Assembly: GCF_007993755.1 (NCBI RefSeq)
Contig: NZ_CP042467.1
Location: forward strand, 4,984,001-5,048,000
Length of the DNA stretch: 64,000 nt
DNA from: Microvenator marinus
GTDB taxonomy: Bacteria > Myxococcota_A > Bradymonadia > Bradymonadales > Bradymonadaceae
Direction of reading: 5' to 3'
Shown here piece after piece: positions 1-64,000 of this stretch. The notes beneath the pieces are model-generated. The model was given only the letters and a program-made list of their open reading frames with translations. It did no database searches and was not told the origin of the DNA. Each line of letters opens with the position of its first letter. Position 1 is the stretch's first letter. A program made the position numbers and the translations under genes.

Positions 1-263
1 ACCTCGAGGCCGGAACCCGACAATGGGCTGATGGTAGGGTTGAACAGCTCAATCTACCTAAGAGCGATGTCTTGACGTTTTGGCTCAAAGGCGGGGCGCG
101 TATCATTGTTCGTCCGAGCGGTACCGAGCCTAAAATCAAGTGCTATTACGAGATCGTCGAGCCTGTGGCCGGCGATTATGAAGACGCAAAATCAAACGCT
201 AGAAACACGCTTGAGACGCTCATAGAGAGCCACCAAAAGGAACTTGGGGCTCTCGCGAATTGA
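1..263 (+). CDS. Phosphoglucomutase/phosphomannomutase, C-terminal end (partial)
   Basis: The reading frame is open from the first bases of the window to a TGA at 261-263, so this is the 3' end of a gene that starts upstream. The visible 87 or so residues contain the signature RPSGTEPKIK of the C-terminal phosphate-binding domain (domain 4) of alpha-D-phosphohexomutases, preceded by a 'LTFWLKGGARIIV' strand region. These enzymes interconvert hexose 1- and 6-phosphates in the cytosol through a phosphoserine intermediate. The active-site serine and metal-binding loop lie outside the window, so glucose versus mannose specificity cannot be told. The spacing of the visible motifs fits the phosphoglucomutase/phosphomannomutase group better than GlmM. 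Confidence 0.85.
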   Translation, partial: LEAGTRQWADGRVEQLNLPKSDVLTFWLKGGARIIVRPSGTEPKIKCYYEIVEPVAGDYEDAKSNARNTLETLIESHQKELGALAN

Positions 264-347
264 GCAAATAGATCGGTTTGATGTGGAATATGAATTCGGT
301 GTGCTTAGGTTGAAACCGTTGGTTGATCTAAGCCCCGGAGTGTCCCA

Positions 348-749
348 TTGAACCAGATGATTCACGTACAAACGCTCGAAGAGCGAAGCCCGTTTAGTCG
401 GCTTCTCACCTTTGTCTTGGCTTTTTTCTTCGGAGTGTGGGGCGTGCACCGTTTCTACACGGGCCGAATTCTCACGGGTCTTCTCTGGTTCTTCACGGGC
501 GGACTACTTGGATTCGGGTGGTTCTTCGACCTAATCGTCATTGCGATTGGCCGGTTTAAAGACGGTCAGGGGCGAATTGTTGGAGAACCCGTCTATTCGT
601 CGCGCCCGATGATCGCTGCACAGCCCATGCGCCGAGAGACGGAGAAAGACGAATGGGGTAGCGCCAAAGAATTCGACTTTGGTGAAGTGGATCGTGACCC
701 GCTTTTGGACAAGTTTGCTGAACTCGAAAAACAAGAGATGGGGCGTTAG
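348..749 (+). CDS. TM2 domain-containing membrane protein
   Basis: This is a 133-residue protein. Residues about 17-70 hold two hydrophobic helices joined by a short turn, with the FGVWGVHRFYTGR signature of TM2 domains. The remainder is a charged cytoplasmic tail with no recognised domain. The TTG at 348 is preceded by GGAG with a 7-base gap. An ATG at 357 is an in-frame alternative with a poorer gap. The stop lies 3 bases before the next gene, so the two are probably cotranscribed. TM2 proteins are widespread small membrane proteins with no general biochemical role, and no specific function can be given here. Confidence 0.75.
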   Translation: MNQMIHVQTLEERSPFSRLLTFVLAFFFGVWGVHRFYTGRILTGLLWFFTGGLLGFGWFFDLIVIAIGRFKDGQGRIVGEPVYSSRPMIAAQPMRRETEKDEWGSAKEFDFGEVDRDPLLDKFAELEKQEMGR

Positions 750-752
750 ATT

Positions 753-1352
753 TTGGGACTCAGGCTTCTCGTTTACGACGATACTTGTAGGGATGGGGCG
801 TGGTTTGGGCTGACGCATTCCTGGATAGCCGGAGACGCTCTTTATAAAGCTCTTGGACGTCTTGACGCGAGTTTCGCCGCCCAAGACTGGGACTCGGCAC
901 TCGCCTGGCTCGGGAGCTTCGGCGACCAAGAGATCGATGAAATCCAGTTTTGGGGGCACGGGAAGTGGGGCAGGGCCATGGTTGCCCGAGATGCGTTGAA
1001 TCTAGACTCGTTAAAGTCGCGGGAGAGCCGCCTTTTGGCGATCAAAGAGCGGATGCATCCCGATTCACTCTGGTGGTTTCGCACATGCGAGACGATTGGC
1101 GCTGATGCGGGGCATCGGTTCGCGCGGGAGTGGAGCGAGTTCTTCGAGTGCCCTGTAGCTGGACATACCTTCATCATCGGGCCGTGGCAAAGTGGGCTGC
1201 ACCTCTTAAAGCCTGGCGAGTCGCCGCATTGGACAGCATGGGAGGGGTTGGCTGAAGGGAGCCCCGACGCGCCGAAAAAATCGCTCTGGTCCACGCCATT
1301 TCAGCCACGCACAATTCACTGTTTGCGAAGCAGGGTGCCGTCCGGATGGTAA
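753..1352 (+). CDS. Hypothetical protein with possible clan CD (caspase-like) His/Cys dyad
   Basis: This 199-residue protein starts at a TTG three bases after the TM2 gene. It has no signal peptide or membrane segment. Two motifs stand out: FWGHGKWG around residue 66-73 (His69), and WWFRTCETIG around 107-116 (Cys112). Each follows a hydrophobic beta-strand-like stretch. A His-Gly after a strand followed by a Cys after the next strand is the arrangement of caspase/CHAT/DUF4347-type clan CD proteins. That reading is inference from motif order only, because the overall similarity is weak and no substrate is suggested. It could equally be a non-catalytic protein of the same fold. Confidence 0.45.
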   Translation: MGLRLLVYDDTCRDGAWFGLTHSWIAGDALYKALGRLDASFAAQDWDSALAWLGSFGDQEIDEIQFWGHGKWGRAMVARDALNLDSLKSRESRLLAIKERMHPDSLWWFRTCETIGADAGHRFAREWSEFFECPVAGHTFIIGPWQSGLHLLKPGESPHWTAWEGLAEGSPDAPKKSLWSTPFQPRTIHCLRSRVPSGW

Positions 1353-1459
1353 TCGGGCGTGGTGTCAAGAAAAAATTCTTGTCTCGGACTGGAAATCTTC
1401 TTTGAGTGCTGCTAGGTTCCGCGCGATTTGGGACAACCTGCTGAATTCGGAAAGCGAAA

Positions 1460-3217
1460 ATGATGAAATTTCAAAGATTTATTGTATTGTTTCTAGCCGG
1501 GTCACTGGCACTCACCGCATGTGGTGACGACGAGACCAACCTTGATCCTGTGGTTCGAGTAGATCCTCAACCCACTCCTCCACCAGATAATAACAACCAA
1601 GAGCCAGAGCCAGAGCCAGAGCCAGAAACTCTCGTGTTTCAGGCAGTGAGCGTCTTGGATCAAGAGGTTGAGGCCAACGCTGAAGTTGAGCTCAAGGTCG
1701 AGCTCGTTGGCAGCCGAACTGGCGCTGGACGCGCTGATGAGACCATTCGATTTACTGTACTTCAAGCACCTACCGCCGCTGTGACGCTCTCGGCATCATC
1801 GGTTCAAACCGATGACCTCGGACAAGCAGCCGTGATGTTGCAGGTTGGTGAGGTCGCAGGTCCTATCGTTGTTCGTGCTGCGTACCCAGGCCTTGCGCCG
1901 GTTGAGTTTGAAGTTCGCGTCAAAGGTCTTCCAGGAGGGTCAATTCGCGTTGAGATTCAGCGCCCAACACAGGGGCCAGGAACTCTCGCGCCATTTAAGG
2001 TGCGCGCGTATCCATCCTCGATGTTCGCTTGTGCAAACTTCCCACGCCGAATCGACACAGCCGGTTATGCTGCTGGAGTCGAGAGCCAAGGGTTGTTGGC
2101 TACGTTGACCGACGTCGCTGTTGAAGAGACCTACACCGTGACCGTTCAGGCCATGGGCAACGGGAACATCCCTGTGGCAACAGGTTGTGTGAACACCGTT
2201 TCTGTCCAGTCAGAAGAGACCACGAGTGTCATCGTTCCCCTTGAGTTGTTGCCTCTCGACCCAACGGGCGTTTACGACGTCCTCGGATACTGGGACCTCA
2301 CTCAGGCGATTGCACAGTCCGGACAAGCCGGCGGCTTCTTGATCGGTCTGATCGACTTTATGTCGAATCCAGGACTCTTCGTTTACGAAGCTTTGGAGGA
2401 TGCACTTGAAAACGCGTTGGGAATTAACAACTTGGATGTTTACCTCGCTGCTTTCGGAATTCCGGGAATCGTCGAAAACACCGTCAATGACTTCATTTTC
2501 CAAAACGCTGAGCTCCAAGAGTTCCGAGCGATTGCTCAGGGTCTTCAGTCCATGCTCAACAACCTTGAGGTCGAGAGCGAGCTCGTAATCAACAAGACGG
2601 AAGACGACTTCTCGTTCACCGGCTACGAGCACTGGCAGAAAGTTATTCTCTACTTCTCGTGGCAGTGTGATTCTACTTCACCTCCAGATTGTGGACGCTA
2701 CGAGCTTCCGGTTGCTGCCAATGGTCAGATTCAAGGCCTCGGCCACGTGAGCTACGACTGGACCGGCAACGTGGAGAACTACAACCAACTCAACCTTTAC
2801 AGCATCGAAACTCGTTTTGATTACGGTGCGTTGATGGTGACCATCCTTGAGCAAGTTGTGATTCCACAACTTACCGGCGGCGCTGCTAACTCCGTGGCTG
2901 GATTCCTCGTAAATCTTGTGGATTGCCCGGGTATTGCGGCATCCATCTCCGGCAGCTCAAGCGGCTCCGGTCTGGCTTACCAGCTTGTAAACGGCGCATG
3001 CACCGGAGTGGTCACCCAGCTTGCCAACGAGGTAACTCAACCTCTTCAGAACTTGCAGGTTGAGTTCGACCTTGAGCTCGATGGAACGGCTACACTTATC
3101 GACGGTCAGTCGGCAGGTTTCGTGGATGAGATCCAAAACGGACTCAACCTCGGCACGGTGGTTAGCACCCAGGCGCCCGTGACTGTGGAGTGGAGCGCAA
3201 CGCTCAACACTCTCTAA
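1460..3217 (+). CDS. Lipoprotein with an Ig-like (Big-1-type) domain
   Basis: This is a 585-residue predicted lipoprotein. The N-terminal signal ends in a lipobox LTAC (Cys21), followed by an acidic and Pro/Glu-rich linker that includes a short GAGCCA hexamer repeat encoding EPEPEPE. Residues about 58-155 look like a bacterial Ig-like domain: alternating strands with a TDDLGQAAV turn typical of Big-1/invasin-type repeats. The rest is a large domain I do not recognise, with four cysteines in pairs. Two adjacent ATG codons (1460, 1463) are possible starts. The gene stands alone between intergenic spacers, and surface exposure is likely but not shown. Confidence 0.7.
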   Translation: MMKFQRFIVLFLAGSLALTACGDDETNLDPVVRVDPQPTPPPDNNNQEPEPEPEPETLVFQAVSVLDQEVEANAEVELKVELVGSRTGAGRADETIRFTVLQAPTAAVTLSASSVQTDDLGQAAVMLQVGEVAGPIVVRAAYPGLAPVEFEVRVKGLPGGSIRVEIQRPTQGPGTLAPFKVRAYPSSMFACANFPRRIDTAGYAAGVESQGLLATLTDVAVEETYTVTVQAMGNGNIPVATGCVNTVSVQSEETTSVIVPLELLPLDPTGVYDVLGYWDLTQAIAQSGQAGGFLIGLIDFMSNPGLFVYEALEDALENALGINNLDVYLAAFGIPGIVENTVNDFIFQNAELQEFRAIAQGLQSMLNNLEVESELVINKTEDDFSFTGYEHWQKVILYFSWQCDSTSPPDCGRYELPVAANGQIQGLGHVSYDWTGNVENYNQLNLYSIETRFDYGALMVTILEQVVIPQLTGGAANSVAGFLVNLVDCPGIAASISGSSSGSGLAYQLVNGACTGVVTQLANEVTQPLQNLQVEFDLELDGTATLIDGQSAGFVDEIQNGLNLGTVVSTQAPVTVEWSATLNTL

Positions 3218-3227
3218 GAACGCCGAG

Positions 3228-3248
3228 CAGGCGGACACTGTCCGCCTG
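3228..3248 (+). terminator. Hairpin after the Ig-like lipoprotein gene
   Basis: A 9-bp perfect stem (CAGGCGGAC / GTCCGCCTG) with a 3-base loop starts 11 bases after the stop codon at 3217. Only TT follows directly, then C and an A-run. It therefore lacks a proper U-tract and may be a weak or Rho-assisted terminator, or simply an mRNA 3'-end stabiliser. Confidence 0.45.
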
Positions 3249-3329
3249 TTCAAAAAAAGCTGCACAAAAATTGGGTGGTCTTTCGACTAATGTTTCTGAG
3301 AGGTTTTTCAAAACATTAGGCTCTGAGAT

Positions 3330-3956
3330 ATGCTTGTAGGCAGAAGACAACCAAAGGCTGTGAGAATGGCGCTATCGCCTGCAGAGCAGGGCTTAGAGGG
3401 GCACGTTGAAGCTGAGCAGGCGCTCATCGATCAGGCCGCTACAGGCGATATGGTGGCGTTTCGCGCGCTCTACGACCTTCACGTGGGCTATGTTTCTCGA
3501 AATGTGGCCAGATTGACCGGCCCAGGGCCTGAGGTGGAAGACCTGACACAGGACGTCTTTGTGCAGGTCTACAAGTCGCTCGCCCAGTACCGTGGAGATT
3601 GCGCGTTTAAGACCTGGCTCTACCGCGTGACTAGGAACGTGACCATCGATCACTTGCGGAAGCGCCGCGTGACCACGGTGGAGCTAGATGCGTGGCGGCC
3701 TCTCAGAGGCGGGCCAGACGCGTGGTCTAGGCTCGAGGCTCGTGACCTTTGTCGCGTGCTTCACGCGGCCCTACAAACCGTTGCCATTGAGTACCGCGAA
3801 GCATTTTTGCTGCACGAAGTCGAAGGCATGAAGTTGCGCGAGATCGCCGACCTTACGGAAGAATCGATCAACACTGTCGCGGCTCGCATTCGGCGTACTC
3901 GCGAAAAGCTGCAGGCCATACTCGAGCAGAAGGCGAAGGAGGGCGATCATGTCTAG
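3330..3956 (+). CDS. ECF-type RNA polymerase sigma factor
   Basis: This is a 208-residue sigma-70 family protein of ECF size. Region 2 (about residues 40-110) contains AFRALYDLH, the DLTQDVFVQVYKSL helix and the FKTWLYRVTRNVTIDHLRKR promoter-melting segment. Region 4 (about 150-200) has the YREAFLLHEVEGMKLREIA HTH. It would direct RNA polymerase to a small regulon. The first codon is uncertain: ATG 3330 has little ribosome-binding sequence, while ATG 3366 follows AAGG and gives a more typical ECF length. The gene overlaps the next (FecR-like) gene by 8 bases, the usual arrangement for a sigma/anti-sigma pair, so activity is probably controlled by that membrane partner. Confidence 0.9.
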   Translation: MLVGRRQPKAVRMALSPAEQGLEGHVEAEQALIDQAATGDMVAFRALYDLHVGYVSRNVARLTGPGPEVEDLTQDVFVQVYKSLAQYRGDCAFKTWLYRVTRNVTIDHLRKRRVTTVELDAWRPLRGGPDAWSRLEARDLCRVLHAALQTVAIEYREAFLLHEVEGMKLREIADLTEESINTVAARIRRTREKLQAILEQKAKEGDHV

Positions 3957-5184
3957 CGGTTGGACAGATACCGAGCTCAAACGCCTCGCGTTTGACTATA
4001 TTCGCGGCGAGCTTTCGATCGATGAATCCGAAGTGATCGAGGCGCGTATCCAAGATTCTCCTGAGTTCGCTGAGTACGTGAGCAAGCTCACTCTCATGCT
4101 CGATGGTGCAAAAGAGGCGCCGGCTGAAACGCACTTCGCCTTTGATCAGAATGACCTCTTTGCTCGAATTGCAGCCGAGGTTAGTGCGCCTGAGCCTCAG
4201 GATGAGTCAGACGAGGAAGAGCCGCTTAGGGTAGAGCGTGGCCGAGGTGTTTGGGTAGCGCTTGCCGCCGCCGCTGCGCTGATTCTGGTGCTTATCGCGG
4301 CCTTTCTGGTGAATGAAGAGGCGCCGCGTCCAGTGGCACCAGAGTTGGCCACAAAACCGGTTCCGGAATTGGCACCCAAGCCCGAGTTCCAAAATCTGAA
4401 AGCACATCATGCCGAAAATGATCGCGTACGTGTGTTCTCCACCGAGGACGCGTCCTTCCGAATCGAAGGTGAGCTTGAAAAAGAGCTTACGCTCAACGAC
4501 GGCATGATTCTCGTGGAGTACGTGTCGAGCCCTGGCGAGCGCCTGAGGGTCCAGGGCGATGGTTTCCAGGTCTTGGTGACTGGGACCGTATTTTACGCTT
4601 CGAACGAATCTGGCGGCGTTGTAGGGGTTGTGACGGGCAGCGTGCGCGTGATGCCAGACCGGGGAGCACCAGTGAACGTCAAGGCTGGCCAAGAGTATGT
4701 GTTGAATGAAGGGTTGCGCATGGTGGAGCCAGAGCGGCTGAAGGGGGCAGAGGAATGGGTGAGCGTGGAGTCGCATTTAGACCGGCTTGCGAACCGGAGG
4801 ACTGAGCCACCACTGCCACCGGAGAAGCCTGAGCGTGAGGTAAAGAAGAAGCCGGAAACCCAAGTAGTACCAAAGCACAAGGTGGCTAGAGAGTTGAGAG
4901 GTCGCGCCCAAGAAGCCTTGGCTCGAGGGGATTTTGAGCGGGCTTCGGAGCTTATGGAGGAGCTGCTCGGCCAGATTCCCGCATCAGATCCCGTGGCGGG
5001 AACGGTGCGTTTGGATCTTTCGAGAATTTATCTCAAGAATCTGAAGAAGCCGCAGAGGGCTGCGCATCACCTGAGGCAATTTGTGAAGTCGCGTCCTGCC
5101 GATGCTGCGACTCCGCTGGCCAAGGAAGAACTTTGCCGTATCGTTTCTGAGTCGGGATCTGCGGATCCGCTGTGTGTGCCATGA
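3949..5184 (+). CDS. FecR-domain anti-sigma-like membrane protein with C-terminal TPR-like repeats
   Basis: This 411-residue protein begins with a cytoplasmic helical region (1-95) of the kind that binds ECF sigma factors. A single transmembrane helix follows (about 101-121, VWVALAAAAALILVLIAAFL), then a FecR-type beta-rich domain (about 160-250, including the GTVFYAS and GSVRVMPDRG strands). After a Pro/Lys-rich linker comes a C-terminal helical-repeat domain (about 310-400) resembling tetratricopeptide repeats. FecR proteins relay envelope signals to a cognate sigma factor. Overlap with the sigma gene by 8 bases and with the downstream gene by ATGA supports one operon and one signalling unit. 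The added periplasmic TPR region is unusual and may be the sensing or partner-binding part. Confidence 0.8.
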   Translation: MSSGWTDTELKRLAFDYIRGELSIDESEVIEARIQDSPEFAEYVSKLTLMLDGAKEAPAETHFAFDQNDLFARIAAEVSAPEPQDESDEEEPLRVERGRGVWVALAAAAALILVLIAAFLVNEEAPRPVAPELATKPVPELAPKPEFQNLKAHHAENDRVRVFSTEDASFRIEGELEKELTLNDGMILVEYVSSPGERLRVQGDGFQVLVTGTVFYASNESGGVVGVVTGSVRVMPDRGAPVNVKAGQEYVLNEGLRMVEPERLKGAEEWVSVESHLDRLANRRTEPPLPPEKPEREVKKKPETQVVPKHKVARELRGRAQEALARGDFERASELMEELLGQIPASDPVAGTVRLDLSRIYLKNLKKPQRAAHHLRQFVKSRPADAATPLAKEELCRIVSESGSADPLCVP

Positions 5185-6560
5185 AGTGGGCTCTAGTTCT
5201 TTTGCTCTTCCTGCCTTCTTTGGGAATGGCTGCCGAGCTTCCACAAATCGCGTTGAAGATTGATCCGCAATGCGCCGATTCGAGCGCCGAGGGGCTTCTC
5301 GTTCGCGAGTTGCGCACTCGCCTTCCCGAAAACACCTTGACCTTCGGAGAGCCGCTCGAGCGCGATTGGAGGGTTGTTTGGAGCGAGGAGTTTGAGTGTC
5401 GAATTCTCGTGAACCGAGAAGAGCAGGAATCCATCATCAAAGTCGATAGCAGCGAGGTGCGGGAGATCGAGTATGCGGCGAGTCAGGTGGCTTGGATTGT
5501 GACGATGACTCGTGATGCTGAAGCCGCAAAGCCTGTCGAGACTGCTCCGCCTGAAGAACCTCCTGAGCCGGAAGCTCCCATTGAACCCGAGGAGCCCATT
5601 GAACCCGAGGAGCCCGTTGAACCCGAGGAACCTGTCGAAACCGAGGAGCCTGCTGAACCAGAACTTCCAGTAGAGCCGGCCCCTGCGCAAGAGAGTCTGC
5701 CTGAGGAGACTGACGGCATCCTCATGGCAGCGACGTTGATTCCCACGCCTGAGTCCGCGAGCATCGTGCCGAATCTCGCCATAAACCTGATTGGCGGCTA
5801 CCGCGGCCTTGATGGTCTTGAGCTAGGGTTTGGGAACATGGAAGACGAGTTCATGCATGGTGCTCAGTTCGCCCTAATTTTCAATAGCGTTGCGGGCACG
5901 AGTCGTGGGTTACAGGCCGCTTTCGCCTACAATCATACGGCCGTCTATCACTCGGGTTTGCAGTTGGCGTTTGGCGTAAATCACGCTGGCGACGTCAAAG
6001 GTGCGCAGGTTGGGGCCGTGAATCTGGCGGATCGGGTTTCGGGCGCCCAAGTCGGGTTTGTGAACGTCGCGGACACAGCAGACCTTTCGTTGGGGCTCGT
6101 GAGTATTATGCGAGAGGAACCGATTTACGGCGTGGCTTGGATTTCAAGTTCTGGGTTCTTGCTGGGTGGAATTCAGCACGGGAGCAAACATTTTAGAACC
6201 ATGTTGTTCCTCGGCGGGGCCGCAACAGGGCTCGAGGAGGGGCAAGTTGGGGCCGCAGGATTGGGGCTCAGCGTGCACCTCCCACTCACTGATTGGTTCT
6301 ATCTGGACATCGACTATCTCGCGACTCAGGTGGCCGTGGCTGATTATCGAAAACAAAGTCACCTCTCGATGTTCCGTCTACTCACCGGCTTTAAGCCCGG
6401 CGAGCATTTCGCAATTTATCTAGGCCCCGCTGTGGCTGGTCTATTTTCCGGGCGCGAAGACGGTCTTGGGATCCCGCCGGAGTATGCGGTTCGAAACGGT
6501 GATGCGGTCAATGGCTACACCTGGTTTTGGCCTGAGTTCCACCTTGGCGTCAGGTTTTAG
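5181..6560 (+). CDS. Surface-repeat outer-membrane protein (LA_2272-like) with acidic Pro/Glu linker
   Basis: The protein has about 459 residues when read from ATG 5181, which overlaps the previous stop as ATGA and begins a clear signal peptide (MKWALVLLLFLPSLGMAA). An upstream GTG at 5172 is open but unlikely. A small N-terminal domain is followed by five near-identical 18-bp repeats (5577-5666) encoding P-[IV]-E-P-E-E units. The C-terminal half has repeated strands of the form G-A-Q-[VL]-G-x-V-N-x-A-D (GAQVGAVNLADRVSGAQVG), like the LA_2272 family of surface repeat proteins, and ends in an aromatic-rich barrel-like segment. Being last in the sigma/FecR operon, it may be the envelope element monitored by, or controlled by, that system. 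Confidence 0.7.
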   Translation: MKWALVLLLFLPSLGMAAELPQIALKIDPQCADSSAEGLLVRELRTRLPENTLTFGEPLERDWRVVWSEEFECRILVNREEQESIIKVDSSEVREIEYAASQVAWIVTMTRDAEAAKPVETAPPEEPPEPEAPIEPEEPIEPEEPVEPEEPVETEEPAEPELPVEPAPAQESLPEETDGILMAATLIPTPESASIVPNLAINLIGGYRGLDGLELGFGNMEDEFMHGAQFALIFNSVAGTSRGLQAAFAYNHTAVYHSGLQLAFGVNHAGDVKGAQVGAVNLADRVSGAQVGFVNVADTADLSLGLVSIMREEPIYGVAWISSSGFLLGGIQHGSKHFRTMLFLGGAATGLEEGQVGAAGLGLSVHLPLTDWFYLDIDYLATQVAVADYRKQSHLSMFRLLTGFKPGEHFAIYLGPAVAGLFSGREDGLGIPPEYAVRNGDAVNGYTWFWPEFHLGVRF

Positions 6561-6566
6561 GGCGAC

Positions 6567-8606
6567 TTAGGGACGCTCTTCGGGTCTAGGTGTTTGCACG
6601 GAGTGCTTGAGCAATTCGGGGTTAGACGATGAGTTCGAGACTTCCTGGTGGTTTAGCCACCACTCTTCGGCATGATGGGCTGTCCAAAGGCCATGCGCTT
6701 TGCAGGTGTGAAGCCTGGAGAGAATGGATGTCACGCTTTCCGGGCGCGAATCCTGCTCCTGACTGAGGCACTGCATGATGAGTTTCTCAAGGTCTTCGGG
6801 AACGTTCTCGTTCAGCTTTTCGGATGGCAAGGGCGGCGGACCATCCTTTTGTTGGGCAAAAATGCTGGCCCGCGACGTGCCCTCGTAAGCGGGTCTGCCG
6901 CTGATCATCAGATAGGCCAGAGCACCGATGGCGTAGATGTCCGCGCTCGGACGAGGGCGGTAGCCCATGGCGGCCGCTTCTGGGGCAATATAGCCGGGCG
7001 TACCCATCAGGCGTGTGCTCTTTCCCGGAGAAATCTCCGCATCCACTTCTTTGACCAGACCGAAGTCCAAGACCTTCACGAAGTCGTAAGACGAGCCGCG
7101 ATGGGCCAAAAAGACGTTGTCGGGTTTGATGTCTCTGTGAATAAAGCCCTTGGCGTGCGCCTCTTCAAGCGAGCCACAGACTTGCTCCAGAATGTGGATC
7201 ACGCGCTCCGCGGGCATCGGCCCCGAACGTTCCACAACTTCGCCAACCGTCGCACCTTCCAAGTACTCCATCGCAAAAAAGAGCGTTTCGCCTTGTGTGC
7301 CAAAATCGTAGACGGTCACGGTGTTTGGGTGCGTCAGGCTGGCGGTCACTCTGACTTCGTGTTTAAAGCGCTCGCGGGTTTTCCGGTCTCGGGTATCCTT
7401 GATGACTTTGAGCGCTGTAATCCGTCTCAGCGAGCGATGCTCAGCCAGACAGACCTCGCCTGCGCCTCCAGTCCCGATGACCTTTCCGAGCACGTAGGCC
7501 CCGAGTCGGTTTTTGTCTTGTTTGGGCGCGTCCGGAATCTTCAAACGTCGGTAGAGAAGCAATGCGATGCCCAAGATTGCGGCGAGTAGTATTCCCAGCC
7601 AAATGAACTGAGAAGGGGCGTCGGGGGAGAAATCGGAATCAGGCGCTGCCACCACGATCCAAAGCCGCGTTGTGCCCATTTCAAATGGTCGGGTGACAGC
7701 CCACCACGCCTGCCCGTCCGAGTGAAACGAAAATGCACGGGTTCCGCTACCCTTCCATGCGCGGTTAAGCGCGTCGTTCTCCAGCTGGTGAAGGGGTTTG
7801 AGGAGGTACTCCTGTGGGTTGGCGCCGTTTGCAACAGACGGCAGCCCTATCACCGTACCTTCTTCCGTGAGCAACACCGCGATCCCGTTTTCTCCAATTT
7901 TCATCGTCGACGTGAACGCCGAGAGATCTTTGAGCATGACGTCGAACGCCACGACCATAGTGGTGCCGTCACTGGTCTTCAGACGAGAAGATACAGTCAT
8001 GCCGACGTCCCGCGTGGTGAAGAAGATGTAGGGCTCGGTCCAGTGGGGTTCTCCCTCAGGATGCTCCATTGCGCCCCGAAACCATGGGCGGAGACGGGGG
8101 TCGTACTCGAGCTCTTTGGTCCACTCCTCGACGGGTTCAAGGTCGTTGTTCCACCTAAACCAGCGTGTCGTCTTACCGTCTTCGGCCACGTCCACCCTGC
8201 GGTTGACCCACGTTCCTTTGTCGTTGAGCAGCATATACTCACGACCATTCTCGTCCGCGATGAGCATGGATGTGATTGGCGTGTGCCGGGCCAGAAGCGG
8301 GATAAAACGTCGGTTTAACTCCTCGGTGTTGTCGAGCTTCACCTCACCACCCTTGGTCCAATCGTGCGTGACCAAAAGGTTATCTTGCAAGGGACGGAAA
8401 AAGGTATGAAGCTTGGCCTGTGCGAGTTCTGCAGAACCATCTAAAGATTCTTCAGAGAGTTTCTCAACCGCTTGAAATGACGAATAATAAAAGATGAACG
8501 CAACCATAGCCATCGCAAGCGCACCTATGCCCACAAGGGACGTGAGTAGGTACTGCTTGGGTGGAGAAGGTGTATCCATAACCAAAAGGGCGTTCCGAAT
8601 CGTCAT
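6567..8606 (-). CDS. Membrane Ser/Thr protein kinase with extracytoplasmic Cache-like sensor
   Basis: About 679 residues. An N-terminal transmembrane helix (about 20-42) is followed by a roughly 290-residue extracytoplasmic region whose features (paired strands, YIFFTTRDVGMTVSSRL, VVAFDVMLKDLSAF) resemble dCache sensor domains. A second helix (about 338-358) leads to a cytoplasmic Hanks-type kinase domain (about 370-640). The domain has the glycine loop GTGGAGEV, the VAIK-type lysine (ALKVIK), HRDIKPDN catalytic loop, DFG and APE motifs, so it should be active. It phosphorylates Ser/Thr in response to a periplasmic ligand. The start could be TTG 8612 or ATG 8606, both within a short divergent spacer with the acyltransferase gene. 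The stop lies 6 bases from the convergent surface-protein gene. Confidence 0.88.
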   Translation of the reverse strand: MTIRNALLVMDTPSPPKQYLLTSLVGIGALAMAMVAFIFYYSSFQAVEKLSEESLDGSAELAQAKLHTFFRPLQDNLLVTHDWTKGGEVKLDNTEELNRRFIPLLARHTPITSMLIADENGREYMLLNDKGTWVNRRVDVAEDGKTTRWFRWNNDLEPVEEWTKELEYDPRLRPWFRGAMEHPEGEPHWTEPYIFFTTRDVGMTVSSRLKTSDGTTMVVAFDVMLKDLSAFTSTMKIGENGIAVLLTEEGTVIGLPSVANGANPQEYLLKPLHQLENDALNRAWKGSGTRAFSFHSDGQAWWAVTRPFEMGTTRLWIVVAAPDSDFSPDAPSQFIWLGILLAAILGIALLLYRRLKIPDAPKQDKNRLGAYVLGKVIGTGGAGEVCLAEHRSLRRITALKVIKDTRDRKTRERFKHEVRVTASLTHPNTVTVYDFGTQGETLFFAMEYLEGATVGEVVERSGPMPAERVIHILEQVCGSLEEAHAKGFIHRDIKPDNVFLAHRGSSYDFVKVLDFGLVKEVDAEISPGKSTRLMGTPGYIAPEAAAMGYRPRPSADIYAIGALAYLMISGRPAYEGTSRASIFAQQKDGPPPLPSEKLNENVPEDLEKLIMQCLSQEQDSRPESVTSILSRLHTCKAHGLWTAHHAEEWWLNHQEVSNSSSNPELLKHSVQTPRPEERP

Positions 8607-8681
8607 TTTCAATAGGCCTGATCATATCTATGTCTCAGAACCTTGTCCAAGTGTAGTTTTTTGCGCGTTGCGGAGTGCGAT

Positions 8682-9995
8682 TTGAGTCATCCTTTCCTTG
8701 AAATGTCGATATTTACGACGCGCCTCTTTTTCCGCTCAATTGGTGTTTCAGGGCGCGAAAACATTCCCGCTGACGTTCCGATATTGGTGGTGGCGAATCA
8801 TCCGAATGCCTTGATAGACGGGATTATTGTTCGGATTGCGCTCGGTCGAGATGTTGGTTTCTTGGCCAAAAGTACGCTCTTCCAAAATCCGTTTGGAAAA
8901 CTTTGGATGGAAGGAGTTGCGGGCGTTCCTGTCTACCGAGTCAAAGATGGTGAAGACACGTCCAAGAACGATCTCACCTATCAGATGATCGCCGAGAGAT
9001 TTTCTCAGGGGCGCTCGATTGTCATTTTTCCGGAAGGTGTGAGCCATGACGAGCCTCAACTGAGAAAGCTCAAGACGGGCGCGGCTCGATTTGCGTTGCG
9101 GTACGTACTTACGCACGAGGGTCCGCTCTATGTGTTGCCGATGGGCATGTTCTACGAAGACAAGGCCACCTTTAGGTCCAGGGTCTCAGTGGCCATCGGG
9201 CCTGCCATTGATCCACGCGACTGGATCGAAAAGGCCAAAGAGGCCGAGTTTGAGGCCGCCCTCGACCTCACCAAACGTATTACCGATGGGCTTTCTGAGC
9301 TCGTGCTCGAGGCCGACAACACGCAGATGTGGCAGATGTTTGCGGCGGTGGCCAGGTGGACCGAGCCCAAGGCGCGCGAAGACGTGACGGTGGCGCAGGA
9401 CAAGGCGCAGGAGCTTGCGGAGGCTTATCGCAGGTTGAGGTTGGAGCTACCCGGGCGTGCTGAGGAGATTCAGGAAGCAGTCTTGAGGTTCGAGCGCGAG
9501 CTCAAAGCTGTAGGAATCGACAATCCATGGGATGTGGAGGATGTTTTCCCCAACCCTTCGAAGATCGCGTGGATTGTGGCCTCCACCGCGTTGATTTTCG
9601 TTCCGGCCATGGTCGGTACGGTGGCGAGCTTCGTGCCTTATCAGGCGATTGGACCGCTGGCCCGCAAGATTTCCGGTAAGAATCAAGACATGATCTCCAC
9701 GGTCAAAGCCGTCGGTGGTCTAGTGTTTATGCCGTGGGTTTTTGCTCTAGAGGCCTTGATGATAGGGATTTTTTGGCGCTGGGAAGCAGGGCTCATTGCG
9801 TTGGTACTACTGCCCCTCTGCGGGCTCGCTGCTTTGCGTTTCTGGGAAGCGATCGAGGTGCGTCGCCGAGCCCTAAAGGCGTCGTGGCTAAGAGTTTCCA
9901 AGAGGGAAGTAGCGGAGGCGATTCGAGCGCGCCGACAGGAGTTGAGCGCCGATATTGAGCGCGCGTACGAAGAGCTTTCTAGCCTTCCAGGCTGA
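8682..9995 (+). CDS. PlsC-type glycerol-phosphate acyltransferase family protein
   Basis: About 437 residues. The N-terminal half (about 20-210) is an acyltransferase domain with the block NHPNALID (the HPN-x3-D form), the GVPVYR motif and FPEG, matching 1-acyl-glycerol-3-phosphate or glycerol-3-phosphate acyltransferases that build phosphatidic acid at the inner membrane. The C-terminal part has two hydrophobic segments (WIVASTALIFVPAMVGTV and MPWVFALEALMIGIFW regions) and a charged coiled tail. The TTG at 8682 is preceded by GGAG with a 6-base gap and is preferred over the upstream TTG 8643 and ATG 8703. The exact acyl donor and acceptor cannot be told. The 3' end overlaps the convergent symporter gene by 17 bases. 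Confidence 0.82.
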   Translation: MSHPFLEMSIFTTRLFFRSIGVSGRENIPADVPILVVANHPNALIDGIIVRIALGRDVGFLAKSTLFQNPFGKLWMEGVAGVPVYRVKDGEDTSKNDLTYQMIAERFSQGRSIVIFPEGVSHDEPQLRKLKTGAARFALRYVLTHEGPLYVLPMGMFYEDKATFRSRVSVAIGPAIDPRDWIEKAKEAEFEAALDLTKRITDGLSELVLEADNTQMWQMFAAVARWTEPKAREDVTVAQDKAQELAEAYRRLRLELPGRAEEIQEAVLRFERELKAVGIDNPWDVEDVFPNPSKIAWIVASTALIFVPAMVGTVASFVPYQAIGPLARKISGKNQDMISTVKAVGGLVFMPWVFALEALMIGIFWRWEAGLIALVLLPLCGLAALRFWEAIEVRRRALKASWLRVSKREVAEAIRARRQELSADIERAYEELSSLPG

Positions 9996-12054
9996 CGTCG
10001 ACTTCGTCGATATGCTTGAATCCCGCGTATGCAAGGAGTTCTCGAGGGAACTCAAGCTGCCCCGATGTGGTACCAGGTCGCTCAGCAATACGCCCATGAA
10101 CCGACTTCAAACCGCCGTGCCAGAAGAATGGGGCCGATACCACGATGAGGTCGCCAGGGTCGGCTCCAAGCGCCTTCTGGTCGTCTGGATGGACGTGGAA
10201 CTCAAGCTCGTCTCCAAGCGCTGAATCCTCAGCGAGCTCTTCCACCACGAGGAGTTTAAGCCGTGTGGTAGCGCCGGGCTTTTTCGGCTCGCTGCCTTTG
10301 AATTCTCGCATAGCGTCGGCTTCCGAAGAGGCTATCAAGTGTGGGTGTTCTTCTGGGGCTTCGCGGAATAGGAACGTTCCCACAACTGCCAGCACGGAGC
10401 TCACGACCAGACCGTAGAAAGCTCGCATAAACGAGTGACCTTTCATGCCCGCTCCGCCGATTTCAGAGCCTTGTGCGAATGGCGTGATGATCTCAGGAAA
10501 GACGAGCGAGATTCCAACGGCAATCGCACCACCGACCATGGTCAAGAGTGCGGCTTTGGTGCCGAACCTTGGCCAGCAAATCCCGAGGATGAGCGTCACG
10601 GCCATCGGTGGAATGACGGCCGCAATGAACGCTGCGTGAGCCGCATAAATGCTCTCGAACTGCATGAAGAGCGGCACCAGACTGAGCGCCACCGCCGATG
10701 CCCCAACGGTGGTAAAACGCGCCACCTTGAGGATCTGTTTATCGTCCGAATCTTGGCCAAAATAGGGGCGGTAGACATCGTTGACGATGACCGCAGACGT
10801 GGCTGTCACAAGGGTATCTACCGTGGACATGAGCGCCGCGACGAGTGCCGCCATGATGAGTCCAAACACCCCAGGAAGGGCCAGAATATTCGATACCACG
10901 ATGAACACGTTGTCTGGGTCGATCAAGGCCGGAAGCTCGCCGGAGCTCACCATAGAGCGCCCGACCCAGCCCACGCCGGATACTGCCATCGCAGCGAGAG
11001 GCATCACGAAGATCACCACCAACATCACGGCTTTACGGGCTTCTTCCACGTTTCGGGCGGACATAAAGCGCATCATGACGCCCTGATTGATGAAGTAGAA
11101 CGCGACCCCTCCAGCCATGGCGTCTTGCCAGAAGACCCCCATGGTATGAAACCCTGGCGGACTATTGAGCGCCGCGAGTCCGGCACGATGCGGGCCGGGA
11201 AGACCAACCCAGAAAATCTCCCAACCGCCCACGTGGACAACCCCTGCCACAAAGAGTCCGAGACCCACGCCCAACAAGAGGAAAGCCTGGGCGAGGTCAG
11301 TCATGATCACGGAGGTCTGGCCTCCAAAAGCTACGTAGATTGCGGTGGCACAAGCGGCGACTAGAGCAGAGAGGAAAATTGGCCAGCCGGTCAGCGTGTT
11401 GATGGCCTTCCCGAGTGTGAAATAGTTGATACTGATATAGCCCATGAGGAAAACGAGGAGTACGCCCGTGGCCACGTTTCTGGTGCGTCGGTCGAATCGC
11501 TTCTCAAAGTACTCCGGGATGGATTTTAGGCGTCCGTAGTAGATGATCGGCAACCAGACGAGCATCCAGAGCGGCATCCAGAACCAGTCGTTCAAGTAGG
11601 TCATGGTGCTCGAGAGCCCGTAACTAAATGCCGTGGATGTGTATTTGAGGAAGGAATACGAGCCGATGGTAGTGGCCACACAGGACATGGCGATGAGCCA
11701 CCCTTTGAAACGGCGTCCGCCAAAGAAGAAGTCCTTGCTCGAGCGCGTGAATCTGGCGAAATACGAGCCGATGGAGATGATGCCCACAAAGTAGACGATA
11801 ACTACGGCCGCATCGATCCACGTCCCAATAAACCCTTGTGTTCCACGCTCTTTGCCTGTGACAGGCAATTCACCGGGTGCCGAAAAACCTTGGAGCATCG
11901 CGTGTAGGCCGGCGTACGCGAAAAAGCCCGCGAGCAGGAACCCAAGTAGGCGTTTGCTCGTGAGGGCACCAGCCCTCCATGCCACAATAAGTCCGCCTAA
12001 AAAGACGAGCCCTCCAACGAGGTAGACGTAGAGAAAAGAAGACCACTGCTCCAT
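9979..12054 (-). CDS. Sodium:solute symporter family protein with cytosolic C-terminal domain
   Basis: 691 residues from ATG 12054, which follows AGGAG at good spacing; upstream in-frame starts are ignored. About 13-14 transmembrane helices with typical SSS features (GSYSFLKYTS, the EYFEKRFDRRTR loop, the STVDTLVTATSA Na-site helix) place it near SGLT/proline-type symporters. After the last helix there is an approximately 110-residue soluble tail containing HVHPDDQKALGADPGD and a beta-rich segment. This is not part of ordinary SSS proteins and resembles a small double-psi-barrel-like fold, although that is inference only. Substrate unknown. It is divergent from the radical SAM cassette and may or may not be related to it. 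Confidence 0.85.
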   Translation of the reverse strand: MEQWSSFLYVYLVGGLVFLGGLIVAWRAGALTSKRLLGFLLAGFFAYAGLHAMLQGFSAPGELPVTGKERGTQGFIGTWIDAAVVIVYFVGIISIGSYFARFTRSSKDFFFGGRRFKGWLIAMSCVATTIGSYSFLKYTSTAFSYGLSSTMTYLNDWFWMPLWMLVWLPIIYYGRLKSIPEYFEKRFDRRTRNVATGVLLVFLMGYISINYFTLGKAINTLTGWPIFLSALVAACATAIYVAFGGQTSVIMTDLAQAFLLLGVGLGLFVAGVVHVGGWEIFWVGLPGPHRAGLAALNSPPGFHTMGVFWQDAMAGGVAFYFINQGVMMRFMSARNVEEARKAVMLVVIFVMPLAAMAVSGVGWVGRSMVSSGELPALIDPDNVFIVVSNILALPGVFGLIMAALVAALMSTVDTLVTATSAVIVNDVYRPYFGQDSDDKQILKVARFTTVGASAVALSLVPLFMQFESIYAAHAAFIAAVIPPMAVTLILGICWPRFGTKAALLTMVGGAIAVGISLVFPEIITPFAQGSEIGGAGMKGHSFMRAFYGLVVSSVLAVVGTFLFREAPEEHPHLIASSEADAMREFKGSEPKKPGATTRLKLLVVEELAEDSALGDELEFHVHPDDQKALGADPGDLIVVSAPFFWHGGLKSVHGRIAERPGTTSGQLEFPRELLAYAGFKHIDEVDVSLEG

Positions 12055-12069
12055 CACAACTCCTAAATG

Positions 12070-12087
12070 GGGGTTGGTTCTAACCCC
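12070..12087 (-). promoter_or_regulatory. Hairpin in the 5' leader of the symporter gene
   Basis: A 6-bp perfect inverted repeat (GGGGTT / AACCCC, 6-base loop) lies 7 bases upstream of the AGGAG ribosome-binding site of the symporter gene, in the divergent spacer. It could be an operator for either gene or a leader hairpin. The evidence is only the symmetry and position. Confidence 0.3.
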
Positions 12088-12129
12088 TAATGGCATTGGT
12101 TTCCACCCCAAGCGTTCTACGGGTTGAAT

Positions 12130-12159
12130 TTGATTCCAAAGGAGATTTGCTGCTAAACT
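12130..12159 (+). promoter_or_regulatory. Possible sigma-70 type promoter of the radical SAM cassette
   Basis: TTGATT at 12130-12135 and TAAACT at 12154-12159 are separated by 18 bases and lie 33 bases upstream of the ATG at 12192. Both hexamers match the consensus at four of six positions. This is a plausible but weak promoter for the four-gene cassette. Confidence 0.3.
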
Positions 12160-12191
12160 CCTTCAATACAGAAGTGTTTTTGGAGTTAGGT

Positions 12192-12692
12192 ATGATTAGA
12201 CCCCCTGGGCGCCGAGTTTTGATTCTTGCTCTGGTGATGACCGCGGCTTCCGTGTTGACCGCCTGTAGCGTGTCGGTCGCGGGAGGTGTTGGTGGGCTCG
12301 GTTTGACGCTCTTATTGGTCGGTCTCTTTGCGTTCCAAACTACACAATCCGGTTGTGCCGACGATGATGACAAGGACCCGGACGTGGGCCCCTGTCTAAG
12401 CATTGAATACGACATGGGCTGGGACCTCGCCGAGGACATGGAAGATGACGCCTATGTGGGCCCATGCCTGAGCCCGCCGCCCCCGGATATGGGCGAAGAC
12501 GCCAATCAAGATATGGAAGACGATGCCTCCATAGGTCCTTGTTTGAGCATGCCTCCACCGGATATGAACGAGGACATGCAAGACGCGGATATGGCGCTAA
12601 AGCCCGCGTCTGACAAAGCTCAAATCTTGGCCAAGCTTGAGGCGGACCTGCCCGCAGATGTTCTAGAGCGTCTCAAGAACCGGAAAGCCTGA
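12192..12692 (+). CDS. Asp-rich lipoprotein-like peptide with three GPCLS motifs (candidate radical SAM substrate)
   Basis: 166 residues from ATG 12192, preceded by a GGAGTTAGG ribosome-binding site; the longer frame from 12090 has no such site. A basic, hydrophobic N-terminus ends in lipobox LTAC (Cys25), followed by a second glycine-rich hydrophobic stretch (31-48). From residue 55 the chain is very acidic and carries GPCLS three times, at 66-70, 90-94 and 115-119 (24-25 residue period), the last two followed by PPPP/PPP-DM. A charged helical tail (136-166) ends the protein. The repeated Cys-centred motif, and the single-base TGATG overlap with a SPASM radical SAM gene, suggest it is the substrate of the enzymes downstream. 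This is inference, and a plain small lipoprotein is the alternative. Confidence 0.65.
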   Translation: MIRPPGRRVLILALVMTAASVLTACSVSVAGGVGGLGLTLLLVGLFAFQTTQSGCADDDDKDPDVGPCLSIEYDMGWDLAEDMEDDAYVGPCLSPPPPDMGEDANQDMEDDASIGPCLSMPPPDMNEDMQDADMALKPASDKAQILAKLEADLPADVLERLKNRKA

Positions 12693-13771
12693 TGGGCATT
12701 CTCGACGCCTTTTCAAAACCAAAAAATGTCACGATACCTCGGCTCGACCTTGAACTTACAACGGGTTGTGACCACGGCTGTGGGCACTGTTACAACGTCT
12801 GGGGCGCCAAAGATTCGGATCCACAAGGTGGCTACAAGAAGGGCTCACTTCGCACCGACGAATACCTCAAGATGTTGGACAAAGTTGTTGGGCAAACGGG
12901 TGCTGAGCACATCACCGTGACCGGTGGTGAGCCGCTTCTACACAAAGGTGCGCTTGAGATCATTGAACGTGCATGTGCGCTGGTGAAATCAGTCCAGCTC
13001 ATCACTAACGGTAGCCATATCACGCCTAAGATCGCCCAGCGATTCAAGCAAGCGGGTTTGCGCTCGGTGCAGCTTACGCTTTTGAGTGCCAAACGCGCTC
13101 GACACGATATGCTTAAGGGCTCGGTTTGTTTTGATGATACGGTGAGAGCGGCGCTGGACCTCAAGGATGCGGGTGTTCCCGTGCAGGTCTGCTTCGTGGC
13201 CATGCAAAAGAATTGGGAGGAGTTCGAAGACGTATTCGAGCTCGCGTACGTCCTTGGCGTAAGGGCGATTTCGTACAATCGCATGTCTCCCACGGGCGGC
13301 GCCGTTCACCATATCAACCAGCTCTTGCCTACCGTGGAACAAGTCGAGCACAACTTGATGACAGCCGAGAGACTAGGTCCTCAGTATTCGATCCGAGTTT
13401 CCACTGCCATGCCGATTCCCCCGTGTCTGATTCGAATGGATCGGTTTAAGTGGTTTGATTTCGGGTTTTGCAGCACCGGTACTCATTCACCCAATATCGT
13501 GGTGGATCCTTCGGGAAATATCCGTTCCTGCAACCTTTCGAGCGGCATTCTAGGCAATATCGTGGAGGAGGATTGGCCTCAGGTTTACGAGCGGGTCCGG
13601 TCCTATCAAGATACGTTCAAGCGCGAAGTGCCTGAGGTTTGCCGGGGTTGTCGCTACGAGACGACCTGTCAAGGAGGGTGCAAGGAAAGCGCCTTTGCGA
13701 CCTTCGGCTCAACCACTCATCCCGAGCCCTTCCTCTACCAAGCCCAAAATCCTGGGTGGCCCAGTGCGTGA
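12692..13771 (+). CDS. Radical SAM/SPASM domain protein (candidate peptide-modifying enzyme)
   Basis: This 359-residue cytosolic enzyme has a radical SAM cluster motif CxxxCxxC at Cys26, Cys30 and Cys33 (TTGCDHGCGHCYN). The TGGEPLL motif follows (about 78), with the rest of the partial TIM barrel to about 240. A C-terminal SPASM-like region (about 255-335) carries cysteines in CSTG, SCNLS and CRGCRYETTCQGGC, which would hold auxiliary iron-sulphur clusters. SPASM enzymes of this size often modify ribosomal peptides by thioether, C-C or epimerisation chemistry, or mature a partner enzyme. The start codon overlaps the preceding stop by one base and the stop overlaps the next gene, so translation is coupled. 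The likely substrate is the GPCLS protein just upstream. Confidence 0.85.
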   Translation: MGILDAFSKPKNVTIPRLDLELTTGCDHGCGHCYNVWGAKDSDPQGGYKKGSLRTDEYLKMLDKVVGQTGAEHITVTGGEPLLHKGALEIIERACALVKSVQLITNGSHITPKIAQRFKQAGLRSVQLTLLSAKRARHDMLKGSVCFDDTVRAALDLKDAGVPVQVCFVAMQKNWEEFEDVFELAYVLGVRAISYNRMSPTGGAVHHINQLLPTVEQVEHNLMTAERLGPQYSIRVSTAMPIPPCLIRMDRFKWFDFGFCSTGTHSPNIVVDPSGNIRSCNLSSGILGNIVEEDWPQVYERVRSYQDTFKREVPEVCRGCRYETTCQGGCKESAFATFGSTTHPEPFLYQAQNPGWPSA

Positions 13772-15857
13772 CCCTTGTGTGCTTCTCATCTCACCGGGGA
13801 TTTTGAAGTGGACGGACATGGATTTTGGCCTTCCACATCTGGTCTCGGTGGGCGGGTTTCTGCAGCACCATTTGAATATCCGTGTGGAGATTTTGGACCT
13901 GAACTTCGAGGGCGGAGACCATACGCAGCTCGCGAAAACACTGGAGGAGCTAGGGCCGTTCTTGGTAGCCGGGATCTCGTGTTACTCGAGCTTCGACTAC
14001 ATGCGAGTCATGAGCCTCGGGCGGTTTTTTAAGACCTTGTATCCAGACGTGCCGTTGGTGACCGGCGGATATCACGCGAGCGCTCTTCCCGGCGATGTGA
14101 TCTTTGATGGCTCCCCGTTTGACGCGGTGATTCCTGGTGAGGGCGAGCAGTCGATGCTGCAGATCGTGCGGGGATTATTGGGCGGAGGGCGGCTCGAGCA
14201 TCAGATTTACCCAAAAGAGGTCGTGCCTTGTATGGACGAGCTTCCGCCCTATAAATGGGAGCTTCTCGAGCGCTACTGGCCGCGTGCGCGCGATATCGGT
14301 CGTAAATTCCAGATCTATTTGTCCCGAGGATGTCCGTATCACTGCACGTTTTGTATGGAGCGCTCCAAGAGCGGGTATCAGTGGCGCGCATTTAGCTCAG
14401 AGCGTGCCGTGGACGAGCTCAAACGACTCTCGACCTTCACACCCCTCGAACACTGGGTCATCAATCTCGCCGACCCATTGTTTGGGTTTAAGCGGAGCTG
14501 GCGCCGCGAAGTCTTGGAGGGGATTATCGAGAATAAGCTCTTCCCGAGGCAGTATTGGACTCTGACTCGGTCCGACGACCTCCAAGAAGAAGACGTTGAG
14601 CTCCTCGCGCGTGCTCGGTTTTCCATAGGCATCGGCATGGAGAGCGGTAGCCCCGAAATGCTTGGGATCATGCAAAAGGTGGTCAAGCCCGAGCGCTACC
14701 TCGAAGCCCAGCTAAGACTTGCGCGGCTGAGCCGAAAACACGGGCTAAACTGGGCGGGGAATATCATCGTGGGGCATCCCGGCGAGACCCTTAAGACGAT
14801 GACGGAAACGCGGGATTTTGCGCGGGAGCTCTTCACTTCCGCATCCGATACGTGTGGCTGGCTCTCGCTCGATCCGTTTCGCCTCTATCCCGGCTCGCAC
14901 GTTCACGAAAATATGGATGAATATCAGGCGAAATACGGCACCCAATTCTACCATAAACGCTGGTGGACGAGTTGGTATGACGGTCCGTTTCGTGCCGAGC
15001 ATTTGGACGCGAGTTCGTCAGTGGATTTCGAGACCCGCGTGCGATTTATGTACGAGCATTTTGCGCCTCTGATGCGAGATATTCTTGGGAAATTTCGAGG
15101 GCAGGGGAGAAGCGTAGACCGTGTGTTCCAACGTTCTTTGGCCGAGCAGACCGACCTGCTGAGTGACCGAATGCGTGATGTCATTATTCGCAAAGCCAAA
15201 TGGACGCGTGAGCGCCTGCCGGCGGACCCGGTGGATGCCGCGATATCTGGGGCGAGCATGCTTTCGGTACCGATTGGACTGCACGTCAAGGACCCGGCGA
15301 TTCGGGCGCGTGAAGAGGCTGTAAGACGCCTTCTGGAAAACGGCACGCTCAGGTCCGACCGTGTGATCGAAGCGTTTTTGAGCGTTGGTCCACACGAGTA
15401 CATGCCCGAGGTTCGTGCCCGTGAGATGTTGCGCGGCAAAACCGAGTTGCCTGAGGTTGAAGGGGCGCCCGGTGTGCTCAGTGTAGATGCCTACGCGATA
15501 GGGCTGGAGGCGCTGAACCCGGGGCTTGGAGAGTGTGTGTCTGATCTAGCGCCCGTGAATGGCTATCTAGGTGCTTTGCTGAAGATTCTGGTGGGGGCCG
15601 AAGGCGTGGTGGATTCAGGCGCAACCGGGGCCTACGACTCGCTCTTTCTGGGGGCTGCTATGCCCCTAGTCCCAAAGCGCCTTCTGGAGAAACTCCGCCA
15701 TCAAGGGCGTTTTGTAGGCTTTGTGGGGCCAAGGTTTCGGCCCCAAGACATGGTTTGCTTGACGCGTCATGATGATGAGTGGACCGAACGCCTCTTGGCG
15801 AAGGTTCGTGTACCGGTGCTCGCCGGGCCAAACGGTTGGCTGAAGAAGGCGGGCTGA
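13764..15857 (+). CDS. B12-type radical SAM enzyme fused to a PCMT-like (isoaspartyl methyltransferase) domain
   Basis: About 697 residues from GTG 13764, overlapping the previous gene by 8 bases; the frame is open further upstream to 13695. Residues 1-130 resemble a cobalamin-binding Rossmann domain without the DxHxxG motif. A radical SAM domain follows with CxxxCxxC at about 190, 194 and 197 (SRGCPYHCTFC) and extends to about 430. The last 180 residues match protein-L-isoaspartate O-methyltransferase in order: VIEAFLSVGPHEYMP, the strand before NGYLGALLKILVG, YDSLFLGAAMPLVP, GRFVGFVGP and the 'VRVPVL' end. The usual EIGTGSGY SAM-binding loop is altered to DLAPVNGY, so methyltransfer may be lost or changed. 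The fusion suggests action on the Asp-rich protein encoded two genes upstream. Confidence 0.82.
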   Translation: MRDPCVLLISPGILKWTDMDFGLPHLVSVGGFLQHHLNIRVEILDLNFEGGDHTQLAKTLEELGPFLVAGISCYSSFDYMRVMSLGRFFKTLYPDVPLVTGGYHASALPGDVIFDGSPFDAVIPGEGEQSMLQIVRGLLGGGRLEHQIYPKEVVPCMDELPPYKWELLERYWPRARDIGRKFQIYLSRGCPYHCTFCMERSKSGYQWRAFSSERAVDELKRLSTFTPLEHWVINLADPLFGFKRSWRREVLEGIIENKLFPRQYWTLTRSDDLQEEDVELLARARFSIGIGMESGSPEMLGIMQKVVKPERYLEAQLRLARLSRKHGLNWAGNIIVGHPGETLKTMTETRDFARELFTSASDTCGWLSLDPFRLYPGSHVHENMDEYQAKYGTQFYHKRWWTSWYDGPFRAEHLDASSSVDFETRVRFMYEHFAPLMRDILGKFRGQGRSVDRVFQRSLAEQTDLLSDRMRDVIIRKAKWTRERLPADPVDAAISGASMLSVPIGLHVKDPAIRAREEAVRRLLENGTLRSDRVIEAFLSVGPHEYMPEVRAREMLRGKTELPEVEGAPGVLSVDAYAIGLEALNPGLGECVSDLAPVNGYLGALLKILVGAEGVVDSGATGAYDSLFLGAAMPLVPKRLLEKLRHQGRFVGFVGPRFRPQDMVCLTRHDDEWTERLLAKVRVPVLAGPNGWLKKAG

Positions 15858-16609
15858 TGAACATTGAGTTTAGAGCGCCTTTGCACGCCCAGCTCTACTA
15901 CGAGGTCCTTAGTCTGATTGACCTTGGTCAAGACGCCGCGAACCTCTACCGCGGCAAAAGCGCCGCGTGGTCTGAAGAATTGGCTTCCCTCTTCAACGTG
16001 CCTGGCGCGATTTACCTTCACGGAATCCCGCTTTGGACGCGTGACCTTGAGCACTTGTTTGCGGCATTGGAGAAGGGTTTTAGACCGCTGGATACACACG
16101 AGAGTCGCGTGCTTCGGCAAAGGCTCCAAGACGTCTTGAACGACGTGGCAGCAGGGTTCGATCACGAGGACCTACCCGCGTTAAGCCTTGAGTTAGAGGA
16201 GTTAGACGCGTTGCGCCAAAAGCTTTGGAGCGAGGCCGCACCACCACTAGAAGTGTGGCACATTCCAGCATTGGGGGACGGCCAGTTCACTCATGGGCGC
16301 GCAATGTCTTTGAAGTCAAAAAGGGTGGTGGCCGTCTCTCTCAATGTGGCTCCGGAGCAGGCGCTCGTGCAGATTATCCACGAGGACACGCACGCGCTCA
16401 CCGACCCGCCTATTCGTCTGGAGTTTGGTGGTGCCCAAGAGACCCGTCGCGGCTCCAGAGGACACGCGCTCCATAAACGCCTTGAGTCCGCCGTTATTGC
16501 CAACAACCTCGCCCTCTTTGAAGAACATGCGCCGCAGCTTTTGCCGGCTCTTGAGAAGTGGTGTGATTGGTATGGAGTTAGTTCCCCGCGTCGGGGCCAG
16601 ACTCCATAG
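15857..16609 (+). CDS. HExxH-motif protein, putative zinc metallopeptidase
   Basis: 250 residues from ATG 15857, which shares one base with the preceding stop (TGATG); an in-frame start at 15779 would lie inside the previous gene and is ignored. No signal peptide. The segment IIHEDTHALTD places a HExxH zinc-binding motif at residues 175-179, and a downstream LHKRLESAV (about 210-215) could supply the third ligand glutamate. The rest is helical and not recognised. As the last gene of the cassette, it may be the protease that processes the modified product, or a non-proteolytic family member. The 3' end overlaps the convergent gene by 32 bases. Confidence 0.6.
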   Translation: MNIEFRAPLHAQLYYEVLSLIDLGQDAANLYRGKSAAWSEELASLFNVPGAIYLHGIPLWTRDLEHLFAALEKGFRPLDTHESRVLRQRLQDVLNDVAAGFDHEDLPALSLELEELDALRQKLWSEAAPPLEVWHIPALGDGQFTHGRAMSLKSKRVVAVSLNVAPEQALVQIIHEDTHALTDPPIRLEFGGAQETRRGSRGHALHKRLESAVIANNLALFEEHAPQLLPALEKWCDWYGVSSPRRGQTP

Positions 16610-17216
16610 GAGTGGGCTGCACGTCTGGGCTGCAATAAGATTCCGAGACATTTTCAAACGACATGACGTCGTCACGGGCTTCAACCTGTGGCGCCCGCTG
16701 CAACTCTTGCCTCAAAGTATCAATCGTAAACGTGCCTCGAAGGGCTTGGGGCATGGACATTACGCACCATTCATGGGCTTGGAACTTGAATCCGTCCTCG
16801 TATGATACGCCCCATGGCATGCCCGAGGTGAATAGTTTGCCTTCTTCCTCCACGGCGTGAATCAACACCGTTTGGCCTTCTTGAACCGCGTACTCCGAAC
16901 TCCAAGCCACGCTTGAACTCAACTCGATGGCAGGTGAGCGTTTGCCCTGGGGAATCCAAGCGCCGTCCATTCTATGCTTCGGGATGCTATTCCACTGCAT
17001 CTTCTGGGGATTGATGAAGACGGAGGCGGTGTCTCCCTCTCCCTTGATATTCTCCTGGATGTCAAAATCTACTTGAAGGGGCCATTCGTAGAGCCTTGGG
17101 TCGCAATTCTCGGCAAGCCCGTCTTGAACGAAGTGAACTCTGGATACCGTTCCTACAAAGATGCGATCTACGATGGCGTCAATATCCCCGCCTGAGGCTT
17201 CTGGGACACTGTCCAC
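16578..17216 (-). CDS. Hypothetical protein, probably lacking its export signal
   Basis: 212 residues from a GTG at 17216. The body begins almost at once with DAIVDRIFVGTVSRVHF and a PLQVDFDIQENIKG strand pair. This pattern is seen near the start of many secreted or lipid-anchored proteins straight after the signal peptide. Here no signal sequence can be found upstream in any frame: the in-frame extension runs only about ten codons (…NSLCL) to a stop near 17245. The gene may have lost its 5' end by frameshift or replacement, or it may be a remnant. A repeat array (17350-17442) lies just upstream. Function unknown. Confidence 0.45.
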   Translation of the reverse strand: MDSVPEASGGDIDAIVDRIFVGTVSRVHFVQDGLAENCDPRLYEWPLQVDFDIQENIKGEGDTASVFINPQKMQWNSIPKHRMDGAWIPQGKRSPAIELSSSVAWSSEYAVQEGQTVLIHAVEEEGKLFTSGMPWGVSYEDGFKFQAHEWCVMSMPQALRGTFTIDTLRQELQRAPQVEARDDVMSFENVSESYCSPDVQPTPMESGPDAGN

Positions 17217-17349
17217 GAGGCAAAGTGAGTTCGCTTCTTATTCAGCAAGAAAGTCATGATTGTCTCCGACGTACTTCCTGTCCTTTGCGGGTTTGTACAG
17301 GTACGAGTCAGGTGCGGGTGAATCGGAAAGTTGGTAGACGGTGGCGCCA

Positions 17350-17442
17350 ATCGTGACATGAATCGCGACAAATCGCGACATTTCTGGATGAAATCGCGAC
17401 AAATCGTGACATTCTCTGATGGAATCGCGACATATCGCGACA
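17350..17442. repeat. Seven phased copies of ATCGYGACA
   Basis: Nine-base units ATCG(C/T)GACA start at 17350, 17362, 17372, 17393, 17403, 17424 and 17434. After the first copy the steps are 10, 21, 10, 21 and 10 bases, so pairs of sites 10 bp apart recur every 31 bp, all in one orientation. Five copies are ATCGCGACA and two (17350, 17403) are ATCGTGACA. The array lies between the 3' end of one minus-strand gene and the 5' end of the next (16578-17216). The helical phasing suggests a cooperative protein-binding site (operator), but an iteron or mobile-repeat origin is possible. Confidence 0.8.
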
Positions 17443-17450
17443 CCGTAGTC

Positions 17451-18059
17451 CTAATCTTCGGACCAATATGAGAACAATTGCGTGTGACAGATCCGCGCCC
17501 CGTTAGGCCCCGCGCTTGGCCTCCATGTTGGACTGGATTGGTAAAACACAGACCGCGGTCCCGGGGGTGGAGGTGGCGGTGGAGGCTTCACACGGTCATG
17601 GCATGAGTATTCTCGAGTTCGCCACCGAATACACTTGTCTTCCCAACGACCAACGCCGATTTTCCCCGAGTCTCCCAATGTTGTCTCGTCGGAGAAAATT
17701 CTAATCAACTGACCTGCCCATTCGGGGCATCTCACGGTGTAGTGGCCCACGTGATAAACAGCGGGCACGCCTGGTTCGCAGATGAATACGGGTGTGATTG
17801 CATGGCCATCCCGCTCCACTCGGAATTGACCACCTAAGGCGAACACCTCTCTTTGCTCTATTTGGCTCAGACTAAAGGATAAGAGGGAATAGTCTGCAAA
17901 TGGGACCCAAGACCCGTCATCATCAGGAGTTTGGAGTTGGAAGTTGATCGATTCGTACTCCTCGGGTTGAACACACTGGCGCCCGGAGAGTGCCAGAGCG
18001 CTGGAAGATAGGCATATGGTCAGTGCCAAAAGGCTCAGTGAATGCAGCTTTGTGGACAT
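17451..18059 (-). CDS. Secreted protein of unknown function with a polyproline tract
   Basis: This 202-residue protein has a clear signal peptide (MSTKLHSLSLLALTICLSSSALA, cleavage near residue 24). The mature part has six or more cysteines, beta-type sequence, a run of eight prolines near residue 160 and a short C-terminal segment. No known family is recognised. It probably resides in the periplasm or at the surface, with disulphides. Its start lies inside the end of the upstream membrane-protein gene (25-base overlap), so the two form an operon. Confidence 0.6.
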   Translation of the reverse strand: MSTKLHSLSLLALTICLSSSALALSGRQCVQPEEYESINFQLQTPDDDGSWVPFADYSLLSFSLSQIEQREVFALGGQFRVERDGHAITPVFICEPGVPAVYHVGHYTVRCPEWAGQLIRIFSDETTLGDSGKIGVGRWEDKCIRWRTREYSCHDRVKPPPPPPPPGPRSVFYQSSPTWRPSAGPNGARICHTQLFSYWSED

Positions 18060-19417
18060 TCTCGCTCCAGGTTCTTTTGGAATCTTAGGAACTCCGGGAA
18101 GATTTCGACACCAAAAAAACCATCCGTTGAGAACGGCAAATCTTCGGCTGAGCAGAGGTCCGCTATCTCAAACGGCTCGCCGCGAAGCGTGCCTCGCATA
18201 TAGAAGGGGCGAAGCGAATCCGAGCACCAGTTTCGTTTCATTTGTCGAATCTGCGGGCCGTTCCAGAGCTGGTCCTTCATGATCTTTTCATATTCTTCGA
18301 CTCGACCGGGCTTTCCGAAATAGCCCTCTTCGATGCGGATATAGTCTTCGGTCAGCCGGAAGGACTCCGGTATGATGACGTGGTTCCAGCAGCCTTCGTC
18401 GATACGCAGATTGCTAAGCATGGCGCCGGCGTGCTGCATCTGGACGCCTGTGTACGGGGTGAGGCTGTTGAGTAGGAATAGCCCGACAATCAGGCGGATG
18501 GCCCAGTTGCCTTGGCGAGGGCGCTCCTCGCGATGTGCTCGTGCCTTAAAGAGATGGACTAAGGAACCGGCGGCGAGCGCCCAGAGCATCCATTCGCGCA
18601 CGATCATCGTGAAGTCAGGGGTGATATTGGCGTTCAGCACGCTCAGAGTAGTAATGCTCACACTTATGGGAATGATCCAAATTGCCGACCGTTTTACCCA
18701 TACGTCGAAGGCCTCGCGGTCCGCATCGGTTGCGAAGGCTGCGTGCCCGGCGAACATCACGAACGCAAACGCTGGCGCCATCGTGATGGTGAGTGGAATA
18801 TGAAAGAAGGCAACCAAAACCCAGGCAAGTCGGTGTCTCCCAAGGCTCAAGAGCACGGGGATGGCACCTTCTGCGAGCAAGGCGACCCCGGGCCAGATGA
18901 CCCACTCAGACCATTCGGTGGGCAGGCTCCAGTGCACGAAAAGCTCGTTCATGCCGTAGTTCGCGCAACTCGTCACCGGATTCAGAAACTCGGTATTCAA
19001 TTTGTGAAAGGTGGCCACCGTATACGTCAGGGCCGTGATGGATTGCAGGCCACGCCAGAAGTGGCCAACTTGGCCGCGGCCGCGGGCGAGCTGCACGTGA
19101 AAAACCATGCCAATGGCTGCGTAGCTCATCAAGACGACGCTTTGCGTCAGCTGGTCTCTCAGAAAGAGCAAGGGCAGGAGTTTTCCCACGAAGCAGAGCA
19201 TCCACGCGGCGAAACACGGGTTGACGCTCAAGAGAATCAGGCCGAGCGCGGCGAGCGCGTTTGGGAACTCCCAGCCGTCGGTCCACGCATCGCCGAGCCA
19301 AAGATGGCAGAGCATTCCAAATGCATAAATGCGTGTAACAAGTCGGTACTTCCACGCATCATAGGTGCTAAATATGGCCGGCAAAACGCCGGTTGGATGC
19401 ATAAAATCGTGACTCAA
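18035..19417 (-). CDS. Multi-pass membrane protein, HTTM-like
   Basis: Up to 460 residues, from TTG 19417 or more likely ATG 19402. About eight hydrophobic helices occupy residues 25-330, followed by a soluble C-terminal part of about 130 residues. Segments such as ITALTYTVATFHKLNTEF and the spacing of the helices recall HTTM-domain proteins, the fold of vitamin K-dependent gamma-carboxylase, but the match is partial and the catalytic lysine region is not clear. The soluble tail, with LTEDYIRIEEGYFG and SLRPFYMRGTLRG, is of the sort that often follows HTTM. It overlaps the secreted-protein gene 17451-18059, which could be its partner. Confidence 0.5.
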   Translation of the reverse strand: MSHDFMHPTGVLPAIFSTYDAWKYRLVTRIYAFGMLCHLWLGDAWTDGWEFPNALAALGLILLSVNPCFAAWMLCFVGKLLPLLFLRDQLTQSVVLMSYAAIGMVFHVQLARGRGQVGHFWRGLQSITALTYTVATFHKLNTEFLNPVTSCANYGMNELFVHWSLPTEWSEWVIWPGVALLAEGAIPVLLSLGRHRLAWVLVAFFHIPLTITMAPAFAFVMFAGHAAFATDADREAFDVWVKRSAIWIIPISVSITTLSVLNANITPDFTMIVREWMLWALAAGSLVHLFKARAHREERPRQGNWAIRLIVGLFLLNSLTPYTGVQMQHAGAMLSNLRIDEGCWNHVIIPESFRLTEDYIRIEEGYFGKPGRVEEYEKIMKDQLWNGPQIRQMKRNWCSDSLRPFYMRGTLRGEPFEIADLCSAEDLPFSTDGFFGVEIFPEFLRFQKNLERECPQSCIH

Positions 19418-19445
19418 AACGCTCGCCGGAAACCAAGTTTATTGT

Positions 19446-19460
19446 TGACACACCGTGTCA
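19446..19460. promoter_or_regulatory. Perfect inverted repeat overlapping a TTGACA box, sdh promoter region
   Basis: TGACACACCGTGTCA is a perfect 6-bp inverted repeat with a 3-base centre. It overlaps a consensus -35 box TTGACA (19445-19450) that lies 80 bases before sdhC. A weak -10 (TAGACC) follows 16 bases later. The position suggests a repressor operator on the sdh promoter or on the divergent gene. Confidence 0.45.
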
Positions 19461-19483
19461 GAGTCGTAGACCTAGCAACGGAT

Positions 19484-19500
19484 TTTAAGCAACACTTAAA
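19484..19500. promoter_or_regulatory. Second inverted repeat upstream of sdhC
   Basis: TTTAAG and CTTAAA form a perfect 6-bp inverted repeat with a 5-base centre, 30 bases before the sdhC start. This fits an operator or leader structure, and no regulator family can be assigned from the sequence. Confidence 0.35.
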
Positions 19501-19530
19501 CGTACAGAGTCACGAGTCGGAGTTCGATCC

Positions 19531-20223
19531 ATGTTGACCTTTAAGAAAGCCCTCTCTTCATCGATAGGCAAGAAGTATTTGATGGCAGCCAGCGGGCTCT
19601 TGCTCATCGGATTTCTAGTCACCCACCTGGCTGCAAACCTGCTGCTTTATTTGCCCGACGGCACGGCATTCAACATGTATGCGAAGGGTTTGAAAGACCT
19701 CGGCCCGGGCCTCTGGGTGCTTGAGTCGGGTCTTTTTGGACTCTTCCTATTGCACATTGCGGTGGGCGTGAAGTTGCACTTTGCGTCTCCCAAAGGTCGT
19801 CCAAAAGGTTATGTGGCTGGTCAGAGCAGCAAAGGCGGCCAGAGCAAGTACGGGATTTCATCGAACGCGATGAAGTGGACGGGCGGCATTTTGGCGCTCT
19901 TCTTAGTGGGCCACGTGGCGTGGTTCCGTTTTGAGGTCGGTGTCGAGGGCGACTACATGACCACGCTCAACGGGGAGCCGGCGCGAGACCTTCACAGGTT
20001 GGTTGTGGATACGTTCCAAAACCCTATCGTGGTGGTCGTGTACTCAGCAGTGATGGCGCTCTTGTTCTTCCATCTTCGACATGGATTTTGGAGCGCGTTT
20101 CAGTCGCTCGGCGCGATGGCGCCGAAATACGACAAGGCGATTTATGGGGCGGGCTTTGTAGTCGCAGCCCTTTTGGCGGCAGGCTTTTTGGGTCTTCCGT
20201 CGTACATTTACTTCATGAAGTAA
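19531..20223 (+). CDS. sdhC: Succinate dehydrogenase cytochrome b subunit
   Basis: This 230-residue membrane anchor of the b558 type has five hydrophobic helices: around 18-38, 64-84, 112-130, 165-183 and 205-225. Histidines that can ligand two hemes lie in [26 protein letters not shown] and FFHLRHGFW. It passes electrons between the flavoprotein/iron-sulphur subunits and quinone in the inner membrane. A GGAG site precedes the ATG by 8 bases. A single fused anchor subunit (no sdhD) is the class found in Bacillus, Bacteroidetes and many delta-type bacteria. It is first in the sdhCAB operon. Confidence 0.93.
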
Positions 20224-20236
20224 TCAGGAGCAGATC

Positions 20237-22174
20237 ATGACGCTTGACGCAGGAATTCCCAGCGGACCGCTGGATGAAAAATGGGATCGATTTAAGGCTT
20301 CGATGAAGCTTGTGAGTCCCGCGAACAAACGCAAGCACACGATCATCGTCGTGGGCTCAGGACTGGCCGGAGCGTCGGCTGCAGCCACGCTCGGCGAGCT
20401 CGGCTACAACGTGAAGTGCTTCTGTATTCAGGACTCGCCGCGTCGCGCCCACAGTATTGCGGCGCAGGGCGGTATCAACGCCGCCAAGAACTACCCGTAC
20501 GACGGCGATAGCGTCTACAACCTCTTTTACGACACCATCAAGGGTGGCGACTATCGCTCTCGTGAGGGCAACGTCTACCGCCTGGCTCAGGTCAGTACGA
20601 GCATCATCGACCAGTGTGTGGCACAAGGCGTGCCGTTCGCACGCGAGTACGGTGGTGAGCTCGCGATGCGCTCCTTCGGTGGTGCGCAGGTTTCACGTAC
20701 GTTTTACGCGCGTGGTCAGACGGGTCAGCAGTTGTTGCTCGGCGCGTATGGTGCGCTGAATCGTCAAATCGAGGCTGGCCGCGTCAAGATGTACTCTCGC
20801 CGCGAGATGCTGGACTTGGTGGTTCACGACGGCCAAGCCAAAGGCATCATCGCGAGAAACCTCGTCACTGGTGAGCTTGAGAAGTACGCGGGACACGCGG
20901 TGCTTCTGTGCACCGGTGGATACGGACGCGTTTACTTCCTGAGCACCAACGCGTTCAACTCCAACGGCACGGCTGCATGGCGCGCACACAAGCGTGGCGC
21001 GATGTTCGGAAACCCTTGCTACGTTCAGATTCACCCGACCTGTATCCCGCAATCTGGCGACTATCAGTCGAAGCTCACGCTGATGTCTGAGTCGCTTCGT
21101 AACGACGGCCGCGTCTGGGTTCCGCGCGAAAAAGAAGACGCTCAGGCGCTGCGCGATGGCAAGAAGAAGGCCGCAGATATTCCGCGCGATAAGCGTTGGT
21201 ACTATCTCGAGGAGAAGTATCCGAGCTTCGGAAACCTCGTTCCTCGCGACGTGGCGTCCAGAAATGCGAAGGCGATGTGCGATATGGGCCTCGGAGTGAA
21301 CCCAACCGGGCGCGCCGTGTTTCTCGACTTCACCGATGCGATCAAAGAGTACGGTGAGGACACGATTCGTGACCGCTACGGCAACCTCTTCGATATGTAC
21401 CAGAAGATCACGGGTGATAACCCGTATCAGGTACCGATGAAGATTTACCCTGCCATTCACTACGCGATGGGTGGTCTTTGGGTGGATTATAGCTTGATGA
21501 CTACCATTCCAGGCCTCTTTGCGCTGGGTGAGGCAAACTTCTCAGACCACGGCGCAAACCGCCTCGGTGCCTCGGCACTCATGCAGGGTCTGGCAGACGG
21601 CTACTTTGTGATTCCGCACACGCTCGGTAACTACCTCGCGACGCAGAAGCCGACGGCTATCGACACGAACCACGAAGCGTTTGTGAAGACCGAGAAGGAA
21701 GTGACTGAGGATATCGCCAAGATCATCGAAACCGGCAAGACCGGGACGAAGAGCGTCGTGGATATCTACAAGAAGCTCGGCGAGATCATGTGGGATAACG
21801 TTGGGATGAGTCGCTCCGAAGCGTCGCTTAAGAAGGCGCTTGAGGAGCTTCCCGCACTTGTGGAAGAGTTCGAGCGTGATGTTCGAGTTCCCGCAGACAG
21901 TGACTTCAACAAGTATCTCGAGCTAGCCATGCGTACCAAGGACTTCTTGGAGCTGGCACAACTCATGGCGCGTGACGCGCTTGAGCGTGAGGAATCTTGC
22001 GGTGGTCACTTCCGGGAGGAGTACCAGACGCCCGAAGGCGAAGCGCTCAGAAATGACGACGACTTCACCTACGTGTCCGCGTGGGAATGGAAGGGTAAGG
22101 CAGACGCGCATCAGCTCCATAAAGAGCCGCTCGTCTTCGAAAATGTGAAGCTGACCCAGCGAAGCTATAAATGA
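20237..22174 (+). CDS. sdhA: Succinate dehydrogenase flavoprotein subunit
   Basis: The length of 645 residues is normal for the class. The FAD-binding motif [19 protein letters not shown] is at about 36-55, followed by [15 protein letters not shown], the segment that carries the covalent-FAD histidine. The substrate region QIHPTCIP is at about 260-270, and [16 protein letters not shown] lies near 440. It oxidises succinate to fumarate, or the reverse, at the cytoplasmic face of the membrane complex. The AGGAG site is 7 bases before the ATG, 13 bases after sdhC. Long insertions place it with the soluble-fumarate-reductase-like b558 class rather than the enterobacterial SdhA. Confidence 0.96.
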
Positions 22175-22183
22175 GGAATGACT

Positions 22184-22945
22184 ATGTCGAATAAGAATTT
22201 TAGGCTCAAAGTTTGGCGCCAAGAAGGCCCAGACCAAGAAGGGCGGCTCGAAGATTTTTCAGAATTCTCAAAGGACGTCAGCGAGCACGCTTCATTCCTT
22301 GAGATGCTTGACCTTGTGAACGACCGACTCATCCGCGCGGGCAAACGACCTATCGAATTCGATAGTGATTGTCGCGAGGGGATCTGCGGCTCATGTGGCT
22401 GTGTTATCAACGGACAGGCTCACGGGCCTGAGCGCGGAACGGCTGCGTGTCAGCTGCACATGCGCGTATTCCGCGATGGCGATGAGATCACGGTCGAACC
22501 CTACCGCGCACGCGCCTTCCCAGTCATCAAAGACCTGGTGGTGGATCGCGAGGCGTTCGATAAGATTCAACACGCTGGCGGTTATGTTTCGGTGAATACC
22601 GGACCAAAGCCTGACGCGAACAGCATGAAGATCGGCAAAGAGGTCTCTGACCGTGCGTTCGACGCCGCCGCATGTATCGGTTGCGGTGCGTGTGTAGCTG
22701 CATGCCCGAACGGCTCAGCATCGCTCTTCACGGCTGCAAAAGTGGCGCAGTTCGCGTTGCTTCCGCAAGGCGAGGCCGAGCGGGGACGTCGCGTCGTGAG
22801 TATGGTTGAGCGAATGGACGAACTTGGATTCGGTCACTGCTCGAATATCGGCGAGTGCGAAGCCGCATGCCCTAAGGAAATCTCCTTGGACAATATCGCG
22901 ATCATGAAGCGCGAATATATGAAGGCCGTCTTCTCAGGCCACTAG
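22184..22945 (+). CDS. sdhB: Succinate dehydrogenase iron-sulphur subunit
   Basis: 253 residues from ATG 22184, chosen because AGGA sits 6 bases upstream; ATG 22178 would touch it. The [2Fe-2S] motif [10 protein letters not shown] and its partner Cys are at about 60-90. [14 protein letters not shown] and the [15 protein letters not shown] region bind the [4Fe-4S] and [3Fe-4S] clusters. It links SdhA to the heme subunit. The last codons overlap the convergent nucleotidyltransferase gene by 12 bases. Confidence 0.95.
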
Positions 22946-23749
22946 ACTCTCGGTCGCAATCGCGAGCATCAAATCATCCACAAATTGGCGGTCGACTTGG
23001 TCCGGAAGGGCTGAGCGCACCGCTGCGTCCTTGATTGCCACACCGATCTTCTCGGCGTAATCGATTAGGTCTTCATAAGACCATGCGCCATCCTTAATGG
23101 CCCTGAGTTCATGGGCATCTTTGCGTTTTACTTGGAGCTCGCCGGTTTCAAGTGCCTCAAGTGCCATTCTGAGCAGGCGAACCAGATGAGCGGCGTGTTT
23201 TGTGTCGTAGCCAAACTTGCGTTCCAGCTCAGCTCGGGCGGCATTCCGGCTATCTAAAGGGCCGCCGTTCTTGATGAGTTCCTCTCGGTGGTTCTGGATT
23301 CGCCGAAGCTGCCCCGTGGCGTATCCCACGAATGAATGTTGAACACGCGTCGTCAAAAATGCGTGGCGCACGGCGTAGATTGTTTGCCAGGTGGGAGTCT
23401 CAATGATCCAGTCGGTGGGATCAGTGAAGAGAATCTCCAAGGCATTTGGGTTGGAAGAGGCACAGAGGCCGAGGAATTTGGCGATATCAAAAATCGTGCA
23501 CTCGAGCTTTTGAGAAAGCCCTCTGGCGGCCTCCGGATGCTCCTGCAATTGCGGGAGTACGCGCGCTTCAAGGCCCTTGGGTAGGTCGCCTTCCCCTTGT
23601 TCAAAGGACTCGAAAAGCGAGAGCCGAACGTTAAGCGGCGCAACACACACTCCCTTGAGATCCACGTCTGATGTCGCATGAGACGTGCCGTGCGCGATGC
23701 TTCCACCAAGTCCGAGAAAAATCGTGTGGTTTTCTATGGCGAAGTTCAT
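22934..23749 (-). CDS. Nucleotidyltransferase, RlaP/YcgL-like superfamily
   Basis: A 271-residue cytosolic protein. The start carries the pol-beta nucleotidyltransferase signature [22 protein letters not shown] (residues 13-34), with GS and the D-x-D metal-binding pair. The following helical region, with ALEILFTDP and [29 protein letters not shown], matches the predicted nucleotidyltransferases related to RlaP. That family has been linked to RNA repair or modification in some phages and bacteria, and the actual substrate here is unknown. It is divergent from the mevalonate genes and overlaps sdhB at its 3' end. Confidence 0.75.
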
Positions 23750-23791
23750 GGCAGGACTTTATCGTGCGCAGGTCTTGGTGACGAGGTTGTA

Positions 23792-24754
23792 ATGCGTGCA
23801 AGTGCTCTAGCTCGGTCAAATATTGCGTTGGTGAAGTACTGGGGAAAACGTGATGCCACCTTGAATCTTCCGGCTGCCGGGTCTATTTCGATGACCCTGG
23901 ATGGCCTTGAGACCCGCACCACAGTTGAGTTTGGGCCTTGGGAAAGAGACAGTGTTTTCATCAACGACGAGGCACTTGAAGGGAAAGGGCTCGCGAAGAT
24001 TTCCAAGTTTTTGGATTTGGTGCGCCCCGGTACGCTATGTGCCGATGTGCGATCCACAAATAGCTTCCCAACTGCGGCCGGGCTTGCTTCTTCGGCGTCT
24101 GGATTTGCTGCTCTGGCCTTGGCTGCTTCGCAGGCGGCCGGTCTTGAGTTGACTCCGCAAGAACTCTCTGTGCTGGCTCGCCGTGGCTCAGGAAGTGCGG
24201 CCCGGTCTATCGTGGGCGGCTTCGCGATTTGGCACGAAGGCCAAAAGTCAGATGGTACCGATAGTTTTGCCGAAGAACTCGTGCCGGCAGAGCACTGGGA
24301 CCTCAGGTGTGTGGTGCTCGTGACTCGTAAAGGCCCAAAGGATGTGCCGTCTACAGAAGGTATGAATCACACCATGGAGACCTCGCCGTTTTACGCAGAG
24401 TGGCTCAACACCGTGCGCCGCGACATGGACGGGGCAAAAGAGGCAGTCTTCGAGAAAGATTTTGTGCGGCTGGCCGAGATATCCGAGGGAAGCTGTTTGG
24501 CTATGCACGCGAGTGCCATGGCCGCGCGGCCAGCTGTAATCTATTGGAATGCTCGGACACTTGAGCTCATCCATGAGGTGAGGCGCTTGAGGGTACAAGG
24601 AAAGGCGTGTTTCTTCACGATCGATGCCGGGCCACACGTCAAGGTCTTTACAACGGCGGAAGACTTGGACGGGGTCAAGGCGTATTTCCAAGACCACCCG
24701 AGTGTCGAAGACCTGCTCGTGGCCAAACCAGGGCAAGGAGCTGAGCTCCTATGA
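23792..24754 (+). CDS. mvaD: Diphosphomevalonate decarboxylase
   Basis: 320 residues from ATG 23792, preceded by GAGG with a 5-base gap; the frame is open upstream but lies over the divergent gene's start. N-terminal ALARSNIALVKYWGKRD and the ATP-binding FPTAAGLASSASGFAALA segment are diagnostic of the GHMP family member that decarboxylates mevalonate 5-diphosphate to isopentenyl diphosphate. RRGSGSAARSI is also conserved. Its stop overlaps the next gene as ATGA, and the two steps are consecutive in the mevalonate pathway. Confidence 0.93.
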   Translation: MRASALARSNIALVKYWGKRDATLNLPAAGSISMTLDGLETRTTVEFGPWERDSVFINDEALEGKGLAKISKFLDLVRPGTLCADVRSTNSFPTAAGLASSASGFAALALAASQAAGLELTPQELSVLARRGSGSAARSIVGGFAIWHEGQKSDGTDSFAEELVPAEHWDLRCVVLVTRKGPKDVPSTEGMNHTMETSPFYAEWLNTVRRDMDGAKEAVFEKDFVRLAEISEGSCLAMHASAMAARPAVIYWNARTLELIHEVRRLRVQGKACFFTIDAGPHVKVFTTAEDLDGVKAYFQDHPSVEDLLVAKPGQGAELL

Positions 24755-25713
24755 GTTTCGCTCCTGGAAAGCTCTTTCTACTTGGCGAGTACGCGGTATT
24801 GCATGGGGGCATCGCGCTGGTGACGGCTGTGGATAGAGGGATTCGCGCAGAATTGCGTTCGGACCGCGATGGATATCGCGTGGCGGGCGCGGATTTGGAC
24901 CAGAAGCTTCCGATTAGGGTTTTGGACCATGGTGATAGGGCGGAGCTTCTGCAACGCCTTAGCGTGGACGTGAGCGCCTTCTTCGAGGGGAAAACCAAGT
25001 TAGGTCTCGGGTCTTCTGCGGCATCCTCTGTGGCGATTCTCAAAGCAGCACGTCCGGAGCTGAGTGCGGCGGAGGTGTTTCGCATCGCCGACCGCGCCCA
25101 CCGCGAACACCAGGCAGGGCGGGGAAGTGGCGCTGATGTGGCAGCCTCGGCGTTTGGTGGGACCATTTCGTACCGCTTGAGTGTTCGGTGGGCGCAGCAT
25201 CCGTGGATCGGGACTCCGCCTCAAGAGACGCAAGTAGAGCCTCTAAAACTTCCGGCCGACCTCAGGTTTGTGGCGGTCTGGATGGGAGATGCGGCGAGCT
25301 CCACGGAACTTTCAGGAAAAGTCGCGAAGTTGGTTTTGCACGAGGATGTGAGAGCAACCTTAAGTTCAATTGCGTCAACCGCTTCCTACGGCGTGGGCGC
25401 ATGCGTGAACGATGATGCGCAATCGTTGATGGATGCGCTCTCGTCGGGTGATGCGCTCATGGAGAGGCTCGGTGAGCAGACTGGAGCGCCAATCATCTGT
25501 GAGGGGCACCGTGCGCTTCGCGAGTTTGCGGCTGAGTTTGGTTTGGTCGCAAAACCGAGCGGAGCGGGTGGAGGCGATTTTTCAATCGTTGCGGGGCCCA
25601 AGCATTCTAGATGGTTGAGGTTCTGTGCGGATCTGGCGGATTTGGGTCTTCGCGCCATACCTCTAGAGTTCGGCTACTCTCCGGATTCTGAATCGGAGGA
25701 ACATAGTCCGTGA
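24751..25713 (+). CDS. Phosphomevalonate kinase (GHMP kinase)
   Basis: 320 residues. Motifs are APGKLFLLGEYAVL at the N-terminus, KLGLGSSAASSVA (about 86-98) as the ATP-binding loop, and HREHQAGRGSGADVAAS (about 114-130). The GSGADVA form and the following GGTISY, together with the VWMGDAASSTEL segment, point to phosphomevalonate kinase rather than mevalonate kinase. It would make mevalonate 5-diphosphate for MvaD, with which it overlaps by four bases. Mevalonate kinase itself, HMG-CoA synthase and reductase are not in the window. The 3' end overlaps a convergent TetR gene by 40 bases. Confidence 0.82.
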   Translation: MSFAPGKLFLLGEYAVLHGGIALVTAVDRGIRAELRSDRDGYRVAGADLDQKLPIRVLDHGDRAELLQRLSVDVSAFFEGKTKLGLGSSAASSVAILKAARPELSAAEVFRIADRAHREHQAGRGSGADVAASAFGGTISYRLSVRWAQHPWIGTPPQETQVEPLKLPADLRFVAVWMGDAASSTELSGKVAKLVLHEDVRATLSSIASTASYGVGACVNDDAQSLMDALSSGDALMERLGEQTGAPIICEGHRALREFAAEFGLVAKPSGAGGGDFSIVAGPKHSRWLRFCADLADLGLRAIPLEFGYSPDSESEEHSP

Positions 25714-26252
25714 AGCACCAGATGGTGCATGGCCTCGAGCTCTTTTGCGAGGTCCGAGAACCTCTGTGAGTAGAGAGTTGGGGGCGTGAACGTGGCATAA
25801 GCTCTGAAGATCGAGGTCACCAGCGCTTGAGTATTTGGGTGGTCGAGGTGTTCGACAAGCAGGTCCGCCAGAATCTTCTTCTGAGCGTCTTTGAAGGCCT
25901 CAAACTCGCGGTGAACAGCATCACAGGCGCAATGAACCAACTCGGTGGCATGTGCACCTGGCTCGGCTATCCGGATGAAGGCGTCCACACGTGCATTCAT
26001 CATGGCCATGAACTTTCCGGAGAACTCGGCGTGCTGTGCAGCTGCGCCTCGCATTCGCTCAAGCACGTAGGCGTGTTTTCGGCGCGCGAGCTCCGCCAAA
26101 ATCTCGTCCTTGGACTTAAACTCGAGGTAGACCGTGCCGACACCAATATGCGCCTCTCTGGCAATGTCAGAGATGGTGGTCTTTGAGACACCGTAATGGA
26201 TGACAAGCCTTTCTGCTGCGATCAATATTTTCTTTTGTCGGCTCTCATCCAT
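25674..26252 (-). CDS. TetR/AcrR-family transcriptional regulator
   Basis: About 192 residues from ATG 26252; a TTG at 26306 would give 210 but has no ribosome-binding sequence. The N-terminal HTH, ILIAAERLVIHYGVSKTTISDIAREAHIGVGTVYLEFKSKDEIL, is the typical TetR DNA-binding domain, followed by an all-helical ligand/dimer domain. The target is unknown. It is convergent with the phosphomevalonate kinase gene and overlaps it by 40 bases, so it is not obviously its regulator. Confidence 0.88.
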   Translation of the reverse strand: MDESRQKKILIAAERLVIHYGVSKTTISDIAREAHIGVGTVYLEFKSKDEILAELARRKHAYVLERMRGAAAQHAEFSGKFMAMMNARVDAFIRIAEPGAHATELVHCACDAVHREFEAFKDAQKKILADLLVEHLDHPNTQALVTSIFRAYATFTPPTLYSQRFSDLAKELEAMHHLVLHGLCSSDSESGE

Positions 26253-26666
26253 TCCTGTTTTGTACCGCCGATCGGCGTGGCACTGCAACACGGAGCTGGT
26301 TTCCAAACAGGGTGAAGGTGCCTTTTAATTTTTGAATTCAGTCTTGCGACTTGATACTTTACGCCCTTTACACCGGGGCCAAAGTAGCCATGTTTGGCAT
26401 AGATTCAGATTTTCAGAACATCCCCAAGGTCAGTTTGCAGATTGTTGATAAGTGTCCTTCTGGAGGCGGAACAGCGGTGGTATCAACCGCCTCCGTTAGT
26501 GCGGGGGCTTTGCGGAAGAAGATTAGGTTGAGTTCACCGACTACGCAGATTCACGGAAGGTGCCTATATGCTCGCATGGTGGGGCAGAGTGTTCCGAGTG
26601 GTGGATGGAAGGTTTGGGCTGCAACCATGGCATTCTCAAACGATCCCGATTTGCATTGAGGTGGCT
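26253..26666. other. Long intergenic region without a convincing gene
   Basis: These 414 bases separate the TetR start from the small lipoprotein gene. An open frame at 26351-26659 has no ribosome-binding site and no recognisable protein features. The only structure seen is an 8-bp inverted repeat (GGAGGCGG at 26462-26469, CCGCCTCC at 26487-26494) with a nested 5-bp alternative (GCGGT/ACCGC). The region presumably holds the promoters of the divergent genes, and it may contain decayed coding sequence. Confidence 0.5.
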
Positions 26667-26999
26667 ATGAGAAACACGGTTCTGGTTTTGTTTTTGGTCG
26701 TGTTGTGCTTTGGATGTGTCGAAGAGGAAATCGTTCTGGCGTACCGGTATGACCCTGAAAAGCTCTGTCTGGTGGACTCCGATTCACCCATTGAAGTTGC
26801 AAGAAGGGAGCCGAAAGGACCAAATCCAACCACTCTCTTACGACCCACTTGCAGTATTAACGAAGACAGGCGTCTAGTTAGTTTTCAGACCTACTTCACC
26901 GAAGAGTTCGTGGATTGCTATCATGTTTGGGAGGAGGTCGTTTATTGGGAGGAGGTTCCGGGAAAGACGAGTATCTCAGATCTTGAGTGCCAAGATTGA
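26667..26999 (+). CDS. Small lipoprotein, copy 1 of a tandem pair
   Basis: 110 residues from ATG 26667 (GAGG 5 bases upstream). The signal MRNTVLVLFLVVLCFGC ends in lipobox CFGC (Cys17). The mature part has a YRYDPEKLCLVD motif, CSINEDRRLVSFQTYF, and a C-terminal VWEEVVYWEEVPGKTSISDLECQD. No known family. It is a paralogue of the next gene and shares nearly identical DNA over the last 70 bases and just beyond the stop. A lipid-anchored periplasmic or surface protein is likely. Confidence 0.65.
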   Translation: MRNTVLVLFLVVLCFGCVEEEIVLAYRYDPEKLCLVDSDSPIEVARREPKGPNPTTLLRPTCSINEDRRLVSFQTYFTEEFVDCYHVWEEVVYWEEVPGKTSISDLECQD

Positions 27000-27058
27000 A
27001 CTTGTCGCTGGATGCGGAACGAAGCGCCCTGATCGCGGGTCGCAAGTAGGTGTTTGCA

Positions 27059-27394
27059 ATGAAGTATGTACTCGTTTGCCTGGTTTTCCTTTGGGGGAGT
27101 TCGGCCTGCGTTGAGGATCAAGAGGAGGTTGTAGCCTACGAGTATGACCCAGCGAGGCTTTGTGTCGTAGATGCGAACTCACCCGTAGTGCTTGCTCATC
27201 GTGAGCCCCGTCAACGAAACCCCCTGCTATTCATCAGTCCCACTTGCAGCATCAATCAGGAGAGGCGCCTCGTCAGTTTTCAGACATACTTCTCCGAGGG
27301 CTTCGTAGACTGCTCTAGTATCTGGGAGGAGGTCGTGTACTGGGAGGAGGTTCCGGGAAGGACGAGTATCTCAGATCTTGAGTGCCAAGATTGA
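27059..27394 (+). CDS. Small lipoprotein, copy 2 of a tandem pair
   Basis: 111 residues from ATG 27059 (AGG 8 bases upstream; GTG 27050 is an alternative). The signal ends in SSAC. The mature sequence repeats the landmarks of the previous gene: YEYDPARLCVVD, CSINQERRLVSFQTYF, and a C-terminal block differing by only a few bases. The identity runs to the bases just after the stop (…GATTGAACTTGT), which marks a tandem duplication of about 395 bp. Function unknown. Confidence 0.65.
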   Translation: MKYVLVCLVFLWGSSACVEDQEEVVAYEYDPARLCVVDANSPVVLAHREPRQRNPLLFISPTCSINQERRLVSFQTYFSEGFVDCSSIWEEVVYWEEVPGRTSISDLECQD

Positions 27395-27411
27395 ACTTGT
27401 TGGGATGAAGG

Positions 27412-27430
27412 CTCTAGAAGAGCTCTAGAG
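27412..27430 (+). terminator. Hairpin downstream of the lipoprotein pair
   Basis: CTCTAGA and TCTAGAG form a perfect 7-bp stem with a 5-base loop, 18 bases after the stop codon. The nearest T-run (ATTTTT) begins about 11 bases further on, so termination by the standard mechanism would be weak. Confidence 0.4.
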
Positions 27431-27460
27431 GGGAGTTAAAATTTTTCTTGGGAAAAGTGT

Positions 27461-27489
27461 TTGCATAGCAGTCGAAAAGTGTCTACCTT
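27461..27489 (+). promoter_or_regulatory. Sigma-70 type promoter of the Cys-rich lipoprotein gene
   Basis: TTGCAT (27461-27466) and TACCTT (27484-27489) are separated by 17 bases and lie 44 bases upstream of the ATG at 27533. Both boxes match the consensus at four of six positions. Confidence 0.4.
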
Positions 27490-27497
27490 TTCAAAAA

Positions 27498-27513
27498 GGG
27501 CCAAAAATGGCCC
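27498..27513 (+). promoter_or_regulatory. Inverted repeat in the 5' leader (possible operator)
   Basis: GGGCCAAAAATGGCCC is a perfect 6-bp inverted repeat with a 4-base centre. It lies just downstream of the predicted -10 box and 20 bases before the start codon, a position where a bound repressor would block transcription. Confidence 0.4.
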
Positions 27514-27532
27514 ATTATGACGAGGTGAGAAA

Positions 27533-28795
27533 ATGAAACTGAAGAAGATGAATTGGATTTTGGTGCTTGGCCTTTTGGGAGGACTTGGTTGTTCGGACGA
27601 TCTGAAGAGCGAAGAAAATAATCCCGACACCACGTGTGGGGCTGGAGAGTCCGTAGAGGTTGGTGGCGACAGGGCGTGTGTGTATCGAAGCGAGCTTATC
27701 GAGGAAGGCTTTGAGTGTCCGGCCTCCCTACCCACTGGATTTTTGCTCGGTGGTGGTGGCGTGGCATGTGTGGTGGGGCAGACCATGCCCGACTTGCTTG
27801 CTGAGCGTCTGGGAGAGCTCGGATATGGGCCAGAGAGCCCGGAGTGTTTTGGTGAGAATCCTGATTCCTCGTGTTTTTACACCACGGAGCCGGAGGAGGG
27901 TGGGGCGTTTGATTTAACCGGTGCCGCCAAGATTGAGTATCGCACCTATGAAGAGACGCTGAGTGCCTACTGTGTCAATGTGGGCGATGTGCTGGAGTTT
28001 TCGCTCGACCTTGAGACCAACGCCATTCAGTTTGGGATCGGCATTGAAGGCGAGGAAGGCTCGGACCGGTGCGTTAATGCTGGCGTTCCGTGTGTTGAGC
28101 GCGCAGGCTTCAGGCTGGAGCTGACTGAGACACAGGTGGATGAAATCGAAGCGCTCGTGGCAGCGGTTCCAGCACCTCAATGCACCGCAGACCCTGAGGT
28201 GGTTTGCGGCGAGAGCTGTGTGATTCCTACTCTTTTGGTGGATTCACAAGAGGTTTCGGACCTGTGCTGCGGGACCATGGTGGAAGGTTTCCGCGAGGCC
28301 TTCTACGCGGTGGTAGACTACGTCAAAACGTTGCAACCTGAGGAAGTACCGGTCTTTGATAACGCGGATTCTTTTGCAACGCTGACCTACACCACGGGGC
28401 CCGGCTTTGGTTACTGCATCAACGAAGACCAAATCGTGAGCTCGACCATCACTAGGCAAGGCGACGGAACGCTCTCGGCAGAGGGTTTCTACACGGCGGT
28501 CGGCACGGAGGGCGTGGATGAATGTCTTCCTGATACGAACGATGCGTGTTTGGTGTCTACGGCGTTTGGCCCAATGACCTTGGGCGCCACAGCGCAAACC
28601 GAACTCGAGGCTCGACTCGCCGTTCTTCCCGCGCCGATGTGCATGGAAGAGCCGGGCTTAGTCTGTGACCCATGCATTATCCAGACGCTCACGCTCGACC
28701 AAACCGAGGTCAGCGGGGATTGTTGCGGCAATACGCTGCCAGGATTTGGGCCTGCGTTCTTGGATATTGTCGAAAGCATCGAGGCCGCGCGATGA
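27533..28795 (+). CDS. Cys-rich lipoprotein with an internal duplication
   Basis: A 420-residue lipoprotein (signal ends LGGLGC). Two related modules of about 150 residues are visible. Each begins with a beta-rich region that follows a 'YxTxxExxxxYCVN' or 'TYTTGPGFGYCIN' segment, and each ends in a PAPxCxxxPxxVC…CxIxTLxxDxxEVSxxCCG block followed by a helix (FREAFYAVVDYV; FGPAFLDIVESI). More than twenty cysteines suggest disulphide-stabilised surface exposure. The stop overlaps the next gene as ATGA. No family recognised. Confidence 0.65.
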   Translation: MKLKKMNWILVLGLLGGLGCSDDLKSEENNPDTTCGAGESVEVGGDRACVYRSELIEEGFECPASLPTGFLLGGGGVACVVGQTMPDLLAERLGELGYGPESPECFGENPDSSCFYTTEPEEGGAFDLTGAAKIEYRTYEETLSAYCVNVGDVLEFSLDLETNAIQFGIGIEGEEGSDRCVNAGVPCVERAGFRLELTETQVDEIEALVAAVPAPQCTADPEVVCGESCVIPTLLVDSQEVSDLCCGTMVEGFREAFYAVVDYVKTLQPEEVPVFDNADSFATLTYTTGPGFGYCINEDQIVSSTITRQGDGTLSAEGFYTAVGTEGVDECLPDTNDACLVSTAFGPMTLGATAQTELEARLAVLPAPMCMEEPGLVCDPCIIQTLTLDQTEVSGDCCGNTLPGFGPAFLDIVESIEAAR

Positions 28796-29517
28796 GTTCA
28801 GGCTCCGAGGAAAATTCGGACCTATTGCATCGACGAATCATGTTCTCGATGTTGGGACCCGCGGCCTATCTGGCCGCGCGCCTCGACTTTCCGTTGAAGG
28901 AGCTCACACACTTCATGCGTTTGAGCTACGTGCGTGAACTGCGGGCATCTGGCGTCACGTTGGCAGAAGCCGCGGAGCGGATTGAGGTCAGCACTCGTAC
29001 TCTCAAACGACTCAACGCTGAGCTTCGCTCGGACTTCTTCCTACCGGAGATCGAGCAGACTTTGGCGCGTAGAATTGAGTTCATGGTTTGGGCCGAGCCT
29101 CAAAGTCAGGCCAGGATTTCTCAACTTCTTCCGGGCGTTGAAGTCTCCGAGATTGAGCTCGCCCTCGCAACTCTTCTGGATGAAGGGCGAGTAGAGATGG
29201 TGGAGGAGGGGAGAACAGCTAGGTATCGCGCGGTTAAACAGGTCACTAGTCTTGTGAGCGAGAACTTTGCGAGACGAATCGGCGCGCTCAATTCTCTGGT
29301 CCAGAACGTGGCGGAAACGGTCGTTGCACGTTTTATAGAGCCGCGTACGGGTTCTTTTGCGCGAACCTTGAACTTCAGGGTACGCGAAGAAGACCTTGTG
29401 GAGCTTGAAACTGCATATCGAGAACTTCTCGATCGGATGTTGGAACTCGAGGCCAAGGCAGATTCCACGTCCGTTCCCATCCGAATGTCCGTGCTTTGGA
29501 CCCCGGTCGACGAATAG
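28792..29517 (+). CDS. Helix-turn-helix protein, possibly DUF6502-like
   Basis: 241 residues from ATG 28792, overlapping the lipoprotein stop by four bases. Residues about 45-75 contain a helix-turn-helix-like segment, VTLAEAAERIEVSTRTLKRLNAELRSDFF. A second winged-helix-like region follows at about 100-150, with IELALATLLDEGRVEMVEEGRTARYRAV. The C-terminal half is helical. The layout resembles DUF6502-type regulators, but the assignment is tentative. A DNA-binding protein translationally coupled to a surface lipoprotein suggests local control. Confidence 0.55.
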   Translation: MSSGSEENSDLLHRRIMFSMLGPAAYLAARLDFPLKELTHFMRLSYVRELRASGVTLAEAAERIEVSTRTLKRLNAELRSDFFLPEIEQTLARRIEFMVWAEPQSQARISQLLPGVEVSEIELALATLLDEGRVEMVEEGRTARYRAVKQVTSLVSENFARRIGALNSLVQNVAETVVARFIEPRTGSFARTLNFRVREEDLVELETAYRELLDRMLELEAKADSTSVPIRMSVLWTPVDE

Positions 29518-29600
29518 CCTTTCGGCGAGTATTTAAGGGCGATTTTGGGGTTGAAAGTGTGGAATTGGTGTTCAGTTTGGAAACACTTCAAATAAAAAGC

Positions 29601-29628
29601 TTGACTGAATTGTGAACGTTTTTAGTTT
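29601..29628 (+). promoter_or_regulatory. Possible promoter of lon
   Basis: TTGACT (29601-29606) and TAGTTT (29623-29628) are spaced by 16 bases, 65 bases before the lon start. The match to the -10 consensus is weak, and no heat-shock (sigma-32) consensus was clear. Confidence 0.3.
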
Positions 29629-29693
29629 TCATTCATCATTCAATTGATGCGGATGTTCTGCACTCGATTGAAGGTATGACTAAGGAGACAAAG

Positions 29694-32054
29694 ATGACGT
29701 TGCAAAACGAATATAGAAACGTAGTTGGCCCGCTTCCTCTGATTCCTTTGAGGAATATGGTGCTTTTCCCGAAAGCCGTGCTTTCCATCAATGTGGGGCG
29801 GCCCAAGAGCGCTGAGCTCGTTCGCGGCTTGAATCAGGGCGATCTCGTTGTGCTTGGTGTGCAACGTGAGGCGAAGATTGAGGAGCCCGAGCTCACAGAT
29901 GTGTTGCCGGTTGGGACCTTGGCAAAGGTGGTTAAGGTGGTCCGCCAAAAGCATGGATTCACCATGGTAGTTGAGGGAGTTGTGCGCTTCCAGATTGAAG
30001 GGCTCGCGAGCGCTGATACCTGGCTTGCGAACGGTCGGGTGGTGGAGGACCAGGGCGATATGGCCGAGGCATCCGTCTATGCAGAAGTCCTTGTGGAGTC
30101 CGTTCAGAAGATGGTCGAAGAGAGCGGTGGCGCGCTCGAGATCGAGTTTGAAGGGGCGCCCGGTGAGTTCGCCGACCGCGTGGCCGCCACGTTGAGTCCC
30201 GGCATGGATCACGCCATGGACCTCTTGATGACCTTCGATGTGCAAGAGCGCCTGCGAGCGTTGACGAGGCTCATCGGCGAGCTTCGTGCACAGACGGCTG
30301 TGCGCCAGAAGATCGAGTCCGAAGTGCGCAACGAGCTTACCAAGAATCATCGTGAAGCGGTGCTTCGCCAGCAGCTCAAGGCTATTCAGAATGAGCTCTC
30401 TGGGGACGAAGAAGACGATTTGAGCGAGCTTCGACGCCGGCTCTCCGAACGCGACTTCCCCGAAGATGCTCAGAAAGCCGTAGACAAAGAGCTCAAGCGC
30501 CTCGAGAGCCTTGAGCCTAATCAGGCTGAGTTTGGAGTGGTGCGAAACTACCTTGAATGGATGGCGGACCTTCCGTGGGGCGTCTCGGCTGCGGACGAAG
30601 GCGATGTGGACGCGATTGAGGCACAGCTCGATGCGGACCATTTTGGGCTCGATGACGTCAAGGAGCGCATTCTCGAGCATATGGCGGTCTTGCAGCTCTC
30701 GGGCAACCCACGCGGCACCATTCTTTGCCTTGCGGGCCCTCCCGGGGTTGGAAAGACTTCACTCGGAAAGTCGATTGCGGATGCCACCGGCCGGCCGTTT
30801 GTGAGGATTGCTCTGGGTGGTGTTCGAGATGAAGCCGAGATTCGCGGGCACCGTCGGACCTATGTGGGAAGCCGTCCGGGAAGGATCGTGCATGCTTTGA
30901 AGAAGGCAGGTGCGTCCAACCCAGTCATCCTTTTGGATGAGGTGGATAAGCTCGCGAAGGGCTGGTCGGGAGACCCTGAGGCCGCCCTCTTGGAGGTTTT
31001 GGACCCGGAGCAAAATGCGTTCTTCCAGGACCACTATCTGGAGGTGCCGTTTGACCTTTCGAAGGCGCTTTTCATTGTGACGGCCAATAATTTGGAGAAT
31101 ATGTCAGCGCCTTTGCGCGACCGTCTCGAGATTATTGAGGTGTCTGGATATACGGTTGAGGAGAAGGCCCAGATTGGTCAGCATCACCTCCTGCCCAAAC
31201 AGCGCACTGAGCATGGAATTGCCGAAGACCAGTTGACGGTCAGTGATGATGCGTTTCGAGAGGTTATCACGAGCTATACGCGCGAGGCTGGAGTTCGGCA
31301 GCTCAACCGCCTTGTGACCAAAGTTTGCCGTTCTGTGGCGCTCGAGGTTGCCAGAAAGGGCTCGGACGGTGCGGTGCGGGTTGAGGTAGAGGACGTTGAG
31401 AAGTACCTCGGAAAGCCGAAGTTCCAGTCCGAAGTTGCTGCACGTACCGCTTCGCCGGGCGTTGCAACGGGGCTCGCGTGGACGCCTGTTGGAGGTGATA
31501 TTCTCTTCATTGAGACCTCCAAGATGGGTGGCGCGGGCCAGCTTCAAATCACCGGTCAGCTTGGTGAGGTGATGCAGGAATCGGCCAAAGCGGCGCTGAC
31601 CTATGTGAGGAGTCATGCGGATGAACTCGGCGTCGACCCGGCGTTTTTGAAGACGCACGATGTGCATATTCACGTGCCGGCCGGGGCCGTTCCGAAGGAT
31701 GGGCCGTCTGCAGGTGTGACGATTTTCACCGCCCTCACCTCGTTGTTGACCGGCCGAGCCGTAAGGTCGGATACGGCGATGACGGGCGAGGCGACGTTGC
31801 GTGGTCGTGTGATGCCTGTGGGAGGTATCAAGGCCAAAGTCTTGGCAGCCCACCGTGCGGGGATCAAGCGTGTTATCCTACCGCTACAGAATCGCCGAGA
31901 CCTGGACGAGGTCCCGGATTCTGTGAAGGCTGAGCTTGAATTCCACTTCGCCGAGGATATGTCCGAAGTGCTTGAGTGGGCCTTGCTCGATGCGGATACG
32001 CCGTTGGTCGGGACTTCACTCGATGTCGACCACAAAACGGTCATCGAGGGCTAA
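29694..32054 (+). CDS. lon: ATP-dependent protease Lon
   Basis: 786 residues from ATG 29694, which follows AAGGAG with a 6-base gap; ATG 29676 lies upstream of that site. The N-terminal substrate-recognition domain (LPLIPLRNMVLFP) extends to about 200, followed by a coiled region. The AAA+ module has Walker A GPPGVGKTSLGKS (about 350) and Walker B ILLDEVDK, and the C-terminal protease domain has KDGPSAGVT with the catalytic Ser and the Lys about 45 residues later. It degrades damaged and regulatory proteins in the cytosol. The last 39 bases overlap a convergent lipoprotein gene. Confidence 0.96.
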   Translation: MTLQNEYRNVVGPLPLIPLRNMVLFPKAVLSINVGRPKSAELVRGLNQGDLVVLGVQREAKIEEPELTDVLPVGTLAKVVKVVRQKHGFTMVVEGVVRFQIEGLASADTWLANGRVVEDQGDMAEASVYAEVLVESVQKMVEESGGALEIEFEGAPGEFADRVAATLSPGMDHAMDLLMTFDVQERLRALTRLIGELRAQTAVRQKIESEVRNELTKNHREAVLRQQLKAIQNELSGDEEDDLSELRRRLSERDFPEDAQKAVDKELKRLESLEPNQAEFGVVRNYLEWMADLPWGVSAADEGDVDAIEAQLDADHFGLDDVKERILEHMAVLQLSGNPRGTILCLAGPPGVGKTSLGKSIADATGRPFVRIALGGVRDEAEIRGHRRTYVGSRPGRIVHALKKAGASNPVILLDEVDKLAKGWSGDPEAALLEVLDPEQNAFFQDHYLEVPFDLSKALFIVTANNLENMSAPLRDRLEIIEVSGYTVEEKAQIGQHHLLPKQRTEHGIAEDQLTVSDDAFREVITSYTREAGVRQLNRLVTKVCRSVALEVARKGSDGAVRVEVEDVEKYLGKPKFQSEVAARTASPGVATGLAWTPVGGDILFIETSKMGGAGQLQITGQLGEVMQESAKAALTYVRSHADELGVDPAFLKTHDVHIHVPAGAVPKDGPSAGVTIFTALTSLLTGRAVRSDTAMTGEATLRGRVMPVGGIKAKVLAAHRAGIKRVILPLQNRRDLDEVPDSVKAELEFHFAEDMSEVLEWALLDADTPLVGTSLDVDHKTVIEG

Positions 32055-32729
32055 CCAGCCGCCCTGGCCAGGATTTCCTACAAACACCCACCAGATTCTC
32101 TCTGGTGGGTGAAATCGTTTGGCCAGATCTTCCTGTGAAAAGTCACCCGTAAAGCGGTCCGGGTCTGGGCACAGGCCTTCAACGAGCTTTCCTCGAATCC
32201 CCATGTAGCAAAGGCCTGAGCCCGCATACATGTACACAATGACTTGTTCTCTTGGGTTCAACTCGGTGTAGAAGACTTCTTCGCCTGTTCGGTATTCAGC
32301 GGTCACGAGATAGCCTTCGACCTCGGTACCGGTCTTCGCCTGGTAGAATCTGGGCCGGTACACGCCCACCACAGACTGAGTCCATCGTACAATTTCGCCG
32401 GGTTGAAAGATGGCCTCGGCGACCGGAATGGAGTTTAGGGACGGGATATCTGCCAATGGGACGGGCGTAGATGCGGCGTCCCAGCGTGCGGTAAAGCGCC
32501 TGCCTTCCTCCTGCAAGGGCCATCCTGGTAGTAATGCCAGCGCTTCGGGATGATGAGTGGGTCTTTGTGGGGCTTCTTTTTCGATTTGGATTCTGCCGGC
32601 CATTTGGGCGTTTCTGGCTTGTTCAACTTCGGCAGGTGGTTTGCCTACAACTTCCTCTTTGGGGGTTGAGCAGCCAAACAAAAGTGAGAGTGCGACGCTA
32701 AGGGAAATAGAGAACCTGGTCATCACCAT
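32016..32729 (-). CDS. Lipoprotein of unknown function
   Basis: 237 residues from ATG 32729 with GGAG 5 bases upstream. The signal ends at lipobox LFGC (Cys20). After a disordered Lys/Pro/Glu segment, a beta-rich domain (about 75-235) contains FQPGEIVRWTQSVVGVYRPRFYQAKTG and ends …PERIWWVFVGNPGQGGWLALDDRF. No known family. It overlaps the upstream kinase-like gene by 32 bases, so both are made from one transcript, and it overlaps lon at the 3' side. Confidence 0.65.
   Translation of the reverse strand: MVMTRFSISLSVALSLLFGCSTPKEEVVGKPPAEVEQARNAQMAGRIQIEKEAPQRPTHHPEALALLPGWPLQEEGRRFTARWDAASTPVPLADIPSLNSIPVAEAIFQPGEIVRWTQSVVGVYRPRFYQAKTGTEVEGYLVTAEYRTGEEVFYTELNPREQVIVYMYAGSGLCYMGIRGKLVEGLCPDPDRFTGDFSQEDLAKRFHPPERIWWVFVGNPGQGGWLALDDRFVVDIE
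32085..32111 (+). terminator. Strong hairpin just after lon, inside the convergent gene
   Basis: CACCCACCAGA and TCTGGTGGGTG form a perfect 11-bp stem with a 5-base loop, 30 bases after the lon stop codon. On the plus strand it is followed by AAATCGTTT rather than a T-run; on the minus strand TTTG follows. It lies within the coding sequence of the lipoprotein gene and probably shapes the 3' end of lon mRNA, as a terminator or stabiliser. Confidence 0.5.
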
Positions 32730-34815
32730 GGAGACTCCGGAGGGTATCGATTCTTTTGAGTAGTTCTGTTCTTCTGGCCCAGAATACCTTTAAACGTTGT
32801 TCTTCGGTACCTTCGAGGCCGATATCTTCGAAGAGAATCGAGTCTGCCCAACTCGGGTCGAGGCGGCGCACCGAGAAGACCATGGACCTCGAGAATCGTT
32901 GAACGGGGTCGAAGCGTTGGTCCACGCGTGAGGAAGAGAGCGTGTGAAACGCCGCACCATTATCGAGCGAAATCATTCGCCCGTCAGCGAAGTGGTTGTT
33001 GACGCCAAAATATTCCTCGCGCTCGCTCCAGCGGTCCCAGTTATTGGTCAGGTAGTCGAAGACGAAGATATTGGAGAGCTGGCGAGCGATGGACGAGACC
33101 GGCGCCCCGTTGTGCTGGCGTAAAATCGCCCTGACGACTTCGCCGTCGCGCAGGTGTTTGATGGGCGCGATTTCTTCAGCGAGCGTGTTGTGGAGACGAG
33201 TGGGGTCCGCTTCGGCGCTGAGCCATGGTTGCCAGAGGTCCGGGACTTCGACGGGGAAGTCTACGATGGTTGGGACCCAAACTTTGAGGACGCCGTAGAG
33301 CCACTCCTCCGGGCCGTTTGGTCCAGCTTCTTCCACCCAGTTGAGGTCTACGAACCGAGCCTGATATTCGCGTTGGTGGTCAGTCTGAGCAGGGTAGAGC
33401 CGCTCGAAGTCTTTGCGGGAGATCCGGGCCGTCTGGCTTTGGGGGACGAGGAACTCGCAGACCACGATTTGGCAAAACCGCCACGCTGCGACTTCCGAGC
33501 GCCAGCCGTCTCCCCATTCCTTCTGGGCGGGCTTGAACACATGTGTGTTTTCGCCGTCCTTTCGAAGTTTTAAGGATATGGAGCGACCACCTCCGAGCGG
33601 AAGAATAGAGTCCACGTCCAGGGTAGCGATATCGATGATATTGGGTCGAAGCGACGGGTCAGAGTCGATGCTTTGATCGAAGAGTTTTTGGAGTCTTGAG
33701 TCTTCATGCCGAGACATCGCGCGCAGTGTGAGCATGCGGGCATCGTGGAATTGCCGAGCTCCGAGCTTCGCCTCGACTTCCAACACTACATAGTCGAGGT
33801 TTTCAGGGGCTCTGAGCAGGAGTTCGCCGATGAGTTCCCATGCCGCCCCGAAGTTGTTCGCCTTTATCTGGGCATTGGCCTCCTCGTAGAGCTCTTCCTC
33901 GGACTTGGCGCGCAGCTTGGCGATGCTTTTGGAAATTGCCTCGGCGCGGCCTTCTGTGAGGACAGCCTGGCGAATGGCCTCAGGTGGCTCAGGTGTGGGT
34001 TCGATGTATTCGACTCGCGTTTCGGGCTCGCGGCTCAAAGCCCAGAAAGCCGTGGCTAAGGCGGCAAGGATAGCGAACGCCCCGGCCAGCCTAAACACCC
34101 CAGACGTGAGCCGTCTCCGGGGTTTAGGTTCTGGGCCTTCAAGGCTTTCTAAAGCTCTTTGGGGCTCTGGCAGTTCCGCGGGTTCAAAGAGCTCTACGCG
34201 CTGAGGAATCGGTATTTCTTCCACGACCTCCGGAGGTCGCGCAAGTATTGGTTCTACTTGTACTTCCGCCAAATCCTCAGATGGATCCAAGACGGCTTGA
34301 AGTTCGGGTTCTGCTTCTTCAGGAGACGGATCCCGCGGGATTTCAGGGACTTCAATGTTTTGCTGAGGCTCTGGAATTTCCGGGATTTGTGGGTTTTCTG
34401 CGATTTGTCCGCGAGCCGGGACTTCAAGGATGTCTAGGTTTTGCGGGGGCTCCGGTGGTTTCTGGACTTCAAGGGTTTCAGCGTTTTGCGGGAGAATCTG
34501 GAGATCTGAGGGTTCAACGATTTCGACCGAAACTGGTTTCTGTTCAACTTCTACTTCCGTAAGATCCTCAGTGGATTCCATAACGTCTAGAGGCTCTGGC
34601 TCTACTTCTTCTTCTACTTCGCGCGCGACCTGAGCATGGGCGGTTGATGTTCCAAAAATCTCAGCGTGGGAGATGCTTCGCACGGTGCTTTCTTCGGGCA
34701 CGGAGATCTCGTGCCCGCATTTTCGGCACGGCACGGCCGAAGGCCGTGTGCGGCGGATGGTCAATCTGAATCCTGCCCCGCAGTGATGGCATCTTATTTC
34801 CAATGTAGAACTCAT
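32698..34815 (-). CDS. Zinc-ribbon membrane protein with FAM20/PI-kinase-like catalytic domain
   Basis: 705 residues. The N-terminus is a zinc ribbon (Cys9, Cys12, Cys30, Cys33). A long Pro/Glu-rich low-complexity region follows (about 65-230), then one transmembrane helix (240-260) and a C-terminal domain outside the cytoplasm. This has a helical segment (300-380) and, from about 395, a kinase-like fold. A strand with HVFKPAQ could supply the nucleotide lysine (Lys428). IFVFDYLTNNWDRW (583-596) gives a catalytic Asp594-Arg, and MISLDNGAAFH gives the metal-binding Asp618. This order is that of FAM20C/HipA-type kinases. It overlaps the lipoprotein gene downstream, a possible substrate. Confidence 0.6.
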   Translation of the reverse strand: MSSTLEIRCHHCGAGFRLTIRRTRPSAVPCRKCGHEISVPEESTVRSISHAEIFGTSTAHAQVAREVEEEVEPEPLDVMESTEDLTEVEVEQKPVSVEIVEPSDLQILPQNAETLEVQKPPEPPQNLDILEVPARGQIAENPQIPEIPEPQQNIEVPEIPRDPSPEEAEPELQAVLDPSEDLAEVQVEPILARPPEVVEEIPIPQRVELFEPAELPEPQRALESLEGPEPKPRRRLTSGVFRLAGAFAILAALATAFWALSREPETRVEYIEPTPEPPEAIRQAVLTEGRAEAISKSIAKLRAKSEEELYEEANAQIKANNFGAAWELIGELLLRAPENLDYVVLEVEAKLGARQFHDARMLTLRAMSRHEDSRLQKLFDQSIDSDPSLRPNIIDIATLDVDSILPLGGGRSISLKLRKDGENTHVFKPAQKEWGDGWRSEVAAWRFCQIVVCEFLVPQSQTARISRKDFERLYPAQTDHQREYQARFVDLNWVEEAGPNGPEEWLYGVLKVWVPTIVDFPVEVPDLWQPWLSAEADPTRLHNTLAEEIAPIKHLRDGEVVRAILRQHNGAPVSSIARQLSNIFVFDYLTNNWDRWSEREEYFGVNNHFADGRMISLDNGAAFHTLSSSRVDQRFDPVQRFSRSMVFSVRRLDPSWADSILFEDIGLEGTEEQRLKVFWARRTELLKRIDTLRSLHGDDQVLYFP

Positions 34816-34922
34816 CGCGGCATATCTTACGGTGCGTTCGGGCCCGTGTCGAAAATTGCGTGCCTGCCCTTAAGCTTGCCTTTCGAGTTCTCGTGCTTAG
34901 TTTTAGTTTGTAAGCGCAATGT

Positions 34923-34939
34923 AAGCGGCTTGCCCGCTT
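34923..34939. promoter_or_regulatory. Inverted repeat upstream of dps
   Basis: AAGCGG and CCGCTT form a perfect 6-bp inverted repeat with a 5-base loop, about 32 bases before the dps ATG, in the divergent spacer. Regulatory role uncertain. Confidence 0.3.
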
Positions 34940-34970
34940 GCTTCACAAGACTTTTGACCACGGAGAATTT

Positions 34971-35408
34971 ATGTCGAACGACATCGTGAAAGAAATGAAT
35001 CTACTACTTGCCGACGAAATGGTGTTTTACCAGAAGCTTCGCAACTTCCATTGGAACGTTCGCGGACCGGCATTCTTCCAGCTTCATACGAAGTTTGAAG
35101 AGATGTACACGGCGTCATCGTTGACCGTCGACCAAATCGCGGAGCGCATCCGTGCGCTAGGTGGCAGACCACTTTCTACAATGAAAGAGTTTTTGGACTC
35201 CTCAAGGATTAGCGAGCAATCCGACGTGCCGTCCGCAAATCACATGGTGGGTGAACTTCAGAGCGACCTCGAGAAGTTGGTGGAGTTTACTAACGGTCTG
35301 AGAAAGAGTGCGGGCAATGCCGGCGACGATACCACTGTGGCACTCATGGACGATCTGGCCGATGCTCATGAGCAAGACGCCTGGATGTTGAAAGCCTGGT
35401 TGGGGTAA
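34971..35408 (+). CDS. dps: Dps family ferritin-like DNA-protection protein
   Basis: 145 residues from ATG 34971 (GGAG 6 bases upstream); the frame is open to 34938 without a better start. A four-helix ferritin-like fold is indicated by the Dps motif FHWNVRGPAFFQLHTKFEEMY (about 26-46), followed by the helix with D-x-I-A-E-R-I. The histidine and acidic residues form the ferroxidase site between subunits. The protein oxidises and stores iron and shields DNA under stress. The stop is 3 bases from the convergent antiporter gene. Confidence 0.92.
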   Translation: MSNDIVKEMNLLLADEMVFYQKLRNFHWNVRGPAFFQLHTKFEEMYTASSLTVDQIAERIRALGGRPLSTMKEFLDSSRISEQSDVPSANHMVGELQSDLEKLVEFTNGLRKSAGNAGDDTTVALMDDLADAHEQDAWMLKAWLG

Positions 35409-35411
35409 AGC

Positions 35412-37400
35412 CTAATCCGCTGATTTCGGCTGCTCAGGCCGGTCCACGTTGGTTCCGAGTAAGTAGAGCGCGCCTGCGCTTCCCACGATTATTCCAGCAT
35501 AAGCCAGCCAAATGGGGAGGCCTAAGGCTACGCCCACGTAGCCCCCCAGGGCTGCCAGAACCATCGTGATGATGGCGTAAGGTGCCTGAGTCCGGACATG
35601 GTCCATTAGATCCGCTCCGGAGGCGATCGAGCTCATGACCGTTGTGTCTGAGATCGGAGAGCAGTGGTCGCCAAAAATCGCCCCGTCCAAGACCGCGCCA
35701 AAACACAAAAAGACGATGAGTTCTGAGCCGGGTTGCCCGTGGGTCAAAAATGCAGCCATGGGAACCATCGCTGGAAGGAGAATTCCCATGGTGCCCCACG
35801 AGGTCCCGGTCGAAAAGCCTACCACTGCCGCCAAGAGGAAGGTGATGAGCGGTAGTGCCGTAGGCGAAATCAGGTCTTGGACCACGCCCACCAAGTAGAT
35901 GCTGGTCCCGAGGTCATCGCAAACCGCGCGAATAGACCACGCCAAAATCAAAATCAGAATGGCCTCGGCCATGGTTCGTCCGCTCTGAATCCATGCGCGC
36001 CCAGCCTCCGCTGGTGTGAGGATTCGTTGGGAAACCACAAGTGCAAACGCGATGAGGCTCCCGATGGCTGCGGACACAAAGAGCACTAACGCGTTGTCCG
36101 CATTGCTGAACGCGTCTCGCCACGCTGAGAAACTGCCCAAGTCGCCAAATGCGTGCCCCCAGCCCGAAAAAATCGCTCCAAACTCGCCGCTGAAAGCCGA
36201 AGGGATGCTTAAGTCGCCTCGGCTCCAGCCCGACCAAAACATCCCGATGAAGACTGCAAAGATGACGCTGAGCACGGGGATAGCCGCGTTTTGCCAGCGT
36301 GTAGGTTTGTCGGGCTTTGGCTCCAAAACCTCGGAGTCTGAGCGCGCCAACGGTTTTGATTCTGGGTTGAACATTTGCCCCGCCTGGGTGCGCCGTTCTG
36401 CCTTGAGCATTGGCCCGAAGTCTCGGCCCGAGTAGGCGTTTAGAAGCACAAAAATCAGCGCACCGATGCAGTAGAAACGAAGGGGCAGAATCGTAAAGAA
36501 GATTTCATAACCACTTTGACCGAGCGCGAGCTGTCGGCTGATTTCGTCAAAGAGGCCGACCTCGTAGCCAATCCACGTGGAGACTACGGCGATTCCTGCG
36601 ATGGGCGCGCTTGTAGAGTCAACGATATAGGCGAGTTTCTCTCGGCTGATTCGTTGAGCGTCTGTGAGTGGACGCATGGTTGTGCCCACCACAAACGTGT
36701 TCGCGTAATCGTCAAAGAAAACGGCCCCGCCCATAAACACCGCGGCTAGCCGGGTGGAGCGCGCGCTTCGTGCGAGTGAGCGCACTCGGTTTACGATTCC
36801 TTGAACACCTCCGCCGCGCGTGATGATGTGCACCATCCCGACGAGCGCGATGGTAAAGAGGATAATGTTGATGTTGAATGAATCTGTGACGGAGGTCCAG
36901 ATATGGCCGAGGCCTCGGTAGCTCGCTTCAACAAGCGTTGGTGCGCCGATGGCGCCTCCTACCACAACCGCACCGAGCAAGGCGGGAATCAACGCGCGAA
37001 AGTAGAGGGCAACTAGGACCGCCAAAATTGGTGGGAAAAGAGCCCACCATTTGGCCACCCGCCGCTCGGACTTCCAGGTGGAATCTCCGTGCTCTACGCT
37101 TAGAGCAACCATAGAATCTTGAGTTGCCCGCACTATCAAATGGGGATTGGTGCCTGGCGTGAGCTTCCAGGTTTCGCGGGAAAGTTCGTCCACAATCGGC
37201 TGTTCTAATGCCGCGGGGCCTTCGTAGACGTAGGTCCACTCGGACTGGGTCTTGAGCGTGTCGCTTGCGTCGGCGAGCAGTCCGCGAGCGGCTACTTCCG
37301 CGGCAATTCGCTGCGAGACGTCGTCCGGTGCCTGAACGGCAAAGGTCAGGAATCCGAACGATAAAAGCGTGATAAGAAATGCGAAAATTCTCTTTTGCAT
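35412..37400 (-). CDS. NhaC-family Na+/H+ antiporter with periplasmic N-terminal domain
   Basis: 662 residues. An N-terminal hydrophobic segment (1-23) is followed by a roughly 95-residue periplasmic region. The antiporter core follows, with about 11 helices (about 120-645). The core has typical NhaC sequences: DDYANTFVVGTTMRPLTDAQRISREKLAYIVDSTSAPIAG, TGTSWGTMGILLPAMVP and DHCSPISDTTVMSS. It exchanges cytoplasmic Na+ for protons. A soluble N-terminal domain is unusual for NhaC. The gene is convergent with dps and divergent from zapA. Confidence 0.87.
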   Translation of the reverse strand: MQKRIFAFLITLLSFGFLTFAVQAPDDVSQRIAAEVAARGLLADASDTLKTQSEWTYVYEGPAALEQPIVDELSRETWKLTPGTNPHLIVRATQDSMVALSVEHGDSTWKSERRVAKWWALFPPILAVLVALYFRALIPALLGAVVVGGAIGAPTLVEASYRGLGHIWTSVTDSFNINIILFTIALVGMVHIITRGGGVQGIVNRVRSLARSARSTRLAAVFMGGAVFFDDYANTFVVGTTMRPLTDAQRISREKLAYIVDSTSAPIAGIAVVSTWIGYEVGLFDEISRQLALGQSGYEIFFTILPLRFYCIGALIFVLLNAYSGRDFGPMLKAERRTQAGQMFNPESKPLARSDSEVLEPKPDKPTRWQNAAIPVLSVIFAVFIGMFWSGWSRGDLSIPSAFSGEFGAIFSGWGHAFGDLGSFSAWRDAFSNADNALVLFVSAAIGSLIAFALVVSQRILTPAEAGRAWIQSGRTMAEAILILILAWSIRAVCDDLGTSIYLVGVVQDLISPTALPLITFLLAAVVGFSTGTSWGTMGILLPAMVPMAAFLTHGQPGSELIVFLCFGAVLDGAIFGDHCSPISDTTVMSSIASGADLMDHVRTQAPYAIITMVLAALGGYVGVALGLPIWLAYAGIIVGSAGALYLLGTNVDRPEQPKSAD

Positions 37401-37537
37401 GGCGTGAATCTACTCGTGTCTGAGCAAAAACATAAGGCGTCAAAGAGATTTCGCGAGATTTTGCGTACGAACTCAGTTGAAGTGGTGGATCAGAGGGTTT
37501 AGTGTAGGGCGGAATACGTGTTTTAGAGGAGGTCCGC

Positions 37538-37879
37538 GTGAATCAACGCGTGCAAAGACAGGGAAACGTCAGCCAAACCGTCACAAGCGTCGCCCCAAAA
37601 TCGGTGGCGGTTGAGATTCGCGGCCAGAAGTTCGCGGTCAAGACGGATAAGGAAGCAGCTCACGTAGAGCGGCTCGCGAAGTTTGTGGACTCGAAGGCCG
37701 CAGAGATTCAAGCTGCGGCACCCGGCGTGCCAACAGAGCGTTTGATGATGCTCGTGGGAATGATGATCGCGGAGGAGTATTTCGAGGCAAAGACCTCGCT
37801 CGACCGCACCAAGGCTGAACTTCAGCGAGGCGTCGACGCTTGCCTTGAAGCGCTCGCCGCGGTTGAAGCAGAAGAGTGA
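37538..37879 (+). CDS. zapA: Cell division protein ZapA
   Basis: 113 residues from GTG 37538, preceded by AGGAGG at a 5-base gap. The N-terminal VEIRGQKFAVKTDKEAAHVERLAKFVD fold and the C-terminal coiled coil (about 60-110) match ZapA, which stabilises FtsZ bundles at the division septum. The gene pair zapA / 5-formyltetrahydrofolate cyclo-ligase is widespread in proteobacteria. The stop overlaps the next GTG by 3 bases. The first 15-18 residues are not conserved. Confidence 0.87.
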   Translation: MNQRVQRQGNVSQTVTSVAPKSVAVEIRGQKFAVKTDKEAAHVERLAKFVDSKAAEIQAAAPGVPTERLMMLVGMMIAEEYFEAKTSLDRTKAELQRGVDACLEALAAVEAEE

Positions 37880-38436
37880 AATCCGATTCCAAAAGAAGCC
37901 TTCGGGCACGAATGTTGGCCAAGCGGGGAGCAGTTGCTGCAGACGAAAAGTCTGAGGCCGAGGGTGCCGTCTCGAAGTACCTCCTAGAGCTCCTCGAAGA
38001 GACTGGCGCAAATCGCATTGCGGCGTATCGCGCGCTCCCCGGCGAGATCTCCGTGGATGGGTTTTGGCAACAAGCGTTTGAGAGTGGGGTCAAGGTTTGT
38101 TTTCCACGCGTGCTTGGGCCCGGCGAGATGGAGTTCGTGGACATTGACTCTAAGGACGATTTTTCGGCGGGCAGATTTGGGGTGCTTGAGCCGACGGGGC
38201 AGGCGAATCCACCCGAGGCTGAAGTGGATCTCGTGCTCGTTCCGGGGCTCGCATTTGACCTCAAAGGTTATCGCCTCGGCTTTGGTGGCGGGTACTACGA
38301 CCGTGCGTTGGCGGCCATCGAGTCTTTGAGGGTCGGCGTGGTCTTTGATTTTCAGATTTTGTCGCGTGTTCCTCGAGAATCCTGGGACGTCCCGGTTCAT
38401 CAGATAATCAGCCCTAGAAAACGCTATCTGATCTGA
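37876..38436 (+). CDS. 5-formyltetrahydrofolate cyclo-ligase
   Basis: 186 residues from GTG 37876, overlapping zapA as GTGA. The start region KSDSKRSLRARMLAKRGAV and C-terminal LVLVPGLAFDLKGYRLGFGGGYYDRALA motif, with GGGYYDR, are characteristic. It converts 5-formyl-THF to 5,10-methenyl-THF in an ATP-dependent step in the cytosol. The window shows no 6S RNA between it and zapA. Confidence 0.92.
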   Translation: MKSDSKRSLRARMLAKRGAVAADEKSEAEGAVSKYLLELLEETGANRIAAYRALPGEISVDGFWQQAFESGVKVCFPRVLGPGEMEFVDIDSKDDFSAGRFGVLEPTGQANPPEAEVDLVLVPGLAFDLKGYRLGFGGGYYDRALAAIESLRVGVVFDFQILSRVPRESWDVPVHQIISPRKRYLI

Positions 38437-38565
38437 TTCAGGAACAAAGCGAGCCGAAAATTCCTTTCAGTCTTTGCGAACTAACTATAAGGTGTCGCGT
38501 CCGAGAAATCCGACCTTGCGGGTCGTTTTACATAGAAGGGGTTTAGCCCCACAGGAGTACCTAAA

Positions 38566-40281
38566 ATGGAAGATTCAATGCAAACGCTCACAGTGGCGTA
38601 TTCGCTGCTGGCGCTGGTTTTGGGCGTTGTTATTGGCTGGCTTTTGTACAAGAGCCGGTCCATTCGAGAACTACAAGATATGGTCGATGAGCGCGTGGCA
38701 CAACTTCGAGCCCGTACCATCGAAGAGACCAAAAGTGAGATACAGCGAACCCTGACGAGCGACCTCGAGGACAAAGTCCGTGAGGAGCTGAAAGAGAAAC
38801 TTAAGGCGGACGTCGAAGAAGAGGTTCAGAGAACCGCGAGGAAGCTAGAGTCGGATGCCGAGACCAAGGCTCAAGAGCGCATCCGTGCTGCGGAGAAGGA
38901 GGCCAAAGAGCTTCTGAGCGCCGCCAAGAAAGAGATGCAGGAGGAGACAGCTAGTCGCAGGCAAGAGCTCGAGAAGTCCGAGGCGCGTCTTACGCAGCGC
39001 GCATCTAGTCTGGATGCCCGTGAAGAGAAGCTTGAGAAGCGCACGCAGGAATTGGCCACTAAGGACGCTGAGTTGATGGGAACTTCCCGCAAACTCAAGG
39101 ACCGTGAGGCTGAGATTGAGGCGAAGAGTGCTGGGATTCAGGCTGAGCTTGAGCGAGTGGCAGGTCTTAGTGCCGATGCCGCGCGTACCGAACTCGTGGA
39201 GTCGTTGACTGGTGAGGCTAAGCTCGAAGCGGCTAAAGTTGCTCGGCAGTACGAGGAAGAGGCGATTGAGGAGGCCGACCGACGCGCCAAGAAAGTCATC
39301 GCGACCTCGGTGCAGCGCTGGGCCGGCGAGTATGTGGCTGAGCGCGCCGTGACCGTCGTCCCGATTCCGAACGACGAAATCAAAGGGCGGATTATCGGCC
39401 GTGAGGGCCGCAATATCCGCGCTTTGGAGGCCGCAACCGGGATCGACATCATCATCGATGACACCCCTGAGGCGGTGATGGTGAGCGGCTTTGACCCTGT
39501 AAGGCGTCAGGTCGCTCGTATCTCGCTTGAGAAGTTGATTTCCGACGGTCGTATTCACCCTTCGCGTATTGAAGAAGTGGTTGAGAAGACCAGCGCCGAA
39601 GTGGAGTCGCAAATCAAAGAATACGGCGAGCGTGCTGCGTTTGAGCTGGGAATCCACAATCTACATATCGACTTGATTAAGCTGGTTGGTCGCCTTCAAT
39701 TCCGAACCAGCTATGGTCAGAATATGTGGTCACACAGCATCGAGGTCGGATTCCTCTGTGGCATGATGGCGGCTGAGCTCGGTCTCAACGTCAAGCATGC
39801 CCGCCGAGCTGGCCTTCTTCACGATATCGGCAAGGCCTTGACTCACGAAAATGACGGGCCACACGCCCTTGTTGGCGCTGAGATTGCCAAGCGTTGCGGC
39901 GAGCACGAGGTGGTCCGAAATGCCATCGCGGCGCACCACAACGAAGAGCCTCAGAACTCAGCCATTGCGCACCTCGTGATTGCTGCAGACGCACTCTCAG
40001 GCGCACGTCCTGGCGCGCGCCGCGAAGTTCTCGGAACGTACATCAAGCGACTTGAGGACCTCGAGAGAATTTCTCAAGAGTTCGAAGGTGTGGAGAAGGC
40101 GTTTGCCGTTCAAGCAGGCCGCGAGATTCGCGTCATGGTCGAGAACTCAAGGGTTACGGACGACCAAGCCTTTGTGCTCAGCAAAGAGATTGCTGCCAAG
40201 ATCGAGAGCGAGCTCACCTATCCGGGCCAAATCAAGGTCTGTGTGATTCGCGAGACGCGCTCGGTGGACTACGCCCGCTAG
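38566..40281 (+). CDS. rny: Ribonuclease Y
   Basis: 571 residues. The N-terminal transmembrane anchor (about 9-28) is followed by a long charged coiled coil (30-260). The KH domain contains GRIIGREGRNIRALE (about 275-290), and the HD domain has HSIEVGF and LLHDIGKALTHE. The endonuclease starts mRNA turnover at the membrane. The start has AGGAG 8 bases upstream, and a GGGG/CCCC mini-hairpin (38538-38550) lies just before that site. The last four bases overlap the convergent putA gene. Confidence 0.95.
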   Translation: MEDSMQTLTVAYSLLALVLGVVIGWLLYKSRSIRELQDMVDERVAQLRARTIEETKSEIQRTLTSDLEDKVREELKEKLKADVEEEVQRTARKLESDAETKAQERIRAAEKEAKELLSAAKKEMQEETASRRQELEKSEARLTQRASSLDAREEKLEKRTQELATKDAELMGTSRKLKDREAEIEAKSAGIQAELERVAGLSADAARTELVESLTGEAKLEAAKVARQYEEEAIEEADRRAKKVIATSVQRWAGEYVAERAVTVVPIPNDEIKGRIIGREGRNIRALEAATGIDIIIDDTPEAVMVSGFDPVRRQVARISLEKLISDGRIHPSRIEEVVEKTSAEVESQIKEYGERAAFELGIHNLHIDLIKLVGRLQFRTSYGQNMWSHSIEVGFLCGMMAAELGLNVKHARRAGLLHDIGKALTHENDGPHALVGAEIAKRCGEHEVVRNAIAAHHNEEPQNSAIAHLVIAADALSGARPGARREVLGTYIKRLEDLERISQEFEGVEKAFAVQAGREIRVMVENSRVTDDQAFVLSKEIAAKIESELTYPGQIKVCVIRETRSVDYAR

Positions 40282-43253
40282 ACCTCGGGGGCGAATCCGC
40301 GCCGCATGGTGTTCTCGGATATCGCCCTCGGCTCCATGAAATTCAGGAGGTAATCAGGACCGCCCGCTTTGGTGCCGGTGCCGGACATCTTGAAGCCTCC
40401 GAATGGATGGCGGAAGACCAATGCTCCAGTACACTTGCGGTTGATGTAGAGGTTTCCGACCTTGAACTCTTTTCGTGTGCGCTCAAGGTTGAGCGGAGAG
40501 CGGCTGTAGACGCCGCCGGTCAGGGCGAACCGCGTGCTATTGGCGAGCTTGAGCGCCTCGTCGAAGTCCTTCACCTTGAACATGGCGAGCACTGGACCAA
40601 AGATTTCTTCTTGGGCAAGGCGACCATCGGCGGGGACATTCTCAAAGACTGCAGGCCCAACGAAGTTTCCGTTGAGCCCCTCAGGCACTCTAGCTTGCAC
40701 GAGAAGGCTGTTTTCCTTCTTTCCTAGCTCAATGTACCCCTCGATCTTCTGGCGAGCGTCCTCGTCGACTACAGGGCCGATAGCGAAAGCAGGGTCCGTA
40801 GATGGCCCAACCTCCAAGCTCCGGGTTGCTTCAACGAGGCGTGTCTTGAATTCTTCGTATGCAGATTCTAGCACGATGACTCTGGAACAGGCGGAGCATT
40901 TCTGCCCTTGGAATCCGAACGCCGAGCCGATCACGCCTTTGACAGCTTCATCGAGGTCAGCGTCGGAGTCCACAATGATGGCGTTCTTTCCACCCATCTC
41001 ACAGACGACTTTCTTGACGTTTGCCTGCCCGTCGGCCACATCGCCGGCCACCTTCAGGATATGGAGGCCGACCTGCATGGATCCGGTAAACGCGATGAGA
41101 TCTACGTCTTTATGGCGCACGAGAAGGTCGCCAACTTCTTCGCCATACCCCGGCAAGAAGTTGATGACGCCGGGCGGAAATCCAGCCTCGCGGCATGCAT
41201 CCATCAGGTGAGCCGCGATGACGCTCGATTGCTCGGCAGGCTTCATGATGACGGTGTTTCCGGCTACAGCTGCTGCCACCGTCATTCCGCAAAGAATCGC
41301 GAGAGGGAAGTTCCACGGCGCGATCACAGCCGCAATGCCCCTTGGTTGGTAGAATAAGAGGTTCAACTCACCAGCCACGTGGCCCAGGCGTTGTGGTTGC
41401 GAGAGTTTCGCCATTTCCAGCGCGTAATAGCGGCAGAAGTCGATGGCCTCGCAGACGTCGGCGTCGGCCTCGCGCCAGTTCTTACCAACCTCGTAGACCA
41501 TGATGCTCGCGAGCTCTTTTCGGCGCCGCATCATGACATCCGCGAGTTTCATCAAGTACGCCGCGCGTTCTTCGCCCGGCAAATCGGCCCAAGACGCCGA
41601 GGCATTCTGGGCTGCTTCAATGGCCTTTTGGGCGTGCTCTAGAGTGGCAACACACACGGTGCCTACGATTTGGTCACGTTTGCTCGGGTTGATGCTCTTG
41701 ATAACGCGGTCGGTCTTGATTTCAGAGCCGCCGATGACGAGTGGCCAAGTCTTGTCGAACCCTCGCGTGACCTCTTGCATGGCGCGCTCAAAACTCTCGC
41801 GGTTGTTCGTGAGTGCAAAGTTGAGCAGTGGAGCGTTCCTAAAGCCCATGGAGTTCAGCGGCTTGATGTGCTCAACCCCGGTGGATTGCTCGTGTCCTTG
41901 AGGTGGCGCGGGCTTGGCCAGGAGCTTTTCCATGCTCAAGCCGTCTGCATAGGTCTGGCGCAGCCACGATTCGTTGCTGGTGTTCTCCAGGAGTCTACGC
42001 ACAAGATACGCCATGCCTGGAATCATCTCGCCGATGGGCACGTACTCGCGCACGCGATAGCCCATTTTCACGAGGGCGAGCTTCATCGGCTCAGCCATTC
42101 CGTAAAGCATCTGGAATTCGATGGCATTTTTCGGAAGACCCAGCTCTTCCGCGGTGGCGAGGGCATACGCGAGGCTTCGCACGTTGTGGGAGGCGCAGGC
42201 GAGTCGGACGTGTTTGTGGTTTTCGAGGAGGATCTTGGTGCATCGCTCAAAGCAGGCGTCCGTCTCCCACTTTTTGGACCACACTGGGTTTCGCCAAGCT
42301 TCTTGCTCGCTGTGGATGGTTTCAAAGTCCCAGTACGCGCCCTTGATCAGGCGAACCGTGATGGGGGTTCCGCGCTCCTTGGCCCAGTTTGCAAGTCCTT
42401 GAACATCAGCTTCGGCGTCGCGAAGATAGGCCTGGATCGCGATTCCGGCGTCGGCAAATCCAGCGAATTCCGGCTCGGTCAAAAGGCTCTTGAACAACTC
42501 GATGGTCAGGTCCTTGAACTCATAATGCTCCATGTCCAAGTTGATGAACGCACCGTTGTCCCGCGCCTTTCGGAAGAGTGGCCGCAGGCGATTCTTAAGC
42601 GAGTCGATGCTGCCCTTTGGGTCGATGGGGTCGATCTGTGAGTAGAGCGACGAGACCTTTACTGAGACGTTGACGCGTGGAACGGCTCCCCACGATGCGT
42701 CTTCGAGCAGTGGTTTTGCGGGGAAGCTCTTGGTCTGGGCGATGAGCGTGTCGAGGATTTCGTCATAACGCTTTGCGTAGTCGAGTGCTTCCAATTCACT
42801 GACTGTCGACTCGCCGAGCAAGTCCAGAGTGAACGCGAGGTCGGACTTCCAAATCTTCTTAAGAGCAGAGATTGCGTCGGCAGCGGTCGTTCCGGCGATG
42901 AACTTCTGCGCCATGCCAGCCATTTGCTTTTCGATTTGGCCGGCAGCCATCTTGGCCACCATACTGTCCGGTTTGACTTTGTTCAGGCCCCACTGAAACG
43001 CAGCTGGGAAGTTGGTGTCAGGGCGGCAAAAATACTCTTGGAGGTGTCGTGCGACCTCGACGTGGTTTCTGAGCGTTGGAAAGACGTCAACAAACCTGAA
43101 CATCTCCACTTTGAAGGCTTCGTCCTTCATGGAGAATTCCATGATCTTCCCGCTCCACCAATCTTTGTTGAAGACCGATGGCGTCTGTCCCTTCATGGTG
43201 TCGAAGATCTGGCGTCCAATCTCTTGAATACGTTGTTCGTTTGTGTGTGCCAC
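40278..43253 (-). CDS. putA: Bifunctional proline dehydrogenase / delta-1-pyrroline-5-carboxylate dehydrogenase
   Basis: 991 residues from GTG 43253, preceded by GGAGG at a 5-base gap; the frame is open to 43301. The FAD-dependent proline dehydrogenase barrel (about 100-460) includes VRLIKGAYWDFE and the RRLLENTSNESWLRQ helix. The NAD-dependent aldehyde dehydrogenase (about 500-980) has PWNFPLAI, FTGSMQVG and the catalytic Cys in FGFQGQKCSACSRV. It oxidises proline to glutamate through a P5C intermediate. It lacks the N-terminal DNA-binding domain of the enterobacterial PutA. It lies downstream of leuS and a membrane-protein gene on the same strand. Confidence 0.94.
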   Translation of the reverse strand: MAHTNEQRIQEIGRQIFDTMKGQTPSVFNKDWWSGKIMEFSMKDEAFKVEMFRFVDVFPTLRNHVEVARHLQEYFCRPDTNFPAAFQWGLNKVKPDSMVAKMAAGQIEKQMAGMAQKFIAGTTAADAISALKKIWKSDLAFTLDLLGESTVSELEALDYAKRYDEILDTLIAQTKSFPAKPLLEDASWGAVPRVNVSVKVSSLYSQIDPIDPKGSIDSLKNRLRPLFRKARDNGAFINLDMEHYEFKDLTIELFKSLLTEPEFAGFADAGIAIQAYLRDAEADVQGLANWAKERGTPITVRLIKGAYWDFETIHSEQEAWRNPVWSKKWETDACFERCTKILLENHKHVRLACASHNVRSLAYALATAEELGLPKNAIEFQMLYGMAEPMKLALVKMGYRVREYVPIGEMIPGMAYLVRRLLENTSNESWLRQTYADGLSMEKLLAKPAPPQGHEQSTGVEHIKPLNSMGFRNAPLLNFALTNNRESFERAMQEVTRGFDKTWPLVIGGSEIKTDRVIKSINPSKRDQIVGTVCVATLEHAQKAIEAAQNASASWADLPGEERAAYLMKLADVMMRRRKELASIMVYEVGKNWREADADVCEAIDFCRYYALEMAKLSQPQRLGHVAGELNLLFYQPRGIAAVIAPWNFPLAILCGMTVAAAVAGNTVIMKPAEQSSVIAAHLMDACREAGFPPGVINFLPGYGEEVGDLLVRHKDVDLIAFTGSMQVGLHILKVAGDVADGQANVKKVVCEMGGKNAIIVDSDADLDEAVKGVIGSAFGFQGQKCSACSRVIVLESAYEEFKTRLVEATRSLEVGPSTDPAFAIGPVVDEDARQKIEGYIELGKKENSLLVQARVPEGLNGNFVGPAVFENVPADGRLAQEEIFGPVLAMFKVKDFDEALKLANSTRFALTGGVYSRSPLNLERTRKEFKVGNLYINRKCTGALVFRHPFGGFKMSGTGTKAGGPDYLLNFMEPRAISENTMRRGFAPEV

Positions 43254-43322
43254 AGGGCCTCCAGTTCGTACGAGAACGGAGGCAATTAGTACTTGAGTCA
43301 AGTGGGTTTGACCAGCGAATGA

Positions 43323-44708
43323 TCATTCAAGATTTGGGTGCATCTCTTCGAGTTGGCGCTTCCACTCCTTCAGAGCGTCTTCATCGTCGATCAGTGCGTC
43401 GCCATTGGCCAACGAGTTCAACATTTCGTTTACCGAAGACATGTCGATTTGATAGGGGCTATCCGGACGGCCGCTCACGCTTTTGAAACCCGCTGGGAGC
43501 TTGATATTTCTGAAGAGCGGGTCCTCTTTCTCTGGGCGCTGTGCGACCTCAGCGCTGTGTACTGCCTTGGCCATCAAGACGTTTGCGGTGATGAACGTGC
43601 GTTCTTCAATTCGCCCGTGCAACGTGGGGCAGAAGTCCTCGAGGGGAAATGGTGCGTCCAGCCATTCCTGGCACGTGTCGCGCCAAATCGGGATGGTGTG
43701 TGCGTCAAATACCGGTGCAGTGCACGTCTCGGAACTTATGGCCGCAGGAAACACGTCTCGAACGCTGACCGTGCGCTGTGTGTGGCGCTGAGCGCCGAGG
43801 CAGGCGAGCTCGATAGCCCAAGATTCGAGACTCGGGCTTGAGAGTCTTTGGATGTTCGCGCTCTCGTCAAAAGTCGCTTGGATATAGGTTCCGAGGTGTT
43901 CGGTGAAGTTGGTCTCGAGCACGGCCTCTGGAGTAGGCAAAAACGCGGTCAGCTCCTCACCCTGTCTGATAGATGTGAGAGTCTGCGTGCAACATTCCCG
44001 AGCTTGCGGGCTCTTTGCCCCGGTTGCGCAGGTGAAAAGCTGCATCAGCGCACCCGGTGCGCCCACGCGGTCAGCATGAAAGAGGTGGCTCGCCGTTTGG
44101 CACATCTCTTCGCCTTTCAAATCCGAGGACATCAAGATTCCGGACCATTGAGCCTGCCGCCAAGCGAGTACTGGGTGATCTCCCCCAAATGAGATGGCCG
44201 GCATGATGCAATGGTCTAGATCATCGGAAACGCTCAAGGCCTCCAGGAGCACAGGCGTACTTAAGGAGGCCGAGTGGGTCTGAATGGTTTGACAGGCCGT
44301 TTCTCGAACCTCGGGTGCAGGATCAAGGAGAGCCTGTTCGGCAGGCAAGCTCCAACGAGCCGCGGCGGCTTCTTCAACGATGAGCGAGCGCACGCTCGGA
44401 ATCAGGAATGAGGCGATGAGTCCGCAGTAAATGGCTGCCGCAAGCAGGAGTGGAATCAGCGTGACGCGAACCCTTACCCCAACAGAAGGCGAGTCCACCT
44501 TGACGATCGCATCTTTCTTCTTGGTCGGGTCTAGCGCAACGGCGCCAATTGTTGCGTAGAACAACAAAGGAAGAACGGTGAAGCCCACGAAGAGGGCGAG
44601 TGGTAACCAGGAAAGGTGCCACTGCCAGACGCTGACGCCCAGAATACTAGCCGCAATCAGTCCCTGCATTGCAAAGACGGTGACCCAATATCTGAGCGGT
44701 GCTTTCAT
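43323..44708 (-). CDS. Membrane protein of unknown function
   Basis: 461 residues with three hydrophobic helices near the N-terminus (about 8-28, 33-55 and 82-105). A large helical soluble domain follows, with repeat-like segments (EVRETACQTIQTHSASLSTPVLLEALS) suggesting HEAT-type solenoid structure, and many cysteines. No family recognised. It sits 45 bases after leuS and 69 bases before putA on the minus strand, so the three may be cotranscribed. Confidence 0.6.
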   Translation of the reverse strand: MKAPLRYWVTVFAMQGLIAASILGVSVWQWHLSWLPLALFVGFTVLPLLFYATIGAVALDPTKKKDAIVKVDSPSVGVRVRVTLIPLLLAAAIYCGLIASFLIPSVRSLIVEEAAAARWSLPAEQALLDPAPEVRETACQTIQTHSASLSTPVLLEALSVSDDLDHCIMPAISFGGDHPVLAWRQAQWSGILMSSDLKGEEMCQTASHLFHADRVGAPGALMQLFTCATGAKSPQARECCTQTLTSIRQGEELTAFLPTPEAVLETNFTEHLGTYIQATFDESANIQRLSSPSLESWAIELACLGAQRHTQRTVSVRDVFPAAISSETCTAPVFDAHTIPIWRDTCQEWLDAPFPLEDFCPTLHGRIEERTFITANVLMAKAVHSAEVAQRPEKEDPLFRNIKLPAGFKSVSGRPDSPYQIDMSSVNEMLNSLANGDALIDDEDALKEWKRQLEEMHPNLE

Positions 44709-44753
44709 GGCTCAAGTGTGCCCCAAAACTCAAAGCCGCGCCAGAGTCGTGCA

Positions 44754-47339
44754 CTAGTTGGCCACGAAATTCAGAATTTTTCCGGGCACAAAGACCACTT
44801 TGCGTATCGTCTTGCCTTCCAGATGTTTTGCGACGTTTTCGTCCTTCATAGCGAGCTCTTGGGCTGCGCCCTGGTCAGCATCTGTGGGGCAGTCGATGGT
44901 GCCACGGAGCTTGCCCATGACCTGAACCGCAAGCTGGTAGGAGTCGCGTTTTAGCAACTCCTCATTCCATGCAGGCCACGCTTGGGTCTGGATGCCAGGC
45001 GTCTGACCGAGGCGCTCCCAGACTTCCTCCGCGAGGTGCGGTGCATAGGGCGCAAGCAGTTGGATGAACGGAGGCAAAACCTCAAAGGGCACGGTGTCGA
45101 GCTTGTAGAGATGATTCACAAACTCCATCATCGCCGCAATTGCCGTGTTGAAGCGTAACTCCTCTGTGTCTTCGGTGACCTTCTTGATGGTCTTGTGCAG
45201 CTCGACCAGCGTCTCTTTTTGCGCTGGATCCTGGCTGATTTTTTCCGAAAGGCCTGTGTCTGCGCACACCAATCTCCAGATTCTGGAAAGGAATCGGTGT
45301 ACACCGCCGACGCTTCGCGGATTCCAAGGCTTCATCTGCTCGAGAGGTCCCATGAACATCTCATAAAGCCTGAGCGAGTCGGCACCGAACTCCGCGATCA
45401 CCGAGTCCGGATTGACCACGTTTCCGCGAGATTTGGCCATCTTCTCTGTGAGTTCCAAAAGCTCGATATCGGCGTCTGGGTGGTAAGGCTTTTCGCCTTT
45501 CCACAAGACATCATCTGCGTGCACGGTTCGGGGGAGAAGATCTTCGAACTTCTCTTTGTCTTTGTACCCGACCTTTTGGCCGTCTTTGGTCTCGTAGAAT
45601 TCGTACGCAAGTCCAAGGACCATGCCCTGATTCACGATGCGTTGGAACGGCTCTTTGGTCGTAACGAGACCGCAATCGTAGAGAACTTTATGCCAGAATC
45701 GGGCATAGAGAAGGTGCAAGACGGCATGTTCCGTGCCGCCGACATAGAGGTCCACGTTCATCCAGTACTTTTCTTTCTCGGCGTCCCAAGGTGCTTGATC
45801 GTTCTTTGGGTCGATGTAACGCAGATAGTACCAGCATGAGCCGGCCCACTGAGGCATGGTGTTCGTCTCACGCAGCGCGGGCCTGCCCGCCGAGTCCGTA
45901 GCCTTCAGCCATTCTTTTGCGCGAGCGAGAGGGGGCTCACCGTCGCCGGTCGGCTTGAAGTCGTCTAACTCAGGAAGACGCAAAGGGAGTTGCTCTTCAG
46001 GGATGGCTTCGTGCGTGCCATCTTCACGGTGTACGATAGGGAACGGCTCGCCCCAGTAGCGCTGTCGAGAAAAGAGCCAGTCACGCAACTTGAAGTTGAT
46101 CGTGGCTTTGCCGAGCCCTTTTTCCTCAAGCCATGCGGTGATTTTTTTCTTTGCTTCATCGTTATTCAAGCCGTCAATTAGACCTGAGTTCACATGCGGG
46201 CCGTCCCCTGTGAACGGCGCCTCTGTAACGTCTCCGCCCGAAACAACCTCAACGATCGGAAGCCCGAAGGTGCTTGCAAACTCCCAGTCACGCTCATCGT
46301 GTCCAGGAACCGCCATGATCGCACCTGTCCCGTAGCCCGCGAGCACGTAATCCGCGACCCAGATCGGGATGCGGGCATTGTTGACGGGGTTGATCGCATA
46401 CGCGCCCGTGAACACGCCCGTTTTTGATTTCTGGAGTTCGGTCCGCTGGAGCTCAGATTTGCGCGCAGCCTCTTCTTTGTACGTTTGAACGGCGTCCTTT
46501 TGTTCATCGGATACGATCTGCTCCACAAGCGCGTGCTCGGGCGCGAGCACCATATACGTGGCGCCGAAAAGGGTGTCCGGTCGGGTCGTAAAGACGCGGA
46601 TATTTGCTCGAGTTCCCCGCGCCGTCTCAGGGTCGAGCGCGAACTCGACCTCGGCGCCCGTGGAGCGGCCGATCCAGTTTCGCTGCATATCCTTGAGGTA
46701 TTCAGGCCAGTCCAAGAGGTCCAAATCCTCTAACAAGCGATCGGCGTACTCTGTGATTTTGAGCATCCACTGTCGCATCGGCTTTCGGATGACCGGGAAG
46801 CCGCCGCGCTCGCTCTTGCCGTCGATGACCTCCTCATTGGCGAGCACTGTACCGAGCTCCGGGCACCAGTTCACGGGCACCTCAGCAATGTAGGCGAGTC
46901 CTCGCTCGTAGAGCTTGAGGAAGATCCACTGCGTCCACTTGTAATAACCAGGATCCGTGGTGTTAACCTCGCGCTCCCAGTCGTACGAAAATCCGAGGCG
47001 CTTGAGCTGGCGCTTAAACGTCGCCACGTTCTTGGCCGTGGTCTCCTCCGGATGGGTGCCCGTGTTGATCGCGTATTGCTCCGCAGGGAGGCCAAATGCA
47101 TCCCATCCCATAGGGTGGAGCACGTTGAAGCCCTTGGCGCGCTTGTAGCGAGACACGATATCGGTGGCCGTATATCCCTCGCAATGGCCTACGTGTAGGC
47201 CGGAGCCGGAAGGGTATGGAAACATGTCGAGCACATAATACTTAGGCTTTTCGAAGTTATCATGCGCACGATTGCTCGCGTTTTCTTCCCAGAAGGCTTG
47301 CCATTTGGGCTCGATTTCGTTCGGGCGATATTCCGACAT
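44754..47339 (-). CDS. leuS: Leucine-tRNA ligase
   Basis: 861 residues from ATG 47339; the upstream frame to 47405 has no start with a good site. Class Ia synthetase signatures are [18 protein letters not shown] (HIGH form HVGH) and [13 protein letters not shown] (KMSKS form), with the editing domain [18 protein letters not shown] between them. C-terminal [19 protein letters not shown] is the anticodon-binding/C-terminal part. It charges tRNA-Leu in the cytosol. No leader or T-box was seen. Confidence 0.96.
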
Positions 47340-47485
47340 AGGACGACTACTTGGTAATGAGAAAAAGGAACAAAAAAACGGTGTGAAGGAATAGTTCATG
47401 CCCAAGAATCAATCAAGACTAAGCGCGGAACTGACAATGGGTTGGGGTCGCGCTATGGTCCGGCGAGTCCGGCATCAGGAGTGAT

Positions 47486-49753
47486 ATGAGATTTTTGAGT
47501 TTAATTCTAACCCTAGTGATCCTGGGTGGATGTGCGGGCGCGCCTGAGAAGGACGCGATTTGGCCGCCTGTATCAGGAACTCCTGAAAGTGCGCCGGCCA
47601 ATTTGAACGCTCCAGCTGGCGCGACGCTCCTGAAAAGAAGCGAGGATGGCCGGCTCTGGATTGTAGGCGACTTGAGCGAAAAGAAGCCGGGGGACATTTT
47701 TTACGCTCGTTATAGCGGAACCTGGCCCCTTCAAGACATGGCACGTCCCGCGTTTGCAATGGGAGAGGTCGGGCGCGTTTATTCGGCTGGTTCGGCCCTC
47801 GCGCGGGTGATTTATGCACTTCCGTCGGTGGCGCTCGAGGACCTGGAGGTGACGTGGGGCTCACGAGAAAATCTTGAGGCCGTTGGCAAAGGCGTGTTGC
47901 CCTACATTAAGAACGCCGACTCAAACGAGGCTCGCCTCGAAATAGGCGAGGCGGAGGGCGTTCAGCCAGGAGATATCTATGGACTGATGCGATCAGGGGA
48001 CGGTCCGATCGCCCGACGAATGGTCCGATTCTGCGTGGTCGTTGACGCTGCTGAGGTTGCAACCTGCCGACTGCTTCAGGGAGCTGAGATGCCCGAGCTG
48101 AATGTCGATCCGGTCGGGTACGCAGTCTTTCTTGAACATACCTATGGGAAAACTCCTCCAACGGCGAAAATCCAGCTCTTGAGCAGTGACCGGCAGCTTC
48201 TCGAAAAGCTTCAGGCGGCGTTCGATAAGCATCTAAGTGGCGTTGATCGAGCCAATATCAGTCTTGTGTTGGTAGATAAGGTTGTAGACCCGACGCGCCC
48301 GGACTTCCATCGCGTGGAGCGTGACGCTGAGTATTCAGGTGAGGCGACCATTGTGGTCGGTGTGCGATCTTTGGATGGTAAGATTCGTGCGAATTATACC
48401 GGCGTGGGGCCAGCGAGTGGGCCCGGAATGATAGCTGCTCCGCCAATCGGCGGGGTGGCGCTTGAATCCGAGGAAGACTTTCAGTCCTTTGCAGGCATGG
48501 TCTTCGCTGCGGTTCAGGTCTATCGCGGCCAGACGGCTGAAGCCCTCGGCCAGATTCGGGGGATGTTGGCTGACCCGGCACTCAAGGGGCCCATGCGCTG
48601 GCATTTGAGAGACCAGTTCGCCATGCGTTTTGCTGGCCTAGGGCGCATGGAAGACGCGATTTATCTGGTGGAGGAGGACATGGCGAGCGCGCGGGCAGCG
48701 GGCGACCAAGAGGCATACTTGAATGCGCTGGGGACCATCGTTCGCCTTCACGACTTGCAAGACCGCCCAGATAAGGCGCTCGCCGGGGCTTTGGAATATC
48801 TCGATGCACGCAAGCCCGGCGATCCGTCGAGCTATCTCGGAGCGCTCTCGATGTACGTGGAGATGCTCCTTGCGAAGAATCAGCTCGATGAGGCTAAGGC
48901 GCGAATTGAGGAGATGAAAAGCCTTTGTCCTGATGGTTGTGATGGGGATCTGGCCGGTCTTTTGTCCGGTGTCTATTGGGCTCTGCCCAAAGACGCGAAA
49001 GAGCTCCAAGCCGAGCTTCTCACCACACTTGAACAATACTCTATGGGCGCCAAGGGCGGCGCCGAGGCGGCCTTCCGAGTCTACCAGGGGCTATCTCTTT
49101 TTGGAGATGGTGATGTCGAACAAGGACTGATCGCCTTCTTGGAAGCTGAACGCCTCTACTCGGGCCTCAAGTATCAACAAGGTGTGGCGCGCGCACAGTT
49201 CCTGCGGATGATGGCTCAGATTTCCCGCGGTGAAGCTGACGATGCGCTCGAGGCCGGCAAGTCGGCGATCGAGATTCATCGGCAGCTACAAGATTTTGGG
49301 CAGGTGGCGACAGTCTACGAACGCCTTTCTGGTCTTTATGCGAATCTTGACGGCAGTATTCAGCCGGGACCCTGGCTCGGGGCCGGCGAGCACGTGATGC
49401 TTGGCGCTATCGCTGCCGCGAGTGCGATGGGGCACATCCCTCAATTGGCTGAAGCGAGTTTCAACTATGGGTCGTTTTTGATCCGTGTTGGGCAGACCGA
49501 GGATAGCAAAACTGGGTTTCGCCGGGCGGCAATTTATGCGATTCGCACAGCACGATTTGAAATTGCGGCGATGAGCCATCTCTCACTGGCCATGGTCGCG
49601 CGCCAGGAAGGCGATTTTGAGACGTTCCGTGATGAGTTGACGCGCGCTCAGGCTATGGCAAAAGTAGCCGACGACCCAGAACTGATGAAAGCCATCGAGA
49701 GGGCGCTGATGCCACCACCAGAGACCGAGGCACCACCGACGATCTCGCTCTAG
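47486..49753 (+). CDS. Lipoprotein with tetratricopeptide-type solenoid
   Basis: 755 residues (AGGAG 5 bases before ATG). The signal MRFLSLILTLVILGGC has lipobox LGGC (Cys16). Residues about 30-320 form beta-type domains, including a GDIFYARY/GDIYGLMRS paired motif. The rest (about 345-735) is a long helical repeat region compatible with TPR, for protein-protein contacts at the inner or outer membrane. Unknown role. It is followed 22 bases later by manA on the same strand. Confidence 0.6.
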   Translation: MRFLSLILTLVILGGCAGAPEKDAIWPPVSGTPESAPANLNAPAGATLLKRSEDGRLWIVGDLSEKKPGDIFYARYSGTWPLQDMARPAFAMGEVGRVYSAGSALARVIYALPSVALEDLEVTWGSRENLEAVGKGVLPYIKNADSNEARLEIGEAEGVQPGDIYGLMRSGDGPIARRMVRFCVVVDAAEVATCRLLQGAEMPELNVDPVGYAVFLEHTYGKTPPTAKIQLLSSDRQLLEKLQAAFDKHLSGVDRANISLVLVDKVVDPTRPDFHRVERDAEYSGEATIVVGVRSLDGKIRANYTGVGPASGPGMIAAPPIGGVALESEEDFQSFAGMVFAAVQVYRGQTAEALGQIRGMLADPALKGPMRWHLRDQFAMRFAGLGRMEDAIYLVEEDMASARAAGDQEAYLNALGTIVRLHDLQDRPDKALAGALEYLDARKPGDPSSYLGALSMYVEMLLAKNQLDEAKARIEEMKSLCPDGCDGDLAGLLSGVYWALPKDAKELQAELLTTLEQYSMGAKGGAEAAFRVYQGLSLFGDGDVEQGLIAFLEAERLYSGLKYQQGVARAQFLRMMAQISRGEADDALEAGKSAIEIHRQLQDFGQVATVYERLSGLYANLDGSIQPGPWLGAGEHVMLGAIAAASAMGHIPQLAEASFNYGSFLIRVGQTEDSKTGFRRAAIYAIRTARFEIAAMSHLSLAMVARQEGDFETFRDELTRAQAMAKVADDPELMKAIERALMPPPETEAPPTISL

Positions 49754-49775
49754 AGGACGAGCGATAGGGAGAAGT

Positions 49776-50744
49776 ATGGAAGCTTATATCCTAAAGATGG
49801 AGCCTGCGCTCAAGACCAAGGTGTGGGGCGGTCGACGACTCGAAACTCTTGGCCGGTCTCTGCCGGATTCCGAGTTCTACGGCGAATCATGGGAGGTTTC
49901 GGGCCTCGAAGATGGACCGTCCAAAATTGCAAACGGCCCGCTCAAATCAAAGACATTGATCGAGGCCTCGGAAATCTTGGGTGAGAGTCTTCTGGGCGAG
50001 CACCCGGTCTTTCCTTTATTGGTGAAGTTCCTCGACGCTCGCGAAGATCTAAGCGTTCAGGTTCATCCTGGAGCCCGTCATATCGATGAGATCCGGTCGA
50101 AGTTCGGGGAATCCGCCGATTCGAAAGACGAGGCGTGGCTGATTCTTGATGCGGATGACGAGGGCTCTATCCTCTGGGGAGTCAAAGAGCATATTGATTC
50201 AGAGACCATGGCGTCTGCCCTTCGCGAAGGTACTCTCGTCTCGTATTTGCGCCGAATTCGGGTCAAGAAAGGGGATGTGTTCAGGGTGCCACCGGGTACG
50301 ATTCATGCCATCTGTGCCGGAGTTCTTTTGCTGGAGATACAGGAACCTTCGGACACCACCTACAGGCTCTATGATTACGACCGCCCGGGCTTGGACGGTG
50401 AGCCGCGAGAGCTCCACATCGAACAAGCGCTTCACGTGGCACGGCGCTTCCCGGAAGATCCAACAGAGGTGCGTTGCCTGGACGGGGAGCCGCTGACCGA
50501 TACCCGAAGTGTGCTTCTCGTAGACGCTCCCACCTACCGGATCGAGAGGTTCCAACTGGTGGACCACTCCGAGGCGTTGACGCTTAACGCCCCCGGCCCT
50601 TACGTCTTGACGGTCTTGGAAGGACATATCTGGCTGAACGATGTAGAGCTGCGAGATTGGGATTCCGCGGTGATTCCCGCTCAATTTTCAAACGTGCATG
50701 TACAAGGGAGCGGAACTTTTGTACTGAGCGCCGCACGATCGTGA
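49776..50744 (+). CDS. manA: Mannose-6-phosphate isomerase, class I
   Basis: 322 residues of the cupin-type type-I PMI. N-terminal LKTKVWGGRRLETLGR, the SWEVSGLEDGPS segment and LSVQVHPGARHIDE (zinc-binding His) are visible, with GTIHAICAGVLLLEIQEPSDTTYRLYDYDRPG marking the second part of the active site. It interconverts fructose 6-phosphate and mannose 6-phosphate for envelope sugars. The length is close to that of short bacterial class I enzymes. It could be cotranscribed with the TPR lipoprotein. Confidence 0.9.
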   Translation: MEAYILKMEPALKTKVWGGRRLETLGRSLPDSEFYGESWEVSGLEDGPSKIANGPLKSKTLIEASEILGESLLGEHPVFPLLVKFLDAREDLSVQVHPGARHIDEIRSKFGESADSKDEAWLILDADDEGSILWGVKEHIDSETMASALREGTLVSYLRRIRVKKGDVFRVPPGTIHAICAGVLLLEIQEPSDTTYRLYDYDRPGLDGEPRELHIEQALHVARRFPEDPTEVRCLDGEPLTDTRSVLLVDAPTYRIERFQLVDHSEALTLNAPGPYVLTVLEGHIWLNDVELRDWDSAVIPAQFSNVHVQGSGTFVLSAARS

Positions 50745-50811
50745 ATCCTTCGTTGATGCCGATACATCACAAGGCGAGATCGACTCAGATCGTACTTTAA
50801 AGCGGTGTTCA

Positions 50812-52149
50812 ATGTCGCGTGACCAAAAACAAGATGTCTCGTTGCTTCAAGATAGGGAGCAACTCCTCGATTATTTTCGTGCTGGGATAAAGAGCGCGGA
50901 CCGTCTCACCATCGGCACCGAACACGAGAAGTTCCTCTGGCACCGAGCCAACGGACGCTTGTTCAATTTTGACGAGATCGAGGGTCTTCTGCACAAGCTG
51001 GGCGATCGTTTTGGCTACGAAAAGGCCTGGGACGGCGACCGATTGGTTGCGTTGGAGCGAAATGACGAGGCGATCACCTTAGAGCCAAGCGGCCAATTCG
51101 AGCTTTCCGGTGGTTTGAAGAAGACCATTTTCGAGACAGAGGTAGAGCTCGAGCGACATTTTGAGGAACTGAACGCCGTGGGTGGCCCGGAAATGGGCAT
51201 GGCACTCTTGGGCATCAACCCTTACGACGATATCTCTGACCTCGGTTGGGTGCCGAAATCTAGATACAAGATCATGCGCGAGTACTTGCCCACCCGTGGT
51301 GACCTTGCGCATTGGATGATGAAGCTCACCTGTACCATTCAGGCGAATATGGACTTCACGTCCGAGGAAGATGCATCCGATCTCGTCCGAACCGGGTACG
51401 TGGTCTCGCCCTTTGTTCACGCGCTCTTTGCAAATAGTTCGGTACATCACGGAAAGCCGAGCGGATATCAGTCCTACCGTGGACATATTTGGACTCGAAC
51501 CGACCCTGACCGCTCCGGTGTACCCGATTTTGTGCTCCGCGATGATTGGGGATTTGGTGAGTATTTGGATTACGTTCTGGACGTCCCGATGTTCTTTATT
51601 CGGCGTGACCACGGCTACGTCAACCTTGCTGGGCGCTCCTTCCGTGAGTTCATGGAAAAGGGACTCGATGGCTACCAAGCCACGATGGGCGATTTTGAAC
51701 TTCACCTCTCCACCGCTTTCCCCGAGGTTCGCATGAAGCGATATGTGGAAGTCCGGAGCGGCGATGGTGGCCCGTTGAGTCATATGTTGGCGCTACCCGC
51801 ATTCTGGAAGGGCGTGCTCTACGACGCTGAGGCTCGTCGCGAATCATGGGAACGATTGAGCTGGCTTGATCACGGAAATCTGCTCAGTCTAAACCTCGAA
51901 GCCTCAAAGAACGGCATTCATGGGGTCGCGCCGAACGGGGAGTCGATCATGGATATCTGCCGTGATCTGGTGCGAATTTCATCCGAAGGGCTCGCACGTC
52001 TCGCCAAACGAGATGGACATGACTCGGAAGCGATCTTCCTGCAACCCCTTCAAACCATTCTGGAAACTCGGAAGTCGGCGGCTGATTGTGTAGCCGAAGA
52101 CGTGGAGCGCCTGAGCCGAATCGAGCTACTTTCCAAGTACAGTCTCTAA
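50812..52149 (+). CDS. gshA: Glutamate-cysteine ligase, plant/alphaproteobacterial type
   Basis: 445 residues. N-terminal LTIGTEHEKFLW, the ALERNDEAITLEPSGQFELSGG block and C-terminal MKRYVEVRSGDGGPLSHMLALPAFWKG match the GCS2-type ligase that makes gamma-glutamylcysteine. This ATP-dependent first step of glutathione synthesis occurs in the cytosol. A separate glutathione synthetase is not in the window, so the final thiol is not certain. Confidence 0.88.
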   Translation: MSRDQKQDVSLLQDREQLLDYFRAGIKSADRLTIGTEHEKFLWHRANGRLFNFDEIEGLLHKLGDRFGYEKAWDGDRLVALERNDEAITLEPSGQFELSGGLKKTIFETEVELERHFEELNAVGGPEMGMALLGINPYDDISDLGWVPKSRYKIMREYLPTRGDLAHWMMKLTCTIQANMDFTSEEDASDLVRTGYVVSPFVHALFANSSVHHGKPSGYQSYRGHIWTRTDPDRSGVPDFVLRDDWGFGEYLDYVLDVPMFFIRRDHGYVNLAGRSFREFMEKGLDGYQATMGDFELHLSTAFPEVRMKRYVEVRSGDGGPLSHMLALPAFWKGVLYDAEARRESWERLSWLDHGNLLSLNLEASKNGIHGVAPNGESIMDICRDLVRISSEGLARLAKRDGHDSEAIFLQPLQTILETRKSAADCVAEDVERLSRIELLSKYSL

Positions 52150-52183
52150 ACTCTCAGACTTCGTGCGATTTCTTGCAGGTGGG

Positions 52184-52217
52184 CAAATGTAGTATTAGCA
52201 TTTGAAATAAGCTAATA
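52184..52217. promoter_or_regulatory. Two overlapping, mutually exclusive inverted repeats
   Basis: CAAATG (52184-52189) pairs with CATTTG (52199-52204), and TATTAGC (52193-52199) pairs with GCTAATA (52211-52217). The two stems share bases, so only one can form at a time. They lie in the 136-base spacer after the ligase gene and before the Cys-rich lipoprotein gene. They may be a weak terminator, a switch or operators. Confidence 0.35.
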
Positions 52218-52285
52218 GTGTCCCTATAGTGCGCGCTTGATTTCGACAGAACCGCAAAAGTAGTAGATTTGCACGAAGGTGTAGA

Positions 52286-53731
52286 ATGAATTTGAAAAGA
52301 CTGATTGGTTTGGCTTTTTGCCTGATGCTCGCATCATTGGGAACTAGCTGTAGCAGTGATACGGCGACAGCCCGCTCATGTACGTTTGATGCTGACTGTG
52401 AACTTGGCGCTGTGTGCCAGCTCACCACGAACACCTGTATTGTGGTTCCGTGCCAGGACGAACAAGGCAATAGGATTTGTTTGCCAGAACAAGTGTGCTT
52501 GGTAACCGAGGCGAATCCTCAGGGAACGTGTTCGGCTCCAGAGTGCACGACTGCTAGCGATTGTGCAGAAGGCCAGTGTGTTGGGGGCCTTTGCTCCACC
52601 GGTGGATGTACCACTGCTGCTGATTGCCCGACGGGCCAAGTGTGTAACCTCGCGGGACAATGCGAAGCTGGCGACGGCTCGTGTACTGCAGACACCGACT
52701 GCCCAAGTGGACAAGCATGTGTCTCAGACGCATGTGTGCCTGGTTGCCGTTCAAACGACGAATGCCAAGACACCGAGTACTGCTCAAGTGCCAAAGCATG
52801 TGTAGCGGGATGCCGTGACGCAAGCGGATGTGGAACCGGGCAGGATTGCCGTGAGGGCGCCTGTGTTTGCACGCCCGGAAGCTGTGGTGAAGGCCGAGTA
52901 TGTAATACCGAGGCCGGACAATGTGAAGACATCAGCTCATGTGATCAGGTCACTTGCCCAGAAGGCGAAGTTTGTAATCCCGTCATCTTGAGCTGCGAGA
53001 CACGTTGTACTCCTGATTCATGCGGTGTTGGAGAAGCATGCAATGCTCAAACGGGCGTTTGCGAATCTTCGAACTGCCCAGGCGCAGATACAACCCAATG
53101 CGCTGGAACCGCTCGCCCAATTTGGGACCCGATTCGCTGCTTCTGCGCAGAATGCACTAGCGACACGGACTGCAATACGGCAGCAGGCGAGACCTGCAAC
53201 GCTGCCGGTGTGTGTTTCGCTTGCGAAACTGCATGTGATTCCGGTGCTCCCGGAACCTGTGGTGGCGCAACTCCTTACTGCATCGAAGATTGCTGTGTGG
53301 AGTGTATCGGCGCGAGCGACTGTGCTGCCGGTGAGCTTTGCCTGCAGGGAACCTGTGGTCAGCCTCCGAGCTGCACCGTGGACCCAACGGTTTGCCCTGC
53401 TGGAACCACCTGCCAAAACGGCCAGTGCCAGGCTAACCAAGGCGGCGGCTCTTGTGATCCTTCAGACCCAACTACCTGCCCAGCGGGTACCTTCTGCGAT
53501 CCGCTTCAAGGAACATGCAGCAGCGATATCGGTGGTGGCTTCGGCTGCGGCCTTTGTAACGCAGATTGTACCTGTGACGGTGGCTTGACCTGCGACGGCT
53601 TCTTCTGTGGCGGATGCCGAACATGCGTAACCATTCTTGGAGTGGAAGTCTGCACGGAGGGTGTTGATTGCCCCAACGGTCAAAGCTGCTTCCCTGGCGA
53701 GGCTATTGGCTTCGCAAACTTCTGCATCTGA
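52286..53731 (+). CDS. Cys-rich lipoprotein with EGF/Dickkopf-like repeats
   Basis: This 481-residue protein has a signal ending in lipobox LGTSC (Cys22). The mature part is built from many short repeats of the form C-x-x-D-x-D-C-x-x-G-x-x-C-x-x-x-x-C, with about one Cys in eight residues and Gly/Thr-rich spacers. Such proteins are surface-exposed, disulphide-linked and common in predatory or large-genome Myxococcota. No enzymatic domain. It is the last gene before the motor-like operon but is separated from it by 77 bases. Confidence 0.7.
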   Translation: MNLKRLIGLAFCLMLASLGTSCSSDTATARSCTFDADCELGAVCQLTTNTCIVVPCQDEQGNRICLPEQVCLVTEANPQGTCSAPECTTASDCAEGQCVGGLCSTGGCTTAADCPTGQVCNLAGQCEAGDGSCTADTDCPSGQACVSDACVPGCRSNDECQDTEYCSSAKACVAGCRDASGCGTGQDCREGACVCTPGSCGEGRVCNTEAGQCEDISSCDQVTCPEGEVCNPVILSCETRCTPDSCGVGEACNAQTGVCESSNCPGADTTQCAGTARPIWDPIRCFCAECTSDTDCNTAAGETCNAAGVCFACETACDSGAPGTCGGATPYCIEDCCVECIGASDCAAGELCLQGTCGQPPSCTVDPTVCPAGTTCQNGQCQANQGGGSCDPSDPTTCPAGTFCDPLQGTCSSDIGGGFGCGLCNADCTCDGGLTCDGFFCGGCRTCVTILGVEVCTEGVDCPNGQSCFPGEAIGFANFCI

Positions 53732-53808
53732 GCCAAAAACCCAGTTACAACTTTCTCTGAACACAATCAGGGGTTCGTTCGGCATGATTCTCGCTTAGAG
53801 TAAAACGT

Positions 53809-55425
53809 ATGAATGGCAAAGTTCATAGTTTAACGCTTCTAAGCGTGTTTTTGTTTGGGCTGACAGTGAGTTGTTCGAATATCGAATTCGAATTTGGACC
53901 GTATTCTATCCAAGAGATGGATATCGTTTACTCCGAACAGGAGGACGTGACCTTCCTCACCTGGCGGCTTCGCGAGGATGCGGATCTGGACCGTGTGCGC
54001 TTTGAAGTTAAAGAAGGGGATGTTTGGGAAAACCTTGACCTGAAAGAGGCGATTTTTCCTAGCGCGCCGTTTAAGTGTGGGGCTTCGTGGTGCTTTCAGT
54101 ACCAGTGGGATGGCTACAGATCCTGGACGGGTCCGCCGCTTCGTTCCGTGCACGAGGATGAAGGCTATTTTGCCTCGCGCGAGGCTCGAACCCGCGAAGT
54201 TGGAACCACGATCTCCATCCAGCCTATCGCGCTCGGAAAGAACGATAGCATCGATCCTGTACTCGAGGACGGAGTTGCTTTGCTTCAGCCGCCGACCAGA
54301 CGAAACTTCGACTGGGAGCTAAGGACCGGGGCGTTTCCCTGTGAGGGTACGGCTTTGTTTGGAGGCGAACTTTCGCCCTTTGCTGCTGTCTCGGATCCCA
54401 CGTGGGTTGAGGTAGACGCCTGTCTTGTGGTTTGGGCAAAGCGGCGCGATGAGCGGAGATTGGAGGTCTTTTCTCCAGTGAAGCCGGCAGCCCAGACATT
54501 TTGGGTAGAAGCGCGGTATACGCCAGAGGTGGAGGAAGCTCCGATCGCCTACAATATTCTCTTTGACCTCGAAATACCTAGCCCGGAGCGGTGCCGCGAA
54601 GTCCAGGATACAATCAGCGACCTCTTCCGCGAGTCGTTTGGTGCGCGAGGGGAGCTCGCCGAATTGGGCACGTACTATCCGGTGGACCCAAGCACGGGGG
54701 AGAGTTTTGATGGTTGTGCCCAGTCCTCAACTCAGGACTATCCGACAAGTTCCATGATCCGAGATGCCGATGTGTTTGCGCGGCGGTACGACCCGAGTCC
54801 GATCAAGGTCGTTTGGATTTATGTGAACAATATTGACGTACCTCCGAATTCACGACTCGAAGCCCATTTCAACGCGATTAGTGAAGAAGAGTTTAATCGC
54901 TCGACCTTTGTCTGGGGGCTCGGTGCCAACGGTCTGCTTCAGAGTGGCTTGGATTGGGGCGAAGCGATGGGTTGGCGCCCGATTGAGGATCGAACGTTGA
55001 GCCGAGATATTCGAGCACGTGCGCGCGCCATTTTGCCATTCAAGACGATGCTTCACGATGATTCTACCCGCGTGAAAATTGATCCTCCTGAGGTTGAGGT
55101 GGAAAAGTTCAAGTTGTGCGCATCCAACCCGCGGTCAATTGAAAAGATTGGACTCGGCCGACAGCCGCCGACCATATACAGAACGGACATCATCGGCTGG
55201 GTGCCTTGGACCGATGAGTTTGAGATCTTCTATTTCCTGGAAGGACTTGAGGAGCAACGGGCGGTTCCAAACAATGAATATATCCGCCACGAGATCGTGA
55301 CCGTTTATGAGTTTTGTACTCGGTTTTGCGCGAATCCGTTTCGCACTCAAGGCGGTCTGGACGTAGAGTCTTGGACAGACCCTCAGTTTGAACCGGGAAT
55401 GCAGGTATGTCAGTGGGAAGGTTGA
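53809..55425 (+). CDS. Lipoprotein, first gene of the motor-like operon
   Basis: 538 residues. The signal ends in lipobox TVSC (Cys22). The mature protein is mostly beta-rich with about eight scattered cysteines (for example CRE and CEG), and ends in FCARFCANPFRTQGG. No family recognised. It overlaps the following OMP gene by 19 bases and begins a run of ten closely packed genes, so a role in the same envelope complex is probable. The ribosome-binding site is weak, with AGAG seven bases away from the ATG. Confidence 0.6.
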   Translation: MNGKVHSLTLLSVFLFGLTVSCSNIEFEFGPYSIQEMDIVYSEQEDVTFLTWRLREDADLDRVRFEVKEGDVWENLDLKEAIFPSAPFKCGASWCFQYQWDGYRSWTGPPLRSVHEDEGYFASREARTREVGTTISIQPIALGKNDSIDPVLEDGVALLQPPTRRNFDWELRTGAFPCEGTALFGGELSPFAAVSDPTWVEVDACLVVWAKRRDERRLEVFSPVKPAAQTFWVEARYTPEVEEAPIAYNILFDLEIPSPERCREVQDTISDLFRESFGARGELAELGTYYPVDPSTGESFDGCAQSSTQDYPTSSMIRDADVFARRYDPSPIKVVWIYVNNIDVPPNSRLEAHFNAISEEEFNRSTFVWGLGANGLLQSGLDWGEAMGWRPIEDRTLSRDIRARARAILPFKTMLHDDSTRVKIDPPEVEVEKFKLCASNPRSIEKIGLGRQPPTIYRTDIIGWVPWTDEFEIFYFLEGLEEQRAVPNNEYIRHEIVTVYEFCTRFCANPFRTQGGLDVESWTDPQFEPGMQVCQWEG

Positions 55426-56018
55426 TTCTGACCATAGCGCTCTTTCTGAGCACGTCTGCTCAGGCGCAGGAACGTGCGACGGTTCAGGAGCGATTCGCCA
55501 CCAAGGAATCTTCCATCTATGGCCATGCGACCGTCTCATCGCACGTCAGGAACGACTTCTATGACTCGATCGGTGCTGGGGTCGATCTGGGTTTCTGGGG
55601 GACCGAAAACATAGGTGGCGAACTCAGGTTGCATTATTTCAATACGACTCTAGGCGCCGAAGCACAACGAATCCAAGAGACGACAGGGCTGACTCCTGAT
55701 GCTCGGCCGCAAGATATGATGGTTTCGGCCGGGGCTCGGTGGTCACTCGGGTACGGAAAATTTCATATCTGGGAGCGTTGGGTTGTGCATTTTGACCCAC
55801 AATTGGTGGGTCATGCAGGTGTGACTTTTGCTGAGACTCGCCTATTGCCAACGTTGAGCCTGGGGTTTTCGTTTCTTACGCATTGGCGTTGGAACATTCA
55901 GGCGAAGTTCGATTTACAGATCACGGTCCAATCCGAAGAGAGGGCGGCCCGAGGCCAAGTCACGAGCCTCGGTTTCCTTCCAATGCTCGGCGTGGGCTGG
56001 GCGTGGGAGGGGCTATGA
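55407..56018 (+). CDS. Outer-membrane beta-barrel domain protein (OMP_myx-type)
   Basis: 203 residues with a signal peptide (MSVGRLILTIALFLSTSAQA). The mature part is built of amphipathic strands alternating Gly/aromatic residues (IGAGVDLGFWGTENIGGELRLHYF … LLPTLSLGFSFLTHWRWNIQAKFDLQ) and ends in a hydrophobic strand. It looks like the small outer-membrane barrel family frequent in myxobacterial gene clusters. It would anchor the complex in the outer membrane. The stop overlaps the next ATG as ATGA. Confidence 0.65.
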   Translation: MSVGRLILTIALFLSTSAQAQERATVQERFATKESSIYGHATVSSHVRNDFYDSIGAGVDLGFWGTENIGGELRLHYFNTTLGAEAQRIQETTGLTPDARPQDMMVSAGARWSLGYGKFHIWERWVVHFDPQLVGHAGVTFAETRLLPTLSLGFSFLTHWRWNIQAKFDLQITVQSEERAARGQVTSLGFLPMLGVGWAWEGL

Positions 56019-57820
56019 GACTCTTGGCCCTCGGAGCCGTGATTTGGTTGGGCGGCTGCGTGCCGTTTCAGACCGTGGAGCTGGACGGAGAACGGTTTGA
56101 GGCCCTGCAGAAGCGCGATTTGGTCGGGACAGACCAACGTGCGCGCTGGGAGAAACAAGTCGGTCAAGAGGATGATTGGACCTCGGTGTTGCGAGCCTGG
56201 GTGTCATTCTCCATGTGTGAATCCATCGGCATGCGATTTAGCTCAACGAACGACTTGAGGGCCGAAGTTCACCTGGTCTTGTTGGAGTTTGAGAGCGTTC
56301 GGCGTGAGATTTTGGTGAGCGATCGAGGCTGGTCCGCAGTCCGAGGCACGGTTTCCGATTCACTTCTGCAGCCGGAGCACTGGGCACGATATCGTCAAGA
56401 GGCCGAACACGAAGTGAATTGGCCGGCGGCGCGGGAGAAATGGGGTGACGAGCTTCCATCGGAACAGGATATCATCGGGTCCTGCCAAAACTTGGGGAAG
56501 CTCACGCCAAAAGAGCAGACCGAGCGCCTTGAAGCGGTGATGTGGCCGGCTCTTAAATTGCTCGTTGAGGAGGCACAGGGTGGACCACTTGCCGAGCCTC
56601 TCTATCTCGCGGTCGGTTGGAGCCTCTTGACTTTGGAGAGGCTTGAGCAGGACGGTGCGGTCTTGAGCCGAGAGCTCGACGATTTGATCGAGATCTTTCT
56701 CAAAGTTGAGGCTCCGAATTCCCGCTCAAAAGAAATTGCGCAGGTGGAGTTGAATCGGGCGCGATGGGCGGGTTCATCAGCCGAGAGACTCACATTTGCT
56801 CAGGCGGCGTTGGAGAGTGCGTCTAACGAGAGCGCCGATTATTGGTATGCACGCTATCTGGTTCAGAAGTCGCGATATGAGGCCGGTGAATGGGAACTTC
56901 TGTCTTCAGACGCCGAGCTTCCGCCTCGAAATCACCCGGTGTTCACCGCAATGCTCTGGCGCACGGCTTCAGCGGCGAAGAAGGCCAATCGGCCGGAGGT
57001 CTTTTTGCGGATTGCGATGCAGGCGTTTGAAGATCGTTCACCTGGGCGCGACCCTTTTGTTGCCGCCCTTTACCGCAGTGTGCTCGAGCTGATTTCTGAG
57101 TATCCATTTGATGAACGCGTGGCCGAAATCGTTGAGAATCTGGGGCCGAGAAATCAAACATTTGCGCGTTGGGAAGACCTGGCGCGGATTTCGTTGGACC
57201 GTGGTTATCCCGAGAACGCGAGCGCGATTGCGTTGAAGTTACTCGGCGAGAATGGAGACGCGAGAGCACACGCTCGGTATCACGGGATCTTGGCTCTCTC
57301 CGCGTTTATGGACGATGACCAGGCGCGATTTGTTCGGCATGCGCGCCAGATCGCAAAGAGGGATGAGAGGGTCTTGTCGGCTCTTGGGACTGGGCGTCGG
57401 GCATCGTTCTTCTCTGGGCCAGATGAGGAGTTTGCGCGGATTCTGCGAACCACGCTCCCGATCATGGCGGAATGGGGTGAGTCGAATGAAGCGCGCGAGA
57501 TGCGCGAGCGTTGGTTGCGCGTCCTGGTGGATGAAATGCAGCGATTCCTTCGAAGCACCGAGGAATCCGTGGTTCGCCCACAACTCTTGGAGCTCTATCG
57601 AATCGCGAGTGAGTCCTTAGCCGACCATCCTCGAGGCTATGCGCAGAGGCTTGGTAGCCCGGCTTCGACCTTGGTCATCGGTACCGTTCGCGTTCCTGAT
57701 AGCAATCTCGAGGTACACGAGCCAAAGGTCGAAGTGAGCGAGTTGCGGCCGTTTTCAGTACTCATGGTGCCCTCGGATGGCGCTGGAAATCAGTGGGAGC
57801 TCTTGAGGGGGATACCATGA
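56015..57820 (+). CDS. Helical-repeat lipoprotein
   Basis: 601 residues from ATG 56015, overlapping the previous stop; the frame is open further upstream but without a start that fits. The signal ends in lipobox WLGGC (Cys15). The mature protein is all-helical with repeat units such as YWYARYLVQKSRYEAGEW and FVAALYRSVLELISEYP, compatible with TPR/Sel1-like solenoid. It probably scaffolds partners in the periplasm. It overlaps the next gene by 4 bases. Confidence 0.65.
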   Translation: MRLLALGAVIWLGGCVPFQTVELDGERFEALQKRDLVGTDQRARWEKQVGQEDDWTSVLRAWVSFSMCESIGMRFSSTNDLRAEVHLVLLEFESVRREILVSDRGWSAVRGTVSDSLLQPEHWARYRQEAEHEVNWPAAREKWGDELPSEQDIIGSCQNLGKLTPKEQTERLEAVMWPALKLLVEEAQGGPLAEPLYLAVGWSLLTLERLEQDGAVLSRELDDLIEIFLKVEAPNSRSKEIAQVELNRARWAGSSAERLTFAQAALESASNESADYWYARYLVQKSRYEAGEWELLSSDAELPPRNHPVFTAMLWRTASAAKKANRPEVFLRIAMQAFEDRSPGRDPFVAALYRSVLELISEYPFDERVAEIVENLGPRNQTFARWEDLARISLDRGYPENASAIALKLLGENGDARAHARYHGILALSAFMDDDQARFVRHARQIAKRDERVLSALGTGRRASFFSGPDEEFARILRTTLPIMAEWGESNEAREMRERWLRVLVDEMQRFLRSTEESVVRPQLLELYRIASESLADHPRGYAQRLGSPASTLVIGTVRVPDSNLEVHEPKVEVSELRPFSVLMVPSDGAGNQWELLRGIP

Positions 57821-58626
57821 AGATTTTGGCGTCTCTTGTGCTTTTCGTGGTCCTCTTTCCTGCGTTGGTCTTTGCAGAAGATCCCAAGGCATGTGTCTAT
57901 TCGTTTCAGTGCGGACAAGGATTTGTGTGTGAGGCCGGAGAGTGTGATCGCCTCGATTTCCAGCCTACCGAGGGTGCCGAAGCCATGTGCGGCGCCGATA
58001 GGCGGTGCAGGATCGAGCGAATGAAGCGGTTGAATGCAAATCGGCGTCAGGTCCAAATCGCTGAAGACGAGAGGATTGCTCGTGCGCGCCTCGCGGAGAT
58101 TGAGGCTGAGAAAGAGGGGCCGCAAATTCGGCTAGATAGCCCGCTCAGCGTGGATTGGCGGGCGAGTCGTGCAGGGGCGCTTGGGTTTGCAGCGGGGTAC
58201 ACGTTGACGCGGTCGCTCAAAGTCGAGGGCCAGGCCTTTTTTTGGGAGGGTGATTATTATGGCGGAAATTATCGGTTCTACGAGCTGAATTACCTAAGCC
58301 TCTCGGGCATTTACTTCACGCACGGGGGCCCGCTTGCTGGCTACGTATCGGCCGGCTTTATGTATGGGTTTGGGGATTCGTCGGGCGATTTCTTCAGTGA
58401 TTCCGAAGAGATTGTCTCTCATGCCCTCGACCTTCAACTGGGCGTGGATGTTCAATTTGAGCGGGGTTTCCACACGCGCCTCGGAATCGGCTATCGCCCG
58501 CTGATTTACCATAGAGCGGCGATTTCGCCTGGTGTTTACCCGCCGGATGCAGAAGACGCATTCGAAGACTGGCACTCGGATAATGTGATGCTGGATGTAA
58601 TTTTCCTTGTAGGTTGGGCCTTCTGA
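57817..58626 (+). CDS. Exported protein with Cys-rich head and beta-barrel body
   Basis: 269 residues from ATG 57817 (ATGA overlap). The signal ends at FAEDP. The first mature segment holds four cysteines (CVYSFQCGQGFVCEAGEC), an EGF-like pattern. From about residue 115 the sequence has alternating strands and periodic Gly/aromatic residues (RASRAGALGFAAGYTLTRSLKVEGQAFFW), as in an outer-membrane barrel, and ends IFLVGWAF with a terminal Phe typical of outer-membrane sorting. It is likely a surface or outer-membrane component. Confidence 0.6.
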   Translation: MKILASLVLFVVLFPALVFAEDPKACVYSFQCGQGFVCEAGECDRLDFQPTEGAEAMCGADRRCRIERMKRLNANRRQVQIAEDERIARARLAEIEAEKEGPQIRLDSPLSVDWRASRAGALGFAAGYTLTRSLKVEGQAFFWEGDYYGGNYRFYELNYLSLSGIYFTHGGPLAGYVSAGFMYGFGDSSGDFFSDSEEIVSHALDLQLGVDVQFERGFHTRLGIGYRPLIYHRAAISPGVYPPDAEDAFEDWHSDNVMLDVIFLVGWAF

Positions 58627-59765
58627 TGAAGATATTTTTGACTGTAATGATCGCCCTGATTTTGGCCTTCCCCTCGGTGGTTTTCTCCCAAGACGATCCC
58701 TTTGCTGAGCTGCGCCAAGAGGTGGCTGAAGATGCCGTGGATCCGAGGATAGAAGAGATCAATGAGTCCGTGGAAAAGCAGGTGATTTCTGGCCAAGGCT
58801 CGATTCACTTGTACCAACTCGTCGAAGAGATGACCGACGATCTCGTCGTCGATCTACAGGATTTGAATCTCGCTGCTGTCTCGCCTGTGGCGATGCGCCG
58901 AATGGGGCTGAGTCCAAACCTGAGCGCGGCATTCGGGGATTTTGTGGAATCCACGGTGGTTTCCGAGATTTCAAACGCCACCAAGCTGCGCGTCAAACGT
59001 TGTGTAGCTTGTTCTTCACTGCGCTCGCGCATTGAAGGCGGGGATTGGGTGGTGACCCTAGGTATGACGCAACACGAGGACTTCCGGCGCGAGGCCGAGG
59101 CGCTGGGCGTCAAGGCGTTCCTCGATTTGCGATTCGCGTTCTATCCTGGGGTCAATATCGCGGCGCTCAACGTGGAGGTGATACGGGCCGAGGACGGTGC
59201 GGTGATGTGGGCCGAAACATATCGCTCAGACTCGTCGACCGCCGCCATCTTGCGGTCTGGGGATCGCGTCGAATCGCGAAAAGAACGTTTGCTTGAGCTT
59301 GAGCGAAAACTAGATGCGAGGCCGTACTACGGGCATATCGTCTACGGGGGCGGAACCTATATCCCGTACGATTCGGACGCGGGGTCCATCTCAGGAATGG
59401 CGATGGGATATCGAATTTACGAGAAGTTTGGAGAAGATAGGAGATGGATGTTCGGCGTTGGGGCGGAGGGATTTGCAAACTTCAGCGAGGATAACGCGCT
59501 TCTGGGGAGCTTTGTCGGCGCCACATTGCACTTCCAGCTGACGGAGCCCAATTTGAATTCGGTCACGGTACGGACAGGGCCATCGCTCTACGGCTTCTTC
59601 GCCGGGACCGAGGGGAACTCCGCGGCTCTTGAGTGGGGCATTGATGCAATTATGCAGTTTCGGCTCGGGGTCGGGGCGAGTGCTTTCTACTTCGTTCCGA
59701 CTGAGTTTGCCGGGGCAGATTTGGGTGGACTTGGATTTAAGGGTCGCGTCACCTTTAATTGGTGA
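58626..59765 (+). CDS. Exported protein with FlgO/CsgG-like domain and beta-barrel
   Basis: 379 residues; start ATG 58626 shares one base with the previous stop (TGATG). Signal peptide MKIFLTVMIALILAFPSVVFSQ. Residues about 60-200 hold an alpha/beta region, from LVVDLQ through FVESTVVSEI and LGVKAFLDLRFAFYPGVNIAALNVEVI to GAVMWAETYRS. Its order of elements recalls the FlgO/CsgG/lipoprotein-type domain. From about 230 on, the strands fit a barrel and the protein ends RVTFNW. FlgO is linked to flagella elsewhere, which is suggestive next to MotAB-like genes. The similarity is weak. Confidence 0.5.
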   Translation: MKIFLTVMIALILAFPSVVFSQDDPFAELRQEVAEDAVDPRIEEINESVEKQVISGQGSIHLYQLVEEMTDDLVVDLQDLNLAAVSPVAMRRMGLSPNLSAAFGDFVESTVVSEISNATKLRVKRCVACSSLRSRIEGGDWVVTLGMTQHEDFRREAEALGVKAFLDLRFAFYPGVNIAALNVEVIRAEDGAVMWAETYRSDSSTAAILRSGDRVESRKERLLELERKLDARPYYGHIVYGGGTYIPYDSDAGSISGMAMGYRIYEKFGEDRRWMFGVGAEGFANFSEDNALLGSFVGATLHFQLTEPNLNSVTVRTGPSLYGFFAGTEGNSAALEWGIDAIMQFRLGVGASAFYFVPTEFAGADLGGLGFKGRVTFNW

Positions 59766-59775
59766 GGATAAAATT

Positions 59776-60495
59776 ATGAAGATTTGTCTGATATTCATTT
59801 TGGCTTTGGCCTTTGGTTGCGCGAGCACGGAGAAGCCGTCTACGACCATCATCGTGCCTAGCGCCGCGACCAGTGCTCCGGAGTACCGAGGAGACGGAAC
59901 GATGCCCGCACAGCGTTACGTGGTGCGGATGAGCGACGGTGAGCGAGATTGGGAAGTCGAGTTCCCGGAGACGGCTTCCGGCTACGAAATTCGGATCCCG
60001 CTCGAGGCGCAAAAGACCAAAGGCGTGACCTGGCAGTCCGAAAACTTGACGGATGCCGACCGAAAGATCCTTGAGCGCGAACGAAGGATGAATCCAGGAA
60101 TGGAGCGCGACGGCATCTTTGTGGGCGGAGAGAACCTTGCGGATGGAAGTGCCGAGCCGGGCGCTGAGCTCGATGAAAATGGTCAACCTATCGAGAGTCG
60201 AGAAGTTGGTCGGGTCAATGAAGACGCGGCGGCGCCGTCTAGGCCTAGCTACCTTCTGGGGATCGACGAGGTACAGGAGCTCTTTCAGGCTGGGAAATTT
60301 GAGCTCGCGATGGTTCGGGTGACCGAATTGGAGAAGGCGTACCCCAATGATGCGAAGCTTCTATCCATGATGGGGACCCTTTGGTTGCAGCTTGGCCGCA
60401 GAGAGCTTGCTCGGGAGACCTGGGAACGCGTCTTGCAGATTGACCCTGAGAACCGAGCGGTGATCGAAGCCTTACGCCAGCTCAACGGAGAATGA
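59776..60495 (+). CDS. Lipoprotein with C-terminal TPR
   Basis: 239 residues from ATG 59776 (GAGG 8 bases upstream). The signal ends at lipobox AFGC (Cys15). After a linker and a beta region (YVVRMSDGERDWEVEFP), a disordered region and one or two TPR units follow at the C-terminus (FQAGKFELAMVRVTELEKAYP; LWLQLGRRELARETWERVLQIDPEN). Adaptor function is likely. A single base separates it from the MotA-like gene. Confidence 0.65.
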   Translation: MKICLIFILALAFGCASTEKPSTTIIVPSAATSAPEYRGDGTMPAQRYVVRMSDGERDWEVEFPETASGYEIRIPLEAQKTKGVTWQSENLTDADRKILERERRMNPGMERDGIFVGGENLADGSAEPGAELDENGQPIESREVGRVNEDAAAPSRPSYLLGIDEVQELFQAGKFELAMVRVTELEKAYPNDAKLLSMMGTLWLQLGRRELARETWERVLQIDPENRAVIEALRQLNGE

Positions 60496-60496
60496 A

Positions 60497-61261
60497 ATGC
60501 ACGTGATTATTGGTGCACTGATGATTTTGGGGACCTTTGGGCTGGCCATGGAGCATATGAGCCAGGATTTCGATGGGTTTATCAACTACTATGCGTTGAT
60601 TCTTCTGCTTGGGGTTCCGCTTGGGGGCGTGGTTCTGACGTATCGCTTCACCACCCTTTGGGACGCCATCAAGGCCTTTTTCAGGGCGGTCTTTGGGAGT
60701 CCAACGGCGGAGCGCGAGAGGTTGGCAAAGAACCTCCTAGCCTTTGGCAGGGAGATTCGTCGCGATAAGGCATTGCTCGCCTCGAAGATTTTGGACGACG
60801 AAAAGGACCCAGTTTTTAAGATTCTCGGGCGCCAGGTGCTTCAGAAATCTGATGCGGATGAGATCGAATCGGATGCCCTTGTGCTCGGACGCCGAGAATT
60901 GAGCGCATACCGGACCGGCGAACGTGTGTTCGGGACGCTTGGCGACCTTGCTCCAGCTATGGGCATGATCGGAACGGTCATCGGTTTGATTCAGCTCTTG
61001 GCCAATATGCGAGATTTCGAAAAGCTCGGTCCAGGCATGGCCATCGCCTTGTTGACCACGTTCTACGGGCTGATACTCGCCCACCTGGTCTATTTGCCTC
61101 TGAGTCGCTTGATCGCGGATTATGGCGCACGTCGAGCCGAAAATCTGGGATTGGTTGCCGACGGAATGTTGAAAATTGCGCGCCGTCGTCCGCTCCATGA
61201 GCTCTCGGATGTGGTTGGCGCGCAGGTGGACCTCGGTGCAAGCGCACAGGGGAGTACATGA
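60497..61261 (+). CDS. MotA/TolQ/ExbB-type proton-channel (stator) protein
   Basis: 254 residues. Two helices near the N-terminus (1-19 and 31-50), a long cytoplasmic loop (60-150) with charged residues, and two C-terminal helices containing GDLAPAMGMIGTVIGLIQLLANM (148-171) and LGPGMAIALLTTFYGLILAHLVYLPLS (177-203). The four-helix arrangement, the large loop and the MIGTVIGLI motif with Pro153 match MotA, more closely than TolQ/ExbB, which have three helices. It would form the pentameric ring of an ion-driven stator with the following MotB-like protein. The stop overlaps the next ATG as ATGA. Confidence 0.88.
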   Translation: MHVIIGALMILGTFGLAMEHMSQDFDGFINYYALILLLGVPLGGVVLTYRFTTLWDAIKAFFRAVFGSPTAERERLAKNLLAFGREIRRDKALLASKILDDEKDPVFKILGRQVLQKSDADEIESDALVLGRRELSAYRTGERVFGTLGDLAPAMGMIGTVIGLIQLLANMRDFEKLGPGMAIALLTTFYGLILAHLVYLPLSRLIADYGARRAENLGLVADGMLKIARRRPLHELSDVVGAQVDLGASAQGST

Positions 61262-61992
61262 TGTTCAACCAAGACCGATTCACCTATGAGGCGGCCGACC
61301 ATAAGGTTGGCTGGATCATGAGCTATGCTGATTTGATCACGATTCTTTTGACCTTCATGATTCTCTTGCTCTCCATCTCCGACCTGACTCAGACGCGTTT
61401 CGATATGCTCGTTGAGGCTTTGACGGGGGAGAAGGTCGGAAATCTGAACGAAGTGAAGGCGGAGCTTGATGAGGTGATTGAAGTCGACGGCTTGACCGGC
61501 GAGGTGTCTACCACTCTGGATGAATTCGGTCTGAAGGTTGAGTTTTCAAACGCTTTGCTTTTTGCGTCCGGCGAGGCCGAGCTGAGCGCGCGAGGTGAAA
61601 CCGTGTTTCGTCCATTTGCGCAAAAGCTCGTGGCCGGCCTCGACCCCATTTATGGCGTAGTCGTTGAGGGATATACGGATGACGTTCCGATTTCGAATTC
61701 AAGATTTCGCTCAAACTGGGAGCTTTCGACGAGCCGAGCGATTCACGTCATGGAGCGGCTTACGGCCGCAGGAATCGACAGGCGGCGGGTGTCTGTGCAG
61801 GGTTTCGCCGACACTCGTGCCGCCACCGAAGTTGACCTCTTGGACGATAAAACCAAGGCTGAGCTCAGTGAGGCTGAGCTCGAAGACGCACGGAGTATGA
61901 ATCGCCGTGTGATCTTAAGAATCGATGAGCTGCATGAGGACGTCTTGGGGCGGCTCCTAAAGCCGGTTCAAAATGAGGGAGGAGAGCAATGA
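61258..61992 (+). CDS. MotB-type stator protein with OmpA-like peptidoglycan-binding domain
   Basis: 244 residues. One transmembrane helix (about 18-40) contains SYADLITILLTFMILLLS, with Asp25 as the ion-binding carboxylate. The C-terminal OmpA-like domain (about 88-224) has EGYTDDVPISNSRFRSNWELSTSRA and ends NRRVILRI, the motif set that binds peptidoglycan. With the MotA-like gene it forms a complete stator. A plug helix would be expected after the transmembrane segment and is compatible with residues 43-60. It overlaps the next gene by four bases. Confidence 0.9.
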   Translation: MMFNQDRFTYEAADHKVGWIMSYADLITILLTFMILLLSISDLTQTRFDMLVEALTGEKVGNLNEVKAELDEVIEVDGLTGEVSTTLDEFGLKVEFSNALLFASGEAELSARGETVFRPFAQKLVAGLDPIYGVVVEGYTDDVPISNSRFRSNWELSTSRAIHVMERLTAAGIDRRRVSVQGFADTRAATEVDLLDDKTKAELSEAELEDARSMNRRVILRIDELHEDVLGRLLKPVQNEGGEQ

Positions 61993-63707
61993 AGTCGTTA
62001 TTGATACTCGCGTTTCTTTTGGCTTCGAGCTTGTCGAGCGTGGCAAGCGCCCAAGATCTTTCACCCAGAGAGCGCGATTCGGTTCGGGCAGCCCAGGCGT
62101 CCACCAAGAAGGCGGCTCAGGACTCTGTTGCCGCGCTCTTCGCTAGACTTTGTCCTGGGCGCTGCGAGGTGATCGGGGTCGAGGTTGAAATGGAGGCGCC
62201 GAGGGCCTTGGGGCCAGTAGCTCCTGGATTTGAGTCGGTCACAGGGGCTTCGCTCTCGGTGGATCCCAAGTCTATCCAGGTCTCGGTGCTCCTCGATTCC
62301 AAACTGCCGCGTAATTTTCAACGAAACATTCCGAGAATGATCCAGCACCGACTTGGCTCCCTGGCACCTGTGGTTGAAGTTCGCCCCGAACTCTTGGATT
62401 TTCCTGAGCCTCAGTTGGAGCCGCTTCCGCCGTTCTACCCTGAGCCGCCCAGGTCTCAGCCTGCGCCAGCCCCGTTGCCTGAACCAGCACCACTGCCGGA
62501 GCCAGCCGTTGAAGAAGTCAAGGAGGCGCCACCGGCACCAGTTGAAGTGCCGTCGGTTTGGGAGTCTTTTGGCCCGTGGATTGGACCGCTGATCATGGCG
62601 CTTCTGCTCTTTTTGATGATGCTCTACTTGCTCAAGCGAATTGCAGAAATCGCAAAGCCTCAGACGTCGGAGACGGAATCTGTGGCCCGAAAGAGGTCTG
62701 TGGACGTTGAGGCGCTTCGTGAGGAGGTCTTGGCGTCAAGGTCTGTGCGAAATCGAATGATGCGCGAATGGGTCAACGAGGATTTGGACGGGGCCGTGAG
62801 AGCGGTTCATGTCTTGGGTCCTGACGTGTTGAACGATCTAAAGTCAGAGAGGGGCCTCAAGCCTGCATTGCAGCAGGTTGCGAAGGGGTTGGTGGAAACT
62901 CCTGAGCCGCTTGATGCCGAGCTGGAGTCCGTGGTCGCACGGATTCGGACCCGCCTTCGAGCTGCGCAGGTCTTGCACGATGATTCTGCGGCTGCTGAGT
63001 GGGAGTTCCTCGAGGGTGTTGCGCCCGGAAGTGTGATGCAGGCGGCGCAAAAGCTGACGCCGGCGGAGCTTCTTCACGTGGTGGGGCATTTACGTCCTGA
63101 GATTCAGGGAGCGCTGATGGAGCGGTTGACTAAAGAAGGACGTGAGTCATTGTTCTCTGGGGCCGCAAAGGGTCTTAGTAGATCCGAGTCTCAGGAGCTC
63201 GCGTCCAGGTTTCGACGGGCGGTCGAGGAGTTCGGGCAAGAGTCGTCGGAGGCGCAAGTTCTGGGGGCAATGTTGGGTTCGCTCAACGCCGCCGAACAAG
63301 AGGAAACCATGCGGGAACTTCGCCAAAAACGTCCACAGCTCGCTGCAGAGGTTCTGAGCGGACATCTTCTGGAGAGCGCTGTGAGCTACGCGCCACCCGA
63401 GGCCGTGGCCGACGCACTCTTGCGTGTAGAGCTCGAGTCGCTCGCCGCTTTTGCGCGGGGAAGTTCTCAGGCCATCCGAGATAGCTTGTTGTCGCTTGTG
63501 AGCGGGTCTCGCAAAGCGGCGTTGGAGGCCGAGCTCAGTCTTGAGATCCCCGTAGGGCGCGCGGCGTTTCTGGAGGCGCGTAAGGCGTTCCTCTCCAATC
63601 TTCAGGGCGCACTTGAGCGAGAAGGAGAGGATATCTTGCGGGTGAACTCAAAGGCTTTGATGAAAAAGCCCCTGAACCCTGTTGAAGCTAATGAGGCGAG
63701 TTCATGA
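61989..63707 (+). CDS. FliF-FliG-like rotor protein (ring-building domain, TM helix, FliG middle and C-terminal domains)
   Basis: 572 residues. A signal peptide (1-22) precedes a periplasmic domain (about 45-140), where SIQVSVLLDSKLPRNFQRNIPRMIQHRLGS… resembles the ring-building segment of FliF. A Pro-rich linker follows (140-190), then a transmembrane helix (197-216) and a cytoplasmic part. Residues about 335-460 match the FliG middle domain (FLEGVAPGSVMQAAQKLTPAELLHVVGHL; LGAMLGSLNAAEQEETMRELRQKRPQLAAEVL). Residues about 465-555 match the FliG C-terminal domain that touches stators (ADALLRVELESLAAFARGSSQAIRDSLLSLVSGSRKAALEAEL). The EHPQ motif is changed. It would be the rotor for the MotAB-like proteins. 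Confidence 0.7.
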   Translation: MKSLLILAFLLASSLSSVASAQDLSPRERDSVRAAQASTKKAAQDSVAALFARLCPGRCEVIGVEVEMEAPRALGPVAPGFESVTGASLSVDPKSIQVSVLLDSKLPRNFQRNIPRMIQHRLGSLAPVVEVRPELLDFPEPQLEPLPPFYPEPPRSQPAPAPLPEPAPLPEPAVEEVKEAPPAPVEVPSVWESFGPWIGPLIMALLLFLMMLYLLKRIAEIAKPQTSETESVARKRSVDVEALREEVLASRSVRNRMMREWVNEDLDGAVRAVHVLGPDVLNDLKSERGLKPALQQVAKGLVETPEPLDAELESVVARIRTRLRAAQVLHDDSAAAEWEFLEGVAPGSVMQAAQKLTPAELLHVVGHLRPEIQGALMERLTKEGRESLFSGAAKGLSRSESQELASRFRRAVEEFGQESSEAQVLGAMLGSLNAAEQEETMRELRQKRPQLAAEVLSGHLLESAVSYAPPEAVADALLRVELESLAAFARGSSQAIRDSLLSLVSGSRKAALEAELSLEIPVGRAAFLEARKAFLSNLQGALEREGEDILRVNSKALMKKPLNPVEANEASS

Positions 63708-64000
63708 GACTACTTCTGATATTGCTGACTTTGTCGCTCTCGGGATGTACCGTGATCCGTTACGTGGACCCCGAGGAGAACAACACCACTAACAACGGCG
63801 ACACGCCGCCGCGCGTGGTGGATATGTTGGTGATGGTCGACATGAGCCGATCATCGGCGACGCTCTCAAATGAGTATTTTAGGATTTTGGGTTTTCTGAC
63901 TAGTGGTCTCGCGTCTCAACGCGTGGAAGTGCGAAAGATGGCGCTCGCGCCGCTAGACAGGCGAATTGGGCAGACTGTGCCGCTGATTTACGGGACCGAC
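63704..64000 (+). CDS. Lipoprotein with von Willebrand A-like domain (partial)
   Basis: Runs off the window end; 99 residues are visible from ATG 63704 (ATGA overlap with the rotor gene). The signal ends at lipobox LSGC (Cys15), followed by an Asn/Thr-rich linker and the start of a VWA-like domain: VVDMLVMVDMSRSSATLS, where DMSRS has the D-x-S-x-S form of a metal-ion-dependent adhesion site. It is probably a surface or periplasmic adhesin-like component of the same complex. Size and remaining domains unknown. Confidence 0.7.
   Translation, partial: MRLLLILLTLSLSGCTVIRYVDPEENNTTNNGDTPPRVVDMLVMVDMSRSSATLSNEYFRILGFLTSGLASQRVEVRKMALAPLDRRIGQTVPLIYGTD

Follow-up and report, generated by a model that had tools for sequence, protein, structure and literature searches.

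A two-radical-SAM cassette of Myxococcota predicted to modify Pro-Cys-Leu repeats of exported, probably lipid-anchored proteins

Four overlapping genes in a 64,000-nucleotide stretch of the Microvenator marinus genome (the whole of it hereafter called the window) very probably form a cassette composed of one substrate and its dedicated modifying enzymes, in which two cytoplasmic radical SAM enzymes would modify exported proteins, probably lipid-anchored ones, at their xPCL sites. The observations behind this explanation are the linkage of the genes, the conservation of a motif and of a C-terminal tail in the substrates, the loss of a SAM-binding motif in one enzyme domain, gene fusions and the co-occurrence of precursors and enzymes. 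All four genes lie on the forward strand: the gene of the precursor, or substrate protein (12192-12692; ATG at 12192, TGA at 12690-12692, 166 aa), which is present in a single copy in its genome; that of a SPASM radical SAM enzyme (12692-13771; ATG at 12692, 359 aa); that of a B12-binding radical SAM enzyme with a degenerate PCMT-like C-terminal domain (13764-15857; GTG start, 697 aa); and that of a HExxH protein (15857-16609; ATG start, 250 aa). The preliminary description had reported four genes joined by overlaps of 1-8 bases, and a new reading of the coordinates bears this out, with overlaps of 1 base (precursor/SPASM), 8 bases (SPASM/B12) and 1 base (B12/HExxH). The cassette is well beyond chance, since other, distinct loci of the phylum Myxococcota repeat both the gene order and the motif, and in them GPCL is found again and the linkers are not. 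A transporter, an immunity gene and a named peptidase were looked for within the cassette, and none was recognised. Elsewhere in the window, a short tandem repeat with a 31-base unit (2.6 copies, 88% matches) is located 3' of the cassette at 17361-17442, and a 681-aa open reading frame on the minus strand (6567-8612) reads, in translation, as an extracytoplasmic sensor-like N-terminus followed by a Ser/Thr protein kinase-like domain.

Relatives of the cassette were collected by a pattern scan of 84,980 species genomes, which gave 15 loci, and by a protein search of 379 Myxococcota genomes, 41 of which contain the B12 enzyme at E <= 1e-60; apart from the single pattern scan of all species genomes, the sampling is that of the window's own phylum. 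The B12 enzyme is present in roughly one ninth of the sampled Myxococcota species genomes. Group I includes 22 distinct loci, among them that of the window, with a B12 enzyme identity of about 51-62% (tblastn mapping), and the gene order precursor-SPASM-B12-HExxH is found in nearly all of them; in L015 the precursors are located downstream instead. Group II, the sister branch, consists of 24 loci, each from one genome, with a B12 enzyme identity of about 33-42% (tblastn mapping). There the SPASM gene adjoins the B12 gene in nearly all loci where the contig allows it to be seen, and an adjacent HExxH gene is absent. When a tree is built from the B12 and radical SAM domains, group I comes out as a single clade (support 98/95), with L065 as a long-branched neighbour. 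In two group II loci (L068 and L073), mutually alike open reading frames of 240-255 aa stand directly 5' of the SPASM gene.

The preliminary description had proposed a RiPP-like cassette with an exported or lipidated substrate, and its genomic context agrees with the proposal. Enzymes regularly lacking a GPCLS protein were looked for, and what was found is a PCL protein within the cluster in all 19 assessable group I loci, window included, with one to three precursors per locus (L006, L013 and L063, cut by contig ends, are left out of this count), and within a few kilobases in 16 of the 24 group II loci. The eight group II genomes that have no precursor nearby all contain unlinked homologues detected by profile search, the best E per genome ranging from 5e-10 to 1e-21. 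At E <= 1e-6 the unlinked matches are ten in G236, nine each in G283, G103 and G072, seven in G326, four in G193 and one each in G342 and G260, so that five of the genomes examined have 7-10 strong unlinked matches each. A leader and at least one motif were seen on individual reading in 17 of the 20 unlinked loci retrieved (not in L120, L129 and L132), and several unlinked group II precursors look, by reading, orthologous between genomes. When the open reading frames around 14 unlinked group II precursors were read, no recurrent partner function was recognised. In L139 (3411-4208) a 265-aa group II precursor-like protein has a Cys-containing C-terminal extension past an ICLS motif.

Sampled genomes without the enzymes also lack the precursors. 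In 12 Myxococcota genomes without the enzyme pair, the precursor profile gave nothing better than E = 0.013. With the group I profile, 15 of 16 genomes having the enzymes were positive, versus none of 16 controls below E 0.05, a co-occurrence that is to be read as an association without a formal test, because the controls were picked for having no match to the B12 enzyme and are not phylogenetically paired. The system presents a ribosomally made precursor, a conserved recognition element, a variable and repeated core and linked modifying enzymes, as expected of a RiPP-like system.

The precursor of the window begins as a bacterial lipoprotein does, with a signal sequence ending in a lipobox Cys (VLTA-C), and the predicted lipidation Cys is codon 25 (12264-12266), assigned from the lipobox pattern only and visible in both the sequence and the precursor alignment. 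A second hydrophobic segment and the sequence TQSGC follow, and then three GPCLS motifs in Asp-rich linkers, recognised in the sequence and in the alignment: VGPCLS at 12387-12401, VGPCLS at 12459-12473 and IGPCLS at 12534-12548. The protein closes with the tail ILAKLEADLPADVLERLKNRKA (12624-12689), which includes LPADVLERL. VLTAC-like lipoboxes are present in the other precursors with two hydrophobic segments, and it is only among these that the lipobox is convincing; further precursors, apart from those of group II, start with a short 'LPPSLLVALGLAGC'. The second hydrophobic stretch of the window precursor (12282-12344) comes soon after the lipobox Cys and, should this stretch be membrane-spanning, the repeats could remain cytoplasmic. 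Signal-peptide precursors are unusual among RiPPs. Searched against Pfam and NCBIfam, the precursors gave no match over a cut-off, and the search for a second precursor in the window's genome gave one weak match, which is devoid of the motif.

What is conserved among the precursors is the pair Cys-Leu. From the first motif on, Leu follows Cys in 183 of 189 cysteines (44 precursors, 32 loci), a figure partly selected for, because the precursors were located by a motif search near the enzymes; the profile searches with controls are the cleaner test. In group I the Cys is mostly preceded by Gly-Pro (76% of the motifs have G at -2 and 82% have P at -1), in group II by Pro-Gln-Pro/Val, the motifs there being of the QPCLSPP type; the residue after Leu is most often Ser, and a single precursor may contain up to 10 repeats. 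Gly is not essential, since in L048 and L060 the motifs have drifted to QPCL, ACLD and VCLS. As for the linkers, they are Asp-rich in the window and Ser/Thr/Gly-rich in other precursors, so Asp is not the conserved element. Of the "Asp/Cys peptide" with GPCLS motifs in the preliminary description, the Cys-Leu, usually preceded by Pro, is retained among the relatives, and the Asp-rich character of the linkers is not.

Two further elements distinguish the branches. In group II the leader has the form ILARRxxFVAAALAG...C, with L10, R12, R13, A20 and L21 invariant in 14 sequences; it appears Tat-like and is perhaps also a recognition sequence, since its conservation exceeds what a Tat signal needs. 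In group I the C-terminal tail, LP.D[VIL] in its core and LPxDVxxRL in its longer form, is found in 27 of 27 precursors, versus none of the 15 ordinary group II precursors. A variant of the tail, LTE(E/D)Q, occurs in the intermediate L065, whose contig stops before any HExxH gene could show. This distribution, together with L061, in which the tail is present and the pseudo-PCMT domain is absent, indicates that it is the HExxH protein, rather than the pseudo-PCMT domain, that the tail accompanies. A resemblance of the tail to the domain's first helices was noted (hhalign about 86%, the highest among 147 segments); docking of the tail on the domain is only a lead, given that L061 keeps the one without the other.

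Both radical SAM enzymes can be assigned to their superfamilies. The SPASM enzyme matches Radical_SAM at 9.8e-27 and has a SPASM C-terminus, for which PF13186 remains below its cut-off. The cysteine pattern is that of the SPASM maturases, with an invariant CX3CX2C (C26, C30, C33) and a C-terminal set (C245, C260, C280, C317, C320, C326, C330) invariant in 15 homologues. Searched against NCBIfam, it reaches no equivalog cut-off of a named maturase, the best being NirJ2 with 117.8 bits against 500. The second enzyme has the order of a cobalamin-dependent radical SAM enzyme, that is a B12-binding domain (1.3e-7, just under the cut-off) and then a radical SAM domain (2e-16) with the CX3CX2C cysteines C192, C196 and C199 invariant; in NCBIfam it is far below all named-family cut-offs, and its placement is at the level of the superfamily. 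Its structure model (mean pLDDT 69) was considered of insufficient quality for a fold search.

From these elements the following course of events can be proposed. The precursor would be made with an export-type N-terminus and, before export, the SPASM and the cobalamin radical SAM enzymes would act on its [G/Q]-P-C-L-[S/D] repeats in the cytoplasm, the modification falling most likely at or beside the Cys of each repeat. The SPASM enzyme might, for example, introduce a thioether or another Cys-derived change, and the B12 enzyme might carry out a C-methylation. The product is not readable from the sequence, because the reactions of B12 radical SAM enzymes go beyond methylation. In group I, the HExxH metalloprotein would take the place that a catalytic PCMT domain has in the sister branch and would work together with the B12 enzyme, probably docking on, or cleaving at, the LPxDVxxRL tail. 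The modified protein would then be exported and lipid-anchored, and not released as an antibiotic. Alternatively, the Cys could be a free metal ligand or a disulfide partner, the true target being the neighbouring Pro, Leu or Ser. A Cys-to-Asp thioether as a general rule was ruled out, because some motifs have no Asp nearby. A broader form of the proposal, towards which the evidence leans slightly, is that a single SPASM and B12 pair acts in trans on the xPCL[S/x] repeats of exported proteins that form a dispersed family, and that one branch has exchanged the PCMT domain for the HExxH protein, a new C-terminal tail of the substrate accompanying the exchange.

The nature of the HExxH protein is the point at which the proposed explanation may be refined. 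Its motif is HEDTH (H175-E176-H179), and in 11 homologues these three residues do not vary, nor do D183, T196, H206 and E210; in seven loci (L010, L011, L012, L013, L059, L060 and L061) it shares one reading frame with the B12 enzyme. No usable match was obtained in Pfam, NCBIfam or the PDB sequences. Its AlphaFold model has high confidence (pLDDT 90); with it, no Foldseek match attained E <= 0.001, and the weak matches are zincin peptidases (PprI, M61). The preliminary description was right to include a HExxH protein in the cassette; it may be a processing protease, but comparison with named families, PDB sequences and folds gave no confident match, and it is fused to the B12 enzyme in the seven loci. 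A tentative refinement, to which we give rather less than an even chance, takes it as an oxidative enzyme that would hydroxylate or cleave the precursor, as ChlH and PflC/PosC do, and not as a hydrolytic protease. The fusion recalls the arrangement of ChlB, and in PflC/PosC a C-terminal motif is both the recognition and the cleavage site (PMC12636437); here the HExxH protein and the tail go together. However, none of the 11 HExxH members matches TIGR04267 or another NCBIfam model, hhalign against 19 TIGR04267-family sequences gives a probability of 0.1%, and ChlH is not among the Foldseek matches listed (50 of 209), although its structure (8s5f) is in the PDB. With profile, hhalign and listed fold matches all negative, no kinship to the alpha-KG-HExxH hydroxylases (TIGR04267) was detected; the mode of action may, by analogy, be similar. 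Members of TIGR04267 (loci L095-L114) are present in 32 of 141 sampled Myxococcota genomes and absent from that of the window.

The same protein is central to another explanation, in which the cassette would be a classical secreted RiPP and the PCL repeats would be cores excised by a HExxH protease as small bioactive peptides. In favour of such a system are the repeated cores between variable linkers, the loci that in some genomes hold two to three precursors, and the HExxH protein within the operon, but the cassette lacks an exporter, an immunity gene and any recognisable peptidase family, HExxH is absent from group II, and a covalent link between a protease and a radical SAM enzyme would be odd. 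Moreover, the apparent orthology of several unlinked group II precursors does not suit a fast-evolving antibiotic. A secreted RiPP is therefore improbable, and the modification of anchored proteins remains the preferred explanation.

The least tenable alternative concerns the PCMT-like domain. In group II the domain is complete (in L070, PF01135 at E = 1.7e-35, residues 512-703), with an intact SAM motif, VDLGAGSGYG, and an acidic residue following strand 2. In the B12 enzyme of the window the match (6.8e-7) covers only the last third of the PCMT family. None of the group I sequences read that have the domain retains SAM motif I (DLLA-TRGY, DLTA-RSGY; in the window DLAP-VNGY), the acidic residue at the end of strand 2 has disappeared from all group I sequences read, and the window protein and several group I homologues also lack the stretch following motif I. 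In L061, the earliest-branching member of group I, there is no PCMT domain, and HExxH comes directly after the radical SAM part. A group II B12 enzyme (L087, from G260) has a frame that ends about 496 residues past the start of the match and lacks a PCMT domain. With its SAM-binding motif gone from all group I homologues read, the domain is unlikely to carry out aspartimide chemistry in the branch of the window; in group II it may do so. The PCMT-type aspartimide or isoaspartate formation that the preliminary description had suggested, here on the Asp-rich linkers of the window protein, must consequently be regarded as very improbable, even though the domain is detectable and PIMT-like enzymes form aspartimides in RiPPs (PMC13001092), for the conserved residues are Cys-Leu and not Asp, and L004, L079 and L081 include motifs that have no Asp nearby.

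The cassette offers a tractable case of radical SAM enzymes that would act on exported, probably surface-anchored proteins, and not on secreted antibiotics. In some species one enzyme locus apparently serves several scattered substrates, and the swap of a methyltransferase domain for a metalloenzyme, accompanied by a changed substrate C-terminus, would represent a natural experiment on the gain of new chemistry. In the open-access literature searched, no paper on this modification system was found, and its parts can be compared with several known systems. Like the SPASM maturases PqqE, mycofactocin maturase, SkfB and ScmE/F, the SPASM enzyme has the radical SAM core, the SPASM cysteines and a small-protein substrate encoded next door, but it falls short of every NCBIfam equivalog cut-off and its substrate motif is new. 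The B12 enzyme shares B12-binding and radical SAM domains with CX3CX2C with TokK, the tryptophan C2-methyltransferase, AprD4 and the TIGR03975 RiPP C-methyltransferases, and differs from them in its fused C-terminal PCMT-like or HExxH domain and in scores far under all family cut-offs. The full PCMT domain of group II, with its intact SAM motif, recalls the PIMT/PCMT-type RiPP methyltransferases (the FxLD system and the aspartimide formers); here, however, it is fused to a B12 radical SAM enzyme and is degenerate in the window's branch. With the alpha-KG-HExxH hydroxylases, fused to radical SAM in ChlB and with cleavage at a C-terminal motif possible in PflC/PosC (PMC12636437), the system has in common a HExxH protein that works with, and is fused to, a radical SAM enzyme and perhaps the recognition of a C-terminal motif, whereas sequence and listed folds show no similarity. 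Finally, the bufferins and Buf_EGKCG-oxazolins are MNIO-modified, Sec-exported RiPPs whose precursors have signal peptides and in some cases are lipoproteins; the likeness lies in long exported precursors, repeated Cys motifs and precursor genes often unlinked to the enzyme locus (PMC12452194). The bufferins differ in their MNIO and DUF2063 partner, in place of which SPASM and B12 radical SAM enzymes are found here, in their motif, and in having neither the tail nor the exchange of PCMT for HExxH. By analogy, the system appears closest in logic to these Sec-exported bufferins, with different enzymes and a different motif.
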